NCBI RefSeq assembly: GCF_029201565.1
Contig: NZ_CP104002.1
Coordinates: 1,505,001 to 1,569,000, forward strand
From: Devosia sp. SD17-2
GTDB lineage: Bacteria > Pseudomonadota > Alphaproteobacteria > Rhizobiales > Devosiaceae
Length of the DNA stretch: 64,000 nucleotides
Direction: 5' to 3'
Below are positions 1-64,000 of the stretch, piece after piece (position 1 is the first letter of the stretch; every line of letters starts with the position of its first letter). The notes under the pieces were generated by a model that worked only from the letters and a program-made list of their open reading frames with translations, was not told the origin of the DNA and made no database searches. The position numbers and the translations under genes were made by a program.

Positions 1-2
1 CG

Positions 3-647
3 ATCGAGAGCTGGGGGCAGGCGTGGGCCGAGCGCGGCGCGATGTCGGCGCGGTTCCGCAAGCCGGTTTACAATCACGATAAAATCACGGTCCATCTCGA
101 CGCGCTGGTGGATGACGGGGCATTCGTCCGTAGCCAGGCGCAAGTGGTGAACGGCGATGGAGATGTGGTGGCGACGGGCTGGGTCGCTCTGGCACATAAA
201 CCCGTTACCCCGCCTCAGCCGGAAAGCCTGACGCTGTTGCCCTCGCCTAAGACCCCGCCGCCCATCAAGGCCGGCGAGCTGCCGGTGGGTGCTCCGCTTC
301 ACAGTCGTGACCGGATACTCACGGCCGAAGATTTTGCCGGGTCTCTGGTGGCCTTTGCCGAAACCCATCCCATCTACGCCGACCCGGGGTTTGTGCATTC
401 GGGCATGCTGATGCGCACAGCCATGGGCGACGTGAATTCAGGCTGGAAATTTCCGGCCGCTATCGTGCTCGTCGAGACGGAAACCCAGCATTTTCGGCCG
501 GTCTACCCTGGGCAGTCGATCCGCACGGCCGGGACGATTGCCGAGATTTATGAGCGCAAGGGCAAGCACCACTTCGTTTCGGAGGAAGTGCTGCTGGCCG
601 ACGGGCAACCTGCCGCGCGGTTCCGGAGGACACAGATTTATGGATAG
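3..647 (+). CDS. MaoC-like hot-dog hydratase, 5'-partial
   Basis: Partial at the left window edge. The frame is open from base 3, and the residues before the first ATG at 42 (ESWGQAWAERGA) read smoothly into the rest, so the real start probably lies outside the window. The C-terminal half (about residues 100-200 counted from that ATG) has the hot-dog strand pattern of MaoC/FAS1-type dehydratases, including HFRPVYPGQSIRTAG, while the N-terminal half is less conserved. MaoC proteins hydrate or dehydrate acyl-CoA thioesters in the cytoplasm. The stop overlaps the start of the next MaoC gene by 8 bp, so the two products may form a heteromeric hydratase. Family assignment is fairly safe; the substrate is unknown. 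Confidence 0.7.
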   Translation: MESWGQAWAERGAMSARFRKPVYNHDKITVHLDALVDDGAFVRSQAQVVNGDGDVVATGWVALAHKPVTPPQPESLTLLPSPKTPPPIKAGELPVGAPLHSRDRILTAEDFAGSLVAFAETHPIYADPGFVHSGMLMRTAMGDVNSGWKFPAAIVLVETETQHFRPVYPGQSIRTAGTIAEIYERKGKHHFVSEEVLLADGQPAARFRRTQIYG

Positions 648-1083
648 CGGCTGGACACAATCGGTCAATGACCTCGTGGCCTTCCACGACGTGACGGTGA
701 CGGCAGACGATATTGCAGTCTTCGTTCGGCTGAGTGGCGACGATTATGAGGCCCATACCGATCCCGACATCATGGCCAAGACCAGCTTTGGCGGGATCAT
801 CGCCCATGGCGCCCTGTTGGTCGGCTACATGTCAGCGGCGGGCACCCGTGCGATCCGCCTGGCGCGCGAGCGCGGAAATGACTGCTCGCCGGTATCGCTC
901 GGCTATGAGGCAATGCGGTTCGTCGCGCCGGTCTATCCCGGTGACAGCCTGCGCGTGGCTTATCGCGTGAAGTCCATTGATGAGACCCGCCGGCGTTCCA
1001 CCGCAGTCATTGAAATCACCAACCAGAAAGACGCGGTGGTGGCGGTAGCAGACCACATCATGAAGTGGCTGAAAACAGAGTAG
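640..1083 (+). CDS. MaoC family (R)-specific enoyl-CoA hydratase-like protein
   Basis: A 147-residue single-hot-dog MaoC protein. The hydratase-2 type motif is visible at about residues 25-55: LSGDDYEAHTDPDIMA followed by FGGIIAHG, giving the expected Asp/His catalytic pair. The start at 640 overlaps the previous gene and is preceded by a good ribosome site (CGGAGGA, 624-630); longer open sequence upstream in this frame overlaps the coding frame of the previous gene and is not used. By family it adds water to, or removes it from, a CoA thioester. Its tight coupling to the preceding MaoC gene and a thioesterase downstream suggests a CoA-dependent degradation route. Confidence 0.85.
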   Translation: MDSGWTQSVNDLVAFHDVTVTADDIAVFVRLSGDDYEAHTDPDIMAKTSFGGIIAHGALLVGYMSAAGTRAIRLARERGNDCSPVSLGYEAMRFVAPVYPGDSLRVAYRVKSIDETRRRSTAVIEITNQKDAVVAVADHIMKWLKTE

Positions 1084-1131
1084 AATATACGATATATTGA
1101 CCCTTGCATGCGGATGCAAAGGATGCAAGGG
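1084..1131 (+). promoter_or_regulatory. Two adjacent inverted repeats between MaoC and thioesterase genes
   Basis: Immediately after the MaoC stop there is a perfect AT-rich palindrome, AATATA-CGA-TATATT (1084-1098). It is followed by a longer inverted repeat with 9-bp arms, CCCTTGCAT (1101-1109) and ATGCAAGGG (1123-1131). The second also contains a tandem 9-mer, GGATGCAAA/GGATGCAAG. There is no T-tract, so this is not a classic intrinsic terminator. The AT-rich palindrome has the size and symmetry of a GntR-type operator, but no regulator gene is in view. Function is inferred only. Confidence 0.4.
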
Positions 1132-1242
1132 TGGAGGCATTGGTAAGCAGGCCCGGTGCAGAAGAGGCCGCTGACTGACACGGGAGTAGTTCACTATGCT
1201 GGGGAACCGTCAGCGCGATTTCGCGCCACGGCTGCGGCTGTC

Positions 1243-1686
1243 ATGACAAAGCGTTTGCCGCCCGCCCAGCGCGATGAGTTCAGCTGGTTTGCCAGCATTA
1301 CGCTGCGCTGGAACGACATCGATATTTTCGGGCACGTCAATAATGCCCGCTATTACGAATTCTTCGACACGACAGTGGTCGGTTTCCTGCATGAGGCCGA
1401 TCTCGGATTCGGTACGGGCGGTGCCGCCATGGTGGTCGCCGAAAATGGCTGCCGCTTCCATCGCGAGGTCAAATTCACCGACAGCCTCGAGATGGGGCTG
1501 CGGGTCGAACATATCGGCACGTCATCCGTGCGCTACGGACTGGCCGCTTTCGTCAATGGCGAGAGCAGTGCAGCCGCCGACGGTCACTTCATCCATGTAT
1601 TCGTCGATCCGGCCAGCAAGCGTCCGGCACCCTTAGACCCCGCTGTGCGGAGCCATCTCGAAAGTATTCTGACACTCACGGCCTGA
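1243..1686 (+). CDS. Acyl-CoA thioesterase, 4HBT hot-dog family
   Basis: A 147-residue hot-dog thioesterase of the 4-hydroxybenzoyl-CoA thioesterase/YbgC type. The diagnostic segment GHVNNARYYEFFDT is present about 30 residues in, with the catalytic Asp-type turn before it (RWNDIDIFGHVNN). The start is taken at the ATG at 1243 (MTKRLPPAQRDEF); an in-frame start at 1156 would add 29 unconserved residues. The enzyme would hydrolyse an acyl-CoA to free acid in the cytoplasm. Its place after two hydratases and before an enolase-superfamily enzyme fits release of a product or recycling of CoA in one pathway. Confidence 0.8.
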   Translation: MTKRLPPAQRDEFSWFASITLRWNDIDIFGHVNNARYYEFFDTTVVGFLHEADLGFGTGGAAMVVAENGCRFHREVKFTDSLEMGLRVEHIGTSSVRYGLAAFVNGESSAAADGHFIHVFVDPASKRPAPLDPAVRSHLESILTLTA

Positions 1687-1699
1687 GGAGGGGCCGCCA

Positions 1700-2815
1700 A
1701 TGTCCAAAGCGTCCATTATCAAGTCAGTCGACGCCTTCCAGCTAGCCTGGCGGCCAGAGGATCCGCCGGGTCGGCGCAGCGCATTTGTGCGTGTGACCAC
1801 CGAGGAAGGTCTCGTGGGCTATGGCGAAGCTTCGCCCATGCACGGCGGCGAGCACTCGCTCTGGGTGCTGCGCGATGCGGCCGCTTCCCTAGTCGGTGCC
1901 GATGTGCTCGATCACTCGGTGATCTACGATCGGTTGCTGCACCGCTATGTCAAGCTCGGGCCTGAAGGTGCCGTGACAGGCGCGCTTGCAGCCCTCGACA
2001 TTGCGTTGTGGGACCTCAAGGGTAAGCTCTTCAACCTGCCGATCTACAAGCTGCTGGGCGGGGCCTGGCGGACGGAAGTGCCGTTCTATGCCTCGATCGG
2101 GGGCAATGCGAACCGAACCGTGGACGAAACGGTGCGTGTCGTCGAGCAGCGCTGGCTGGCGGAAAAGCCGGCCGCGATCAAGATCCGCTGGGACGGCGAC
2201 CGTACGCGTCAGGACTATGATATTCCCGGCGATATCGCCAAGGCCAAGGCCGTGCGCAAGCTCGTCGGCGACGACTACCCGCTCGCCTTCGACGCCAACA
2301 ATCAATATTCCGTCGGTGGCGCCATCCGCGTCGGCCGGGCGCTCGAGGAGCTGGGCTACATCTGGTTCGAAGAGCCGGTGCAGCACTATGACGTGCGCGC
2401 CATGGGCGAGGTTGCCCAGCGTCTCGACATCACGGTGTCGGCGGCCGAGCAGACCTATACGACCCAGGCGCTGGTCGACATCATCAATGCGGGCGTGCGC
2501 ATGGTGCAGCCCGACATCGTCAAGATGGGTGGCATCACCGGCCTGATGCAGTGCGCGGCAATTGCCTATGCGCATGGTGTCGAGCTGGTGCCGCACCAGA
2601 CCCAGCCGACGATCGGCCACATGGCCAATCTGCATGTGCTGGCCACCATCATGCACCTGACCAAGCCGGCCGAATTCGCCGACCCCGATGACCGCATGCA
2701 TCCCGCGTTCGTCAATCCACCAAAACCCGTCGACGGCAAGTTCCAGATTCCAGAAGGCCCGGGTCTCGGCCTGGAGCTGAACGAAGACGTGCTCGAGAAC
2801 AGACGCGTTCGCTAA
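1700..2815 (+). CDS. Mandelate racemase/muconate lactonizing enzyme family protein
   Basis: Enolase-superfamily enzyme of 371 residues, the usual family length. Metal ligands at beta-strand ends are visible: Asp198 (LAFDANNQ), Glu224 (IWFEEPVQ) and Glu250 (SAAEQTY). The mandelate-racemase-type base pair is also there: KIR at 161-163 on one face and Asp272 (QPDIVKMGG) with His299 (LVPHQT) on the other. Such enzymes abstract an alpha proton from a carboxylate and then racemise or dehydrate it, often sugar acids. A GGAGG-type ribosome site (AGGAGGGG) lies upstream. It is in the same operon as the ABC transporter and dehydrogenases, so it probably acts on the imported acid; the exact reaction cannot be read from sequence. 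Confidence 0.85.
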   Translation: MSKASIIKSVDAFQLAWRPEDPPGRRSAFVRVTTEEGLVGYGEASPMHGGEHSLWVLRDAAASLVGADVLDHSVIYDRLLHRYVKLGPEGAVTGALAALDIALWDLKGKLFNLPIYKLLGGAWRTEVPFYASIGGNANRTVDETVRVVEQRWLAEKPAAIKIRWDGDRTRQDYDIPGDIAKAKAVRKLVGDDYPLAFDANNQYSVGGAIRVGRALEELGYIWFEEPVQHYDVRAMGEVAQRLDITVSAAEQTYTTQALVDIINAGVRMVQPDIVKMGGITGLMQCAAIAYAHGVELVPHQTQPTIGHMANLHVLATIMHLTKPAEFADPDDRMHPAFVNPPKPVDGKFQIPEGPGLGLELNEDVLENRRVR

Positions 2816-2835
2816 GGCGCGCACCGGAGGACTAA

Positions 2836-4428
2836 ATGACTTTGAACCGTCGCAATTTCATGGAGCTGGCAGCAGCTTCGACGGCACTCACCGCAGTGGG
2901 CGTGACTGCGGCCAGCGCGCAGGACAATGATGTTATCCGCATCGGTATTGCCGCGAACAACCCGCGTCATTCGGATCCGAACCAGACGACGCAGGGTCCG
3001 GACAACTGGGCTGTCGAGCAGATGTACGAGCAGCTCGTGCGCCCTGATGACGGCAAGTTTGCGCTGGCGCCAGACGACTACAAGCCTGTGCTGGCCACCG
3101 AGTGGTCGGTTTCGGAAGACGCCAAGACCTGGACGTTCAAGCTGCGCGAGGGCGTGCAGTTCCATCGCGGCTATGGCGAGATGACCTCGGAGGACGTGGT
3201 CTTCACCTTCCTCAAGGCCAAGGAGTTCGGCACCGGCCGGGTGATCTTCGCCAATATCGAGGATGCGGTGGCCAATGGCCCTTATGAAGTGGTGATCACG
3301 CTCAAGCAGCCGGACGTCAATTTCCTCGGCACCACGGTGTTCTCGCTCAATGCGAACATCGTGTCCAAGAAGGCCTATGAGGAAATCGGGGTGGAGAAGT
3401 TCACCACCGACGCCGTGGGCACTGGTCCCTATGAGCTGGCCAAGTATGATGCCGAGAGCGGCACCTATCTGACACGCTTTGCCGATTACTGGGGCGAGCC
3501 GGCAAAGGTCGCCAATATCGAGTGTCTCTATATCGCCGACACCACGGCGCGCACGCTGGCGCTGGTTTCCGGCCAGGTCGACATGATCGAAGCCGTGCGT
3601 GCACCGGGCTGGATCGACAGCATCCTGCAGCGCGATCCGAGCATGAAGGTCGACATGACCGTGCCGGGTTCGTTCAACACGCTGCACGTCAATCTGACCC
3701 GCGCGCCGTTCGACAATATCCTCGTGCGCCGGGCGCTGATGCACGCAATCGACCGCAACCTCGTGGCAGAGGCGCTGGCGCCGATGGGCGGCGTGCTGGT
3801 CGGCCTGCAGCCGGACTTCTTCCCGCCAGGCCTCAAGACCGAGGACCTGCCCGAAGAGCTGCGCTACGAATACAATCCGGAAAAGTCGAAGGCCCTGCTG
3901 GCGGAAGCCGGCTTCCCCGACGGCGTCAGCTTCGATGCGCTCTGCAGCCAGCGCGAGGACTATTCCTCGACCATGCTGATTGTGCAGGAACTGATCCGTC
4001 CAGCCGGGTTCAACATGAACCTCATCATCGGCGATCACACGGCCTATCACGCCGACAACCGCTCGGACAAAAACACGCTGGCGATGCACGCGTCGAGCTA
4101 TCCGCCGATCCCGACGCAAATCTATATCCAGCAGCTTTATTCGAAGGCCGAGGTTAAGGCTGACGGTTCGGGTGGCGGCAATTACAGCCATTATGGCGTC
4201 GCCATGCCGGGTGTCGATGAACTGCTTGAGCAGGCTCTCGCCGCCACCAATTACGATACTTATCTCGACCTCTGCCGCCAGATCGAGCTGCAGGTTCTGC
4301 GTGACCTGCCGCTGATCGGCCTGTCGACCCTGAGCTACACCATGGTGCGCAATCCGCGTCTCGACCTCGGCTATGAGGTGGAGAGTGGCTATGCGCGCTG
4401 GAGGCTACACCGCGCCACCAAGGCGTAA
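2836..4428 (+). CDS. ABC transporter substrate-binding protein, family 5 (copy 1)
   Basis: A 530-residue periplasmic solute-binding protein of the DppA/OppA (SBP family 5) group. It begins with a Tat-type signal (NRRNFMELAAA, hydrophobic stretch, cleavage probably after ASA-Q near residue 29), which implies export of a folded protein. Family-5 features include LREGVQFHRGYGEMTSEDVVF and the region TGPYELAKYD. It binds peptides, opines, sugars or other ligands for the permeases encoded downstream. The next gene is a close paralogue with almost the same signal peptide and length, so this is a tandem duplication. Confidence 0.9.
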   Translation: MTLNRRNFMELAAASTALTAVGVTAASAQDNDVIRIGIAANNPRHSDPNQTTQGPDNWAVEQMYEQLVRPDDGKFALAPDDYKPVLATEWSVSEDAKTWTFKLREGVQFHRGYGEMTSEDVVFTFLKAKEFGTGRVIFANIEDAVANGPYEVVITLKQPDVNFLGTTVFSLNANIVSKKAYEEIGVEKFTTDAVGTGPYELAKYDAESGTYLTRFADYWGEPAKVANIECLYIADTTARTLALVSGQVDMIEAVRAPGWIDSILQRDPSMKVDMTVPGSFNTLHVNLTRAPFDNILVRRALMHAIDRNLVAEALAPMGGVLVGLQPDFFPPGLKTEDLPEELRYEYNPEKSKALLAEAGFPDGVSFDALCSQREDYSSTMLIVQELIRPAGFNMNLIIGDHTAYHADNRSDKNTLAMHASSYPPIPTQIYIQQLYSKAEVKADGSGGGNYSHYGVAMPGVDELLEQALAATNYDTYLDLCRQIELQVLRDLPLIGLSTLSYTMVRNPRLDLGYEVESGYARWRLHRATKA

Positions 4429-4435
4429 GTGCATG

Positions 4436-4466
4436 GGGGCGCCGGCGAGGGGCCGGCGTCCCTTTT
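4436..4466 (+). terminator. GC-rich hairpin with T-tract between the two binding-protein genes
   Basis: A strong stem built on GCCGGC (4441-4446) and GCCGGC (4452-4457), extended by flanking G and C runs and followed by TTTT at 4463-4466, sits 8 bp after the first binding-protein stop. It looks like a weak or attenuating terminator, which would let copy 1 be made in excess over the downstream transporter genes. Confidence 0.6.
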
Positions 4467-4488
4467 AAAATATGGGAGGAGGAAACCC

Positions 4489-6084
4489 ATGACTTTGAAC
4501 AGACGTAATTTCATGGAGCTGGCGGCGGCTACGACGGCGCTTACAGCTTTTGGCGTGAGCTCGGCACGGGCCCAGAACGCTGACACATTCCGCATGGGCA
4601 TCGCGGCCAACAACCCGCGCCATTCGGACCCCAATCTGACCACTCAGGGGTCGGATAACTGGGCGACCGAGCAGATGTATGAGCAGCTCGTGCGGCCCGA
4701 TGACGGGCGCTTCGCGCTGACGCAGGACGAATATCTGCCGACGCTGGCGACCGAGTGGACACAGTCGGACGACGCCAAGGTGTGGACGTTCAAGCTGCGC
4801 GAAGGCGTGCAGTTCCATCGCGGCTACGGAGAGATGACCTCGGAAGACGTGGTGTTCTCCTATGAGCGCGCCATTGCTGGCGGCACCAACAAGACCATTC
4901 TCTCCAATATCGAGAGCGTCGTGGCCAATGGCCCCTATGAGGTGACGATCACCCTCAAGCAGCCAGACGTGAACCTGCTGGGCACCTCGATCTTCAACAA
5001 CAATACCTCGATCATCTCCAAGAAGGCCTATGAGGAGATCGGCGCGGAAGCTTTTGCGACCGATGCCGTGGGCACCGGCCCTTATGAGCTGGTCGAGTTC
5101 AACCCCGAGTCCGGCACGAAGATGACGCGCCACGAGGGCTATTGGGGCGACAAGGCCAAGATCGCCAATGTCGAGTGCGTCTATATCGCCGACACCACGG
5201 CGCGCACGCTGGCGCTCCTTTCCGGCGAAGTTGACTGCATCGAGGCCGTGCGTGCTCCGGGCTGGATCGACTCCATGCTCCAGCGCGACCCGAACCTCAA
5301 GATCGACATGACGACGCCGGGCTCGTTCAACACGCTGCACATCAATCTGACGCGCGCGCCGTTCGATAACCTCCTGGTCCGCCAGGCGCTGATGCATGCA
5401 ATCGACCGCGAGGCCGTCGCTGCGGCCCTGGCTCCGATGGGCGGCACGATGAACGGGTTGCAGCCGGACTTCTTCCCGGCCGGCTTCAAGAAGGAAGAGC
5501 TGCCCGAAGAACTGCAGTACAACTATGACCCGGAAAAGTCCCGGGCACTGCTGGCCGAGGCTGGCTATCCCGACGGCATCAGCTTCAGCGCTCTCTGCAG
5601 CCAGCGCGAGGACTATTCCTCGACCATGCTGATCGTGCAGGAACTGATCCGTCCGGCCGGGTTCAACATGGACCTGCAGATCATCGACCATACCGCCTAT
5701 CACGCGGACAATCGCTCGGACAAAAACACCCTGGCGATGCACTCCTCGAGCTATCCGCCGATCCCGACGCAGATCTATTTCCAGCAGTTGGCATCGGCTT
5801 CTGAGGTGAAGTCCGATGGCACGGGTGGCGGCAATTACAGCCACTACGGCGTTGCCATGCCCGGCATCGACGACCTGCTGGCGCAGGCGCTCGTTGCTTC
5901 GGACTACGAGACTTATCTCGACCTCTGCAAGCAGATCGAGCTTCAGGTGCTGCGTGACCTGCCGCTGATCGGTCTGTCGACCCTGGGCTTCACGGCCGTG
6001 CGCCGGGACGAGGTCGACCTCGGATACGAAGTTGAAAGCGGTTATGCCCGCTGGCGCTTCCATCGCGCGACCAAGACGGTCTGA
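4489..6084 (+). CDS. ABC transporter substrate-binding protein, family 5 (copy 2)
   Basis: A 531-residue paralogue of the preceding binding protein, by eye identical over most of its length. It shares the Tat signal (NRRNFMELAAA) and long identical stretches such as LREGVQFHRGYGEMTSEDVV and SQREDYSSTMLIVQELIRPA. Differences cluster in the middle of the mature protein (for example YERAIAGGTNKTILSN against FLKAKEFGTGRVIFAN). The start at 4489 follows GGGAGGAGG; an in-frame start at 4429 would break the Tat signal geometry. The two copies probably feed the same permease, possibly with different ligand preferences. Confidence 0.9.
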   Translation: MTLNRRNFMELAAATTALTAFGVSSARAQNADTFRMGIAANNPRHSDPNLTTQGSDNWATEQMYEQLVRPDDGRFALTQDEYLPTLATEWTQSDDAKVWTFKLREGVQFHRGYGEMTSEDVVFSYERAIAGGTNKTILSNIESVVANGPYEVTITLKQPDVNLLGTSIFNNNTSIISKKAYEEIGAEAFATDAVGTGPYELVEFNPESGTKMTRHEGYWGDKAKIANVECVYIADTTARTLALLSGEVDCIEAVRAPGWIDSMLQRDPNLKIDMTTPGSFNTLHINLTRAPFDNLLVRQALMHAIDREAVAAALAPMGGTMNGLQPDFFPAGFKKEELPEELQYNYDPEKSRALLAEAGYPDGISFSALCSQREDYSSTMLIVQELIRPAGFNMDLQIIDHTAYHADNRSDKNTLAMHSSSYPPIPTQIYFQQLASASEVKSDGTGGGNYSHYGVAMPGIDDLLAQALVASDYETYLDLCKQIELQVLRDLPLIGLSTLGFTAVRRDEVDLGYEVESGYARWRFHRATKTV

Positions 6085-6095
6085 TCCAAACAAAT

Positions 6096-6121
6096 CCGGG
6101 CTCCCAGGAGCGGGAGCCCGG
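6096..6121 (+). other. Perfect 10-bp stem-loop after binding-protein copy 2
   Basis: CCGGGCTCCC (6096-6105), loop AGGAGC, and GGGAGCCCGG (6112-6121) form a perfect hairpin 11 bp after the stop and about 20 bp before the permease start. No T-run follows. Hairpins at this position in ABC operons commonly protect the binding-protein transcript from 3' decay, giving more binding protein than permease; that role is inferred here. Confidence 0.6.
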
Positions 6122-6140
6122 TCTCTCAAAGGCGGTGAAA

Positions 6141-7076
6141 ATGGCCAGATATCTGCTCTTACGCTTGGGTGATGCGATCCCCACCCTTTTCATGGTGCTG
6201 ACGCTGGTGTTCATCGCCATGCGCATCCTGCCCGGCGACCCCGCACTGGCGGCGCTCGGTGATGCGGCACTACCCGAGCAGCTGGCCGAATTCCGCGAGC
6301 GGATGGGGCTCAACGTCCCCCTCTGGCAGCAATATTTCAATTTTCTCGGCGGCGTGCTGACGCTCGATTTCGGTCGCTCGCTGCTGACCAATACGCCGGT
6401 GCTGCAGCTGATCGCGCAGAACCTGCCTTATACGATCGAACTGACCGTCGCCGCCATGCTGATGGGCATTGTCGCCGGCCTGCCGATGGGCGTGATGGCT
6501 GCGACCAACCGCAACAAAGCCCCGGACGGGGTGGTGCGGGTGTTCTCGCTGATCGGCTATGCCATTCCCGACTTTTTCCTCGGCGCGATCCTGCTTATCA
6601 CGTTCTCGCTCAATATGGGCTGGTTCCCGATCAATGGGGCAGGGTCCAACTTTGTCAGTCGGCTGCACCATCTGTTCCTGCCGGCGCTGACGCTGGCCTT
6701 CGTGAAAGCTGCCTTCCTCGGCCGCCTGACACGTACCAGCCTGCTCGAAGTTTTGGGCAAGGACTATGTGCGGACGGCGCGCGCCAAAGGCGCCAAAGAA
6801 AATCGAGTCATTTACCGGCACGGCCTGCGCAATGCGCTGTTGCCGATCACGACCGGGCTGGGGCTGAGCCTTCTCTCGACGTTGTCCGGTTCGGTGGCGG
6901 TGGAGCTGGTGTTCAACCGTCCCGGCATCGGGCGCCTGCTCATCGATGCGATCGCGCAGCGCGACTACGCCGTGATCCAGGGCGGGGTACTGGTGTTCGC
7001 CGGTTTCGTGGTGCTCATCAACCTCCTGATGGACCTTGTTTATGTTGTTGTCGATCCACGCGTGCGGGTGAGCTGA
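6141..7076 (+). CDS. Dipeptide-type ABC transporter permease, DppB-like
   Basis: Inner-membrane permease of 311 residues with about six membrane segments. It begins with the typical DppB start (ARYLLLRLGDAIPTLFMV) and has the cytoplasmic EAA-type loop around KDYVRTARAKGAKENRVIYR. The ATG at 6141 is preferred because the ribosome site AAAGGCGG (6128-6135) then has correct spacing; a GTG at 6135 lies inside that site. It pairs with the DppC-like permease that starts one base after its stop. Together with the two binding proteins and the fused ATPase they form one importer. Confidence 0.9.
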   Translation: MARYLLLRLGDAIPTLFMVLTLVFIAMRILPGDPALAALGDAALPEQLAEFRERMGLNVPLWQQYFNFLGGVLTLDFGRSLLTNTPVLQLIAQNLPYTIELTVAAMLMGIVAGLPMGVMAATNRNKAPDGVVRVFSLIGYAIPDFFLGAILLITFSLNMGWFPINGAGSNFVSRLHHLFLPALTLAFVKAAFLGRLTRTSLLEVLGKDYVRTARAKGAKENRVIYRHGLRNALLPITTGLGLSLLSTLSGSVAVELVFNRPGIGRLLIDAIAQRDYAVIQGGVLVFAGFVVLINLLMDLVYVVVDPRVRVS

Positions 7077-7077
7077 G

Positions 7078-7962
7078 ATGAGTGTCATTACCGAAGATAC
7101 CGTTCGCATCCCGCCGGCCGAACCTGGCTTTTTCAGCCAGCTCAGGAAGATCCTGTTCGGCCGCGTGGAGACGGCTTTCGCCACCTGCATGATTGGGGTG
7201 TTTATCCTCGTCGCGCTGTTTGCGCCTGTGCTGGCGCCCTATGATCCGCTGGCGCAGTCGGTTCTCAAGATCAACCGGCTGCCGAGTGCCGACAACTGGC
7301 TCGGTACCGACCAGTTCGGTCGCGACGTGCTGAGCCGGCTTATTTACGGTTCGCGCAACTCGCTGCTGTTCGGGTTCATCTCGCCAGTGCTGGCCGCGCT
7401 GTTCGGCACGACCCTCGGGGTCATCGCCGGCTATTTCGGCGGGGTCGTCGACCGCCTGATCTCCCGCGTCATCGACCTGTTGCTGGCCTTTCCGGAGTTG
7501 CTGCTGGCGATCCTGATCGCGGCTGTTCTGGGTGGCGGCTTCTGGAACATCATTGCGGTGATCACCGTGGCCTTCATCCCGGGTTTTGCCCGCGTGGCCC
7601 GGGCCCAGACGCTGTCGATCAAGCAGGAGCCCTATGTGGAGGCGGCGATCGCCACGGGTGTGCGCACCCCGATCATCATCATCCGCCACATCATTCCCAA
7701 TATCATGGCCCCAATCGTGGCGCTGATGACGCTGTGGGTGGCGTCGGCCATCCGCATCGAGGCTTCGCTGAGTTTCCTCGGTATCGGCACCCGGCCGCCC
7801 AATCCCAGCTGGGGCAACATCATCCGCGACGGGCTCAACAGCCTCTTCGGTTCGCCCTGGCCGATCATCGGCGCCGGTATTGCCATTACCCTGGTGGTGC
7901 TTTCGTTCAACCTTGTCGGCGACGCGATCCGCGATGCGCTCGACCCATCGACTGCACGCTAG
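7078..7962 (+). CDS. Dipeptide-type ABC transporter permease, DppC-like
   Basis: Second membrane subunit, 294 residues. It shows the OppC/DppC N-terminal layout (a cytoplasmic leader, one membrane segment, then GTDQFGRDVLSRLIYGSRNSL) followed by the BPD transport domain with the EAA-type loop SIKQEPYVEAAIATGVRTP. It begins directly after the DppB-like stop, so translation is probably coupled. It forms the heterodimeric channel with the previous product in the inner membrane. Confidence 0.9.
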   Translation: MSVITEDTVRIPPAEPGFFSQLRKILFGRVETAFATCMIGVFILVALFAPVLAPYDPLAQSVLKINRLPSADNWLGTDQFGRDVLSRLIYGSRNSLLFGFISPVLAALFGTTLGVIAGYFGGVVDRLISRVIDLLLAFPELLLAILIAAVLGGGFWNIIAVITVAFIPGFARVARAQTLSIKQEPYVEAAIATGVRTPIIIIRHIIPNIMAPIVALMTLWVASAIRIEASLSFLGIGTRPPNPSWGNIIRDGLNSLFGSPWPIIGAGIAITLVVLSFNLVGDAIRDALDPSTAR

Positions 7963-7971
7963 GAGATGGAC

Positions 7972-9840
7972 ATGAGCGCAATGGACAATACTGCAGAGCA
8001 GGCCGCGCCAAAAGCGGCCGCAGAGCCGGTCCTGTCGGTCCGTGATCTCAAGACCTCGTTCCTTACTCCGAAAGGCTGGGTGGAGATCGTCAAGGGGATC
8101 AGCTTCGACATTGCGGCGGAGGAAACTCTTGCCGTGGTGGGCGAGAGCGGGTCGGGCAAGTCGGTAACAGCGCTGAGCGTGATGCGGCTCCTCGACCACG
8201 AGATGAGCCGGGTCGAGGGCTCGGTGAAACTTGCCGGGCGTGAACTGCTCTCGCTCGGGCCCAATGAAATGCGCAATGTGCGGGGGCGGCAGATCGGCAT
8301 GATCTTCCAGGAGGCGATGACCAGCCTCAACCCGCTGCAGACCGTGGGCCAGCAGATCGCCGAAGTGCTGACCATCCACGGCCTCTATTCGGGCCAGGAG
8401 GCCTATAAGGAGGCCGAGCGACTGCTCGAGCGCGTGCGTATTCCCGGGGCGGCGTCGCGGCTCAAGGATTATCCGCATGCTCTCTCGGGCGGCATGCGCC
8501 AGCGCGTCATGATTGCCATGGCGCTGGCCTGCAAGCCCAAGCTTCTTATCGCCGACGAGCCGACGACGGCGCTCGACGTGACCATTCAGGCCCAGATCCT
8601 GCAGCTGATCAAGCAGCTGCAGAAGGAGGAGGGCATGGGCGTCCTGTTCATTACCCATGACATGGGTGTGGTGGCCGAGGTCGCCGACCGGACCGTGGTG
8701 ATGCTGCAGGGCAAGGCGGTTGAGTCCGACAAGACCGAGAACATCTTTGCGCATGCCCAGAACCCCTATACGCGGGCGCTGATCGCGGCGGTGCCGCGGC
8801 TCGGCGAAGGCAATAAGAAGGGGCCTCAGCACTTCCCCATTCTCGACCGGGCGACCGGTCTGGTGGTGACCGGCCGCGAGCGACCGGACACGGTCCAACA
8901 CACGGCCGAGCCGGTGCTGCGGGTGAAGAACCTCGTCAAGCGGTTCGACATTGCAGGTGGGCTGTTCAGCGGTCCGATCGGCCGGGTCCACGCTGTCGAA
9001 GATGTCAGCTTCGACCTCAAGGCGGGGGAGACCCTCTCGCTCGTGGGCGAGTCCGGGTGCGGAAAGTCGACCACGGGCCGGGCGGTGATGCGGCTGATCG
9101 AGCCACAGAGCGGCGAGATCAATCTGGGCGGCACCGATATCCGCGCGCTGGACAAGGAACGCATGCGCGACATGCGCCGGCATATCCAGATGATCTTCCA
9201 GGATCCCTATGCCAGCCTCAACCCGCGCATCAAGATCGGTGATGCCATTGCCGAGCCATTCCTGACCCACAAGCTGGGGACCAAGCAACAGGCGCGCGAC
9301 AAGGCCATGGACCTGCTAGAGCGGGTGGGGCTCAGCCCGGAAATGGCGGGACGCTATCCCTCACAGTTTTCCGGCGGTCAGCGGCAGCGCATCTGCATTG
9401 CCCGGGCGCTCTCGCTGGAACCCAAGGTGATCGTGGCGGACGAAAGCGTCTCGGCGCTCGACGTCTCGATCAAGGCCCAGGTCGTGAACCTGATGATGGA
9501 TCTGCAGGAACAGTTTGGCCTGTCTTATCTTTTCATCTCGCACGACATGGCGGTGGTGGAGCGCATCAGCCATCAGGTTGCGGTGATGTATCTCGGCGAG
9601 ATCGTGGAGCGGGGGCCGGTGGCATCCGTCTTCGGGAACCCGCAGCACCCCTATACAAAGCGCCTGATGGCGGCAGTGCCTGTGCCTGATCCGGCACGGC
9701 GAACCCAGGTGCGGCCCGTCAGCAATGACGAGATCAAGAGCCCGATCCGCAAGGTGGATTATGTGCTGCCAAAACGAGAGTACCGCGAAGTCTCGCCAGG
9801 CCATATCGTGCAGGTCTGGGGCGATGACTGGAAGATCTAG
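7972..9840 (+). CDS. ABC transporter ATPase with two fused DppD/DppF-type domains
   Basis: About 622 residues holding two nucleotide-binding domains in one chain, the GsiA/YejF arrangement. Domain 1 has Walker A GESGSGKS, signature LSGGMRQR and Walker [13 protein letters not shown]. Domain 2 has Walker [11 protein letters not shown], signature FSGGQRQR and Walker [13 protein letters not shown], where Ser replaces the usual Pro after DE. The oligopeptide C-terminal segment (NPYTRAL, HPYTKRL) follows each domain. The ATG at 7972 fits the AGGAG at 7961-7965; an ATG at 7966 would have no spacing. It energises the importer formed with the two preceding permeases. Confidence 0.92.
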
Positions 9841-9879
9841 GGGCGCGGTGACAATGAAGAAAAGAGAAGGACAGGTTTC

Positions 9880-10869
9880 ATGAGTTTTCAGGCATTGGTC
9901 ACCAGCAAGGATGAGGCGGGGAAGGTTTCTTCGCGCGTCGAGATGATCGGTGATGACCGCCTGCCCGAGGGCAATGTGACGGTCGATGTGGAATGGGCGG
10001 GGCTCAACTACAAGGACGGGCTGTGCCTGACCGGGGCTGGCGGGCTGGTGCGGGATTTTCCGCATGTGGCGGGCATCGACTTTGCCGGGACTGTCGCCGA
10101 GAGCGCGGACAGCCGCTACAAGGCGGGCGACAAGGTGCTGTTGACCGGCTGGCGCGTGGGCGAGGCTCATTGGGGCGGCTATGCGCAGCGGGCGCGGGTC
10201 AATGCCGACTGGCTGGTCCCGGTGCCGGAAAGCCTTTCGACGCGCGACACCATGGTGGCGGGCACGGCGGGCCTTACTGCAATGCTGGCGGTGGATCGGC
10301 TGGAAAAGCTGGGGCTGACGCCGGAAGCCGGCGAAGTGCTGGTGACGGGTGCGGCGGGTGGCGTAGGCTCGATTGCGCTCTCGCTGCTGGGCAAGCTCGG
10401 CTACACGGCGGTGGCGGTTTCCGGGCGGCCGGAACATGCCGAAATGCTCAAGGGGCTTGGCGCCAGCGAGATCATCGCGCGCGATGAGTTCATGGGGCAG
10501 CCGGACAAGCCGCTGGAATCGGCACGCTGGGCCGGTCTGATCGACAATGTCGGCGGCAAGGTTCTGGCCAAGGCGCTCAAGCAGATGAAGTACAACGGCA
10601 TCGCCACGGCGATCGGCAATGCCGGCGGTATCGGTCTTGATACAAATGTCCTGCCGTTCATCCTGCGCGGGGTGACGCTTGCGGGCATCGACAGCGTGAT
10701 GCAGCCCTATGCAAACCGCGTTCCGGCATGGAACCGGATTGCCGAGATATTTGACCTCGGAGCCTATGACGGCATGGTCAGCGAAATCGGGCTTGAGGCG
10801 CTGCCGGCTGCTGCCGACCAGATCCTCGCCGGGCAGGTGCGCGGGCGCACCATCGTCAAGCTGCGCTAG
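9880..10869 (+). CDS. Zn-independent MDR oxidoreductase, acrylyl-CoA reductase AcuI/YhdH type
   Basis: A 329-residue medium-chain dehydrogenase/reductase. It matches the YhdH/AcuI layout: an N-terminal GroES-like domain with WAGLNYKDGL, then a Rossmann domain with TGAAGGVGSIALSLL for NADPH, and an ending GRTIVKLR. AcuI reduces acryloyl-CoA to propionyl-CoA. The structural zinc cysteines of alcohol dehydrogenases are missing, as expected for this group. In this operon a double-bond reduction on a CoA ester would sit well with the MaoC hydratases, but the native substrate could be another enone or enoyl-CoA. The next gene starts 9 bp downstream. Confidence 0.8.
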   Translation: MSFQALVTSKDEAGKVSSRVEMIGDDRLPEGNVTVDVEWAGLNYKDGLCLTGAGGLVRDFPHVAGIDFAGTVAESADSRYKAGDKVLLTGWRVGEAHWGGYAQRARVNADWLVPVPESLSTRDTMVAGTAGLTAMLAVDRLEKLGLTPEAGEVLVTGAAGGVGSIALSLLGKLGYTAVAVSGRPEHAEMLKGLGASEIIARDEFMGQPDKPLESARWAGLIDNVGGKVLAKALKQMKYNGIATAIGNAGGIGLDTNVLPFILRGVTLAGIDSVMQPYANRVPAWNRIAEIFDLGAYDGMVSEIGLEALPAAADQILAGQVRGRTIVKLR

Positions 10870-10878
10870 GAGAACGCG

Positions 10879-11835
10879 ATGCCGGTCATGATCGCGCATA
10901 ATTATGATGAGCGGCTGGCTGGCAAAATTGCGGCCGTGCTGCCCGAGGGCGTGGATTTTCGCGCCCTCGGAGCGAATGCCGAGACGGGCTGGGAGGTATC
11001 GGCCGAGGCGGAAATCCTGCTGATCAACCAGAACAGCCCGGAAATCGGGCTGCATCGGGGGATGGTGAAGCCGGATGGCTGGCCTTTCAACCTCAAATGG
11101 GTGCAGTTGCGCTCGACCGGCATCGACAAATATCCGGACTGGATTTTCGAGGTGCCGCAGGTCTGTGTCACCCGTGGCGGCTATGCCGTGCCGATTTCGG
11201 AATATGTGCTGGCCGCGATGCTGGCGCAGGTGAAGCTCATTCCGGAGATCTGGGTGAGAGGGGCCGGGCAGTGGCAGCCCCGGCCCAGATTGGGCACGCT
11301 CAACGGTCAGACGCTGGGGATCATCGGCTTTGGCGAGATCGGCAAGGCGATTGCCGAAAAGGCCCAGACCTTTGGCATGGAGATCATCGGCACGCGCCGC
11401 TCGGGTGGGCCGAGCGGCATGGAAGGCGTCGAGATCGTTTCGCTGGGCGAGCTGATTTCGCGGTCGGACCATATTGTGGTGGCGACACCGCTGACCGAGG
11501 AGACGGCCGGCATGCTCAATGTCGAGACGCTTGCCGGGATCAAGGACGGCGCGCATCTGATCAATATCGGGCGCGGCCAGGTGATCACCGAAGACGGGCT
11601 CAGGGCCGCGCTCGATGGTAAGCTGGGGGCGGCGACGCTGGATGTGACCGTGCCTGAACCGCTGACGGATGGGCACTGGCTTTATAGCCACCCCAAGGTG
11701 CGGATCTCGCCTCATATTTCGGGCAGCTCGCCGCAGAGCGACGCCAATATCACCGCGTTTTTCCGGCGCAATCTCGATCGCTATCTGGCTGGTGAGCGGC
11801 TGGAAGGGCTAGTCGATCCGCTGGCGCGCTACTGA
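10879..11835 (+). CDS. D-isomer-specific 2-hydroxyacid dehydrogenase
   Basis: A 318-residue NAD(P)-dependent oxidoreductase of the formate/glycerate dehydrogenase group. The Rossmann motif is LGIIGFGEIGKAIAEKA (about residues 148-165). Catalytic residues are recognisable as the Arg in LINIGRGQVITEDG, the Glu in VPEPLTDG and the His in ISPHISGSSP. It interconverts a 2-oxoacid and a D-2-hydroxyacid. Its position between the AcuI-like reductase and the HisD-superfamily dehydrogenase suggests it oxidises or reduces an intermediate of the same pathway, perhaps the hydroxy-carboxylate made by the neighbouring dehydrogenase. Confidence 0.85.
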   Translation: MPVMIAHNYDERLAGKIAAVLPEGVDFRALGANAETGWEVSAEAEILLINQNSPEIGLHRGMVKPDGWPFNLKWVQLRSTGIDKYPDWIFEVPQVCVTRGGYAVPISEYVLAAMLAQVKLIPEIWVRGAGQWQPRPRLGTLNGQTLGIIGFGEIGKAIAEKAQTFGMEIIGTRRSGGPSGMEGVEIVSLGELISRSDHIVVATPLTEETAGMLNVETLAGIKDGAHLINIGRGQVITEDGLRAALDGKLGAATLDVTVPEPLTDGHWLYSHPKVRISPHISGSSPQSDANITAFFRRNLDRYLAGERLEGLVDPLARY

Positions 11836-11899
11836 ATTTTACGTTTGACTGACTGCCGGCCCTGGGCCGGAAACAGCTCTGATTGCTGGAGGATATCTT

Positions 11900-13204
11900 A
11901 TGGCCATTTGGCTCAAGCGCGGTAAGGATGTCGAGGAGCGGGCAGAGGCGGACCGGCAGGTGCGCGCCACGGTTGAAGGCATTCTCGCCGATATCGAAAA
12001 GCGCGGCGATGCGGCGATCCGCGAGCTCTCGGTCAAATTCGATAAATGGGACCGGACCGATTTCCGGCTGAGCCAGGCCGAGATCGATGACTGCATTGCG
12101 CAGCTGACCGATGAGGAAGTGCGCGACATCGAGTTTGCGCAGATCCAGGTGCGCAATTTTGCGCAGAAGCAGCGCGAGACCATGCTCGATCTCGAGGTGG
12201 AGACGTTGCCGGGGGTGATCCTGGGGCACAAGCATGTGCCGATCAGTGCGGTGGGCTGCTATGTGCCGGGCGGCAAATATCCGCTGCTGGCCTCGGCGCA
12301 TATGTCGGTGCTGACGGCCAAGGTGGCGGGTTGTCCGCGCGTGATCACCTGTGCGCCGCCGTTCAATGGCAAGCCGGCGCCAGCGATTGTTGCGGCGCAG
12401 GCGATGGCGGGGGCCGACGAGATCTATGTGCTGGGCGGGATCCAGGCGATTGGCGCCATGGCAATCGGCACCGAGAGCATTGACCCAGTCGACATGCTGG
12501 TGGGGCCGGGCAATGCCTTTGTGGCCGAAGCCAAGCGGCAGCTTTATGGGCGCGTGGGGATTGATCTTTTTGCCGGGCCGACCGAGACGCTGGTGATTGC
12601 CGACGAGACGGTGGACGGCGAGCTCTGCGCGACGGACCTTCTGGGGCAGGCCGAGCATGGGCCGACCTCGCCGGCGATCCTGCTCACAAATTCCGAAAAG
12701 CTGGCGCGGGAAACGATGGCGGAAATCGAGCGGCTGCTGGAAATCCTGCCAACGGCTGATATCGCGCGAAAGTCGTGGGCGGATTTCGGCGAGGTGATCG
12801 TCTGCGAGAGCTATGAGGAAATGCTGGCTGAAGCCGACCGCATTGCTTCCGAACATGTGCAGGTGATGACCGAGAGGGACATGTGGTTCCGGGACAATCT
12901 GCGCAACTTTGGGGCGTTGTTCCTCGGCCCGCGCACCAATGTGGCCTATGGCGACAAGGTGATCGGCACCAACCATACGCTGCCGACCATGAAGGCGGCG
13001 CGCTATACGGGCGGGTTGTGGGTTGGAAAGTTTTTGAAGACCTGCACCTGGCAGACGGTCAACAGTGACGAAGCCTCGGCCATGGTAGGCGAATATGGCT
13101 CGCGCCTATCCATGCTGGAGGGGTTTGTGGGGCATGCCGAGCAGGCCAATATCCGGGTGCGGCGCTATGGCGGGCGCAATGTGCCCTATGGCGGCAAGGC
13201 CTGA
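11900..13204 (+). CDS. Zinc HisD-superfamily dehydrogenase, HpsN-like
   Basis: A 434-residue protein of the histidinol dehydrogenase superfamily. The zinc and catalytic residues line up with those of HisD: Gln250 and His253 (GQAEHG), Glu318-His319 (SEHVQVMT), Asp352 (YGDKVIG) and His412 (GFVGHAEQ). The segment [20 protein letters not shown] differs from the usual biosynthetic HisD form and resembles catabolic relatives such as HpsN, which oxidises 2,3-dihydroxypropane-1-sulfonate to sulfolactate. The catabolic operon context and absence of other his genes also argue against histidine synthesis. The true substrate is unknown. A short GC hairpin (11856-11870) and a GGAGG ribosome site precede it. 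Confidence 0.8.
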
Positions 13205-13265
13205 GAGGAGGGAGGCGGCCGTGAAATCCCTATGCCGCTTCGTATGCTGGCGTCTCCACGCCGCA

Positions 13266-13296
13266 AAAGCGTTTCCACTTTGGACGGAAACGCTTT
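13266..13296. repeat. Palindromic 11-bp-arm repeat between the HpsN-like and GlcG-like genes
   Basis: AAAGCGTTTCC (13266-13276) and GGAAACGCTTT (13286-13296) are perfect inverted arms around a 9-base loop. No T-tract follows, so it is not a standard terminator. It has the look of a dispersed REP-like palindrome or an mRNA-processing hairpin inside the operon. Downstream, TGTATAATTGTATTACA (13324-13340 region) is a second, imperfect TGTA/TACA symmetry just ahead of the next gene's ribosome site. Confidence 0.55.
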
Positions 13297-13350
13297 AGGA
13301 GCAGTCCTGAACCTTCGTGCGTTTGTATAATTGTATTACAGGAGACTTTC

Positions 13351-13773
13351 ATGCTGACTCTCAAGCGGATTGACGTGCAGGACGCACAGGTGCTGCTCCA
13401 GGGTGCGCGGGACAAGGCGCGGGAGATCGGCGTGCCAATGTGCATCGCCATCACGGATGAATCGGGCAATCTCATCGCTTTCGAGCGCATGGATGGCGGC
13501 AAGATCACCTCGATCACCATCGCCATCGACAAGGCCTTCACGGCTGCCGGTGCGCGCAAGGCGACGGGTGACTACGGCACGTCCAGCCAGCCCGGTTCGC
13601 CCGCCTATGGCATCAATTCGGCGATTAACGGCCGCCTGATGGTGGTTGCCGGTGGCCTTCCGCTCAGCGTTGATGGCGAAGTCGTCGGCGGTATTGGCGT
13701 GAGCTCGGGCACGCCAGCGCAGGACACGGAAGTCGCCCAAGCCGGCATCGATGCGTTTCTTGCGGGTCTCTGA
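13351..13773 (+). CDS. GlcG/HbpS family protein (DUF336)
   Basis: A 140-residue protein with the GlcG/HbpS fold signature: GVPMCIAITDESGNLIAFER near residues 25-45 and a C-terminal glycine-rich GGIGVSSGTPAQD. GlcG is encoded with glycolate-utilisation genes and HbpS binds haem outside the cell; the family also appears in many catabolic operons with no assigned role. No signal peptide is visible, so it is probably cytoplasmic. The ribosome site AGGAGA lies 7 bases upstream. It is the last gene before the strong terminator at 13822. Confidence 0.85.
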   Translation: MLTLKRIDVQDAQVLLQGARDKAREIGVPMCIAITDESGNLIAFERMDGGKITSITIAIDKAFTAAGARKATGDYGTSSQPGSPAYGINSAINGRLMVVAGGLPLSVDGEVVGGIGVSSGTPAQDTEVAQAGIDAFLAGL

Positions 13774-13821
13774 AAATATAGTCGGAGAATAAAGTCTACT
13801 TCCGATTTTGAGAATTCTGGA

Positions 13822-13849
13822 GGGGCAAGGCGCAAGCCTTGCCCCTTTT
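13822..13849 (+). terminator. Intrinsic terminator of the catabolic operon
   Basis: GGGGCAAGGC (13822-13831), tetraloop GCAA, GCCTTGCCCC (13836-13845) and TTTT form a textbook Rho-independent terminator about 50 bp after the GlcG-like stop. The 240 bases after it, to 14090, are unusually AT-rich for this window and hold no recognisable gene, only the likely ribosome site of the pseudogene at 14091. Confidence 0.9.
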
Positions 13850-14090
13850 GTCCGAAGGGTCAAATTGGGCCCAATGTGTATTTAGGCTGCACTGGAAATT
13901 TCTGTTGGACGCTTTGAACGTTGGGCGGCTGGCTACCGCCGGTGCGGAGCATTTTTGCCTAAACCTTTGGTATCGAACATTTTTTATTGATAAAATATAT
14001 ACTGTTTTTGCTGCACTAAATGGCGACCAGCAGACCAGTGAGCGTCTTTGCCCCGAAGCCGTTCTGGCCCTGCCGGGAAGGTGGGACCTC

Positions 14091-15366
14091 ATGGCCATTT
14101 CGAAAAACGATATTCAAAAACTCTATAGACGGACCTCTCCGTCGCGCCCCAGGCCGGGCTTTATCTCTTTGCCACCGAAGGCGTGTTCTGCGACGGGGGC
14201 GGGGTGCTGCACAGCGTTGGCGCGTCGGGGCTAGATGGTGGGCGACGGGAACTGCAGCGGATGGGCGAGGTCGATGTCTACGGCCTCGTCGACCGGTCAT
14301 CGCGATTTCTGGCCGATCAGGTCGGGCCGGACGGCCGCTTTGTTATGGCTATCACCCATGTTTTGACCGGCAGATCGCCGCCTATAATACGCTGCGCCAT
14401 GCCAGCACGACCTATTCGATGATCGAAGCCCTTGAGGTCACCGGGGATGCCGACCTCAGGGCCGCGATCGAGCGCTCGCTTTCCTATCTCAGCACGCATC
14501 TGATCAAACAGGTCATGCTCCCCGACCTGACGGAGGCGGCCTTCCTTGTCGACAGCGGTGACGAGATCAAGCTGGGGGGCAATGCGGTCGCCATTCTGGC
14601 CTTCACCAAATATGCCGATGTCACCGGATCGAACCGCTATCTCCCTCTTGCCGAGGCGCTTGGGCATGGCATCAGGTCGATGCAGGACGGGGCGACCGGG
14701 TCGTTTGTGCATGTGCTCAATTACCCCGATCTCTCGGTCAAGGCGGAGTATCGCACCATCTATTACGATGGCGAGGCGGCCTTTGGGCTGATGCGGCTTT
14801 ATGAGCAGACGGGCAATTCGCTCTGGCTGGAGACGGTGGAAAAGGCCTTCGACCATTTCATCGCCGCCGAGCACTGGCAGCACCACGATCATTGGCTGAG
14901 TTACTGCGTCAACGAGCTGACGCGGTATCGGCCGGAGGAGCGCTATTTCCGGTTCGGCATCCAGAATTTTGCCGGCTATCTCGATTTCGTGCTGGAGCGG
15001 ATCACGACGTTCCCGACCCTGCTCGAGCTGATGATGGCAGCCGAGCGCATGCTCAGGCGGCTTTCAGAGCAGCCGGATCTGGCGCATCTGCTGGACGATG
15101 TCGACTTCGAAAAATTCGATCGGGCGCTGCACAAGCGGGCGCACCATCTGCTCAACGGACACTTCTGGCCGGAGATGGCGATGTATTTTCGCAATCCCGC
15201 CAGGATCATCGGGTCGTTCTTCATCCGGCATCACGCGTTCCGCGTGCGCATCGATGACGTCGAGCACTATCTCTCGGGGTTTGTTGCCTATCGCAATTAC
15301 CTGATCCGGCGATCAGATGGAGAGGCCGCGAATGCTGGCCTGGGTCAGGCCCAGCACATCGCGTAG
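14091..15366 (+). pseudogene. Frameshifted alpha/alpha-barrel (sugar-enzyme-like) protein
   Basis: A gene of about 425 codons broken by two single-base deletions. It starts at ATG 14091 ([13 protein letters not shown], with GGAAGGTGGG upstream), shifts near 14128 into [16 protein letters not shown], and shifts again near 14341 into [20 protein letters not shown], which then stays open to 15366. The repeated helical pairs and the NTLRHAST and [15 protein letters not shown] segments resemble (alpha/alpha)-toroid enzymes such as glucuronyl epimerases and glycosidases; I cannot name the exact family. Its 3' end overlaps the convergent TolC gene by about 54 bp. It is either decayed or affected by sequencing errors. 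Confidence 0.6.
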
Positions 15367-16682
15367 TTCTCCCGAATTGCGCACGCAGTCCAGCGCGAGC
15401 GTATTGAAGTCATAGCCGACGCTGACGGCGTCGTGCCGGGCAGAGTGGTAATCGTCTTCGGCATTGAGCAGGTCGAGCAGGGTGCGGGTGCCCAGCTCGG
15501 TATATTGGGTGCGGTAGAGCGCCCGGGTCTGGTCAAGCGTCGACTGGCTTTCGGTCAGTGCCGTCTTGAGGCGCTTCATCGTCGAGAGCTGCGAGCTGGT
15601 TTCGGCCAACGACCTCTGTGTCTCGACCTGCGCCAGGGCGAGGGCAGCCTTGGCGGCTTCCACGGCATGTTCGGCGCCCTCGGCGCGGGCCGCGCTGGTG
15701 CCTCCGCTGTAAAGACTGCCGCTGACATTGAGGCCAATCTTGTAGCTCGGGTCGGTCTGCCCGAGGCGCATCAGGTCGGCACCGACTGGCCCTGGAGCTC
15801 AAGCGTCGGCATGGCCTGCGCGCGGATTTGATCCAGTTGGGCCACTGCCACTGCGTGGCCGGCCATGGCTTCGAGGTAGGCGGGCGATTTTTCGATACGG
15901 GCGGATGCTGCGCAGGCCCCGTTCAGCCACGCGGGCATGCCGCCCTGAAGGCGTAGCGGCGCCTGGGTTCCGGTGAGGCTGAGCGCGATGCTTTCCCAGC
16001 GCTTGTATTCGGTTTCGATCTGCAAGGCGGCGGTGCGGGCGGCCTGGGCACGAGTCTCGGCCTGCAGCATGTCGGACTGGGTGCCTGCGCCCTGGGCGGT
16101 GCGCTGGCGCACGAGTTCGACGATTGCGTCGATGTCCCTGGCGCGTGCGGCGGCGACCGAGAGCAGGTCGCGGTGACGCTGCACCTCGATAATGGCCAGA
16201 GTGGTCTCATAGGCGAGCTTGTCGACGGCGAGAACGATTTCGGCGCGGCTGCGATCCGTTCCAGCGGAAGCGAGCTGCACGCTGCTGTCGGTCTTGCCGA
16301 AGTCGTAAAGGGTCTGGCTGCCGGTGAGGTTCAACGCAGGATTGCTCAGGGCCGCGCCCCCGACATAGGTGCTGTCGACGCCCCAGTTGAGCTTGGGCCA
16401 ATAGGCATCCTCGGCCTCGCCGATCCCGGCCGCCTGCTGGTTCATCTTCGCGACGGCCTGGGTGACGGAGGGATGCCAGGCGATCGCCCGCCTCGCGGCG
16501 TCGGCAATCGTCATTGCCCCTGCGGGCTCTGGTTTTGCGGTTCCGGTGTCCCGGTTCGCCGGCAGATTGCCGATAGACGACACGGTGACAAGATCGACGG
16601 AGGAGCGGGGTGGCTTGGCGCAGCCCGACAGCGTTATCGCGACGCCGAGAGCACAGAGTGTATTCGAGGCTAGAGAACGCAC
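15313..16682 (-). pseudogene. TolC-family outer-membrane lipoprotein, frameshifted
   Basis: An outer-membrane efflux protein read in two frames. The first part (16682 down to about 15775) starts with a lipoprotein signal (lipobox LSGC, Cys near residue 21) and TolC-type helices (IADAARRAIAWHPSVTQA, ALSNPALNLTGSQTLYDFG). A one-base deletion near 15775-15790 ends that frame after LELQGQSVPT, and the remaining TolC repeat continues in another frame (PSYKIGLNVSGSLYSGG to the end). TolC proteins form the outer-membrane channel of type I secretion or efflux systems. No inner-membrane partner is encoded nearby, which fits decay. Confidence 0.8.
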
Positions 16683-17002
16683 GTGACACCGCGGAATAGG
16701 CGCCCAACGAGTTAGGTGTTCGGCGCGAAAGGAGTAGAAACTGTCCGGCCAATGTTAATTGTTATGGTTAATATTTCGAAAACGCCGCCTGTCGGCGCCC
16801 GCCAGGGCGGTTACGAGCAGGTGGGCGGCGACAGAGGAGGCGTGTGAAGGCTCAACGCCTAGCCGGGACTTTGCGGTGGGCACCATGGCTGATCGAAAAA
16901 GCCTATGACACCGATAGGTGCCGCCTCAGACAGAAGTGCAGTATTCGATTGTACTAACTCATGGACGCAATGGCGAAAATGGGTTTGTGAAGGAGGCATT
17001 TC
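16683..17002. other. Divergent intergenic region, TolC pseudogene / NMT1-type operon
   Basis: 320 bases with no supported gene. Features seen are an AT-rich stretch with a repeated GTTAAT (about 16755-16775), a GC-rich inverted segment around 16790-16812, and a small inverted repeat CCTAT...ATAGG near 16903-16919. Promoters for both directions are expected here, but no confident -35/-10 pair could be picked. The ribosome site AAGGAGG (16990-16996) belongs to the next gene. Confidence 0.4.
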
Positions 17003-18025
17003 TTGTTCAAAAGCATTTTAAAGAAAGTCGCTGGCGTCGCGGCGATCGGACTCATTACTGCGGGAGGCGCGTTCGGCCAGTCAGAAATGCCGACGCTGAA
17101 GATGGCGCTGGCAGTCGCCGATATGGGCTTCAACCTGACGCCCAATTCCGTCTTCAACCTGGCCGACGATCTCGGCATTTTTGAAAAGCACGGCGTTAAA
17201 GTCGAATTCATTACCCTCGACGGCACACCGCAGGCTGTCGCGGCCTTGAACTCCGGCGCTGTCGACATTGCCGACATCACAATCGATTCCATGCTGCGCC
17301 TGCGCGCCGAGAATGATGTGCAGTTGCGCGGTTTTCTCGCCAACGGGAAGGGCGGGTCTTTCCTGATTGTTGGCAAGGACGAAATCGAGAGCGTCGCAGA
17401 CCTGGCCGGGCACAGCTTCGCCATTGCAGATAGCGGCAGTCTTGACCACAATCTGACCGTGGCCATGCTGCAGGCAACCAATTCGGAAGCGCCCAATTTC
17501 GTAGCGATCGGCGCCCCCGACGTCCGCGTGCAGGCGCTGGCTGCAGGGCGTATTGATGCCACCACTGTCTCCTTCGGCACCTATCTGTCGATCGCCGACA
17601 CGCCTGGTATCCACATCATCATGAACACCGATGAACTGGGCAAATTTACGCTTTCCCCGACAAAGCTGATTTCGGCAATGGAGAGCACGCTCGAGACGAA
17701 GGGCGATGCGATTCAGCGTTTCACCAATGCTGTCGTGGAAACCGCACGCCGCATGCATGACAACCCGGATGAATGGGTGGAGGCTGCTGCAGCCGCTCGG
17801 GATGATCTCTCACGTGAGCGCATTGAGGCGATCGCAAATTTCATCAAGGCTCAGTGGTGCCTGGATGCCTGCATGGACGAGGGCAATCTCAACAATGTCG
17901 TCGACTATATCTACAACAATCCCGACTTCGAAAACGTGACGCGCATTCCGGCTGAGGACGTCCTCGAGTTCCGCTTTGCCCAGAAGGCCAACGAAACGCT
18001 CGGCCCCTATACGCCGCCGAACTGA
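17003..18025 (+). CDS. NMT1/SsuA-type ABC substrate-binding protein
   Basis: A 340-residue exported binding protein of the nitrate/sulfonate/taurine/thiamine-precursor group. It has a Sec signal peptide (KKVAGVAAIGLITAGGAFGQ) and the typical NMT1 layout: FEKHGVKVEFITLDGTPQAV, then NSGAVDIADITIDS. The start is TTG at 17003, chosen because AAGGAGG lies exactly 6 bases upstream and the signal peptide begins there. No permease or ATPase gene adjoins it; instead the stop is directly followed by the start of a quinoprotein-like gene. The ligand is unknown. Confidence 0.85.
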   Translation: MFKSILKKVAGVAAIGLITAGGAFGQSEMPTLKMALAVADMGFNLTPNSVFNLADDLGIFEKHGVKVEFITLDGTPQAVAALNSGAVDIADITIDSMLRLRAENDVQLRGFLANGKGGSFLIVGKDEIESVADLAGHSFAIADSGSLDHNLTVAMLQATNSEAPNFVAIGAPDVRVQALAAGRIDATTVSFGTYLSIADTPGIHIIMNTDELGKFTLSPTKLISAMESTLETKGDAIQRFTNAVVETARRMHDNPDEWVEAAAAARDDLSRERIEAIANFIKAQWCLDACMDEGNLNNVVDYIYNNPDFENVTRIPAEDVLEFRFAQKANETLGPYTPPN

Positions 18026-19594
18026 ATGAAGCCGACTTTGGAGCGCATAAATCGCAATGGCATAAGTGACTGGCCAAGCTCGAACGGGGACGTGGCCAAT
18101 TCACGTCACGCCTCCGGTGAGCTGGCCATATCAGTGGACACGGTCGGAAGGCTCCGGCCAGATTTTGTCCTTGTCAGCGACGGCTCCAATTGGTCGACCC
18201 CCAGCGTCGTCGGTGAAAGCTTCTTTTTCACCGACGACGCTGGCGGGCTGACCTGCGTAGATCGCCAGAGCGGACGAGTGCTCTGGGCGCGCAAGATTTC
18301 CGATTATACCGGCGTCGAGAATGCCAATGCGCGCACCAGCGTGGTAGTGACCGACGATCTGGTCATCGTCGGCGATCGCGCCGGCGCCAACCTCATTGCC
18401 GCAAACCGTGTAACTGGCGAGCGCATCTGGATTACACGGCTCGACACCCACCCTGCAGCGCTGATCACCGGATCACCGGTCCTGCATGACGGCGTGGTCT
18501 ATGTCGGCACCTCTTCGCTTGAGGGGATGCGTTTTCTCAGGGATCGCAGCTATCGCACCAGCTTTATCGGCATGATGGTGGCGGTCGATGCCGCCAGCGG
18601 GCGGATCCTGTGGAAGACACCCACCATGCCCGACAATGGCGGCGCACTCGACAGTTGGGCCGGCGGCGCAGTGATCAGCGTTCCGGCGGTCGATGCCACG
18701 ACAGGCACGGCGTTTTTTACCACCGATCATCACTATAAGATGCCCGCGCATGTTCTGGCGCAGCTTGAGGCAGCACCGAACAATTGGGACCCAACCGCCT
18801 TTCCGGACGACTTTCGCGCGTCTTCCCTCATCGCGCTCGACATAAAGACCGGGGCAGTCAAGTGGAGCTTTTTTGGCTCCGGGCTCGACGTCTGGCAGCG
18901 GGTGTGTGGGGAATATCCAGGCACAGGCTTTCCCTTTCCGGTCCACGACATTGGGCGTCCCGCCGGCCCCGAACGCCTGGTTCCGCCGCCGACCGATTAT
19001 CTCAACTGGTCGTTCGCGGCGGGCTCGCCACAGATTTTCGACGTCGAGATCGAAGGCCGACGCCGGCATCTGGTCGGCGTTGCGCAAAAGAGCGGTGTCT
19101 ACTGGGCATTTGACGCGGTAACCGGCGAAATCGTCTGGCACAGCGTGGTGGGCCCCTGGTCTGAGCCGGGTGGTTTGACATGGGGCGCTGCCTGGGATGG
19201 CAAGCGCCTCTATGTGGCGCTGACCAATCTCGAACACGTTCCGCATCAATTGAAGGGTGGCGCTCTGACAACAGGCGGCTCCTGGGCGGCGCTGGACCCG
19301 GCGAGCGGGGACATCCTCTGGCAAATTGCCGAACCGAGTGGCGCTGCCGTCTATGCGGCGTCGGTGGTTGCCAATGGGGTTATCTTCGGTGCCTCGATGG
19401 CAACCACAGGCGAGCAGATGTTCGCACTCGACGCTGAAACCGGCGACATCCTCTGGCGCTTTGCCTCAGGTGGCTCCGTGGCGGCACATCCGGCCGTGGC
19501 CGATGGCAAGGTTTTCTGGGGCTCGGGATTTCGACTGTTCGGCGGCGTTGGAAATAACCAGATGTATGTCTTCGGCCTGGGCGATTTCGGCTGA
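18026..19594 (+). CDS. PQQ-dehydrogenase-like beta-propeller protein without signal peptide
   Basis: A 522-residue protein made of propeller blades that carry the quinoprotein tryptophan-docking pattern. At least seven are visible, for example CVDRQSGRVLWARK, AVDAASGRILWK, ALDIKTGAVKWSF, AFDAVTGEIVWHS, ALDPASGDILWQ and ALDAETGDILWRF. The N-terminal ISDWPSSNGDVANSRH is like the start of PQQ alcohol and polyvinyl-alcohol dehydrogenases. Those enzymes are periplasmic, but no signal peptide is seen here: translation begins immediately after the TGA of the binding protein with no room for a leader. It may be cytoplasmic, non-catalytic, or a ligand sensor. PQQ binding residues were not verified. 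Confidence 0.75.
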   Translation: MKPTLERINRNGISDWPSSNGDVANSRHASGELAISVDTVGRLRPDFVLVSDGSNWSTPSVVGESFFFTDDAGGLTCVDRQSGRVLWARKISDYTGVENANARTSVVVTDDLVIVGDRAGANLIAANRVTGERIWITRLDTHPAALITGSPVLHDGVVYVGTSSLEGMRFLRDRSYRTSFIGMMVAVDAASGRILWKTPTMPDNGGALDSWAGGAVISVPAVDATTGTAFFTTDHHYKMPAHVLAQLEAAPNNWDPTAFPDDFRASSLIALDIKTGAVKWSFFGSGLDVWQRVCGEYPGTGFPFPVHDIGRPAGPERLVPPPTDYLNWSFAAGSPQIFDVEIEGRRRHLVGVAQKSGVYWAFDAVTGEIVWHSVVGPWSEPGGLTWGAAWDGKRLYVALTNLEHVPHQLKGGALTTGGSWAALDPASGDILWQIAEPSGAAVYAASVVANGVIFGASMATTGEQMFALDAETGDILWRFASGGSVAAHPAVADGKVFWGSGFRLFGGVGNNQMYVFGLGDFG

Positions 19595-19915
19595 GCGGTG
19601 TGGCCGGCACCATTGGCCCGCAGCGAGCTGCTTCTGCCAATACTCCCGCAGGTCCGACCCGAAATAATCCCGCCGCTGGAGGTAGACGTCCTCGGCCTTG
19701 TCCATCTGGACGAGGTCCGGACGGGTGGCCAGCATGAGCGCGGTTTCCATCTCACAGGCATGCATGATGCCGCCCGCCTGAGATTGCCGCCACGCGGCCA
19801 GTTCTGGCAGTGCGAAATCCCAATAGGAGGCGGCGTGGATGCGCAGCCCGCCCTCGTAGAAGAGGGTCTGGGTCAGATTGCGCAGGATGTTGGCATTTCC
19901 GCCATGGCCGTTGAG
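19595..19915 (-). pseudogene. Creatininase-family fragment, truncated at both ends
   Basis: On the minus strand the segment starts with the family hallmark LNGHGGNANILRNL and continues through HACEMETALMLATRPDLVQMD, both typical of creatininase/creatinine amidohydrolase-like metal hydrolases. It is preceded by an in-frame stop (19916-19918) and lies only a few bases from the IS66 target site, so the N-terminal half with the first metal ligands is missing. Homology fades as the frame runs into the antisense of the propeller gene, so the C-terminus is also lost. The sequence beyond IS66 does not restore the missing N-terminus. Confidence 0.7.
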
Positions 19916-19923
19916 TCAGCCCG

Positions 19924-19944
19924 GATAGTTCGTAAGCGGTGTTC
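19924..19944 (+). repeat. IS66 left target duplication and terminal repeat
   Basis: Target duplication GATAGTTC (19924-19931) directly followed by the 13-bp left inverted repeat GTAAGCGGTGTTC (19932-19944). Confidence 0.95.
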
Positions 19945-20015
19945 CGTCCCCACCTTCCGTCCTTTCGTCGGCCGTGAGATCCCGCATGTGTTGATGTCAG
20001 TGCGGGAGTTTCTCC

Positions 20016-20408
20016 ATGGACGCTCCATTGGAGCTTCTCACAAGTGGCGGGAGACGGCGGCGCAATCGGCAGTGGCCCGATGAGGTGAAGGCGCGGATTG
20101 TCTCCGAAACGCTTCGTCCAGGGGCGACCGTTGGTGAAGTTGCGGCGCGGCATGGTCTGAAGGCCAACCATGTCTGCTCTTGGCGAACCCTTGCGCGGAA
20201 CGGGAAGCTGGTGCTGCCGGCGCCAGAAGATGCGGTAGAGTTTGCGACGCTGATGGTCGCTCCGGTTGTTGGGGATGTGACGTCAGCGGAGCCGGTGGCG
20301 TCGGCTGGGCCGGAGGTCGTGGTGGGTTCGGTGGCCATTCGGCTGGAGCCAGGCGCTTCGGCGGCCCGGATTGCCTCGGTGGTCCACGCGCTGCTGGCGG
20401 CCTCATGA
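20016..20408 (+). CDS. tnpA: IS66 accessory protein TnpA
   Basis: A 130-residue protein with an N-terminal helix-turn-helix of the IS66 Orf1 type (WPDEVKARIVSETLRPGATV, then VAARHGLKANHVCSWR) and a variable C-terminus rich in Val and Ala. IS66 elements need TnpA and TnpB together with TnpC for transposition. The stop overlaps the tnpB start as ATGA, the normal arrangement in this family. Confidence 0.92.
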   Translation: MDAPLELLTSGGRRRRNRQWPDEVKARIVSETLRPGATVGEVAARHGLKANHVCSWRTLARNGKLVLPAPEDAVEFATLMVAPVVGDVTSAEPVASAGPEVVVGSVAIRLEPGASAARIASVVHALLAAS

Positions 20409-20758
20409 TCTTTCCTTCCAACCGAGTGCGGATCATGGTGGCGACCAAGCCGATCGACTTCCGCAAAGGCCACGACAGTCTGGCGGCGCTGGTCAAGAAT
20501 GTGTTGCACGAGGACCCGTTCACCGGCACGGTCTTTGTGTTCCGCGCCAAAAAGACCGATCGGCTAAAGTTGCTCTACTGGGATGGCACGGGCTTGGTCA
20601 TGGCCTACAAGCGACTTGAAGAGCACAGCTTTAGCTGGCCTGCGGTGACGGATGGGGTGATGACGTTGAGCCATGCGCAGTTCGAGACGCTGTTCTCTGG
20701 GCTCGACTGGCGGCGGGTTCGGGCAGTGGAAGCGCGGGCCCCAGAAGCGGTCGAATAA
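20405..20758 (+). CDS. tnpB: IS66 accessory protein TnpB (Orf2)
   Basis: A 117-residue TnpB/Orf2 protein with the family core IMVATKPIDFRKGHDSLAAL near residue 10 and FVFRAKKTDRLKLLYWDGTG near residue 50. The start at 20405 overlaps the tnpA stop by 4 bp; a longer frame upstream is only the shadow of tnpA. It is required with TnpA for IS66 transposition, but its biochemical role is not settled. Confidence 0.95.
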   Translation: MIFPSNRVRIMVATKPIDFRKGHDSLAALVKNVLHEDPFTGTVFVFRAKKTDRLKLLYWDGTGLVMAYKRLEEHSFSWPAVTDGVMTLSHAQFETLFSGLDWRRVRAVEARAPEAVE

Positions 20759-20827
20759 CTGCGGCAGGATGACTCAGGGCCTGTCTTTCTGCGGGATCGG
20801 CGGCGCCTGATCTGGTAGATTCTGGTC

Positions 20828-22372
20828 ATGCTCAATGCCGCCGAACTTCCTGACGATATTGCCGCCCTCAAGGCGATGCTGATCGCCGCGGAGGTGCGTG
20901 ATCAGCGCAAGGATGAGCGGATCGCCCAACTGGAAAAGCTGGTCGCTGCGTTCAAGCAGGCAGCCTTCGGGCGTCGATCGGAAAAGAGCGACCCAGACCA
21001 GTTCGAGCTGGCGCTGGAGGATCTGGAAACGGCAATCGCGGTTGTCCAGGCCGAGGAGGACGCCGAGGACCGATCGGCCCGGCGGCCGGCCAAACCCCGC
21101 AGCGCCAATCGTGGTTCGCTCCCCAAGCACCTGCCGCGGATCGAGGAGATCATCGAGCCCCAAAGCCTGGTCTGTGGCTGCGGCGGTTGCCTGCACCGCA
21201 TTGGCGAGGACGTCTCCGAGCGGCTCGACGTGATCCCTGCCCAGTTCCGCGTGATCGTGACCCGTCGCCCTAAATATGCCTGCCGGTTCTGCACGGACGG
21301 CGTGGTGCAAGCCCCGGCGCCCGGACGGTTGATCCCGGGCGGGCTGCCAACCGAGGCCATGGTCGCTCATGTCCTGGTCAGCAAGTACGCCGATCACCTG
21401 CCGTTGTATCGCCAGGCCCAGATCTTTAGCCGTCAGGGTGTTGATCTGGACCGTTCAACCCTCGCCGACTGGGTTGGTCGGGCCGCCTTCGAGCTGCGCC
21501 CGGTCTATGATGCCCTGCTGGCGGATCTGAAGCGGTCATCAAAGCTGTTCATGGACGAAACTCGCGCGCCGGTGCTCGATCCCGGTACCCGAAAAACCAA
21601 GACCGGTTACTTCTGGGCCCTAGCCCGCGATGATCGGCCCTGGAGTGGCACCGCGCCACCCGGTGTTGCCTTCACCTACGCGCCCGGCCGAGGCGGCCTT
21701 CATGCCGAACGGATCTTGCAGGGCTTTGGCGGCATCCTGCAGGTGGATGGCTATGCCGGCTATAATCGGCTGATCGCGCCTGGACGCGTCGGTTCGAATA
21801 TCAGGCTCGCCTATTGCTGGGCCCATGCCCGCCGCAAGTTGGTGGATATAACGCGCGCGGGAAACGCCCCTATTGCGGAAGAGGGTGTGAGGCTGATCCG
21901 CGAACTCTATTCCATCGAGGCCGATATCCGAGGCCAGGGCCCGGATGACCGCCTGGCTGCGCGCCAGCAGAGATCGGCGCCGGCCGCCGCCCGGATAAGA
22001 GAATGGCTCGATCATCATCGCGCCCGCGTGTCCGCGAAAGCGCCCCTCGGGGAGGCACTGGGCTACATCGCCAAATACTGGCCGGGGTTGGTGCTATTCC
22101 TGGCCGATGGCCGCATCGAGCTCGACAACAATGCCGTCGAGCGGACTATCCGTCCGATTGCGCTGAACCGGAAAAACGCGCTCTTTGCCGGTCATGATGC
22201 TGGCGCCGAAAACTGGGCCGTCATCGCCTCGCTGATCGAAACCTGCAAGCTGAACGGCGTCGACCCCTACGCTTGGCTCGCCACGACCCTCCGCGCCCTC
22301 GTGAGCGACCACAAGCAGAGCCGCATCAACGATCTGCTGCCGTGGAATTATGCTTCACAGCTGGGCGATTGA
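20828..22372 (+). CDS. tnpC: IS66 transposase TnpC
   Basis: A 514-residue DDE transposase, full length for IS66. Visible domains are an N-terminal coiled region with the leucine-rich IAQLEKLVAAFKQAAFGRRSEK, a zinc-finger-like CGCGGCLHRIGED and ACRFCTDGVVQAP, the catalytic region starting LFMDETRAPVLDPG, the second Asp in LQVDGYAGYNRL, and the Glu in RIELDNNAVERTIRP. No frameshift or internal stop is present, so the element may be active. Confidence 0.96.
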   Translation: MLNAAELPDDIAALKAMLIAAEVRDQRKDERIAQLEKLVAAFKQAAFGRRSEKSDPDQFELALEDLETAIAVVQAEEDAEDRSARRPAKPRSANRGSLPKHLPRIEEIIEPQSLVCGCGGCLHRIGEDVSERLDVIPAQFRVIVTRRPKYACRFCTDGVVQAPAPGRLIPGGLPTEAMVAHVLVSKYADHLPLYRQAQIFSRQGVDLDRSTLADWVGRAAFELRPVYDALLADLKRSSKLFMDETRAPVLDPGTRKTKTGYFWALARDDRPWSGTAPPGVAFTYAPGRGGLHAERILQGFGGILQVDGYAGYNRLIAPGRVGSNIRLAYCWAHARRKLVDITRAGNAPIAEEGVRLIRELYSIEADIRGQGPDDRLAARQQRSAPAAARIREWLDHHRARVSAKAPLGEALGYIAKYWPGLVLFLADGRIELDNNAVERTIRPIALNRKNALFAGHDAGAENWAVIASLIETCKLNGVDPYAWLATTLRALVSDHKQSRINDLLPWNYASQLGD

Positions 22373-22395
22373 CGCTGTTGGCTCTGGCGGCATAA

Positions 22396-22698
22396 TCGGA
22401 AATCACCAGCAACGAGGCGCCCTCTACGAACGATCAAGACGACCCCAACCTGGTCACATCAGGCAAGAGCCAGCGGGTAGTCGTTGATGGCTATGCCTTC
22501 TTCATCAACATCCATCGTCTCGAAACCGACGAGACATGGAACCTGGAGGTCGTGGACTATCAGGACGCCAGCCACGTCTGGGACGACCAGTTCCGGTCCG
22601 ACAGCGAGGCACGAGATGCAGCCCTGGCCGCACTGAAAAGCGAGGGCGCCATCGCCTTCATGCGCGGCAACAACGTCGTGCAGTTCCCGAGATCCTGA
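22396..22698 (+). CDS. IS66 passenger frame lacking a standard start codon
   Basis: An open frame of about 100 codons between tnpC and the right end of the IS. The predicted product (DGYAFFINIHRLETDE, SEARDAALAALKSEG, MRGNNVVQFPRS) looks like a real small protein with even codon use. No ATG, GTG or TTG occurs in frame in its first 50 codons; a TAA sits at 22393-22395. The start may have been lost by mutation, or a rare start is used. Small cargo frames after tnpC are known in Rhizobiales IS66 elements; no function can be assigned. Confidence 0.5.
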   Translation, partial: SEITSNEAPSTNDQDDPNLVTSGKSQRVVVDGYAFFINIHRLETDETWNLEVVDYQDASHVWDDQFRSDSEARDAALAALKSEGAIAFMRGNNVVQFPRS

Positions 22699-22714
22699 CA
22701 CCTACGTGGCCGCA

Positions 22715-22735
22715 GAACACCGCTTACGATAGTTC
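22715..22735 (+). repeat. IS66 right terminal repeat and target duplication
   Basis: Right inverted repeat GAACACCGCTTAC (22715-22727), the exact complement of the left end, followed by the second target copy GATAGTTC (22728-22735). Confidence 0.95.
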
Positions 22736-22810
22736 TCACACGATCGTCACGCTTCTTGCCTCGAGGATGCCAAACGCCCCAGCTATGAAGTGGAGAAGGC
22801 GGGGTCGACT

Positions 22811-23407
22811 TCATGGAGCGACGGTTATCGTGGGGAAGGAAAGCGCAGCCAAGGCATTGATGGCCTCGCTCCGCATTGCACCGAGGCCGGTCATGAAGCT
22901 GGTGGCCCCATCCTGGCCATAGCCGCGACGACTAATGCCGATGAGCGCAACGCCTTTACCCTTACCGAGAGTCTGGTAGCGATAGGCGTTCCATTCGACG
23001 ATGGCCGGATTGGCTTGCAGGTCACTTATCAGAAAATCGAGCAGGACCTCGCCCGTAGTGTCATTCTGGATCAGATCGTAGTTGAGCATCGGGTCGCTGG
23101 CTTTGCGTCCCTCAAGATGCTGAATCTGCGCCGCGGCTGTATCCATGGGCGTCAGTTCCCCCGAAACGGCTTCTACCAGGATCATGTCCCGGTAGACTTC
23201 CGCTTCCTGCCCATTCGGCAAATATTCCTGCTTGAAGTATCCGGCAGACGGTTGCGATGTCCACGCCAGGGCATAGCTCTCGCCCTGGAAGGCAATGGGT
23301 CCCGGCACGCCGAGCAGGTCGGATTGTGCTGCGCTGGGCAGTAGCGACAAGACCGCAATGGCTGCAGCAATGCTGGTGGTCAGGATCGGTCGCAAGATAG
23401 CCTCCAT
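22811..23407 (-). CDS. Exported protein of unknown function (198 aa)
   Basis: Not recognised as a named family. From the ATG at 23407 it has a Sec signal peptide (RPILTTSIAAAIAVLSLLPSAAQS, cleavage after SAA or AQS). The mature part of about 170 residues is predicted soluble, with WTSQPSAGYFKQEYLPNGQ and a C-terminal GKGVALIGISRRGYGQDG. Open sequence continues upstream of 23407 but lacks a signal and overlaps the divergent gene, so it is rejected. It is probably periplasmic. Divergently placed from two other exported unknowns at 23542 and 24195. Confidence 0.7.
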   Translation of the reverse strand: MEAILRPILTTSIAAAIAVLSLLPSAAQSDLLGVPGPIAFQGESYALAWTSQPSAGYFKQEYLPNGQEAEVYRDMILVEAVSGELTPMDTAAAQIQHLEGRKASDPMLNYDLIQNDTTGEVLLDFLISDLQANPAIVEWNAYRYQTLGKGKGVALIGISRRGYGQDGATSFMTGLGAMRSEAINALAALSFPTITVAP

Positions 23408-23541
23408 GCTGATTTCGCCAATAGGACGGCGCTTCGCACCAAATTCTTGGGCGAACGTGGTTTTTGCGGGCACTCTCGGCCGTGAGACCAATATCATGGC
23501 TGCTAGGGGCGTCTCATTCATGAATCCCAGGAGACAAGTCC

Positions 23542-24159
23542 ATGGCTGCCTTGCATTCTGAAGTCTGGTCGCGGCGTGGGGGAGGTAGGATCCTCTTCCG
23601 GTTAACCGTTGTGATCGCAACGTTGCTGGTCGTAGGCTCTGGTCAGGCGGAGGAAGATGGCTGGCAAGAGGCAGCCCTCCAGCGAGCAATTTCTTATTAT
23701 CAGGAGAGCCGGCCGGACGTTTGCGAGGCCGATGCCACGCCGACGGAGAGCTACAAACTGCGACTGGGTGAGGAAACCGCAGCCCGCGCGGCGCTGATGG
23801 TGGCGTTTGCCTGCCGCAGCCTCGACACCGGCCAGAGTTCGGTCTTCGTGCTGTCAGATCAGTATGGGACCGTGTCGGATCAAGTCTTCCCCACGCCCGA
23901 CATCGCATCGGGAGAAGCGGCGGATATCGATGCGACCGCCATAGAATGGCAGCAGCGCAGGGAAGTGCTCAATGCTGCGTACGAACCTGATGGCCGCACC
24001 ATGATTGCAGTCGAAACCTGGCCCAACACGGACGAAATCCGCATCAGAACCCAATGGGGCTTTTACCTCGGCCTGTTCAGGTTGATGCGCTTCGAAGTCG
24101 ATGCGGCGGCCGACGGGCGGCAGGAGTTAGTAGTGCTGATCGAGAATGAAATTTGGTAA
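23542..24159 (+). CDS. Exported protein of unknown function (205 aa)
   Basis: No family recognised. There is an N-terminal hydrophobic export signal after a charged leader (RILFRLTVVIATLLVVGSGQAEE). The mature part contains two cysteines (PDVCEAD and AFACRSLD) that may pair, and acidic stretches. Start at 23542 follows a GGAGAC-type site. It precedes another exported unknown by 35 bp, so the two are probably cotranscribed. Confidence 0.65.
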   Translation: MAALHSEVWSRRGGGRILFRLTVVIATLLVVGSGQAEEDGWQEAALQRAISYYQESRPDVCEADATPTESYKLRLGEETAARAALMVAFACRSLDTGQSSVFVLSDQYGTVSDQVFPTPDIASGEAADIDATAIEWQQRREVLNAAYEPDGRTMIAVETWPNTDEIRIRTQWGFYLGLFRLMRFEVDAAADGRQELVVLIENEIW

Positions 24160-24194
24160 CGCCGGCCGAACCGCCTCGCATGGGAGAATAGCGA

Positions 24195-25760
24195 ATGAGA
24201 CAGCGCCTCGTTAGCGCGGCAGCAGCATTGATGCTGTGGACCGCAGTCAGTGTGAGCGGAGCTGTAGCCGATTCCGCATCCTCGCAGACAGGTGGGTTTG
24301 TCACTGTCCCCCTGACGCGGCTGCCACCGCCACCTCGACCGGTCAACGCAGAGTTCTGTGACCATCTGGCAGTCGAGCCACACACAGCAGGCGGGAAGGT
24401 GGCGAAAGCCCTTGGTTGGGTCGTCACTGGAGAGGTCTCCCTTGGTAGCCTGGATGTGGTGAGCTTCGTCGGTGGTTTTGAACCGGGCACCAGCGGGTCT
24501 TGCCAGATGACCGACGGCAACGTAGGCCTTTTCGACGGCGACCAGCTGCGCTGGCTGGTCTATAGCGAGAGGGATGCAACCTCACACATCGGGACCGTCC
24601 AGGCCTTTGAGAAGACCGCTGTCCGGATTTGGAGTGGCGACTTTCTTCCTCAGCCGGTTGTGGATATGCACATTGACACAAGCGGCGCCGTTTCCCTTCG
24701 CAAGCTGGCCACGGTTGAACGGTTTTGCGACGGCAAGGCGTCGGTACCGAACATCTATGGAATCCCGATTGCCGAGGCACGCAAGGAACTTGAATCCGCC
24801 GGTTGGGGACCGGTTCTGGGCATCCTGCGGGACGAGCCGATGGACTTGCGGAGCGAAGAGCTGAAAGCGGCGGGAATCTACGAGGTGCAGTCCTGCTCGG
24901 GAACCGGATTTGGCTATTGCAGCTTCGGTTATTCCGGCCAGTTTGCCGAATTGTCGGTGGTTACGGTGGGAGAAGGTGGCGCGTCAGCCACTCCGGAGGT
25001 TGCAGGCTACGACGTCTCCTGCATCATCCCCGACGCAGCCCTGGTCGCTGACAAACGCATCGCCAGCATCGTAGCACAGGACAGCAACGTCGCCGCCCTC
25101 ATCCGGTTGCGAGAGGACTTCCACATGATCATGGGGAGCGAGTACGGTTTTCCCGCCGATGCAGCCCAGGCATGGCAGAGTGCGGTGGACGAGGCTTTCG
25201 ACGCCGAAACTGTCAGGGACGATTACTTGGCGGCGCTCGCGCCGGCGCTCTCCCCTGCGGTCGTCGAGACGGCCACTGCATTCAACATTTCCGACTTCCG
25301 CGACCAGCGCGATCGCATCAGCGATGCGCTGTTGTCCATGAACCTCGATGATCCGCAGCAGCGCGCTTCCCTTGAACAGGAGGTCGCCGCCTTGCCCACC
25401 GACATTGCCCGCATCGCGGCGGACTTGTTCAAGCAGTACCGTGGGCCCGAGAGCGCCGAAACGCTGGTGGAGGGGTATTTACGCGCCATGTACGTCGCTG
25501 CTGCCCCCTATGCAGGGGTCGAATCCGCCCAGGCCTGGGTCGAGGAAGCCCGTGAAGAGGGGTTTGCCGAGGTCTATGCCGAGAATATCTTCCTTGTATT
25601 CGCAACCACTCTGGGCCGCTATTCTGCGGAAACGCGCAGCGCCTACATTGAGGCCATCTCCAGCTCAGAATACGTCACCTACGAGCAACAGGCTTCCATA
25701 GCGTTCGAGCGGGCCTACAACGCTGCGATCGAGCGCCTGGAACGCGGGTTCGGCGACTAG
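24195..25760 (+). CDS. Exported protein with PASTA-like segment (521 aa)
   Basis: Signal peptide RLVSAAAALMLWTAVSVSGAVA is followed by a long periplasmic protein. Around residues 183-205 the segment VPNIYGIPIAEARKELESAGW matches the pattern of PASTA-type repeats (VP-x-x-x-G-x-x-x-x-x-A-x-x-x-L), next to a cysteine-rich stretch (SCSGTGFGYCSFGYSG). The C-terminal 200 residues are helical and resemble DUF2059-like domains in outline only. The function is unknown. Ribosome site GGGAGAATAG lies upstream. The transcript end is not marked by a clear terminator. Confidence 0.7.
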   Translation: MRQRLVSAAAALMLWTAVSVSGAVADSASSQTGGFVTVPLTRLPPPPRPVNAEFCDHLAVEPHTAGGKVAKALGWVVTGEVSLGSLDVVSFVGGFEPGTSGSCQMTDGNVGLFDGDQLRWLVYSERDATSHIGTVQAFEKTAVRIWSGDFLPQPVVDMHIDTSGAVSLRKLATVERFCDGKASVPNIYGIPIAEARKELESAGWGPVLGILRDEPMDLRSEELKAAGIYEVQSCSGTGFGYCSFGYSGQFAELSVVTVGEGGASATPEVAGYDVSCIIPDAALVADKRIASIVAQDSNVAALIRLREDFHMIMGSEYGFPADAAQAWQSAVDEAFDAETVRDDYLAALAPALSPAVVETATAFNISDFRDQRDRISDALLSMNLDDPQQRASLEQEVAALPTDIARIAADLFKQYRGPESAETLVEGYLRAMYVAAAPYAGVESAQAWVEEAREEGFAEVYAENIFLVFATTLGRYSAETRSAYIEAISSSEYVTYEQQASIAFERAYNAAIERLERGFGD

Positions 25761-26020
25761 AGAACAGGCGTGCCGCCGGGAGCGCCTTTATCATCCTCGG
25801 AATGCACGGCGTTCCATCCGATTATCCACCGGGATTGCCGACGACATCCATGGGCTTCATCAGCAGGTGCCGCGACTATGACAAGAACCTCGCTGCTGCT
25901 TGCGGACGTTTTGGAACCTACTAAGGAAGCGCAGATTTTCCACCCACCCCTCTGCAGCTTTCCCTGACCATCAGGCGGAGCGTCCGCTCTTGGGACCTCG
26001 GCTCCGGCGCATGAACGGCT

Positions 26021-26042
26021 GAAATGGTGAAGGGTTTGGGAT
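26021..26042 (+). repeat. Left inverted repeat of the recombinase/IS91 unit
   Basis: 22 bp, perfect inverse of 28565-28586. It lies in the 420-base gap (25761-26180) after the exported-protein gene; the first 260 bases of that gap show no gene I can support. Confidence 0.85.
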
Positions 26043-26180
26043 CGGCAGGTCTCGACCCCTTGCACTAACCCGCTTCGCGGGAGGGGTGCGCGCGGGTGGT
26101 TCAGCGTCATCGTTTTAGGTCTTTGAGCGGCTGAGGTCGCAGTCGGACCATGGAGTTTCTTTCAACGAGAGGAACTTCCT

Positions 26181-27086
26181 ATGGTTATGTCATCGACCGA
26201 TGCTCCCACTACGCCGCTCCGGCAACGCATGCAGCAGGACATGCTGATGCGCGGCCTGGGCGTCCACACCCGGCACGATTATGTGCGTCACGTCCGGCGC
26301 TTTGCCGCCTTTCTGGGGAAGAGCCCTGACGCGGCCACGCCCGATGATATCCGCCGTTACCAGCTCCACCAGCATGAGAACGGCGTCAGCCCCTCGACGA
26401 TCAATGGCGCGGTCTCGGCGCTGCGCTTCCTGTTCGATGTGACGCTGAAGCGGCGGGAGCTGTCGCGGGCCCTGGTGATCACCCGGTATCAGCGCCAGCT
26501 GCCTGATGTGCTCAGCATCCAGGAAGCGGCCCGGCTGCTCGAGGCGGCGCCAGGCATCAAGTATAAAGCCGCACTCGGGGTCGCCTATGGCGCCGGGCTG
26601 CGCGTCTCCGAAGTGGCCCATCTCAAGGTCGACGACATCGACAGCGCCCGCATGCTGATCCGGATCGAACAGGGCAAAGGGCGCAAGGATCGCAACGCCA
26701 TGCTCTCGCCCCAGCTGCTGGAGCTGCTGCGCCTGTGGTGGCGCGAGGGTAAGCAACGGGGCGTGATGCTGCCCCATGGCTGGTTGTTTCCGGGTCGCTC
26801 CCCAACCGATCCGATCTCGTCGCGGCAATTGCATCGCGCGGTGCAGGAGGCGGCCGAGGTCGCCGGCATCCGCAAGCGGGTCAGCCCGCATACCTTGCGG
26901 CACAGCTTTGCCACCCATCTGCTTGAGCAGGATGTCGATATCCGGGTCATCCAGGTGCTGCTCGGGCATTCCAAGCTCGAGACGACCGCACTTTACACCA
27001 AGGTCTCGACCCGCACGATCCAGGCGGTCGCCAGTCCTTTGGACCGTCTGATGGCCCTGATGGAGGACAAGCCTCCACCCGCCTGA
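26181..27086 (+). CDS. Tyrosine recombinase, IS91-associated
   Basis: A 301-residue phage-type integrase. An N-terminal SAM-like core-binding domain (residues 10-95) precedes the catalytic domain with the expected residues: Arg in YGAGLRVSEVAHL, the HxxR box in PHTLRHSFATHL, the third His in LLGHSKLETTALY, and the nucleophile Tyr in that same segment. All four are intact. A ribosome site GAGAGGA precedes the ATG. The next gene, an IS91 transposase, starts 4 bp after the stop, a pairing known for a subgroup of IS91 elements. Confidence 0.92.
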   Translation: MVMSSTDAPTTPLRQRMQQDMLMRGLGVHTRHDYVRHVRRFAAFLGKSPDAATPDDIRRYQLHQHENGVSPSTINGAVSALRFLFDVTLKRRELSRALVITRYQRQLPDVLSIQEAARLLEAAPGIKYKAALGVAYGAGLRVSEVAHLKVDDIDSARMLIRIEQGKGRKDRNAMLSPQLLELLRLWWREGKQRGVMLPHGWLFPGRSPTDPISSRQLHRAVQEAAEVAGIRKRVSPHTLRHSFATHLLEQDVDIRVIQVLLGHSKLETTALYTKVSTRTIQAVASPLDRLMALMEDKPPPA

Positions 27087-27090
27087 GCCA

Positions 27091-28293
27091 GTGCGCGCCA
27101 CCATTGAGGTCGCCGATATCTTCCGTGCCGCCGGCCCTGCCTATCGCGCGGCCCATGCCGGGCATCTGAGCCTTACTCAACTCAAGGTCATGTCGGCGAT
27201 CGAGACCTGCCGCACCGCGGCTCTGGGCGGTCACGTCGAAGCCTGTTCCGACTGCGGACATCGGCGGATCGCCTACAACTCCTGTCGCAACCGGCATTGT
27301 CCCCGGTGCCAGGGCGCAGCGGCACGCGCCTGGCTCCAAGCCCAGCAGGCCAATCTCCTGCCGGTGGGCTACTTCCACCTCGTCTTCACGCTCCCAACCG
27401 AGATCGCCGACATTGCCTTCCACAACAAGGCTCTGGTCTACGACCTGCTGTTCAAGGCAGCGTCCGAGACGATGCTCACCATCGCGGCAGATCCAAAACA
27501 CCTGGGCGCCCGCATCGGCATCACCGCCGTGCTCCACACCTGGGGCTCGGCCATGACCCACCATCCCCATATCCACATGATCGTGCCCGGTGGTGGGATC
27601 GCACCGGATGGTCGGTGGATCTCATCGCGACCAGCCTTTCTGCTGCCGGTCAGGGTTCTGGGTGCGCTGTTCCGAAGATTGTTCCTCACCCGGCTGCTCG
27701 AACTCCATGGTGCCGGAAAGCTCGACTTCTTCGGACAGATGGCAGGGCTCCGAGACCGTCGGGCCTTCATCCGTCACCTCGCACCGGTCCGAAGAAAACG
27801 CTGGGTGGTCTATGCCAAAGCGCCCTTTGCCGGGCCTGAGGCGGTGCTCGCCTATCTCTCGCGCTACACCCACCGGGTCGCCATCTCGAACAGCCGCCTC
27901 ATCGCCTTCGACGGCAATGAGGTCACCTTCCGCTACAAGAACTATCGCTGCTCCGGCGCCGAAAGGCAGCGGGTCATGACCCTTGCCGCCGACGAGTTCA
28001 TCCGCCGCTTCCTGATCCACGTCCTGCCGCGCGGCTTCCACCGCATCCGGCACTACGGCCTGCTCGCCGGCTCCGCCCGCAAAGACTGCCTCGCTCAGGT
28101 CCGCGACATGCTGGGGGTGGCGCCGGCGTCGGACGAACCGCCGGCCCCCGAGACCGCCCCAGACCCGCGCCCGCCTTGCCCCTGCTGCGGCGGCACCATG
28201 GTGATCATCGAGACCTTCGCTGCATGGTGCCAGCCGCGGGCCCCGCCGACCGCGAGACAACCAGTCCGGGAGACCCTTCATGACCCGGCATGA
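27091..28293 (+). CDS. IS91-family HUH transposase
   Basis: A 400-residue rolling-circle transposase. The zinc-binding N-terminus (ACSDCGHRRIAYNSCRNRHCPRC) is followed by the HUH motif in HPHIHMIVPGGGI and the paired catalytic tyrosines in YLSRYTHRVAIS, four residues apart. A second Cys cluster (CPCCGG) lies near the C-terminus. The start is GTG at 27091, four bases after the recombinase stop. Full length and intact, so it could still move. Confidence 0.93.
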   Translation: MRATIEVADIFRAAGPAYRAAHAGHLSLTQLKVMSAIETCRTAALGGHVEACSDCGHRRIAYNSCRNRHCPRCQGAAARAWLQAQQANLLPVGYFHLVFTLPTEIADIAFHNKALVYDLLFKAASETMLTIAADPKHLGARIGITAVLHTWGSAMTHHPHIHMIVPGGGIAPDGRWISSRPAFLLPVRVLGALFRRLFLTRLLELHGAGKLDFFGQMAGLRDRRAFIRHLAPVRRKRWVVYAKAPFAGPEAVLAYLSRYTHRVAISNSRLIAFDGNEVTFRYKNYRCSGAERQRVMTLAADEFIRRFLIHVLPRGFHRIRHYGLLAGSARKDCLAQVRDMLGVAPASDEPPAPETAPDPRPPCPCCGGTMVIIETFAAWCQPRAPPTARQPVRETLHDPA

Positions 28294-28564
28294 TCCGCTC
28301 GATCAATCGGTCCCGCCACGTCGCGGGCCGACAGGATGGTTCGTGCCAGGCGCTCCAGCGACCATCGTCCTGCACGCCAATCTCATCAACTCCGTCGTCG
28401 CTGAGCCTCAAATGCTGCCCGGACGACGTCCACCTGGCAAACTCGCCACGCCATATGCCGCAGTTTGCGGCCGGCACTTGACCGGGCCAAATCCGAAAAC
28501 CCCATAGCGCAGCGTGTGCGGACCGCGGGTTCCTGCATGGGGTGGCTTTGCGACGCCAAACGGC

Positions 28565-28586
28565 ATCCCAAACCCTTCACCATTTC
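28565..28586 (-). repeat. Right inverted repeat of the recombinase/IS91 unit
   Basis: Perfect complement of the 26021-26042 repeat. It lies 270 bases after the transposase stop; the bases 28294-28564 hold no supported gene and probably contain the origin or terminus end of the element. Confidence 0.85.
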
Positions 28587-28632
28587 TGCCATTTGGGCTG
28601 TCGCATCTAAGTACTGAAAGCTGCCAAGGCAC

Positions 28633-28698
28633 TCCACGAAACGTGGAATGTCCACATCTTGACACTGGCCCATAAATCCATAATCCTCGATATATGGA
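28633..28698 (+). promoter_or_regulatory. arsR promoter with two operator-like palindromes
   Basis: TTGACA at 28659-28664 and TAATCC at 28681-28686 give a 16-bp-spaced promoter. Upstream is the palindrome TCCACG-AAA-CGTGGA (28633-28647). TCCATA (28677-28682) and TATGGA (28693-28698) form a second inverted repeat that covers the -10 region and the arsR start codon. ArsR proteins repress their own operon by binding such symmetric sites. With this promoter the transcript would begin almost at the ATG, so arsR may be translated leaderless. Confidence 0.55.
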
Positions 28699-29056
28699 AT
28701 CAAATTACGCTATCGAAATCTTCGCTGCGCTTTCGCAACCGACACGCCTCGAAACGTTCCGTCTCCTTATTGAGCACGAGCCGGCGGGGCTTCCGGCCGG
28801 CGAGATCGCGCGCCGCCTGGAGGTACCGCAGAACACGATGTCCTCGCACCTGGCGATCCTTGCGCGCGCCGGGCTGGTCGAGTCGGAGCGTCACAGCCGC
28901 TCCATCATCTATCGCGCCGTCCTCGACCGCGTCCGCGAACTCACCAGCTTCCTGGTCCAGGACTGCTGCGGTGGTCGTCCGGAACTGTGTGAGCCGCTCG
29001 TCGCCGAATTCACCCTATGCTGCACCACCCCTTCGGAGGGAAAGAATGCCTGCTGA
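28694..29056 (+). CDS. arsR: ArsR/SmtB-family arsenic-responsive repressor
   Basis: A 120-residue winged-helix repressor. The DNA-binding helix is EIARRLEVPQNTMSSHLAIL. There is no Cys in that helix, unlike the classic ELCVCD ArsR; instead Cys91-Cys92 (DCCGG), Cys99 and Cys109-Cys110 lie in the C-terminal part, a layout seen in other ArsR types that sense arsenite there. The start at 28694 is inside an inverted repeat, with no ribosome site upstream. The stop overlaps the next gene by 11 bp. It controls the whole ars operon. Confidence 0.92.
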   Translation: MESNYAIEIFAALSQPTRLETFRLLIEHEPAGLPAGEIARRLEVPQNTMSSHLAILARAGLVESERHSRSIIYRAVLDRVRELTSFLVQDCCGGRPELCEPLVAEFTLCCTTPSEGKNAC

Positions 29057-29576
29057 TCGCGTCTACAACCTCCTGTTCCTCTGCACCGGAAACTCGGCTC
29101 GATCGATCCTAGGGGAAGCCCTGATCAACCATGTGGGTGGTGATCGCTTCCGCGGGTTTTCGGCCGGCTCGACGCCCAAGGGTGCGGTGCATCCCCTGAC
29201 CCTGCAGACGCTGCGCAAGGCGGGAATCTCCACCGACGGCCTGCGCTCGAAGGCATGGGACGAGTTCGCGACGCCTGACGCGCCGAAGATGGACTTCGTC
29301 TTTACCGTCTGTGACAACGCCGCCGGCGAAGCCTGCCCGGTCTGGCCGGGACATCCGGTGACGGCGCACTGGGGCATCGAGGACCCCGCCGCAGTCGAGG
29401 GCCCCGACTTCAAGAAGGAGGCTGCGTTCGACGACGCCTTGCGCTACCTGCGCAACCGCATCGCGGCCTTCATGAACCTGCCGCTGGCGACCATCGATCG
29501 GATGTCGCTCACCTCCAGGCTGCAAGGCATTGGCGCCATGGATGGCTCCACCGGATCGGACAAAGGGGCGGCCTGA
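29046..29576 (+). CDS. arsC: Arsenate reductase, low-molecular-weight phosphatase type
   Basis: A 176-residue ArsC of the LMW protein tyrosine phosphatase fold. The catalytic CX5R loop is Cys13 to Arg19 in FLCTGNSARS. The redox cysteine pair expected in the thioredoxin-coupled class may be provided by FTVCDNAAGEACP. It reduces arsenate to arsenite in the cytoplasm, the form exported by Acr3. The start at 29046 lies inside the arsR tail and follows GGAGGGAAAG; a longer upstream frame is only antisense to the arsR start region. Confidence 0.92.
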   Translation: MPADRVYNLLFLCTGNSARSILGEALINHVGGDRFRGFSAGSTPKGAVHPLTLQTLRKAGISTDGLRSKAWDEFATPDAPKMDFVFTVCDNAAGEACPVWPGHPVTAHWGIEDPAAVEGPDFKKEAAFDDALRYLRNRIAAFMNLPLATIDRMSLTSRLQGIGAMDGSTGSDKGAA

Positions 29577-29980
29577 TGCTTGAATACAAGGTTCACGCAA
29601 GGCGGGTCGACGCCAATGGCAGCCTCGCCACCTGCAAGGAGGCGGAATTGGTTATCGACACCGCCCTTGCGGGACGCCCGGACGCCTTCAATCCGGCCGA
29701 GTTGTTTCTCGCCTCGATAGCCGCCTGCATGCTCAAGGGCATCGAGCGGGTCAGCCCGATGCTGAAGTTCGAGCTTCGCGGGGTGGAGGTGAGCCTTGAG
29801 GCCAAGCGCCAGGATGCTCCGCCGCGCATCATCTCGGTCGATTACGTCCTGACGGTCGACAGTGACGAGTCCGACCAGAGGCTGGAACTGCTGCACACGA
29901 ACGTACGCAAATACGGCACCATCTTCAACACCGTCGCCGAGTCTGCCGGTCTCAACGGCAAGCTGATCCGAAAGACCTGA
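29576..29980 (+). CDS. OsmC-family protein within ars operon
   Basis: A 134-residue OsmC/Ohr-fold protein (PAELFLASIAACMLKGIERV with one conserved Cys). OsmC and Ohr use two cysteines to reduce organic hydroperoxides; only one Cys is obvious here, so peroxidase activity is uncertain. Its start overlaps the arsC stop as TGATG and the acr3 gene follows 4 bp after its stop, so it is a full member of the operon. A role in oxidative stress during arsenite exposure is a guess. Confidence 0.85.
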   Translation: MLEYKVHARRVDANGSLATCKEAELVIDTALAGRPDAFNPAELFLASIAACMLKGIERVSPMLKFELRGVEVSLEAKRQDAPPRIISVDYVLTVDSDESDQRLELLHTNVRKYGTIFNTVAESAGLNGKLIRKT

Positions 29981-29984
29981 CCCC

Positions 29985-31046
29985 GTGTCCATCTTCGAAC
30001 GCTACCTGACCCTTTGGGTCGCCATCTGCATCATTGTCGGGGTCGCCGCCGGCCATTTCCTGCCTTCGTTCTTCGAGGGCTTGGCCGCTCTCGAATATGC
30101 GCGGGTCAACCTGCCGATGGCGGTCCTGATCTGGCTGATGATCATCCCCATGCTGGTGCGCATCGACTTCATGTCGCTGCGCCAGGTCGGCGCCTACTGG
30201 CGCGGTATCGGCGTCACCCTGTTCATCAACTGGGCCATCAAACCGTTCTCCATGGCATTGTTGGGCTGGCTTTTCATCGGCTGGCTGTTCCGCCCGCTGC
30301 TGCCGGAAACGCAGATCGACAGCTACATAGCCGGCCTTATCATCCTTGCCGCTGCACCCTGTACCGCCATGGTATTCGTGTGGTCCAACCTGACCCGGGG
30401 CGAGCCGCACTTCACCCTGTCGCAGGTGGCGCTGAACGACGCCATCATGGTGATAGCCTTCGCCCCCATCGTCGGCCTGCTGCTCGGTCTCTCCGCTATC
30501 ACCGTCCCCTGGGACACGCTGCTGCTCTCGGTCGGGCTTTATATCGTCGTGCCGGTGATCGCCGCACAGCTCTACCGCCGCTGGCTGCTGGCCAACGGCG
30601 GGATCGACAAGATGAACCGGGCGCTTGCAGTCCTGCAGCCGATCTCCATTGCCTCATTGCTGCTGACCCTCGTCATGCTCTTCGGCTTCCAGGGCGAACA
30701 GATCATCGCCCAGCCCACGGTCATCCTGCTGCTGGCGGTGCCGATCCTGATCCAGGTCTACTTCAACTCCGGCCTCGCCTACCTGCTGAACCGGGTGTCG
30801 GGGGAGCAGCACTGCGTTGCGGGACCGTCCGCCCTGATCGGTGCCTCGAACTTCTTCGAGCTGGCAGTTGCCGCCGCCATCAGCCTGTTCGGCTTCAATT
30901 CCGGCGCAGCGCTTGCCACCGTTGTCGGCGTGCTGGTGGAAGTGCCGGTGATGCTCTCGGTGGTCTGGATCGTGAACCGCACCAAGGGCTGGTACGAACG
31001 CGGTGCAGCCGTCAGCCGCAACACCGAAGCGAGGGCCGCCGAATGA
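29985..31046 (+). CDS. acr3: Acr3-type arsenite efflux permease
   Basis: Integral membrane protein of 353 residues with about ten membrane segments. It has Acr3 hallmarks: the conserved Cys near 126 in LAAAPCTAMVFVWSNL and the helix-break region GASNFFELAVAAA. It expels arsenite across the inner membrane using the proton gradient. Start codon is GTG at 29985. It is unrelated to the ArsB family. The stop overlaps the next arsC gene as ATGA. Confidence 0.95.
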   Translation: MSIFERYLTLWVAICIIVGVAAGHFLPSFFEGLAALEYARVNLPMAVLIWLMIIPMLVRIDFMSLRQVGAYWRGIGVTLFINWAIKPFSMALLGWLFIGWLFRPLLPETQIDSYIAGLIILAAAPCTAMVFVWSNLTRGEPHFTLSQVALNDAIMVIAFAPIVGLLLGLSAITVPWDTLLLSVGLYIVVPVIAAQLYRRWLLANGGIDKMNRALAVLQPISIASLLLTLVMLFGFQGEQIIAQPTVILLLAVPILIQVYFNSGLAYLLNRVSGEQHCVAGPSALIGASNFFELAVAAAISLFGFNSGAALATVVGVLVEVPVMLSVVWIVNRTKGWYERGAAVSRNTEARAAE

Positions 31047-31465
31047 GCGTCACCATCTATCACAACCCCGACTGCGGCACGTCTCGCAACACCTTGGCGA
31101 TGATCCGCCAGAGCGGCGTCGAGCCCGCGGTGATCGAATACCTCAAGACCCCGCCCGACCGGGCCACCGTCACCCGGCTGATCCGCGATGCCGGGCTCAC
31201 TGTGCGCGAGGCGCTTCGAAAGAAGGATACACCCTTCGATGAACTCGGATTGGCTGACCCCACCAGGACCGACGATGATTTGCTCGACGCGATCGCGGAA
31301 CACCCAATCCTGCTCAACCGTCCCTTTGTGGTGACCCCGAGAGGCACGCGCCTATGCCGCCCCTCCGAGGTCGTGCTCGACATCCTCGAAAACCCTGAGA
31401 TCGGCCCGTTCACCAAAGAGGACGGCGAGGTCATCATCAATGCAGAAGGGAGCCGGCTTGTCTGA
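31043..31465 (+). CDS. arsC: Arsenate reductase, glutaredoxin-coupled ArsC/Spx type
   Basis: A 140-residue ArsC of the thioredoxin-fold group, unrelated to the LMW-type enzyme earlier in the operon. It has [13 protein letters not shown] with the catalytic Cys11 and the later [17 protein letters not shown] that carries the arsenate-binding arginines. It reduces arsenate with glutathione and glutaredoxin. The start is the ATG overlapping the acr3 stop; the same frame upstream is only a shadow of acr3. Two kinds of arsenate reductase in one operon is a notable redundancy. Confidence 0.93.
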
Positions 31466-32165
31466 TCTACCCAACGTCGTACCGGCCGCTCTCGAAGTTC
31501 CAGATTTCTCTCGTCTCAATGCTCCGAACCTGCAGCACAAGCCACGCATCCTGATGCTCTACGGCTCGCTGCGGGAGCGCTCCTATTCCCGGTTCCTGAC
31601 CCTTGAAGGGCAGCGGCTGCTCGAAGCGTTCGGCGCCGAGGTCCGGGTCTTTCACGCTAACGGCTTGCCGCTGCCGAACGACGCACCGGACACTCACCCC
31701 AACGTGCAGGAACTGCGTGAGGCCATGCTGTGGTCGGAGGGGCAGGTCTGGACGTCGCCCGAGCGACACGGTGCCATGAGCGCAGTGATGAAGGCGCAGA
31801 TCGACTGGATACCGCTACCGGGAGGCGCCATCCGCCCCACGCAAGGTAGAACCTTGGCAGTCATGCAGGTGTCGGGCGGGTCCCAGTCCTTCAACGCCGT
31901 GAACCAGATGCGTATCCTGGGCCGGTGGATGCGGATGGTCACCATCCCGAACCAGTCGTCGGTGGCCAAGGCCTTCCAGGAGTTCGACGACGACGGACGC
32001 ATGAGACCGTCGTCGTATTACGACAGGGTTGTCGACGTCATGGAAGAGCTGGTGAAGGTCACGCTGATCAATCGCGGCGTTTCCGGCTACCTGACCTCCC
32101 GCTACAGCGAGCGTAAAGAAACGGCAGCTAAACTTGAGGAGCGGGTCGGCATTAAGTCGATCTAA
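31440..32165 (+). CDS. arsH: ArsH NADPH-dependent FMN oxidoreductase
   Basis: A 241-residue flavodoxin-fold protein with the ArsH signature: [15 protein letters not shown] for FMN phosphate, then [15 protein letters not shown] and [17 protein letters not shown]. ArsH oxidises trivalent organoarsenicals and acts as a quinone or azo reductase. It overlaps arsC by 26 bp from the ATG at 31440; a TTG at 31458 with AAGGGAG upstream is an equally good start. It is the last gene of the ars operon and no clear terminator follows. Confidence 0.92.
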
Positions 32166-32238
32166 AACGCAGGTTGGCTCCAGAATTCGTCGATACGAGA
32201 CGTCAGTTTTCGTAATGCGGACATTCCAAAGCAGCCTG

Positions 32239-32448
32239 TCAGCCGTAGAAGACGCCCAACCCGTCAACAGGAAGCAGGCCGTCGATAAGGTATTCGACCT
32301 CGGGCGCCTCCGGCTCCTGACCGGGCAGGATGAACTGGAACTTCTTCGCCTGTGGCGGTGGAGGTGATGCCGAAGGAGCAAACGGCTGGATGAGGAGTTT
32401 ATCCGTCTGTTCAGCGGCCATGGCGCGGATAAGGTCCAAATCAAGCAT
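32239..32448 (-). pseudogene. N-terminal remnant of mobile-element AAA ATPase (RepA-like helicase)
   Basis: About 69 residues ending in VEYLIDGLLPVDGLGVFYG, immediately followed by a stop. In RepA-like AAA ATPases of integrative elements this is exactly the sequence before the Walker A loop (GxxGSGKT), so the gene is cut at its nucleotide-binding site. Its start overlaps the end of the preceding Toprim remnant by 8 bp, as expected of an intact pair. What follows toward arsH is unrelated, so the break marks a recombination junction. Confidence 0.6.
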
Positions 32449-32719
32449 CGAAATCCTCCGTCACTGCAGAAGTGAGGGACAGCAGGAGGTCTGCAAAATC
32501 CCAGCCGGGTGTTTTAGGCACACGGACGTCAACGGCCGCGTCGCTCCCAACCCAATTTTCTGAGCAGCTCCGAGCAGCCCTCTGACCGGCCCCTTCGCCC
32601 CCATCTTTTTCGGCATCATTGTCAGCACAAATTGTAAGTTTCGTGACCCCAGCAATTGGCCGGAGGGCGGACATCCCGGCCGTGTTCACAAGGGCCCAAG
32701 CGCCCGTTGCGGGAAACAG
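32441..32719 (-). pseudogene. C-terminal remnant of a Toprim primase
   Basis: On the minus strand the frame reads FPATGAWALVNTAGMSALRP, then KLTICADNDAEKDGGEGAGQ and GWDFADLLLSL. This matches the Toprim domain tail of primase-like proteins of plasmids, phages and integrative elements (the acidic DND is the second metal site). The frame is open right up to the left end of the ISL3 element at about 32719, so the insertion removed the N-terminal part. The other side of ISL3 does not continue it. Confidence 0.6.
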
Positions 32720-34445
32720 GTGTTGATTGCCACTGAGAAGTGACCCTTTGGGATATTTCCATCGAGATTTGGCTCTGACTCACATTTGCTGCTGTTGCGG
32801 CCAAGGTTCGTGCTGGTTCGTAGGAGGATCAGCAGATGCAGCATGGTTTTCAGCGCGCGAGCCTCGCGCCGAGTGGTTTTGCAGTAGATGCGGTGCAGGT
32901 GGTGGCGGACAGGGTGCAAATCCTGCTGCGATCTCGCCGACCGTGGGGAATCTGTCCTAGCTGCGGGAGCCGTAGCCGGCGTGTGCAAAGCCGCTATAGG
33001 CGCAGGCCAGCAGATTTGCCGCTCGGTGGACGACGGGTTGAGCTTTCGATCCTCACGCGTCGTTTCTGGTGTGATGGTGTTCTTTGCGGCCGTCGCATCT
33101 TTTGCGAGCGGTTTGATGACAGCGTCTTGGCCCGGTATAGCCGGCGCACGCAGCGGCTCGAGACCATCGTGCACCATCTCGGTCTGGCTTTAGGCGGCAG
33201 GCCCGCGGCCAGTTTCGCGGATCGTCTCATGATACCGGTCAGCAAAGACACACTGCTACGCGTCGTTCGCCGGCGGGTCACGGCCCATGATGACACGCTG
33301 ACGGTGATTGGAATCGACGACTTCGCTTTCCGGCGCGGGCAAACCTATGGGACGATTGTGTGCGACCTTGAACGTCGCAGGCCGGTCGTCTTGCTGCCAG
33401 ATCGCGCGTTGAATACCTCCCGCGCCTGGTTGGCGGAGCATCCAACCATATCAGTCGTCGCCCGAGATCGCGGGGGTGGCTACGGCGAGGCGATTGCCAG
33501 GGGCTTGCCGAATGCCGAACAGGTCGCTGACCGCTGGCACTTAATGGAAAACTCAAGCCGTGCCTTCCTCGACGCCGTCGGTAAATCCATGCGTCAGATC
33601 AGACAGGCGGTAGGCAGCAATATCGTCGACCCCAAGCTGCTGACCTATGCCGAGCGGCTGCAATATGAAGGTTATCTGCGCCGGCAGGAGACTAATGAGG
33701 CGATCAAAGAGCTGTCGAAGAAGGGAACCTCGATCCGACAGATTGTCCGCCAGACAGGCCATAGCCGGAAGGTCGTGCGCGACGTCCTGCGTGGCCAAAG
33801 GTTCGACGTGTTCCGCACAAGGCCAAGTTCGCTGGATAGCTGGCTCCCGTGGCTAAATACCCGTTGGGACGAAGGTGCCCGCAATGCTTCGGCGCTTTGG
33901 CGCGAAATGCTGGTGCAGGGCTTTCCAGGGCAACGCGGTGTCGTCTCACAATGGGCGCAACGCCGGCGTCTTGCTGAAAAGGCAAATCAAAGCGGGTTGG
34001 CACGAACACCGTCGGCGCGCGTCATCGCTAGGCTGTTGACCACAGCGCGGGACGATCTCGCAAAGTCTGAAGCGATCTTGGTCGCTGCGATCGAAGTGAA
34101 TGTGCCCGAGCTGGTGGTGGCCCGCACCACTATCGGCGAGTTCCAGTCCATGTCCGATCCAAAACAGCAACCAAGCTGGAAGACTGGTTGCAGGCGGCAA
34201 AACTCAGCCTGGTGACCTCATTTGCCAATGGTGTCGAAAGGGACTTGGCGGCTGTTAGAAACGCCATCATCTCCCCATGGTCCAACGGGCAGACCGAAGG
34301 ACAGATCACGCGCCTGAAGCTCGTGAAACGGCAAATGTATGGGCGCGCAAAGCTAGATTTGCTGCAGGCGAGATTGATCGGGGCCCGATAGCCAAAGCCT
34401 CAGCAAAAGTGCGCCAGAGCCACTTCTCGGCGGAAATCAACAGCC
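32719..34445 (+). mobile_element. ISL3-family insertion sequence, probably inactive
   Basis: Imperfect terminal inverted repeats share TGTTGATT, six variable bases and GAGAAGTG (left about 32719-32745; right about 34416-34445, reversed). The transposase between them has a frameshift. No 8-bp target duplication could be seen (flanks CGGGAAAC and CATCACTG differ), which suggests a deletion or rearrangement after insertion. Confidence 0.75.
32836..34391 (+). pseudogene. ISL3 transposase, frameshifted near the C-terminus
   Basis: About 518 codons in two frames. The first 440 (from ATG 32836 after AGGAGG) carry the ISL3 zinc finger (CPSCGSRSRRVQSRY), the catalytic start VIGIDDFAFRRGQTYGTIVCD and a central DRWHLMEN. 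A one-base deletion near 34155-34165 shifts the reading frame, and the true C-terminus (KLEDWLQAAKLSLVTSFANG, then SPWSNGQTEGQITRLK with the catalytic Glu) continues in another frame to 34391. Without correction the DDE triad is incomplete, so it is probably dead. Confidence 0.9.
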
Positions 34446-34503
34446 CATCACTGTCGCTACTGGTCCAAGCGGACATGAAGCAGACCCCGAAGCGGACCCC
34501 AGA

Positions 34504-34551
34504 CAAGAAAAAGCCCGGAAGGATCGGACATAAAATCCAAGCTTTCCGGGC
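34504..34551 (-). terminator. Intrinsic terminator of the tRNA gene
   Basis: Read on the minus strand, GCCCGGAA (34551-34544) and TTCCGGGC (34520-34513) form a perfect 8-bp stem, followed by TTTTTCTT. It lies 8 bases after the 3' end of the tRNA gene. Confidence 0.85.
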
Positions 34552-34558
34552 GCTAAAA

Positions 34559-34634
34559 TGGTGGGCCCACCAGGACTCGAACCTGGAACCAGACCGTTAT
34601 GAGCGGTCGGCTCTAACCATTGAGCTATAGGCCC
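34559..34634 (-). tRNA. tRNA with CAU anticodon, probably tRNA-Ile2
   Basis: A 76-base cloverleaf with encoded CCA. The acceptor stem is GGGCCTA paired with TGGGCCC, the D-arm is AGCTCAATGGTTAGAGC, the anticodon stem GACCG/CGGTC encloses loop CTCATAA (anticodon CAT), and the T-arm is CCAGGTTCGAGTCCTGG. The CAU anticodon could be elongator Met or the lysidine-modified Ile2. The acceptor GGGCC and the short D-loop look more like alphaproteobacterial tRNA-Ile2; the initiator form is excluded. It sits at the right edge of the accessory region, so it may be an integration site. Confidence 0.85.
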
Positions 34635-34732
34635 CCGGTAGCCTCTTAGCAGGGGCAGGGGCGGTGTCAAAGGGGTTGGTGGAAAAACTGCCAGCTTTTC
34701 CGGGGGCATGAGGGACTTTGCCGGGTGGGCGC

Positions 34733-34936
34733 CTAGACAGTCTTCGACATACGTTGATAGGCGACCTTGGCGATGACATTGCCTTTGCCGATGGCCTCAT
34801 TGGTCTTGATCGCCATCATCGAATTGGCCGTTGCCGAGAGCTGCTGTACGCGGGCAAAGCCTTCCTTGCGGCGGGTCCGATGGTATTCCATCTGCTGCCA
34901 GCGGGACATCTGCGATATCTTGCCAATGCTTGCCAT
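34733..34936 (-). CDS. Small protein of unknown function (67 aa)
   Basis: Basic, mostly helical 67-residue frame (GKISQMSRWQQMEYHRTRRK, then VIAKVAYQRMSKTV). No family recognised. Codon positions look coding, and the space between the tRNA and the LysE gene is otherwise empty. The start at 34936 lacks a strong ribosome site, so this is a moderate-confidence call. Confidence 0.45.
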   Translation of the reverse strand: MASIGKISQMSRWQQMEYHRTRRKEGFARVQQLSATANSMMAIKTNEAIGKGNVIAKVAYQRMSKTV

Positions 34937-34978
34937 GAGCAAATTCTGGCAAGCAAAGGTTGCGGCTTATTTAATGTG

Positions 34979-35590
34979 TCAGTGCTGGAAAACGACGAGG
35001 CCCGCGGCGCCGGCCATCATGGCGCCGGCGGTCTTGTTGAGACGGCCGAGGGCCTTTTCGCTGCGGAACATTTCGCGGGCCGCCGAGGCGAGCCAGGCGT
35101 AGGCGCAGCCGACAATCAGCAGGCAGATCACGACGATTGCCGTCAGCTCGGCGAAGGCGAGCGGGTTCATTTCCCCCAGTGGCACCACTGTGGGCAGAAT
35201 AGCGAGGTAGAACACAATGGTCTTCGGGTTGCCCATGGTGAGCGAGAAGCCGGCGAGGAAGGTCTTCAATGCGTCTTCGCTCTTCGGCTTCATCTGCTCG
35301 GAGCCCGGCTTGGCGCTCCAGAATTTCCACGCGATGTAGAGGAGATAGGCGGCGCCGGCCCAGCGCACGATGACGAAGACCGGCGAGAAATAGGTGGCGA
35401 TGGCGGCAAGGCCGAACACGGCAAAAAGGAAATAGACGAGGTCGCCGGCGAGGATGCCGAACACCATGGGCATGGCGCTCTTGAAGCCGCCGCCGAGCGC
35501 TCGGGCCACAATTGCTGCCACGCCGGGGCCGGGCACCACCAAGGCAATGAGATAGGCAATGGTGAAGGCGGTGAGCGTGAAGATGTCCAT
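34979..35590 (-). CDS. LysE/RhtB-family amino-acid exporter
   Basis: A 203-residue membrane protein with six predicted helices and the LysE-family start (FTIAYLIALVVPGPGVAAIVARAL), plus the conserved internal TMGNPKTIVFYLAILPTVV. Members export amino acids or homoserine lactones from the cytoplasm. The start is taken at the ATG at 35590; upstream extension of the frame has no membrane or conserved content. Substrate unknown. Confidence 0.88.
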   Translation of the reverse strand: MDIFTLTAFTIAYLIALVVPGPGVAAIVARALGGGFKSAMPMVFGILAGDLVYFLFAVFGLAAIATYFSPVFVIVRWAGAAYLLYIAWKFWSAKPGSEQMKPKSEDALKTFLAGFSLTMGNPKTIVFYLAILPTVVPLGEMNPLAFAELTAIVVICLLIVGCAYAWLASAAREMFRSEKALGRLNKTAGAMMAGAAGLVVFQH

Positions 35591-35781
35591 GGAAGCGGAT
35601 CCGGCGGCGTCGTGGGCGGGCGATATCCCTACTCCGGTACGCCTCAATTTGCCAGAGGGCCGGTTGACGCGTGGCCCGGGTGCGCTAATTATGAGGGACC
35701 GCAACTCGACCGGATGGTGCCCAATGGACCGTATCTCCACCGCAATGCCGACCTGCCTTGCCACTGGAGATTTTTCGATCC

Positions 35782-37368
35782 ATGCCCTTTTCCGTCACGA
35801 TTTCGCAGCTGTCCTATACCGGGCCTGACGGCCAGACACTCTTTTCCAATCTCGACCTGACATTCGGCCCAGGGCGCACAGGCCTCGTGGGGCGAAATGG
35901 CGTGGGCAAGACCACGCTGTTGCGCCTTATCGCCGGTGAATTGACGCCGAGCAGCGGGTCAATCGCCATGTCCGGGCGGCTTGGCATATTGCGCCAGCAG
36001 GTGCAGCCAGCCGAGGGCGAAACCATAGCGGACCTTTTCGGCGCGCGGGCGGGGTTGGCGTTGCTGGAAAAAGCGATGGTCGGCTCGGCCAGTGTCGATG
36101 ATCTGGCCGAAGCGGACTGGACGCTCGAGGCGCGGCTATCGGCAGCGCTCGAGACGCTTGGCCTGCCCGTTGGACCGGAAACGCTACTCTCGACGCTGTC
36201 AGGCGGCCAACGAACGCGGGCCGCACTGGCGGCACTGGTGTTTGCCGAGCCGGACTTGATCCTCCTCGATGAGCCGACGAATAATCTCGATGCGGATGGG
36301 CGTCTGGCGGTGGCGGACATGCTGGCCGGGTGGCGGGGGGCAGCGATCGTCGTCAGCCATGATCGCAATCTGCTCGAGCAGGTGGATGCGATTGTCGAGC
36401 TGACCAGCCTTGGCGCCAGGACCTATGGTGACGGCTGGAGCCAATATCGGGAACGACGAGCGCTGGAACTGCAGGCGGCCGAGCATGACCGGGACTTTGC
36501 CGAGCGGCAGGTGCGGGAGGTTGCGCGAAAGGCCCAGGACGCTCGGGAGAAGCAGGCGCAGCGCGATGCTGGCGGGCGGCGCAAGGCGGCCAAGGGGGAT
36601 GCGCCGAAAATCCTGCTCGGTGGCCTAAAGCGACGCGCCGAGGAAACGGCAGGGGGATTGGATACGCTGGCGGAAAAACAGGCCGAGAGTGCGCAGGAGC
36701 AGGCGCGGGCGGCGCGGGAGCGAATCGAGATTCTCACCCCGTTCGCAGTGAAACTGGCGCCGACGCATCTGCCGCGCAGCAAGATAGTGCTGCGGGCGGT
36801 GGGGCTGAGCGGTGGGTATCAGTCCGGGCGAGCGGTGATCCGCGATATGTCGTTTGAGATCGTCGGGGCCGAGCGGGTGGCGATCACCGGCGACAACGGG
36901 AGTGGGAAGACGACGCTGCTCAAGCTGCTCACTGGCGGTCTCGCACCGACTGCTGGGAGCGTGCACATCGGCGGGCCCTTTGCCCTGCTCGACCAGCAGG
37001 TGGGCCTTCTCAGGCGGGAGGACAGCATCGTCGACAATTTCCGGCGGCTTAACCCCGAGAGCACGGAGAATGACTGTCGGGCGCTGTTGGCGGCATTCAG
37101 CTTTCGGGCGGATGCGGCGCTGCAAATAGTGGGGACGTTGAGCGGCGGGGAAATGCTGCGGGCGGGGCTCGCCTGCGCGGTTGGCGGGAAGACACCGCCG
37201 ATCCTGCTGGTGCTCGACGAGCCCACCAACCATCTCGACATCGAAGCGATTGAGAAAATCGAGGCGGGATTACGCGCCTATGACGGGGCGTTGCTGGTGG
37301 TGAGCCATGACCGGGCGTTTCTCGATAATATCGGAATCACGCGGGAGGTTCGGCTGATTAAAAACTAG
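35782..37368 (+). CDS. ABC-F family ATPase
   Basis: A 528-residue soluble protein with two ABC domains and no membrane segments. Walker A boxes are GRNGVGKTT and GDNGSGKTT, signatures are LSGGQRTRAA and LSGGEMLRAG, and Walker B boxes are LILLDEPTNNLD and LLVLDEPTNHLD. The linker (about residues 230-310) is highly charged and coiled-coil, as expected. ABC-F proteins act on the ribosome in translation or antibiotic resistance. The ATG at 35782 is preferred to a TTG at 35758 since conservation begins there. Its last codons are duplicated downstream. Confidence 0.9.
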   Translation: MPFSVTISQLSYTGPDGQTLFSNLDLTFGPGRTGLVGRNGVGKTTLLRLIAGELTPSSGSIAMSGRLGILRQQVQPAEGETIADLFGARAGLALLEKAMVGSASVDDLAEADWTLEARLSAALETLGLPVGPETLLSTLSGGQRTRAALAALVFAEPDLILLDEPTNNLDADGRLAVADMLAGWRGAAIVVSHDRNLLEQVDAIVELTSLGARTYGDGWSQYRERRALELQAAEHDRDFAERQVREVARKAQDAREKQAQRDAGGRRKAAKGDAPKILLGGLKRRAEETAGGLDTLAEKQAESAQEQARAARERIEILTPFAVKLAPTHLPRSKIVLRAVGLSGGYQSGRAVIRDMSFEIVGAERVAITGDNGSGKTTLLKLLTGGLAPTAGSVHIGGPFALLDQQVGLLRREDSIVDNFRRLNPESTENDCRALLAAFSFRADAALQIVGTLSGGEMLRAGLACAVGGKTPPILLVLDEPTNHLDIEAIEKIEAGLRAYDGALLVVSHDRAFLDNIGITREVRLIKN

Positions 37369-37425
37369 GTTTGCGCATGCCGTGTGATCGAGATCACGCG
37401 GGAGGTTCGGTTGGGTGGAGACTAG
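37336..37425 (+). repeat. 57-bp-offset duplication of the ABC-F gene's 3' tail
   Basis: ATCACGCGGGAGGTTCGG occurs at 37336-37353 inside the gene and again at 37393-37410 beyond its stop. Each is followed after ten bases by ACTAGG, so both copies encode ITREVRL plus three residues and a TAG stop, exactly 19 codons apart. The second ACTAG supplies the IS5 target site at 37422-37425. Confidence 0.8.
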
Positions 37426-38277
37426 GCGGTGTGGACGAAGTGGATTCCCAAATCAGCTAATCGCTGATTCAACGCTGTTCTTTGCGGAGAGCAGCGTTGG
37501 TTCGGGGTTTGATGTCAGATGCAGAGTGGGCCTTCTTCGAACCGTTCGTGGTGGAGAAGGGTCCGAGACGAGGTCGGCGGCCGCGTGATCATCGGCTGGT
37601 GCTGGATGGGGTGTTCTGGATAGCCCGCACGGGAACCGCCTGGCGGGATCTGCACAGCCATTTTGGCCCATGGAACTCAGTCTATCGCCAGTTCCGGCGT
37701 TGGACGCAGGCGGGGATCTGGGATGTGATGCTGGAGGCCTTGAACGAGACGGGAGCGGGTAACGATAGCGTTCAGATGATCGACTCTACCATCATCCGCG
37801 CCCATCAGCACGCCGCCGGCGCGCTAAAAAAGGGGATGCGGACCAAAGTCTTGGCCGCTCTCGTGGTGGTTTCTCGACCAAGATCCACCTCCGCAGCAAC
37901 GCTCTCGGCCTCCCTGTCGCGGTCACGCTGAGCGGCGGACAGGTCTCCGACGTGAAAGGCTACGTGCCGATCATGGACCAGCCCGGTCCGAGACCCTGCG
38001 TGCTGCTCGCCGACAAGGGATACGACGCCGACTTCATCCTGGCTGACCTGGAGGCCCGCGGCGTGGCCGCTGTCATCCCGGCCAAACGAAACCGCAAGGT
38101 TCAGTCCGTTATCGACGGCCATATCTATGCCTTGAGAAACCTCGTCGAGCGATGCTTCTCAAAGCTCAAGCACAGCCGCCGCTTAGCCACGCGATACGAC
38201 AAAACCGCCGATAGCTTCCTCGGCTTCGTTCTCGTCGCGTCGATCCGGTTGTGGGTCAGACACTTTGTCCACACAAC
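37426..38277 (+). mobile_element. IS5-family element, IS427 group (852 bp)
   Basis: Terminal inverted repeats share GTGTGGAC-n-AAGTG near each end. A CTAG sequence flanks both ends (37422-37425 and 38278-38281), consistent with the short CTAG/TA target used by IS427-group elements. One transposase gene is split by a programmed frameshift. The right CTAG provides the stop codon both of this transposase and of the convergent DUF4037 gene. Confidence 0.88.
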
Positions 38278-38281
38278 CTAG
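37512..38281 (+). CDS. IS427-group transposase made by -1 frameshifting
   Basis: The first frame (37512-37931) has the N-terminus MSDAEWAFFEPFV, the DDE start in SVQMIDSTIIRAHQHAAG, and then a slippery run of six A then G (37826-37832) where ribosomes slip back one base. The second frame continues with GRSRGGFSTKIHLRSN, the second catalytic Asp in LLADKGYDADF, and RNLVERCFSKLK with the Glu. The shift site and domain order match known IS427 elements, so this is a functional fusion, not a pseudogene. An alternative start is TTG at 37482. Confidence 0.88.
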
Positions 38282-39348
38282 CACAGTACCTGCCGCATGA
38301 TTTTGTGGGACAGGTCGGCGTCTTCGGCGACCGGGGTTGAATCGATCACTTGGTCGAAGGAGCCGAGAATGGGTAGGCTCTTCACTATCGGGTCGGTGAT
38401 CGCGCCCATGAGGGCGGCGATGGCGTCATCGACATTGAGTGTGGCGAAGGGACGCTCGTGATAGGGGCCGATGACAGGCTCGAAGGATGCGATCCCGAGC
38501 CGGTTTTGCGTGTGGGCGAGTTCGAGATAGGCAGCGGCAAGGGCCTCGCCGCGGGGCTGCCATTCTGTGACGCTCAGCGCCGACTGCAGATGCGGCGTCA
38601 GGCGGGCAGCGATGGGGAGACGTTCAAAGGCGCTGCCGAGCCATTTGGCATAGGGCGCGTATCGGCGCTCGAGCAGGAAGCCCATACGCATGATATCGCG
38701 CGCCAGCCGGGCGGCGATTATGCGTGAGCCCAAATCGTCGCCGACCTGTCCGGCGCGGCCAACAAAGGCCTGTTCCTCAGCGATGCGTCGCCACTGGCAG
38801 GCGAGTTTGTAGAGCCAGATATCGTGCGGGAAATAGGCCAATCGCTCTCGCGCCCGGGTGAGCCTGCCGTCGTCGTCGTGGAAGACGGCGCCAGCGGTGA
38901 AGGCGAGGAGTTTCTGCTCGGCGAACCCGAGCCACTGAAGTGGTGTGAGTGTATCGACCGAGGGGGTGGCGAAATGGGCGTCGAGGCGGGCTTCGAGCGT
39001 GTGGATCTCGAGGCCATGGTCGATGGCGCCCAGAGAGCCGGGGCCGCTTGCTGCGGGATGAGGACGGCTGCGCCAACCGATGGGTTCGCCGAGATAGGTT
39101 TTCGGGGCCATGGTGGTGAAGGCGTCAACCAGCCTCCGGGCGTGAGTGGCGAAGTCATCGGCAGTGACGATGAGGTGGACGCGCGGGCCCCAATTGTGGT
39201 CGCGGGAGGTTTCGTCGTCGAAGCCGAGGAGTTCCGAGCCGTAGCCGATTAGGGCAGCCGCGTGGGACAGGTCTGCGGCAGTGGTGGTGAGCCAGGGTCG
39301 CACAATGTCGGCGTAGAAGCGGCGCGATAATTCTATGCCCTGCATCAA
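38278..39348 (-). CDS. DUF4037 domain protein (nucleotidyltransferase-like)
   Basis: A 356-residue cytoplasmic protein with the DUF4037 hallmark LIGYGSELLGFDDETSRDHN and WGPRVHLIV near residue 35, which resembles the GS-x9-D-x-D core of the nucleotidyltransferase fold. The middle region is helical, with WLYKLACQWRRIAEEQAF. Activity and substrate are unknown. The IS5 element lies directly at the TAG stop, which is regenerated by the CTAG target sequence, so the protein appears unharmed. Start at 39348 or the next ATG at 39345. Confidence 0.85.
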   Translation of the reverse strand: MMQGIELSRRFYADIVRPWLTTTAADLSHAAALIGYGSELLGFDDETSRDHNWGPRVHLIVTADDFATHARRLVDAFTTMAPKTYLGEPIGWRSRPHPAASGPGSLGAIDHGLEIHTLEARLDAHFATPSVDTLTPLQWLGFAEQKLLAFTAGAVFHDDDGRLTRARERLAYFPHDIWLYKLACQWRRIAEEQAFVGRAGQVGDDLGSRIIAARLARDIMRMGFLLERRYAPYAKWLGSAFERLPIAARLTPHLQSALSVTEWQPRGEALAAAYLELAHTQNRLGIASFEPVIGPYHERPFATLNVDDAIAALMGAITDPIVKSLPILGSFDQVIDSTPVAEDADLSHKIMRQVLC

Positions 39349-39426
39349 CTTGCCCCGCTCCCTAAGGTTGGGGACAGAGTTTCTGGATACCGGGCCTGGG
39401 TCAAGCGTGGAGGCTCCCCCTCCTAG

Positions 39427-39450
39427 CCTCCCCCTTGAGTAAGGGGGAGG
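39427..39450. repeat. Perfect 10-bp-arm GC-rich palindrome
   Basis: CCTCCCCCTT, loop GAGT and AAGGGGGAGG form a perfect hairpin in the space upstream of the DUF4037 gene and downstream of the nucleoside hydrolase gene. Without a T-tract it could stop transcription weakly or be a dispersed repeat common in Hyphomicrobiales genomes. Confidence 0.6.
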
Positions 39451-39485
39451 GACAGATCGGTCATCGCGACGGAGTGAATGTCCGA

Positions 39486-40427
39486 TCAGGGCAGGCGGGC
39501 GAGGCGTTCGGTGAGGAGTTTGAAGAAACCCTCGGCGTCGCCGCTGCGCAGGAAGGTGGCGTTATGCGGCTTGCCGGTCACGTGCCAGTAGTCGGCGACG
39601 GTCATGCCCATAGTGAGCTCGCTCGCCGTTTCGACGGCTACGTGGCAGGCGCGGCCTTCAAACAGGCTCGGCTGGAGCAGGTAGGCGATGACGGTCGGAT
39701 CGTGGAGCGGCGCGCCGGCCCAGCCGTATTTCTTGAGGTCAAAGCCTTCCGAGAAGGTCAGCATGTCGTAGACCGCCTGGCCCGAGCGGTTGCCGAGGCC
39801 CTTGATGGCAGCGAGGCGCTCGGGCGTCGACTGGATCATATGGGTGACGTCGAGCGGCTGAATGACGAGCGGGATGCCGGAGCGCAGCACGATGTCGGCG
39901 GCTTCGGGATCGACATAAATGTTGAATTCGGCGGCCGGCGTGATGTTGCCCACCTCGAAATAGGCGCCACCCATCATCACCAGTTCCTGGACGCGCTCGG
40001 CGATACGCGGCTCCTTGACCAGCGCCATGGCGATGTTGGTCAGTGGCCCGAGGGTGCAGAGGGTGATCGTACCGGGCTCGGCCGCCATAAGCGTATCGAT
40101 GATGTAGTCGACGCCGTGCTGGGCCTGCAGTGGAATGGTGGGATCGGGCAGCGCGGGGCCGTTGAGGCCAGTTTCGCCATGGACATGCTCGGCGGTGACG
40201 AGGTCGCGGCGCATCGGGCGCGCGCAGCCGGCATAGACCGGAATATCGAGGCGGCCGGAGAGTTCGACGATCTTGCGGGCATTATTGGCATTGTGGTGGA
40301 GGCCAACATTGCCGGCGACGGCAACAATGCTCAGCACGTCCAGCTCCTCTGGGGAGGCCAGGGCGAGAAGAATGGCGACGGCATCGTCCTGACCGGGATC
40401 GGTGTCGATAATAATCTTGCGGGGCAT
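39486..40427 (-). CDS. Inosine/uridine-preferring nucleoside hydrolase
   Basis: A 313-residue nucleoside hydrolase of the IunH family. The Ca2+-binding aspartate cluster is at the N-terminus (IIIDTDPGQDDAVAILLAL), followed by TLGPLTNIAMAL and the catalytic-region His in PLHDPTVIAYLL. It splits ribonucleosides to ribose and base in the cytoplasm. The start at 40427 is supported by AAGGA a few bases upstream; upstream open sequence lacks family features. It is divergent from the Kef-type antiporter gene. Confidence 0.93.
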   Translation of the reverse strand: MPRKIIIDTDPGQDDAVAILLALASPEELDVLSIVAVAGNVGLHHNANNARKIVELSGRLDIPVYAGCARPMRRDLVTAEHVHGETGLNGPALPDPTIPLQAQHGVDYIIDTLMAAEPGTITLCTLGPLTNIAMALVKEPRIAERVQELVMMGGAYFEVGNITPAAEFNIYVDPEAADIVLRSGIPLVIQPLDVTHMIQSTPERLAAIKGLGNRSGQAVYDMLTFSEGFDLKKYGWAGAPLHDPTVIAYLLQPSLFEGRACHVAVETASELTMGMTVADYWHVTGKPHNATFLRSGDAEGFFKLLTERLARLP

Positions 40428-40659
40428 GAAGGGTCCTTGAGCGGCAGAAGTCTTTTTGTGGGACGAGCGATGCCTCTGGATGGCGCTGGCGCGTCGTGAT
40501 GGGCGAAGATTCCCCAAATCCGCCCATTTGTCACCGTGTTCTGAACTCTCCCCGCCGTTCGTCGCGCGCGACCTACAAAAAGCGACGGGCAGACATGCGG
40601 CAGATTTTCTTGACGCGCGCGCTCCGTGGTCACAGTTTCGGTCTTCCAAGGAGTATGCG

Positions 40660-42501
40660 ATGGCCCAAGACCTGGTGGAGACTGTTTCTCACGCAGCAGG
40701 GGGAGGGGTCGACCTCCTTCCCGTGGTGATCCTGTTGGGGGCGGCGGCCGTAGCGGTGCCGCTGTTCCGGCGGCTTGGCCTCGGCTCGGTGCTGGGATAT
40801 CTGGCGGCAGGCGTGCTGCTCGGCCCTTCCGGCTTTGACGTGGTGACGGACCCATCGGCGGTGCTGCACCTGGCCGAACTCGGCGTCGTCATGTTCCTCT
40901 TCATCATCGGCCTCGAAATGGAGCCCTCCCGCCTCTGGGCGTTGCGGCGGCAGATCTTTGGGCTTGGGGTGATCCAGGTCGGGGTCTGCGGACTGCTGCT
41001 GACCGGGGTCGGCATGATGCTTGGCTTTGCGCCCGTCGTGTCCTTCGTGTTCGGCATGGGGTTTGTTCTCACCTCGACCGCTATCGTCATGCAGATGCTG
41101 GGCGAACGGGGCGAACTGGGGAGCGAAAGCGGCCAGAAAATGGTCTCGATCCTGCTGCTCGAAGACCTCGCCATCGTGCCGCTCCTGGCCATCGTGGCGC
41201 TGCTGGCACCGGGCGCAGGGGATACCAGCTTTCTGACCCGCATCTTGTCCATAGGCCTCGCTATCGGCGCGGTGCTGCTGCTGATCTTCCTCGGTCGACG
41301 GATCATGAATCCGTTCTTTGCCGTGCTCGCCGCCGCCAAGGTCCGCGAGCTGATGACGGCCGGAGCGCTGCTGGTCGTGCTCGGCGCGGCGCTGTTGTTC
41401 CAGGCGGCGGGCCTCTCCATGGCCATGGGGGCGTTTCTTGCCGGCGTGCTGCTCTCGACCTCGACGTTCCGCCATCAGCTCGAGGCTGACGTCGAGCCGT
41501 TCCGCGGGCTGCTGCTGGGCCTGTTCTTTCTTGCTGTCGGCATGTCGCTGGAACTCAGCGTGGTGGCCGAAAACTGGCAGGTGATCGCCGCCGGCGTGGT
41601 TGCGGCCATGCTGGTCAAGGGCGTCGCCATCTACATCATCGCTCGACTGCTGCGGTCGAGCCATGGCGAGGCGATGGAGCGGGCGGTGCTTATGGGGCAG
41701 GGCGGCGAGTTCGCTTTCGTGCTCTACACGACGGCCGTGAGCGCGGGGCTGATCGATGGGCCATCCAACGCGATCTTCACCGCGACCGTGATCCTCTCCA
41801 TGGTGCTGACGCCCCTGCTGGTCATCCCGATGCGGCGGCTGATGCCGAAGAAGACGATGTCGATGGACGGGATCGAGGAGGTCAACGGCCTCAGCGGACG
41901 CGTATTGCTGATCGGGTTCGGGCGGTTTGGGCAGATCGCCAGCCAGCCGCTGCTCGGTCAGGGACACCAGATCTCGATCATCGACAACGATGTCGAGATG
42001 ATCCGGGCGGCATCGCAGTTCGGTTTCAAAGTCTATTATGGCGATGGCACCCGGCTCGATGTGCTGCATGCGGCAGGGGCAGACCGGGCCGAAATGGTGC
42101 TGGTCTGCGTCAACGACGCCAAGGCAACGACGCTGATCGCCGAGCTGATCCGGGATCATTTTCCGCTGGTCAAGGTGATGGCACGCGCCTTCGATCGGGG
42201 CCACGCCATCGAACTGCGCGAGATCGGCGTCGAGTATGAACTGCGCGAAACCTTCGAATCGGCGGTGCGGTTCGGAGGGCAGGCGATCCGCATCCTGGGC
42301 GCCAGCGAAGTCGAAATCGACGACGCCATCGAAGGGGTTCGCAACCGTGACCGGATGCGGTTCGAGGCGCAATTGCTGGGCGACCTGCGCCAGCAGGATT
42401 TGTTGATCTCCAACGCGATAGACCAGGCCCGGGAGAGTGGCGTCGAGGTCGACCCGAACGCTGCGGAGGCAAGTGCCAAGGCCAGCACAGAGCCCCATTG
42501 A
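40660..42501 (+). CDS. CPA2 cation:proton antiporter, KefB/KefC type
   Basis: A 613-residue inner-membrane protein with about 12 membrane segments (including LGSVLGYLAAGVLLGPSGFD and ELGVVMFLFIIGLEMEP) and a C-terminal RCK/TrkA-N domain (LLIGFGRFGQIASQPLLG) that binds nucleotides. These systems release K+ in exchange for H+, often under glutathione-adduct control. The start at 40660 fits AAGGAG at 40648-40653; an upstream ATG frame lacks conservation. No KefF/KefG ancillary gene adjoins it. Confidence 0.9.
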   Translation: MAQDLVETVSHAAGGGVDLLPVVILLGAAAVAVPLFRRLGLGSVLGYLAAGVLLGPSGFDVVTDPSAVLHLAELGVVMFLFIIGLEMEPSRLWALRRQIFGLGVIQVGVCGLLLTGVGMMLGFAPVVSFVFGMGFVLTSTAIVMQMLGERGELGSESGQKMVSILLLEDLAIVPLLAIVALLAPGAGDTSFLTRILSIGLAIGAVLLLIFLGRRIMNPFFAVLAAAKVRELMTAGALLVVLGAALLFQAAGLSMAMGAFLAGVLLSTSTFRHQLEADVEPFRGLLLGLFFLAVGMSLELSVVAENWQVIAAGVVAAMLVKGVAIYIIARLLRSSHGEAMERAVLMGQGGEFAFVLYTTAVSAGLIDGPSNAIFTATVILSMVLTPLLVIPMRRLMPKKTMSMDGIEEVNGLSGRVLLIGFGRFGQIASQPLLGQGHQISIIDNDVEMIRAASQFGFKVYYGDGTRLDVLHAAGADRAEMVLVCVNDAKATTLIAELIRDHFPLVKVMARAFDRGHAIELREIGVEYELRETFESAVRFGGQAIRILGASEVEIDDAIEGVRNRDRMRFEAQLLGDLRQQDLLISNAIDQARESGVEVDPNAAEASAKASTEPH

Positions 42502-42522
42502 TGCCGCTTTGCGGTATTTTTT
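42502..42522 (+). terminator. Terminator after the antiporter gene
   Basis: TGCCGC-TTT-GCGGTA (one G-T pair) followed by six T residues (42517-42522), starting at the base after the stop. A short stem but a good T-tract. Confidence 0.65.
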
Positions 42523-42600
42523 GGGGCTTTTCGATGCTGAAATTAAGTGCAAGAGTGTTCCTGTCCGAGGGGAACATCGTCATGAAAACTGGATTGCGAT

Positions 42601-45072
42601 ATGCCGCAAAAGCCGATCGTCTACGATGCTCCAATCCACGAGCCCCGTGCCATTACTGTTGAAGCCATTCAGGCTGAAATTCTTGAAAGGCTGATCTATT
42701 CCGTAGGTAAGGACCCCATTGTCGCCCGCCCGCATGACTGGCTGACCGCCACGATCCTGGCAGTGCGCGACCGTGTGATGGACCGCTGGATGGAGAGTTC
42801 GCGCGAGACCTGGCGGACTGCCAACAAGCGGGTCTACTACCTCAGCCTCGAATTCCTCATCGGCCGGCTCATGCGCGATGCAATGAGCAATGTGGGGCTG
42901 ATGGAGCCGGTGCAGCAGGCGCTGGCCAATCTCAATGTCGACCTCGGCGATCTGATTAATCTCGAGCCCGACGCGGCGCTCGGCAATGGCGGCCTTGGCC
43001 GCCTCGCAGCGTGCTTCCTAGAGTCCATGTCGTCGGTCGATATCCCCGCCTACGGCTATGGCATTCGCTATGTCCATGGGCTGTTCCGGCAGGAAATGAG
43101 CGAAGGCTGGCAGGTCGAGCTGCCCGAAGAGTGGCTTGCCCACGGCAATCCATGGGAATTCGAGCGGCGCGAAAGCACCTATGAGATCGGCTTTGGCGGA
43201 CACGTCAATCCGGTCCAGGATCCGGATGGCAGCATTCGTCAGGAATGGGAGCCCAACGAGCATCTGCTGGCGGTGGCCTATGACACGCCGATCGTCGGCT
43301 GGCGCGGCAAGCGGGTGAATACGCTGCGGCTATGGAGCGCGCAGCCGATCGACCCGATCCTGCTCGACAAGTTCAATTCCGGCGACCACATCGGCGCGCT
43401 CGAAGAAAGCGCCAAGGCAGAAGCGATCACGCGGGTGCTTTATCCGGCGGATTCAACGCCGGCCGGCCAGGAATTGCGCCTGCGTCAGGAGTTCTTTTTC
43501 TCCTCGGCATCGCTGCAGGACATCGTGCGACGGCATCTCCAGCAATATGGCGACCTCAGCTCGCTGCCAGAGAAAGTGGCCATCCAGCTCAACGACACGC
43601 ACCCGGCCATTTCGGTGGCCGAGCTCATGCGCATTCTCATCGATGACAATGGGATCAAGTGGGATCAGGCCTGGAAACTGTGCAAGGGCACGTTCGGCTA
43701 TACCAATCACACGCTCCTGCCCGAAGCGCTGGAAAGCTGGCCGGTGGCCCTACTGGAGCGGCTGCTCCCGCGGCACATGCAGATTATCTACCAGATCAAT
43801 GCAGAAGTGCTGACCGAGGCCCGGGTCAAGGCCGGGTTCAACGACCAGCAGGTGGCGACCATCTCTCTGATCGATGAGCATGGCGGTCGTCGCGTGCGCA
43901 TGGGGCAGCTGGCCTTTGTTGGCTCGCACTCGATCAATGGCGTCTCGGCGCTGCATACCGAGCTGATGAAGCAGACGGTTTTCGCCGACCTGCACAGGCT
44001 TTACCCCGAGAGGATCAACAACAAGACCAATGGCATCACGCCGCGGCGCTGGCTGCTGCAGTGCAATCCGAGCCTGACCAAGCTGGTCAGCGACCGTATT
44101 GGCCCAGAGTTCATGGACGATGTAGAGAAGCTGCACCTTCTGGCGCTCCACGCTGAGGACAAGGGGTTCCAGAAGCAGTTTGCGGCGGTGAAGTTCGCCA
44201 ACAAGCAGCGCCTCGCCAGGTTGATCAAGGACCGGCTCAATGTCACGGTGTCGCCCGAGGCGCTGTTTGACGTGCAGATCAAGCGCATCCACGAATATAA
44301 GCGCCAGCTCCTCAACATCATTCACGCGGTGGCGCTCTATGATGAAATCCGCGCCCATCCGGAGCGGGAATGGAAGCCGCACGTCAAAATTTTCGCGGGC
44401 AAGGCGGCGCCGAGCTATTGGAATGCCAAGCTGATCATCAAGCTGATCAACGACGTGGCGCGGGTCATCAATAATGACCCGGCCGTGCGCGGCCTGCTCA
44501 AGGTTGTGTTCCTGCCGAACTACAATGTGAGCCTCGCCGAAGTGATCGTGCCGGCGGCCGATCTCTCCGAGCAGATCTCGACCGCAGGCATGGAAGCGTC
44601 CGGTACGGGCAACATGAAGTTCATGGCCAATGGCGCCATCACCATCGGCACGATGGACGGCGCCAATGTCGAGATGCACAAGGAAGTAGGACCCGACAAT
44701 ATCGTCATCTTCGGGCTCTCGGCGCAGGAGGTCGAGGACAAGCGCAGCCGCAGCGAGGTACCGCGCTCGGCCATCGACAAGTCGCGCCGCCTGCGCGAGG
44801 CGCTCGAGTCCATCTCTTCCGGCGTGTTCTCGCCCGATGATCCCAACCGCTATCGTGATCTAATCGGCGGTCTCTATGACCATGACTGGTTCATGGTTGC
44901 CCGTGACTTCGACGCCTATTGGGCGGCGCAGGAAAAGGTCAGCCGGCTTTGGGCCAATCCCGACCGGTGGTGGGCGATGGCGATCCGCAATACGGCGAAC
45001 ATGGGGTTCTTCTCGTCGGATCGCACGATCAGACAATATGCCGGCGAAATCTGGGGTGTGCCCACGGCATAG
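42601..45072 (+). CDS. glgP: Glycogen phosphorylase
   Basis: An 823-residue GT35 phosphorylase, full length. Key regions are the glucan-binding NGGLGRLAACFLESM segment, the nucleotide and phosphate region, and the PLP lysine in EASGTGNMKFMANGA (about residue 670). It cleaves terminal alpha-1,4 glucose units to glucose-1-phosphate. First gene of the glycogen operon; 93 bp separate it from glgB. The start at 42601 has only a weak ribosome site. Confidence 0.96.
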   Translation: MPQKPIVYDAPIHEPRAITVEAIQAEILERLIYSVGKDPIVARPHDWLTATILAVRDRVMDRWMESSRETWRTANKRVYYLSLEFLIGRLMRDAMSNVGLMEPVQQALANLNVDLGDLINLEPDAALGNGGLGRLAACFLESMSSVDIPAYGYGIRYVHGLFRQEMSEGWQVELPEEWLAHGNPWEFERRESTYEIGFGGHVNPVQDPDGSIRQEWEPNEHLLAVAYDTPIVGWRGKRVNTLRLWSAQPIDPILLDKFNSGDHIGALEESAKAEAITRVLYPADSTPAGQELRLRQEFFFSSASLQDIVRRHLQQYGDLSSLPEKVAIQLNDTHPAISVAELMRILIDDNGIKWDQAWKLCKGTFGYTNHTLLPEALESWPVALLERLLPRHMQIIYQINAEVLTEARVKAGFNDQQVATISLIDEHGGRRVRMGQLAFVGSHSINGVSALHTELMKQTVFADLHRLYPERINNKTNGITPRRWLLQCNPSLTKLVSDRIGPEFMDDVEKLHLLALHAEDKGFQKQFAAVKFANKQRLARLIKDRLNVTVSPEALFDVQIKRIHEYKRQLLNIIHAVALYDEIRAHPEREWKPHVKIFAGKAAPSYWNAKLIIKLINDVARVINNDPAVRGLLKVVFLPNYNVSLAEVIVPAADLSEQISTAGMEASGTGNMKFMANGAITIGTMDGANVEMHKEVGPDNIVIFGLSAQEVEDKRSRSEVPRSAIDKSRRLREALESISSGVFSPDDPNRYRDLIGGLYDHDWFMVARDFDAYWAAQEKVSRLWANPDRWWAMAIRNTANMGFFSSDRTIRQYAGEIWGVPTA

Positions 45073-45165
45073 CCGAATTTCTCGCGGATCGGAGCCACGC
45101 GGGGAAACCAAAGGTCACCGCGCGTGGTTTACTATGGTGCACTAGTGGGGACCGGCGCCCTGGGG

Positions 45166-47364
45166 ATGAATGGCGTGAGCAAAGAAAACTGGCAGGCCGA
45201 TGCGCGTGAAGTCGAAGCAATCGTGGCGGGACGCCATGGCGATGCCTTCGCCTTTCTCGGCCTGCATGAAATCGACGGCAATTGGGTGCTGCGCGCCTTT
45301 ATTCCGCACGCTGAGGCTGTCACCGCCTATACGCTGGACGGCACAGAACTCAGCCATCTGTTCCCGCGCCATGCGGCGGGGTTCTTTGAAGGCAAGGTCA
45401 ATCTGGACCGGCGACAGCCCATTCGGTATCGCGCCAAGAATGCCGGCGGAGAATGGGATGCCTATGATCCCTATTCCTTTGGTCCGGTGCTCGGGCCTAT
45501 GGACGACTATTATATCGGCGAGGGCAGCCATCTGAGGCTGTTTGACAAGCTCGGCGCCCACGAGATGGAGTTCGAGGGCGTTCACGGCACCCATTTTGCG
45601 GTGTGGGCACCTAATGCGCTGCGTGTTTCGGTGGTGGGGACGTTCAACGATTGGGACGGACGGCGCCACCCGATGCGCAATCGCGGCGGTATCTGGGAAG
45701 TCTTTGTGCCGGTCGTTGGAACAGGCACGATCTACAAATATGAGATTGTCGGGCCGGACGGGAAAGTCCTGCCGCTCAAGGCCGATCCGTTTGCACGGCA
45801 GGCCGAGTTGCGGCCGCGCAATGGCTCGGTGGTGCCAGACCCGACGCCCTTCACCTGGACCGACGACAAATATATGCGCGAGCGGTCAAGCCGGGATTGG
45901 CGGCGCACGCCGATGTCGATTTATGAAGTGCATCCCGGATCGTGGCGGCGGCGGGCCGACGGCAGTTTTCTCAGCTATGACCAGTTGGCCGAGCAGCTGA
46001 TCCCCTATGCGGCGGACATGGGCTACACCCATATCGAGCTCCTGCCGATCAGCGAGCATCCATACGATCCGAGCTGGGGCTATCAACCAACCGGGCTCTA
46101 TGCACCAACGGCGCGGTTCGGTGATCCGGCGGGGTTTGCCCGGCTGGTCAATGCCGCCCATGAGGCAGGGCTTGGCGTCATCCTGGACTGGGTGCCGGCG
46201 CATTTCCCGACCGACGAATTCGGTCTCAGCAATTTCGACGGCACGGCGCTCTACGAGCATTCCGATCCACGGCAGGGTTTCCACCCCGACTGGAACACGG
46301 CGATCTATAATTTTGGTCGCAAGGAGGTTTCGGCCTTCCTCACCAATAATGCGCTGTTCTGGTTCGAGAAATTCCACATCGACGGGCTGCGCGTCGATGC
46401 CGTGGCGTCAATGCTCTATCTCGATTATTCGCGCCAGCCGGGGCAGTGGGTGCCCAACAAGCATGGCGGTAACGAGAACCTCGAAGCGGTTGCGTTCCTG
46501 CAGCGGGTCAATGCCGAGGTCTACAAGCAGTTTCCCGGCGCATTCATGATCGCTGAGGAGTCTACCTCATGGCCGGGCGTCAGCCAGCCAACCTACACCG
46601 GCGGGCTGGGCTTCGGCTTCAAGTGGAACATGGGCTTCATGAACGACACGCTGCGGTTCATGGCGCGCAGCCCGATCCACCGGCGCTACCATCACAACGA
46701 CATGACCTTCGGCCTCGTCTACGCCTTCAGCGAGAATTTCGTGCTGCCGCTGAGCCATGACGAGGTGGTGCATGGGAAGGGTTCGCTGCTCGACAAGATG
46801 CCGGGCGACGAGTGGCAGCAGTTTGCCAATCTGCGCGCCTATCTGGCGTTCATGTGGGGGCACCCGGGCAAGAAGCTGCTGTTCATGGGCCAGGAGTTTG
46901 CCCAACGCGCCGAATGGGCCGAGGGCAAGGGGCTCGACTGGTGGCTGCTCGATGCCGCGCCGCATGAGGGCATGCGCCGCCTCGTGGCCGATCTCAATGC
47001 CGCCTACCGGAGCCTTCCGGCCCTGCATGAGCGCGATTGCGAGCCGGACGGGTTCGAATGGGTCATCGGCAATGACCAGGCCAACTCCGTGTTGGCATGG
47101 CTGCGCAAGGCACCGGACGCCGAGCCGGTGCTGGTCATCTCCAATTTCACGCCGGTCCCGCGTGAACACTACAAGGTGCCGCTGCCCAAGGCAGGGCGGT
47201 GGATCGAAAGGATCAATACTGACGCCGGATGGTACGCAGGGGGGAATACGGGCAACCAGGGGGGCATAATCGCCCGCGAGGTGACGGGGCAGCACTGGCC
47301 GGCGGAAGCCGAGCTCTATCTGCCGCCGCTGGCAACCCTTTTCCTGAAATACGATCCGGATTGA
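45166..47364 (+). CDS. glgB: 1,4-alpha-glucan branching enzyme
   Basis: A 732-residue GH13 branching enzyme. It has an N-terminal extra domain plus CBM48 (HFAVWAPNALRVSVVGTFND), then the barrel with nucleophile Asp in DGLRVDAVASMLYLDYSR, acid/base Glu in MIAEESTSWPG and third Asp in LPLSHDEVVHGKGS. It makes alpha-1,6 branches in glycogen. The start is set at the ATG at 45166; a GTG at 45124 and a GTG at 45175 are alternatives, none with a strong ribosome site. Confidence 0.95.
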   Translation: MNGVSKENWQADAREVEAIVAGRHGDAFAFLGLHEIDGNWVLRAFIPHAEAVTAYTLDGTELSHLFPRHAAGFFEGKVNLDRRQPIRYRAKNAGGEWDAYDPYSFGPVLGPMDDYYIGEGSHLRLFDKLGAHEMEFEGVHGTHFAVWAPNALRVSVVGTFNDWDGRRHPMRNRGGIWEVFVPVVGTGTIYKYEIVGPDGKVLPLKADPFARQAELRPRNGSVVPDPTPFTWTDDKYMRERSSRDWRRTPMSIYEVHPGSWRRRADGSFLSYDQLAEQLIPYAADMGYTHIELLPISEHPYDPSWGYQPTGLYAPTARFGDPAGFARLVNAAHEAGLGVILDWVPAHFPTDEFGLSNFDGTALYEHSDPRQGFHPDWNTAIYNFGRKEVSAFLTNNALFWFEKFHIDGLRVDAVASMLYLDYSRQPGQWVPNKHGGNENLEAVAFLQRVNAEVYKQFPGAFMIAEESTSWPGVSQPTYTGGLGFGFKWNMGFMNDTLRFMARSPIHRRYHHNDMTFGLVYAFSENFVLPLSHDEVVHGKGSLLDKMPGDEWQQFANLRAYLAFMWGHPGKKLLFMGQEFAQRAEWAEGKGLDWWLLDAAPHEGMRRLVADLNAAYRSLPALHERDCEPDGFEWVIGNDQANSVLAWLRKAPDAEPVLVISNFTPVPREHYKVPLPKAGRWIERINTDAGWYAGGNTGNQGGIIAREVTGQHWPAEAELYLPPLATLFLKYDPD

Positions 47365-47417
47365 ACCGACTATAATGGCAATGTCCCGGGGGAGCCGGGC
47401 GACGTGGAGGGAAGAAA

Positions 47418-48685
47418 ATGGCTGATTACAGGGTACCATCGCCATTGGCCCGCGAGGCGATGGCCTATGTGCTGGCCGGGGGACGCGGAACACGGCTGAT
47501 GGAGCTGACCGATCGGCGCGCCAAGCCGGCTGTCTATTTCGGGGGCAAGTCGCGCATCATCGACTTTGCGCTCTCCAATGCCATCAATTCAGGCATCCGC
47601 CGTATCTCCGTGGCAACGCAGTACCAGGCGCACAGCCTGATCCGCCACTTGTCTCGCGGCTGGAACTTCCTGCGCCAAGAACGTAACGAGAGCTTTGACG
47701 TACTGCCCGCGAGCCAGCGTGTGGCCGAGGACATGTGGTATGCGGGCACGGCTGACGCCGTGTTCCAGAACATGGACATTATCGAGGACTACGGCGCCCG
47801 CTATATCGTTATCCTGGCCGGCGACCATATCTACAAGATGGACTACGAAATCATGCTCCGCCAGCATGTGGATACGGGCGCGGACGTGACCATCGGGTGC
47901 CTTGAAGTGCCGCGCAAGGAGGCCTCGGCCTTTGGCGTGATGCATGTCGACGGGCGCGACCGGGTGATCGACTTTGTCGAAAAACCCAAGGACCCGCCGT
48001 GCATCCCGGATCGGCCGGACACGGCGCTGGCGTCCATGGGCATCTATGTCTTCGAGACGCGCTTCCTGATGGAGCAATTGCGCCGCGATGCCGCGACCGA
48101 GGGCTCGAGCCGGGACTTCGGCAAGGACATCATCCCCTATATCGTCAAGAACGGCACAGCCTGGGCGCACCGGTTCACGCGCTCCTGCGTCCGCTCCAGC
48201 AATGAGAGCGTGGCCTATTGGCGCGACGTGGGCACGGTGGATGCCTATTGGAAGGCCAATATCGACCTCACTGACATCAACCCGCAGCTCGACCTCTATG
48301 ATCGCGACTGGCCGATCTGGACCTATGCCGAAATAACCCCGCCGGCCAAGTTTGTGCATGATTTTGATGGTCGACGCGGCTCTGCGGTGAATTCGCTGGT
48401 GTCGGGCGACTGCATCATTTCGGGCGGGCATCTGCAGCGGACGCTGTTGTCCACCGGTAGCCGGGTCCACTCCTATTCCGTGCTGGAAGAAGCGGTGGTG
48501 CTGCCCTATTGCGATATCGGGCGCAGTGCGCGATTGAAGAAGGTCGTGATCGACCGCGGTGTCAGCGTGCCCGAGGGACTGGTCGTCGGCGAGGACCCTG
48601 AATTCGATGCCAAATGGTTCCGGCGGACGGCGGACGGGGTGACACTGATTACGCAAGCCATGATCAATCGGTATCTGGCCGACAG

Positions 48686-48689
<4 letters not shown>
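47418..48689 (+). CDS. glgC: Glucose-1-phosphate adenylyltransferase
   Basis: A 423-residue ADP-glucose pyrophosphorylase. The nucleotide-binding N-terminus is [16 protein letters not shown] with [20 protein letters not shown], the sugar site lies in GTADAVFQN, and a left-handed beta-helix domain follows. It makes ADP-glucose, the committed step for glycogen. A good ribosome site (GGAGGGAA) precedes it, and a TATAAT at 47371-47376 could be part of an internal promoter. The stop overlaps glgA by 4 bp. Confidence 0.96.
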
Positions 48690-51759
<3,070 letters not shown>

Positions 51760-51769
51760 GCATGAATGA

Positions 51770-53779
51770 ATGACTATCCACATTGTGCCCGGCGCCGGGT
51801 CTATCGAAACGCTCGGCGCCACACCCGTCCCGGGTGGGGTGAACTTTGCCGTTTATTCGGAGGCGGCGCAGGCCATCTGGGTCTGCCTGTTTGACAGCAA
51901 TGACCGGGAAATCGGGCGATACCAGCTGGATGTGAAGGCGGACAATATTTTCGCTGGTCTTGTCGCTGGTATCGGGCCGGGCGCACGCTACGGGTTACGG
52001 GCGGATGGCGCCTATGACCCGGACCAAGGCCTGTTTTTTGATCCGGCGAAGCTGCTGGTTGATCCCTATGCGCGCCAGCTGGATCGGGAATTTGCCTATT
52101 CGCCGCGCCTGAGGATGCCGCGAGAGGCCAATTTCGATACGTCCATTCTGGTGCCCAAGGCGATCGTTCCGGGGGCGGGGGCGGCTCCTGCGGTGCCGCG
52201 AAAGAAGGCGCCGGGGACATTCTACGAGCTCAATGCGCGCGGCTACACCAAGCGCCATCCGGCTGTACCCGAACGGGTACGAGGGACGCTTGAGGGGCTG
52301 ACGGCAAAGCCCGTTGTCGAGCATCTCAAGCGCGTCGGGGTCGACACGGTGCAGCTGATGCCCATCGCGGCGTGGATCGATGAGCGGCATCTGCCGCCAC
52401 TCGGTCTTGCCAATGCCTGGGGCTATAATCCCATCACCTATTTCGCGGTGGATCCGCGCCTCGCGCCGGGCGGCATGGCCGATCTGCGGGCGATGACCGA
52501 CGTCTATCGCAAGGCCGGGATCTCGGTGATCCTCGACGTGGTTTATAACCACACCGGCGAGAGTGACGCCGAGGGTCCCATCGTCAGCATGATGGGGCTC
52601 GACCCGCACAGCTATTATCGCTTCGTGCCGGTCGATGGGCGGCAGGTGCTGGTCAATGATGCAGGCACCGGCAATACACTACGGTGCGACCATCCCGCGG
52701 TGCAGCGGCTGGTGATCGAGAGCCTCCGCGCCTTTGTCGAAGAGGGCGGTGTTTCCGGCTTCCGCTTTGATCTGGCGACCATTCTGGGGCGCGAGCCGGG
52801 GTTCAATCCCAATGCCGAGATGATCCGGCTGATCAAGGAAGACCCGCTGCTGAGCCAGTGCATCCTCGTCGCCGAACCCTGGGACCCGGGACCGGGTGGT
52901 TATGCGCTGGGTCAGTTCGGGCGCGAGTTTTTTGAGCACAACGACACATATCGCGATGAGGTCCGAGCCTTCTGGCAAGGGCAGAATGGCCGCATCGGCT
53001 CGCTGGCCGGCAAGATTGCGGGGTCATCGGAGATTTTTGACCGAGATGGCCGCAAGCCCAGCCATGGCGTCAACTTTCTGGCCGTGCATGATGGTTTTAC
53101 CCTGCGCGATCTCGTCAGCTACAGCCACAAGCACAATGGCGCCAATGGCGAAGACAACCGTGATGGCCACGACGCGAATTATTCGTGGAATTGCGGGGCC
53201 GAGGGCGAGAGCACTGACGAGGTGATTAATAGCGCCCGCAAGCGCGACGTGAAAGCGCTGCTGGCAACGCTGTTCCTGTCGCGCGGGACCCCGCTGATGC
53301 AGCAGGGTGACGAAATGTTCCGCACGCAGAAGGGTAATAACAATGCCTATGCGCAGGACAATGAGATCACCTGGCTCGACTGGGACAGGACCGACGACGG
53401 CATTGCCGAGCTGACCGCAGGGCTCATTGCCTTTCGAAAGGCGCATCCGGCGATCACCCATGACCATTGGCTCACCGGTCGCGAGCACCATGGGGTTCGC
53501 GACGTCGTGTGGCTGCACCCGGATGGACGGGAGATGACAGAGGGCGACTGGAACGATCCGGCCGGCTCGGTTCTGGGTGCGCATCTTCGGCACAAGGAGG
53601 ATGAGGTCATCGTCTGGATCAACCGCCGGATCGAGCCGGTGGTGGCCCATCTCCCGGAGGGTGACTGGTCCGTCGGCATTGTCTCGGACGAAACGGGCAG
53701 CCTCGTGCTCACGCAAGGCACGGCGACGCTGCCGCCGCGCTCGGTGGTGGCTCTGGTGCGACCTGCGGCCGAAAGCTAG
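51770..53779 (+). CDS. glgX: Glycogen debranching enzyme
   Basis: A 669-residue GH13 isoamylase-type debranching enzyme. It has an N-terminal CBM48 (GVNFAVYSEAAQAIWVCLFD), then the barrel with nucleophile Asp in GFRFDLATILGRE, Glu in ILVAEPWDPGPGG and Asp in LAVHDGFTLRDLVSY. It hydrolyses alpha-1,6 branches of limit dextrin left by GlgP. Last gene of the glycogen operon; it ends convergent with, and overlapping by 4 bp, the GNAT gene on the other strand. Confidence 0.95.
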   Translation: MTIHIVPGAGSIETLGATPVPGGVNFAVYSEAAQAIWVCLFDSNDREIGRYQLDVKADNIFAGLVAGIGPGARYGLRADGAYDPDQGLFFDPAKLLVDPYARQLDREFAYSPRLRMPREANFDTSILVPKAIVPGAGAAPAVPRKKAPGTFYELNARGYTKRHPAVPERVRGTLEGLTAKPVVEHLKRVGVDTVQLMPIAAWIDERHLPPLGLANAWGYNPITYFAVDPRLAPGGMADLRAMTDVYRKAGISVILDVVYNHTGESDAEGPIVSMMGLDPHSYYRFVPVDGRQVLVNDAGTGNTLRCDHPAVQRLVIESLRAFVEEGGVSGFRFDLATILGREPGFNPNAEMIRLIKEDPLLSQCILVAEPWDPGPGGYALGQFGREFFEHNDTYRDEVRAFWQGQNGRIGSLAGKIAGSSEIFDRDGRKPSHGVNFLAVHDGFTLRDLVSYSHKHNGANGEDNRDGHDANYSWNCGAEGESTDEVINSARKRDVKALLATLFLSRGTPLMQQGDEMFRTQKGNNNAYAQDNEITWLDWDRTDDGIAELTAGLIAFRKAHPAITHDHWLTGREHHGVRDVVWLHPDGREMTEGDWNDPAGSVLGAHLRHKEDEVIVWINRRIEPVVAHLPEGDWSVGIVSDETGSLVLTQGTATLPPRSVVALVRPAAES

Positions 53780-54228
53780 CCGGGGACTTCCACCATGCCA
53801 AGCCGCGTATAGAGCCGGCGGGCGGCAGTGTTTTCGGGTTCAACCTTGAGGTCGACATAGTCGGCGCCGCGTTTGGCGAAGAGGCCGAAGGCATGTGTCA
53901 TCAAGGCGGCACCAATACCCCGCCCCCGGAAGGTGGGAGCGACCGCCAGGTCCTTGATGAAATTGCTGGTCCAGCACTGGATGAAGCCGGCAACCGTTCC
54001 GTCTTCCGCGACAGCGGCGACGCAAAGGCCGGGGTCGTATTCGCTGTCGGTGACGAGATTGCCGTGCCAGTCGGGGAACGGCGCGATGCGGCCGGGGAGG
54101 GCTTCTTCGAGAACAGCGTGCGCTAGGCGCGGATCGATGCTGCTCAGTTCCACCGGTCGGAGTCCAAGGGGCCAGGAGGCAGCCATGATCGGACCGGCAA
54201 GAATCTTGCGCAGCCGCAGATGGCTCAC
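53776..54228 (-). CDS. GNAT-family N-acetyltransferase
   Basis: A 150-residue GNAT protein. The acetyl-CoA-binding motif A is KDLAVAPTFRGRGIGAALMTH (kept here as DLAVAPTFRGRGIGAALM), followed by VEPENTAARRLYTRLGM, a typical motif B. Start is GTG at 54228, next to the ureG stop; the ATG at 54186 is possible but has no ribosome site. It may be translated from the urease transcript. Substrate unknown. Confidence 0.82.
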   Translation of the reverse strand: MSHLRLRKILAGPIMAASWPLGLRPVELSSIDPRLAHAVLEEALPGRIAPFPDWHGNLVTDSEYDPGLCVAAVAEDGTVAGFIQCWTSNFIKDLAVAPTFRGRGIGAALMTHAFGLFAKRGADYVDLKVEPENTAARRLYTRLGMVEVPG

Positions 54229-54861
54229 TTACTCGGCCGCCTCAGCGACAAAGCCGCCGTGCTTTTCGATGAAGCCGATGATCTGGTTGAGGCTCTCGCG
54301 GCGCAGCAGGTCGGTGAAGACATAGGGCCGGCCATCGCGGATTTTTTGCGTGTCGCTCTCCATGACTTCGAGGCTGGCGCCGACATAGGGCGCGAGATCG
54401 GTGTGGGTGATGACGAGGAGATCGGAGCGCGAGATTGCCGGGCCACCCTTGCGCGGGATCTTTTCGCCCTGGGCGACCGAGATGACGTAGATGGTCAGGT
54501 CCGCAAGGTCTGGCGAGAAGGTCGCTGCCAGATTGTCGCCGCCGCTTTCGATCAGGATGATGTCGAGGTCGGGGAATTTGCGATTGAGCTCGTCAATGGC
54601 AGCCAGGTTCAGCGAGGCGTCTTCGCGAATGGCGGTGTGCGGGCAGCCGCCGGTTTCAACGCCGACAATGCGGTCTTCGGAGATGGCCTGAACCCGCGAG
54701 AGGATCAGCGCGTCTTCCTTGGTGTAGATATCGTTGGTGACCACGGCCATCGAGTAGCGATCCCGCATGGCCTTGAGCAGCATTTCGCACAGCGTGGTCT
54801 TGCCCGAGCCGACCGGCCCACCAATGCCGATACGCAGCGGACCGTTGAGGCTCTTGGACAT
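54229..54861 (-). CDS. ureG: Urease accessory GTPase UreG
   Basis: A 210-residue SIMIBI-class GTPase. The P-loop is [12 protein letters not shown] (about residues 12-23), the nickel/zinc-site motif is GCPHTAI, and switch/Walker [11 protein letters not shown] follows. It supplies GTP-driven Ni2+ delivery to the urease active site with UreD, UreE and UreF. Separated from ureF only by a small membrane-protein gene. Confidence 0.97.
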
Positions 54862-54872
54862 GGAAGGTTCTC

Positions 54873-55304
54873 CTAGACGAGGCGAAGGGCGATAAGGGCG
54901 AAAAAGCCGAGGCCGATGAACAGGCAGAGCGGCGAGTAGACCCGACGATCGTTAAGGCGGAAAATCGGTTCCGCCGTGATCGCCTGCCACTGCGGCGTGT
55001 AGCCGATGACACCGCGGGCAACGAAGATGGCGCCGAAGAGGCCGCCGACGAGATTGAGCGCCATGCCGCCGCCCTCAGGGTCGGCGATGGCAAGCGCGAT
55101 CATCGAGGCGTAGAAGGTGGCGATGGCGACGGCCAAGGTCAGCAGGCGGTTCGGCATCTTTTCGATGCCGGTAAAACCGACCACGGTCTGAGCCAGCAAT
55201 TTCTGATCGCGCAAGGGCCATGAAAAGCCGATGGCCCAGACGAAATGGGCGAGGGAGACAGCCAACAGGGCGATACAAACGAAGGCGGCAATGAGCATGC
55301 TCAT
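54873..55304 (-). CDS. DUF3995-like membrane protein in urease operon
   Basis: A 143-residue protein with four predicted membrane helices, resembling DUF3995 ([13 protein letters not shown] near the N-terminus, [22 protein letters not shown] near the end; quoted in part). Its ATG overlaps the ureF stop and it ends 11 bp before ureG, so it is cotranscribed inside the accessory-gene block. A part in nickel or urea transport is possible but unsupported; it may be a passenger. Confidence 0.7.
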
Positions 55305-55957
55305 GAGCGGAAAATCCTCGTCGCCAGGGTTTCGTGCTTCATCTGGGCGATATCAGCGCCATAAGCGACGCTGCCGATATCGTCTAGTGTCGCTGCCAGA
55401 CAAAGTTCGGCAATCTGTGCGATTTCCGGCTCCAGCGACGCCATGATGGAGAGACCATCGGTCTGGCCGATTGGGACCAGACGCACGGCCACCGAGACCT
55501 GTCCGTGGATGGTTGCCGTGAGGTAGGCCAGGAGGGTTGAAGTGAGGTCGACCGCGTGGCTGGCGGCGATTGCGCCTACAGCAATAGGGTAGGGGCAGGC
55601 TTCGGGCAGGGCCGCTGGCGCAGTGCTGGGCCAGGCGGCGCTGGCAAGGATGAAGGCGCGACCGGTCTGCAGCGTTTCGGCATGGCGTTCGCTGGAGGGC
55701 GTGAGCGCGAGGCAGAGATCGGCGAGCTCTGCCAATTGGGCCGGGTTGGCAAAGTGACGGTGCGCATGGGCCAGCAGGATGGCGTCATTGCGCAGGCCGC
55801 CATGGTGGAGGCTGCCGGAAATCCAGTCCTCGGCGCTGGCGCGATCCTGCACGCGACCATCGACAATGGCGGTTTCGAGCCCGGCCGACCAGGCGAAGGC
55901 GCCTACCGGAAAAGCCGGGGAGAGCCAGGTCAGGAGTTTTTGCAGCGCGGCACTCAC
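55301..55957 (-). CDS. ureF: Urease accessory protein UreF
   Basis: A 218-residue all-helical UreF (LLTWLSPAFPVGAFAWSAGL at the start, quoted to show the SPxFPxGxF motif; C-terminal [20 protein letters not shown]). It bridges UreD and UreG in the urease activation complex. It overlaps ureE and the downstream DUF3995 gene by 4 bp each, so translation is coupled. Confidence 0.95.
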   Translation of the reverse strand: MSAALQKLLTWLSPAFPVGAFAWSAGLETAIVDGRVQDRASAEDWISGSLHHGGLRNDAILLAHAHRHFANPAQLAELADLCLALTPSSERHAETLQTGRAFILASAAWPSTAPAALPEACPYPIAVGAIAASHAVDLTSTLLAYLTATIHGQVSVAVRLVPIGQTDGLSIMASLEPEIAQIAELCLAATLDDIGSVAYGADIAQMKHETLATRIFRS

Positions 55958-56427
55958 GGGCGGGCGAGCAAGGCGTGGGCGCCATCGGCGTGGCTATGGC
56001 TGTGATAGGCGCCATGCTCGGCAAAGAAAGGCTCAGTCACATTGCTCACCGTGGCGCCAAGTCCCTCAAGCATGGTTTTGAGGACATGGTCGCGCTTGAT
56101 GAGGATGCGATGCTCATCAAGCTGGGCCGGGGTGTGGCGATTGCCGATATGCCAGGCGAGCCGGATGAGATGGGCCGTGTCGCGGGCGCGGATTTCGTAA
56201 AGAAGCTCCGGTGCGGCGACGATTGCCACATCGCTGCCATTGTCCAACTCCAGCCGCTGGCCATGCTCGAGCGTTGTCACTTGCGGCAGATCCAGCAGGA
56301 CTTCCGTGCCTTTTGCGCCGCGCAGTAGCTTGCGCCGGACACGGCGCTCGTCGTGGTCCAGCGTGATCGTGTCGATGGGCGCTTCGCGTCTGTCGGCAGC
56401 GGCGTGGAGGGCAATGACGGCGTGCAT
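55954..56427 (-). CDS. ureE: Urease nickel metallochaperone UreE
   Basis: A 157-residue UreE: peptide-binding N-domain (TITLDHDERRVRRKLLRGAK, then DLPQVTTLEHGQRL) and metal-binding C-domain (AWHIGNRHTPAQ, with the conserved His of the dimer nickel site). It ends in a short His-containing tail (HSHSHADGAHALL) that could bind extra nickel. It passes Ni2+ to UreG. Stop overlaps the ureF start. Confidence 0.95.
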   Translation of the reverse strand: MHAVIALHAAADRREAPIDTITLDHDERRVRRKLLRGAKGTEVLLDLPQVTTLEHGQRLELDNGSDVAIVAAPELLYEIRARDTAHLIRLAWHIGNRHTPAQLDEHRILIKRDHVLKTMLEGLGATVSNVTEPFFAEHGAYHSHSHADGAHALLARP

Positions 56428-56444
56428 AGGGGCGGTCGTTCCAG

Positions 56445-57026
56445 TCAGGTTGTGTAGAAAAAGCGGGCAGCCATCGTTGCCTGATGCATCAGGTGGATGA
56501 TGACGATTGCCAGATGGACGCGGGCATTGGCCGAAAACGCTCCGAGCGCGCAGAAGGAGAGGCCGACGGCGGCCTGGACAAAGTAGAGGCCGCCATATTC
56601 CTCCCAGTGCCCCGTGCCCTTAAGAAGAGTGTCGGCGACGTCGAAGACGGCAACGGCGGCAAAGAGGCCGAAAAACCATTTCCGGCGCTTGATGAAGAAG
56701 TCTTCGTAGCCCCGATAATCTGAGAGGTTGTCCGGCGACAGCAGCGCGGCGATCAGGAACAGGAGAATGGCAAAGGCGACGAGGAAGACCGCTATGCCGA
56801 AATTCCAATGGCTGAACTTGAACAGCGCGAATTCCCACCACCAGAACAGCAGGAGTTCCAGCAGCATGGACCCCACCCAGAGCAGGTGTAGGGCCGACAG
56901 CTTGGCGCGATGGGGGTGCTGGATGATGCCAGCGATGGTCACGAGAAGACGCGCCATGCCCAGACCGATAACAGTGCCGAGCAGGACGCGCATATGAGGG
57001 AATATTTCCGCTGTTACGGTCTGCAT
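56445..57026 (-). CDS. Membrane protein of unknown function (193 aa)
   Basis: A 193-residue protein with about six predicted membrane helices (VLLGTVIGLGMARLLVTIAG, LLLFWWWEFALF, VFLVAFAILLFLIAALL and others) and no recognised family. It lies between the MliC-like gene and ureE with short spacing (8 and 17 bp), so it is probably cotranscribed with urease genes. No metal-binding His clusters typical of nickel permeases are seen. Confidence 0.7.
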   Translation of the reverse strand: MQTVTAEIFPHMRVLLGTVIGLGMARLLVTIAGIIQHPHRAKLSALHLLWVGSMLLELLLFWWWEFALFKFSHWNFGIAVFLVAFAILLFLIAALLSPDNLSDYRGYEDFFIKRRKWFFGLFAAVAVFDVADTLLKGTGHWEEYGGLYFVQAAVGLSFCALGAFSANARVHLAIVIIHLMHQATMAARFFYTT

Positions 57027-57034
57027 CTTGTCCG

Positions 57035-57457
57035 TCAGGGGGTATTGCTGGCCTGAGTGCAGCTCAGCATGGGCTCAGCCTCCTCGTCCTGCATGAGATC
57101 GCGCAAGGTTCCTTCGCCCTGGTGGCTCCACCACTCATAGGGGCCAGAGACGTAACGGGCGCCCGAGCCCGAGATAGTGGTGGCAAAGACGTGATGCTCA
57201 CCCTCGATTGGCACGATGGCGAGGAAGTTCGGCGCCGCATTGATGTACTGAACGGTGAGCACGTCGCCATTGCTGCACTGATAGGTTTCGTTTGTGCGCT
57301 CAATGTCGCCAGCGCTTTGCAGTGTCAGCGTCAGGGCGGCGCTCACATTGTTCTGTGGGGCTGGAGCGGGCGCAGGAATTTCGTCCTGGGCCAAGGCGCT
57401 GCCGCAGACGAGCAGGATCAGTGCCGCCGTAGCGGTCATGGTTTTCGTCATGTTCAT
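57035..57457 (-). CDS. MliC-family C-type lysozyme inhibitor
   Basis: A 140-residue exported protein with a Sec signal (TKTMTATAALILLVCGSALAQ). The mature C-terminal half matches the MliC pattern: YQCSNGDVLTVQYIN, then SGSGARYVSGPYEWWSH, which includes the SxSGARY active loop, and two cysteines (YQC and LSCTQ) expected to pair. MliC inhibits host c-type lysozyme in the periplasm. The start at 57457 has AGGAGGGA upstream. Its presence in a urease operon is unusual. Confidence 0.85.
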   Translation of the reverse strand: MNMTKTMTATAALILLVCGSALAQDEIPAPAPAPQNNVSAALTLTLQSAGDIERTNETYQCSNGDVLTVQYINAAPNFLAIVPIEGEHHVFATTISGSGARYVSGPYEWWSHQGEGTLRDLMQDEEAEPMLSCTQASNTP

Positions 57458-57550
57458 GTGTTCCCTCCTGGTTGGGTGAAATGCCGAAGCACTTCCACCA
57501 ACCGGCCCCACAATCATGGCGAATACGCGATCTGGCAAGGGTTTGTCCGC

Positions 57551-59260
<1,710 letters not shown>

Positions 59261-59376
59261 GGCGGCTCCGGAAGATCAGGGGCAGGCGTGAAGAACGGAC
59301 AGCGCAAACACCTTTGGTGCCCGCCCCGGATGGGACGTGCGCGCAAGGCCGTATGCGGCTGGAAGCGGGGTGTGGT

Positions 59377-59784
59377 TTAGTTCGGGTTGGACCGGGTCTG
59401 CTGGCGGTAGATGGCCACCGAGCGATCGATGATCGCGTCGAGCAGCATCTCGCCCTGGGCCATGACCTGGTCGGCCCGCTGGGTGGCGACAATCAGCGAG
59501 ACCGCGAGAGCCTGGATGGCATAGGCCTGCTTGATGCGACCGGCCTGGTGGTGGCCGTTGCCCTTGGCCTCGAAGGTCTTGAGCAAATCGTTGTAGGTCT
59601 CCGTGGTCATCACGGATTTCGCGCCGCTCCAGCTCTGCTGTTTCAGCGAGGCGGCCAGCTCGGAGGCGAGGCTCCCGATCAGCGCCATCGTCTCGCCGTC
59701 GCGCGTGCCAGCCTCCTGCAGGTCCTGCAGGACAGAGGCAAAGCGCTGCTTGAATTCGGCTTCTTTGGTCGGTGCGGTCGTCAT
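59377..59784 (-). CDS. Protein of unknown function between ureB and ureC (135 aa)
   Basis: Not recognised. A soluble, mostly helical 135-residue protein with no signal peptide (RFASVLQDLQEAGTRDGET, LSLASELAASLKQQ-like helix, MLLDAIIDRSVAIYRQQTRS). It occupies the usual ureB-ureC junction with gaps of about 100 and 116 bp. It has no cysteines and few histidines, which argues against nickel handling. It could be a urease-linked accessory factor or an insertion. Confidence 0.65.
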   Translation of the reverse strand: MTTAPTKEAEFKQRFASVLQDLQEAGTRDGETMALIGSLASELAASLKQQSWSGAKSVMTTETYNDLLKTFEAKGNGHHQAGRIKQAYAIQALAVSLIVATQRADQVMAQGEMLLDAIIDRSVAIYRQQTRSNPN

Positions 59785-59883
59785 GGGCGTCCAGGCAAAG
59801 GGTTTGGGTGGCGGTCCTTAAACCACCATTTGGCATAAATTGCCATGCCGCGGTGCGGCTTTTGCCTCGACACATGACCTCCA

Positions 59884-60189
59884 TCACAGTGGCCCCATGA
59901 CCATCTGGCGGAAGCCATAGACGCGTCGGTCGCCGCCGATGGGAATGAGGCGGACTTCGCGCGTCTGGCCCGGCTCGAACCGCACTGCAGTGCCGGCGGC
60001 AATATCGAGCCGCATGCCGCGGGTCATTTCACGATCGAAGCGCAGGCCGGCATTGGTCTCATAGAAATGGTAGTGCGAACCGACCTGGATGGGTCGGTCG
60101 CCAGTATTGGCGACCTCCAGCACGATCTGGGCGGCACCGACATTGATCTCGATCGTGCCTGGTTTGGGAATGACTTCGCCGGGGATCAT
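59884..60189 (-). CDS. ureB: Urease beta subunit
   Basis: A 101-residue UreB ([18 protein letters not shown] at the start, then [20 protein letters not shown] and [18 protein letters not shown], quoted in parts). It forms the urease trimer with UreA and UreC. The start is at 60189; an upstream frame extension is unconserved. Preceded by a HupE/UreJ-type gene rather than directly by ureA. Confidence 0.97.
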
Positions 60190-60203
60190 CTGACGCCCTC
60201 CGA

Positions 60204-60782
60204 TCAGGCGCCGAAAGCCAGCCACAGGCCGCCGAGGGCGGTCGCGGCGCCAGCTGCGCGGGTGATGAGCTTGCCACTGACGCGGGCAAGGCCGAGGCCA
60301 GCGGCAATGCCGGCGGCGTGGAGGGCGGCGGTTGCGATGAGGAAGCCGCTGGCAAACTCCCAGGCGCCGGCCTCTCCGAGTTCACCGCCATGGGCGTGGC
60401 CATGGAAGAAGGCGAAGAAACCAACAAGTGCAGCCACAGCCGCGGTCGGGATGGGCAGCGCCAGGGCGATTGCCACACCTAGGAAAACCACCGAGGCAAG
60501 GATCACCGGCTCGACGAAGGGAAGGGGCGCACCGAAAATGGCGAAGCCAAAACCGAGGGCAATGGTGCCGACAAAGGCTGCCGGCACCTGCCAGATGGCG
60601 CGGCCGCCCTGTTGTGCGGCCCAAAGGCCGACAGCCACCATGGCAAGAATGTGGTCGAGGCCAAAGAGGGGATGGCTGAAGCCGGCGGCGAAGGAGCCAT
60701 GCTCTGTAGGATCGAGATGGGCGAAGGCCGGCAGCGTGGCGGCCAGCGTCAGGGACAGGGCGAGGAGAGTGCGATTGAGCAT
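60204..60782 (-). CDS. ureJ: HupE/UreJ-family nickel permease-like protein
   Basis: A 192-residue HupE/UreJ protein with a signal-like first helix ([18 protein letters not shown]), the family motif [19 protein letters not shown] and FFHGHAHG, both rich in metal-ligand histidines, and six membrane segments in total. Members are thought to move Ni2+ into the cell for urease or hydrogenase. Located between ureA and ureB, 9 bp from ureA, so it is in the core urease transcript. Confidence 0.92.
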
Positions 60783-60791
60783 GGTCGGTTC

Positions 60792-61094
60792 CTATCGGAT
60801 CGGCTGGTGGACGGTGACGAGCTTGGTGCCGTCCGGAAAAGTGGCTTCGACCTGGACGTCGTGGATCATCTCGGCGATGCCCTCCATGACCTGGTCGCGG
60901 GTGATGACATGGGCGCCGGCCTCCATCAGCTCGGCCACAGGGCGGCCATCCCGAGCGCCTTCGACGACGAAATCGGTGATGAGGGCGATAGCCTCGGGAT
61001 GGTTGAGCTTGACGCCGCGTTCGAGGCGGCGACGCGCTACATTGGCCGCCATGGCGATCAGCAATTTGTCTTTTTCGCGCGGGGTGAGGTTCAT
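60792..61094 (-). CDS. ureA: Urease gamma subunit
   Basis: A 100-residue UreA, the exact family length ([20 protein letters not shown] at the start; [16 protein letters not shown] and [20 protein letters not shown] follow). It is the smallest structural subunit of urease. Start is 9 bp after the ureD stop. Confidence 0.98.
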
Positions 61095-61103
61095 GGCCTG
61101 GTC

Positions 61104-61949
61104 CTAGAGGTGCCACAGGCGCGGTAGATTACCGGCGCCAGTGAGGTCGATCAGAATGGGAACGATGAGGCGGCGCAGCGCCAGCCCGCTGGGCGCGCTG
61201 GCGCGCACCACCACGCGCTCGCCGATCTGGCTGGCTGCAATGTTTGCGGATGGCGGCAGGGCGGCGCGGATATGGGCGAGGCGCTGCGCCGCCCGGTCGG
61301 CGTCGGCAGCAAGATGGACGATGGTGGCGATGGCGCGGGCGCCGTCGAGGAGGGAGAGTGCGTCGCGTTCGCGGTCGCGGCCGTCGAGACGGGTGGCTTC
61401 GGCATGGACCAGCCGGCCATTGCGGCGGATGCGCCAATCGTCGGTGAAGACGGCGTCCCGCGCTTCCTCGCCCATCGCGTCGCGGCCCAGCAGTACGGCC
61501 TCGATCGCGGTCAGGGTCGCGCCATCGTCGAGATCGATCTCAAGGATGCGGGCGAGGCGGCTGCCGGCAAAGAGAATGGTTTCCTGCGGCAGCCAGTCGA
61601 GATGGGCGTTGCGGCCGACCTTGAGGCGGGTGGTCACTTCAGCCGTTGCACCGGTGGAGCGGTAGCTGCGCTCGCAGGCCTGGGTAGTGAGGATCATCTG
61701 CCCATCGGCAGCGACCTCCGCCCTCCAGTCGAGAATGTCCCCTCCGGTCAGGCCGCCGGCAGTATTGATGAGGATGGCCTCCAGTGCATCGGAGTGTGTC
61801 CGGGGCAGGCGGATCTTGGCGCAGCCGTCCTGATAGAGTTGGTCAAGACAAGTGGATGCTCCGCGAAGATATGTAACGACGCGGCCAGTTCCGCGTGCGC
61901 GCTGCATTTTGGGGTGGGCGATAACATGTGTGAGAGGCGCGGGTATCAT
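61104..61949 (-). CDS. ureD: Urease accessory protein UreD
   Basis: A 281-residue UreD, usual length. Recognisable parts are LINTAGGLTGGDILDWRAEV (here as NTAGGLTGGDILDW), TTQACERSYRSTG and HLDWLPQETILFAGSRLAR. It scaffolds apo-urease during activation and has been proposed to form a nickel tunnel. First gene of the urease cluster on the minus strand; the promoter should lie in 61950-62026, shared divergently with a small exported protein gene. Confidence 0.96.
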   Translation of the reverse strand: MIPAPLTHVIAHPKMQRARGTGRVVTYLRGASTCLDQLYQDGCAKIRLPRTHSDALEAILINTAGGLTGGDILDWRAEVAADGQMILTTQACERSYRSTGATAEVTTRLKVGRNAHLDWLPQETILFAGSRLARILEIDLDDGATLTAIEAVLLGRDAMGEEARDAVFTDDWRIRRNGRLVHAEATRLDGRDRERDALSLLDGARAIATIVHLAADADRAAQRLAHIRAALPPSANIAASQIGERVVVRASAPSGLALRRLIVPILIDLTGAGNLPRLWHL

Positions 61950-62026
61950 CGCAACGATACCTCGTCCGCTCCGTTGGTTTCTTGAGCAAACGCTCTTTGA
62001 TAGCGAAATTTCAAGAGGTTATAGGC

Positions 62027-62377
62027 ATGAATATCAAATCTGCACTCTCTATTCTCGCCCTGAGCACAAGCCTTGCATTCACCGGTTCGGTAATGGCGCA
62101 GACGTCCATCAACGGTGTTGACCTCAGCGATGCCGACCTGCCTGCCGTCCAGGAACGCTGCGACCAGTTGCTGGTTGCTGACACCACTGCATCCACCAGC
62201 ACTGCGACGGAAAGTTCCGAGCCTGACAGCAATGCTTCCGACGATTCGTCCGGCGCTGCTGATGCAACCATTGAGGATGCGCCGGCCGTGAACGAGATGG
62301 CCAATATGACCAGCGCGATCGACCTCGATACCATTGATCTCCAGGCATGCCTGGATGCGGGTCTCGTCACCCGCTAA
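62027..62377 (+). CDS. Small acidic exported protein (116 aa)
   Basis: Unknown function. The ATG at 62027 gives a clean Sec signal (KSALSILALSTSLAFTGSVMAQ). The mature part is about 94 residues, very acidic and low-complexity in the middle (TASTSTATESSEPDSN, then ASDDSSGAADATIED), with two cysteines (ERCDQ and QACLD). It stands alone between the urea transporter and urease genes and is divergent from ureD. Ends at a good terminator. Confidence 0.75.
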   Translation: MNIKSALSILALSTSLAFTGSVMAQTSINGVDLSDADLPAVQERCDQLLVADTTASTSTATESSEPDSNASDDSSGAADATIEDAPAVNEMANMTSAIDLDTIDLQACLDAGLVTR

Positions 62378-62402
62378 GGCGCAGTCCATCTGTTCCTTTC
62401 AG

Positions 62403-62428
62403 GGCGCCCGGCTTGCCGGGTGCCTTTT
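62403..62428 (+). terminator. Intrinsic terminator after the small exported protein gene
   Basis: GGCGCCCGGC (62403-62412), loop TT, GCCGGGTGCC (62415-62424; one G-T pair) and TTTT. It lies between convergent genes and might also stop the urt transcript, although the opposite strand lacks a clear T-tract. Confidence 0.85.
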
Positions 62429-62433
62429 CTTGT

Positions 62434-63138
62434 CTAGACCATCAGGTGTTGACGTATTTCGGGCCGGTCCAGATCCTGGGCAGAACCGCTATGCATGATC
62501 TCGCCGCGATCCATGACGTAGATGTCGTCAGCGATCTCGCGGCAGAAATCGAGAAACTGTTCGACCAGAAGAATGGTCATGCCCTTCTCGTCGCGCAGGA
62601 ATTGCAGCGCCCGGCCGATATCCTTGATGATCGAGGGCTGGATGCCTTCGGTGGGTTCATCGAGGACGAGCAGGGTGGGGCGGGTGACGAGGGCGCGGGC
62701 GATGGCCAATTGCTGTTGCTGGCCACCAGAGAGATCGCCACCGCGCCGATTGAGCATGGCCTTCAAGACCGGGAAGAGCTCGAAAATGTAGTCCGGGACG
62801 TTGCGGTCGGCGCGGGCAAGACCGGCAAAGCCGGTTTCGAGATTTTCGCGCACTGTCAGAAGCGGGAAGATTTCACGACCCTGGGGAACGTAGCCGAGGC
62901 CCAAGCGAGCGCGTTTGTAGGGTGGCGCTTTTTTAAGCAGATCACTGCCGAAAATTACGGCACCCGAGGAGATGTGATTGATGCCGGCGATGGCGCGGAT
63001 GGTCGAGGATTTGCCAACGCCGTTGCGGCCGAGAATGGCGGTGATCCGGCCGGGGCGGCACTCGATGGAAACGCCCTTCAGCGCCTGGGCCGCGCCATAG
63101 TGGAGGTCGATGGTGTCGAGGGAGAGTGCAGCGCTCAT
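62434..63138 (-). CDS. urtE: Urea ABC transporter ATP-binding subunit UrtE
   Basis: A 234-residue LivF-type ATPase: Walker A LGRNGVGKSSTIRA, signature LSGGQQQQLAIARAL, Walker B LLVLDEPTEGIQPSII. The four-Gln signature and EGIQPSI are typical of UrtE. It powers high-affinity urea uptake with UrtD and membrane subunits UrtB/UrtC. It overlaps urtD by 4 bp. The nearby urease genes support the urea assignment over branched-chain amino acids. Confidence 0.93.
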   Translation of the reverse strand: MSAALSLDTIDLHYGAAQALKGVSIECRPGRITAILGRNGVGKSSTIRAIAGINHISSGAVIFGSDLLKKAPPYKRARLGLGYVPQGREIFPLLTVRENLETGFAGLARADRNVPDYIFELFPVLKAMLNRRGGDLSGGQQQQLAIARALVTRPTLLVLDEPTEGIQPSIIKDIGRALQFLRDEKGMTILLVEQFLDFCREIADDIYVMDRGEIMHSGSAQDLDRPEIRQHLMV

Positions 63139-63893
63139 CGGCCGAGATACCTTTCGATAACAACGGGGTTGGCGCTGACCTGATCGAGGGAGCCCTCGGC
63201 CAGCACCGAGCCTTCGGCAAGGCAGATCACCCGCGAACCCAGCGCGCGCACGAAGTTCATGTCGTGCTCGACGACGACAACAGAGCGGGTCTGGGCGATG
63301 TGCTTGAGCAGTTTTGCGGTCTCTTCTGTTTCGCTGTCGGTCATGCCCGCCACCGGTTCATCGACCAGGAGGAGCTTCGGATCCTGTGCAAGCAGCATGC
63401 CAATCTCGAGCCATTGCTTCTGGCCATGGCTGAGATTGGCGGCCAGTTCGTCTTTGCGATGGGTAAGACGGACAGTGTCGAGGATCTCGGTGATGCGCGC
63501 CTCGTCCGCTGCATCGGGCGCGTAAAACAGCGTCGCGAAAATGCCGCGCGGCTTTTTCAGCGCCATTTCGAGATTGTCCCAGACCGTATGGCTTTCGAAC
63601 ACGGTGGGTTTCTGGAATTTGCGGCCGATGCCGAGATTGGCGATCCCCGCCTCGTCGAGCCGGGTGAGATCGGTGCGTCCGTCGAACAGCACTTCGCCGG
63701 CATCGGGTCGGGTCTTGCCGGTGATGATGTCCATCATCGTTGTCTTGCCAGCGCCGTTGGGGCCGATAATCGCCAGCATTTCTGCCGGCCGGACGATGAT
63801 CGAGAGGTTGTTGATGGCCTTGAACCCGTCGAAAGCGACGGAGACGCCATCAAGGTAGAGCATGGTTTGCTGAGCTTTTTGCATGGTGCTCAC
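63135..63893 (-). CDS. urtD: Urea ABC transporter ATP-binding subunit UrtD
   Basis: A 252-residue LivG-type ATPase: Walker A IGPNGAGKTTMMDIITGK, signature LSHGQKQWLEIGMLL (the GQKQWLEIGM form is characteristic of UrtD), Walker B LLLVDEPVAGMTDSETEE. Start taken as GTG at 63893 overlapping the urtC stop by 4 bp; an ATG at 63884 is possible. Works with UrtE in urea import. Confidence 0.93.
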   Translation of the reverse strand: MSTMQKAQQTMLYLDGVSVAFDGFKAINNLSIIVRPAEMLAIIGPNGAGKTTMMDIITGKTRPDAGEVLFDGRTDLTRLDEAGIANLGIGRKFQKPTVFESHTVWDNLEMALKKPRGIFATLFYAPDAADEARITEILDTVRLTHRKDELAANLSHGQKQWLEIGMLLAQDPKLLLVDEPVAGMTDSETEETAKLLKHIAQTRSVVVVEHDMNFVRALGSRVICLAEGSVLAEGSLDQVSANPVVIERYLGR

Positions 63894-64000
63894 TCCGCTG
63901 GACCAGGTTGAGGGGCGGCGCCAAAGCGTGCCGGATTTTCGCCGCGTGTAATTTGGGCTGAGGCAGGAGGCGTCGGGGCGGCGGGTGTTTCGGCGCGGAC
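63890..64000 (-). CDS. urtC: C-terminal tail of the upstream gene, probably urtC
   Basis: Only 36 codons before the window edge. The tail is Pro/Ala-rich (PAAPTPPASAQITRGENPAR, then FGAAPQPGPAE) and overlaps the urtD start by 4 bp. UrtC permeases often carry such disordered extensions and normally precede urtD; the identity rests on position only. Confidence 0.55.
   Translation of the reverse strand, partial: VRAETPAAPTPPASAQITRGENPARFGAAPQPGPAE

Follow-up and report, generated by a model that had tools for sequence, protein, structure and literature searches.

The genes at the start of the window (the whole 64,000-nucleotide stretch analysed, bases 1505001-1569000 of a single contig of 4.23 Mb) belong to an operon that, in our tentative best reading, encodes the LacI-linked import and degradation of a sugar-acid-like hydroxycarboxylate, which may come from a plant glycoside, with a CoA branch. 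The operon begins upstream of the window edge and its first gene encodes a fused CoA-transferase (CaiB2), which strengthens a CoA-ester reading. The first-pass annotation had proposed that a hydroxylated carboxylate or sulfonate is degraded through CoA esters; the carboxylate half of that proposal fits and gains from CaiB2, while the sulfonate half suffers from a missing histidine in the HisD-like enzyme (described further below).

Thirteen ORFs, all on the + strand, lie between positions 3 and 13773, and every gene named in that annotation is among them. Twelve of the 13 score above the Pfam cut-off of the named family, the exception being MaoC1. The description of a thirteen-gene operon was right as to real, co-directional genes and inexact as to their count, since CaiB2 through HisD already make up 13 genes and GlcG is a doubtful addition. 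The features are as follows, in window positions except where the contig is given.

G000:C1:1502475-1504838, + strand: CaiB2, fused class III CoA-transferase, 787 aa; outside the window, 2 bp before MaoC1
3..647, + strand: MaoC1, double-hotdog hydratase-like protein, 3' part; full gene G000:C1:1504841-1505647 (= L004:16841-17647), 268 aa
640..1083, + strand: MaoC2, single-hotdog MaoC hydratase with canonical Asp/His pair
1156..1686, + strand: 4HBT-type thioesterase; alternative start at 1243 possible
1700..2815, + strand: MR/MLE enolase-superfamily enzyme (MR), predicted one-base dehydratase; K-x-R, Asp272-His299
2836..4428, + strand: family-5 solute-binding protein 1
4489..6084, + strand: family-5 solute-binding protein 2; listed ORF begins at 4429
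6135..7076, + strand: OppB/DppB-type permease
7078..7962, + strand: OppC/DppC-type permease
7966..9840, + strand: fused OppD-OppF-type ATPase
9880..10869, + strand: AcuI/YhdH-family enoyl-CoA reductase
10879..11835, + strand: D-2-hydroxyacid dehydrogenase family protein
11900..13204, + strand: HisD-family Zn dehydrogenase, HpsN-like; GKYPL instead of GRY[A/S]H
13351..13773, + strand: GlcG/HbpS-like protein, possibly on its own transcript
13822..13851, + strand: intrinsic terminator, 10-bp stem, then TTTTGT

The overlap reported between the two MaoC genes amounts to 8 bp with the MaoC2 start at 640, which is most likely the true start rather than 538, and the intergenic gaps from MR to HisD run from 1 to 64 bp. 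The terminator that had been placed at the end of the set is borne out by a 10-bp stem with a GCAA loop at 13822-13845, TTTTGT immediately after it and a folding z of -4.33; a consensus terminator scanner gave no listing for 13822-13851. GlcG may be a separate transcription unit, because the 146-bp gap between HisD and GlcG carries its own stem-loop and a TATAAT box, and because GlcG is rare in related loci (two of 80, L038 and L080, directly after HisD in neither); it is found at the same place in one relative of the genus (G297). Upstream of the window the order is GntR (- strand), Ldh2, Fe-ADH, an SSADH-like aldehyde dehydrogenase, LacI (- strand), CaiB2 and MaoC1, so that the LacI gene is divergent from the operon and the Ldh2/Fe-ADH/SSADH set adjoins it.

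The MR enzyme has the Pfam N- and C-terminal domains and the D/E/E metal ligands that define the MR/MLE superfamily. Its catalytic residues, earlier called complete, are invariant in all 78 homologues (K161, R163, D198, E224, E250, D272, H299, E325). Mandelate racemase carries a second Lys (KxK) where the MR described here has Arg. Only a single base is then evident, so that dehydration is more likely than racemisation, and from these residues MR is predicted to be a one-base dehydratase acting via His299-Asp272. It resembles the acid-sugar dehydratases (talarate/galactarate, arabinonate, galactonate) and the structures 3n4e, a close homologue (E 2e-160), and 4dwd in fold, in three metal ligands and in the His-Asp dyad. 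It differs from the acid-sugar dehydratases in having K-x-R rather than KxK, and it lies far under the cut-offs of all named sugar-acid dehydratase NCBIfam equivalogs (best 167.5 of 500 bits). A function for 3n4e or 4dwd was not found in the open-licence literature; the locus ties this solved-structure clade to a defined set of partners and so makes its function testable.

Genome contigs were scanned with 12 aligned MR proteins, which yielded 340 stretches and 290 relatives, from which 80 loci were kept with up to 10 kb on each side; a quick-search LG+G4 tree was built from 78 of them (L039 and L043 were dropped). Forty-nine of the 78 rows form one clade (SH-aLRT 99), and in this neighbourhood comparison, which the first-pass annotation had suggested with MR as one of two baits, CaiB2 lies beside MR in 36 of the 49 clade rows and in none of the 29 outside it. 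MaoC1 occurs in 35 loci of the tree set, always with CaiB2. A chance arrangement is not at issue, as other genomes show the same order of genes. Other genes are optional among the 78 loci: AcuI is found in 15, 4HBT in 10, MaoC2 in nine and HisD in six. Independent-pair tests on the tree gave three supported pairs, too few for significance. The related loci are sporadic and, going by record titles, mostly alphaproteobacterial; the few others, which include betaproteobacterial records, one cyanobacterial MAG and one Mycobacterium, may be misassigned. In one Devosia MAG (L005) the best MR segment is 100% identical to that of the window.

Elsewhere MR keeps other company. Some loci hold sugar-acid-type enzymes without CoA genes: Ldh2, Fe-ADH and MR occur without CaiB2 in six of the 78 loci, with SSADH in five of these, and three plasmid loci of this kind that were read also contain an FAH-family gene. 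MR is found with the importer alone as well. With identities taken from one representative per cluster, a GH138-like gene is present in nine of the 80 loci (five of them with CaiB2: L012, L019, L020, L035, L045), a GHL6/GH42M gene in three and hydantoinase/amidohydrolase genes in five. The GH138-like protein has a weak sequence match (E 0.059), and its structural model is poor (mean pLDDT 54.4); the five best Foldseek matches of the model are all GH138, in line with the sequence match, at TM-scores of 0.23-0.29. That genes resembling glycoside hydrolases and enzymes of sugar-acid type turn up repeatedly next to MR speaks for a sugar-acid class of substrate.

The CoA branch is the unusual part of the locus, and we know of no described step in which a sugar acid is activated with CoA. 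CaiB2 comprises two stretches of the CoA_transf_3 domain and a catalytic Asp, as expected of class III, and its halves are 24% identical to each other. In the second half Asp550 is present in all 29 aligned rows and aligns with an Asp of benzylsuccinate CoA-transferase; the matching site of the first half is Ala in 25 rows and Ser in four. Only the second half, probably the active one, thus retains this residue. Its likeness to PDB 9fn0, which we take to be the BbsEF (R)-2-benzylsuccinate CoA-transferase, lies in the two class III subunits, the second half best matching chain B. Unlike BbsEF, CaiB2 is fused into one chain, has a first half without the Asp and stands in a different gene context. 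Two CaiB genes lie side by side in related loci such as L049 and L053.

The MaoC1 ORF begins 160 bp upstream of the window start, and the full protein passes FAS1_DH_region (29.4 bits, cut-off 22) and falls 0.4 bits short of MaoC_dehydratas (26.6 bits, cut-off 27). A model of the 99% identical L005 homologue (pLDDT 93) has a double-hotdog MaoC fold whose nearest matches are MaoC dehydratases, including the mesaconyl-CoA hydratase MeaC (8hgn), to which MaoC1 is 12% identical, as well as thioesterases. MaoC1 thus resembles, in its predicted fold, a hydratase, with thioesterases among the matches too; His26 and Tyr21 are invariant, and the canonical Asp/His pair was not recognised. In MaoC2 that pair (D68/H73, numbered from the ORF start at 538) is present in seven of seven rows. 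The AcuI-like reductase shares subfamily TIGR02823 with acrylyl-CoA reductase, scoring over that cut-off, and lies under the AcuI equivalog NF051456 (402.7 of 440 bits).

The genes, their order, the catalytic residues and the conserved co-occurrence are observed; from them we infer a substrate class, an order of reactions, individual activities and control by LacI. The peptide-type ABC importer, with its two duplicated binding proteins, would bring in the substrate, and MR would dehydrate it to a 3-deoxy-2-keto acid by one-base His299-Asp272 chemistry. A terminal CH2OH beside a CHOH could then be oxidized to a carboxylate by the HisD-like protein, four electrons being removed in one enzyme, or alternatively by the neighbouring Fe-ADH and SSADH-like pair, while the 2-hydroxyacid dehydrogenases would adjust the keto/hydroxy state. 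CaiB2 would place the resulting dicarboxylate on CoA, MaoC1 and MaoC2 might dehydrate or hydrate the CoA ester, the AcuI-like enzyme might reduce it and the thioesterase could release the product. No full balanced route using every enzyme could be written. Two observations weigh most against one substrate common to all loci, namely the optional genes and MR residue 52, the sole MR column that separates the two clades at a 90% threshold, and one that does so perfectly: all 49 CoA-clade rows have His, and the 29 others have Ala (28) or Ser (one). This difference means that the two kinds of locus may have different substrates, and that the Ldh2/Fe-ADH/SSADH set may be a mere neighbour of the operon.

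A stronger version of this reading is possible, though we think it rather unlikely. It would be a sugar-acid CoA-ester pathway outside the known phosphorylative and non-phosphorylative routes, in which MR dehydration and terminal oxidation give a dicarboxylate that is handled on CoA by a BbsEF-like transferase and a mesaconyl-CoA-hydratase-like enzyme, and in which the HisD-like protein represents a third, carboxylate-specific branch of HisD/HpsN. The parts are of known families; their combination does not appear in the open-licence literature that we reached, where we found no characterised equivalent of the operon, and the earlier statement that no described pathway has this enzyme set is not contradicted there.

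The same CoA enzymes could instead belong to an aromatic or branched-acid CoA pathway of the BbsEF/mesaconate type, in which MR would be a cycloisomerase or a racemase and would not dehydrate a sugar acid. The resemblance of CaiB2 to benzylsuccinate CoA-transferase and of the modelled MaoC1 to mesaconyl-CoA hydratase are consistent with this. We nonetheless consider it improbable, given that two-base racemisation is unlikely by the family mechanism when the second Lys of KxK is absent, that other MR loci suggest sugars, and that the operon families include no acyl-CoA dehydrogenase, thiolase or lyase.

Less probable again is catabolism of an opine-like or sugar-amino acid conjugate, the importer taking up a mannityl-opine-like compound. 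The two binding proteins are tandem duplicates (77.7% identity), and the best PDB match of the second is 6tfq (7e-59, 203 bits), presumably the mannopinic acid-binding protein MoaA of Agrobacterium, with the agrocinopine-binding AccA further down; 6TFQ was named in no paper among the open-licence matches listed. Some of the related loci are carried by plasmids of Agrobacterium and Rhizobium, including a Ti plasmid, and the hydantoinase and amidohydrolase genes that adjoin a few MR relatives do not suggest a sugar acid. On the other hand, the similarity to 6tfq is moderate, and none of the operon families is an oxidative deaminase, an opine oxidase or an enzyme that splits conjugates.

The HisD-like protein clearly belongs to the Histidinol_dh superfamily (PF00815, 455 bits, cut-off 27; TIGR00069, 439 bits, cut-off 243.8). 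It scores lowest of three such proteins in the genome, the best being encoded at G000:C1:3730925-3732139 (560 bits), so that by a best-score test it is not the genome's histidine-biosynthetic HisD. Its nearest solved structures are those of HpsN (3e-111; the best HisD reaches 3e-78). DHPS, the substrate of HpsN, is HOCH2-CHOH-CH2-SO3, and organosulfonate catabolism would make the operon a route for a C3 sulfonate, with the HisD-like protein as DHPS 3-dehydrogenase. The upstream Ldh2 and Fe-ADH score best as L-sulfolactate dehydrogenase and sulfoacetaldehyde reductase, both under cut-off. To our knowledge the known DHPS routes involve no MR/MLE, MaoC or CoA-transferase step, and no sulfonate lyase was present among the genes scanned within and upstream of the operon.

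The R-DHPS 3-dehydrogenase HpsN is reported to have a GRY[A/S]H motif with a sulfonate-binding His126 that its authors term HpsN-specific, and its Lys353 also touches the sulfonate (PMC11382572). The HisD-like protein shares with HpsN the Zn ligands and Glu318, His319, Asp352 and the sulfonate-contacting Lys353 (the last four in five of five rows), but differs in gene context and in reading GKYPL, with Leu at the His126 position. All five rows of the operon HisD alignment have Leu or Met there, never His, and GGKYPL is found in 119 of the 120 listed close relatives, with GGKYPM in the other. Because this histidine is missing, and with it the HpsN motif, a sulfonate substrate is very unlikely. 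Our guess is that the enzyme acts on a carboxylate analogue of DHPS, for example 3,4-dihydroxybutyrate or 2-keto-3-deoxypentonate. 'Sulfopropanediol 3-dehydrogenase' is the JGI name for 29 of the 120 listed rows of GKYPL-kind proteins, which matters for counts of sulfonate degraders since these proteins lack the published HpsN signature. The open-licence papers matched gave no relevant study of HisD-like paralogues and, by their listing, none of such an enzyme acting on a polyol or sugar acid.

Two further candidates were set aside. A fused CoA-transferase with Fe-ADH and an aldehyde dehydrogenase recalls dddBCD, but a DddD/DMSP reading was not adopted; it sits poorly with the peptide-type importer and with MR/MLE. 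An itaconate-type route is unsupported: the operon encodes no HpcH lyase, though PF03328 genes occur at two other places in the genome.

The locus is rare in the class (CaiB2 in one and MR in two of 240 genomes, numbers too low for a co-occurrence test). Among 121 relatives, eight match CaiB2 and 19 match MR, all of them from the window's genus. The seven genomes with full-length CaiB2 are the same seven that have an MR of at least 89% identity, the two genes lying less than 2 kb apart in each, and the order from CaiB2 to HisD is kept in five of them. In the other two (G027, G023) HisD is absent from the stretch read and is found in another conserved cluster (L137, L131), near a sugar-type ABC importer, an amidase, an SDR, a LacI and an RraA-like protein; these neighbours, with families assigned on representatives, recur in 10 to 12 of 15 stretches read. 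Forty-one genomes of the genus were sampled, of which 25 have the HisD-like gene and 12 have MR, so HisD is also kept outside the operon. In the remaining CaiB2 genome (G285) the 18 kb read contain Ldh2, Fe-ADH, SSADH, a partial CaiB2, AcuI, the 2-hydroxyacid dehydrogenase and HisD but no MR, MaoC or importer, an arrangement that looks like an internal deletion.

The sulfonate-binding motif of HpsN, the sulfopropanediol dehydrogenase (GRY[A/S]H), was absent from the HisD-like relatives listed (P0121–P0240), where the corresponding residues read GGKYPL in 119 of 120 and GGKYPM in the remaining one. The JGI name 'sulfopropanediol 3-dehydrogenase' is carried by 29 of the 120 rows listed, all of which lack this motif.

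Besides its best-scoring HisD, the Devosia sp. SD17-2 genome encodes an extra HisD-family protein (G000:C1:880588-881820, stretch L091). Other genomes of the genus hold a HisD-like gene in a conserved cluster (L129–L143), the members of which are a sugar-type ABC importer, an amidase, the HisD-like protein, an SDR, a LacI, a 374-aa protein with no NCBIfam match and an RraA-like protein; an additional HisD-family gene (47–49% identity) was found in 10 of these 15 stretches.

Among the MR/MLE enzymes, column 52 (window 1853-1855) is the sole residue that separates the two clades perfectly, with His in one vs Ala/Ser in the other, and is possibly a specificity position. Clusters of Ldh2, Fe-ADH, SSADH, MR and ABC genes at L087, L151 and L152 are carried by Agrobacterium/Rhizobium plasmids, which were typed as conjugative and one of which is named a Ti plasmid. 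In genome G285, L161 has a truncated CaiB2 and lacks MR, MaoC and the importer, and is apparently a relic of the operon.

Finally, a protein of ~860 aa is encoded at L020:16832-19417 and at eight other loci; the L020 copy had no Pfam match at 0.001 and matched GH138 weakly, both by sequence and by fold.
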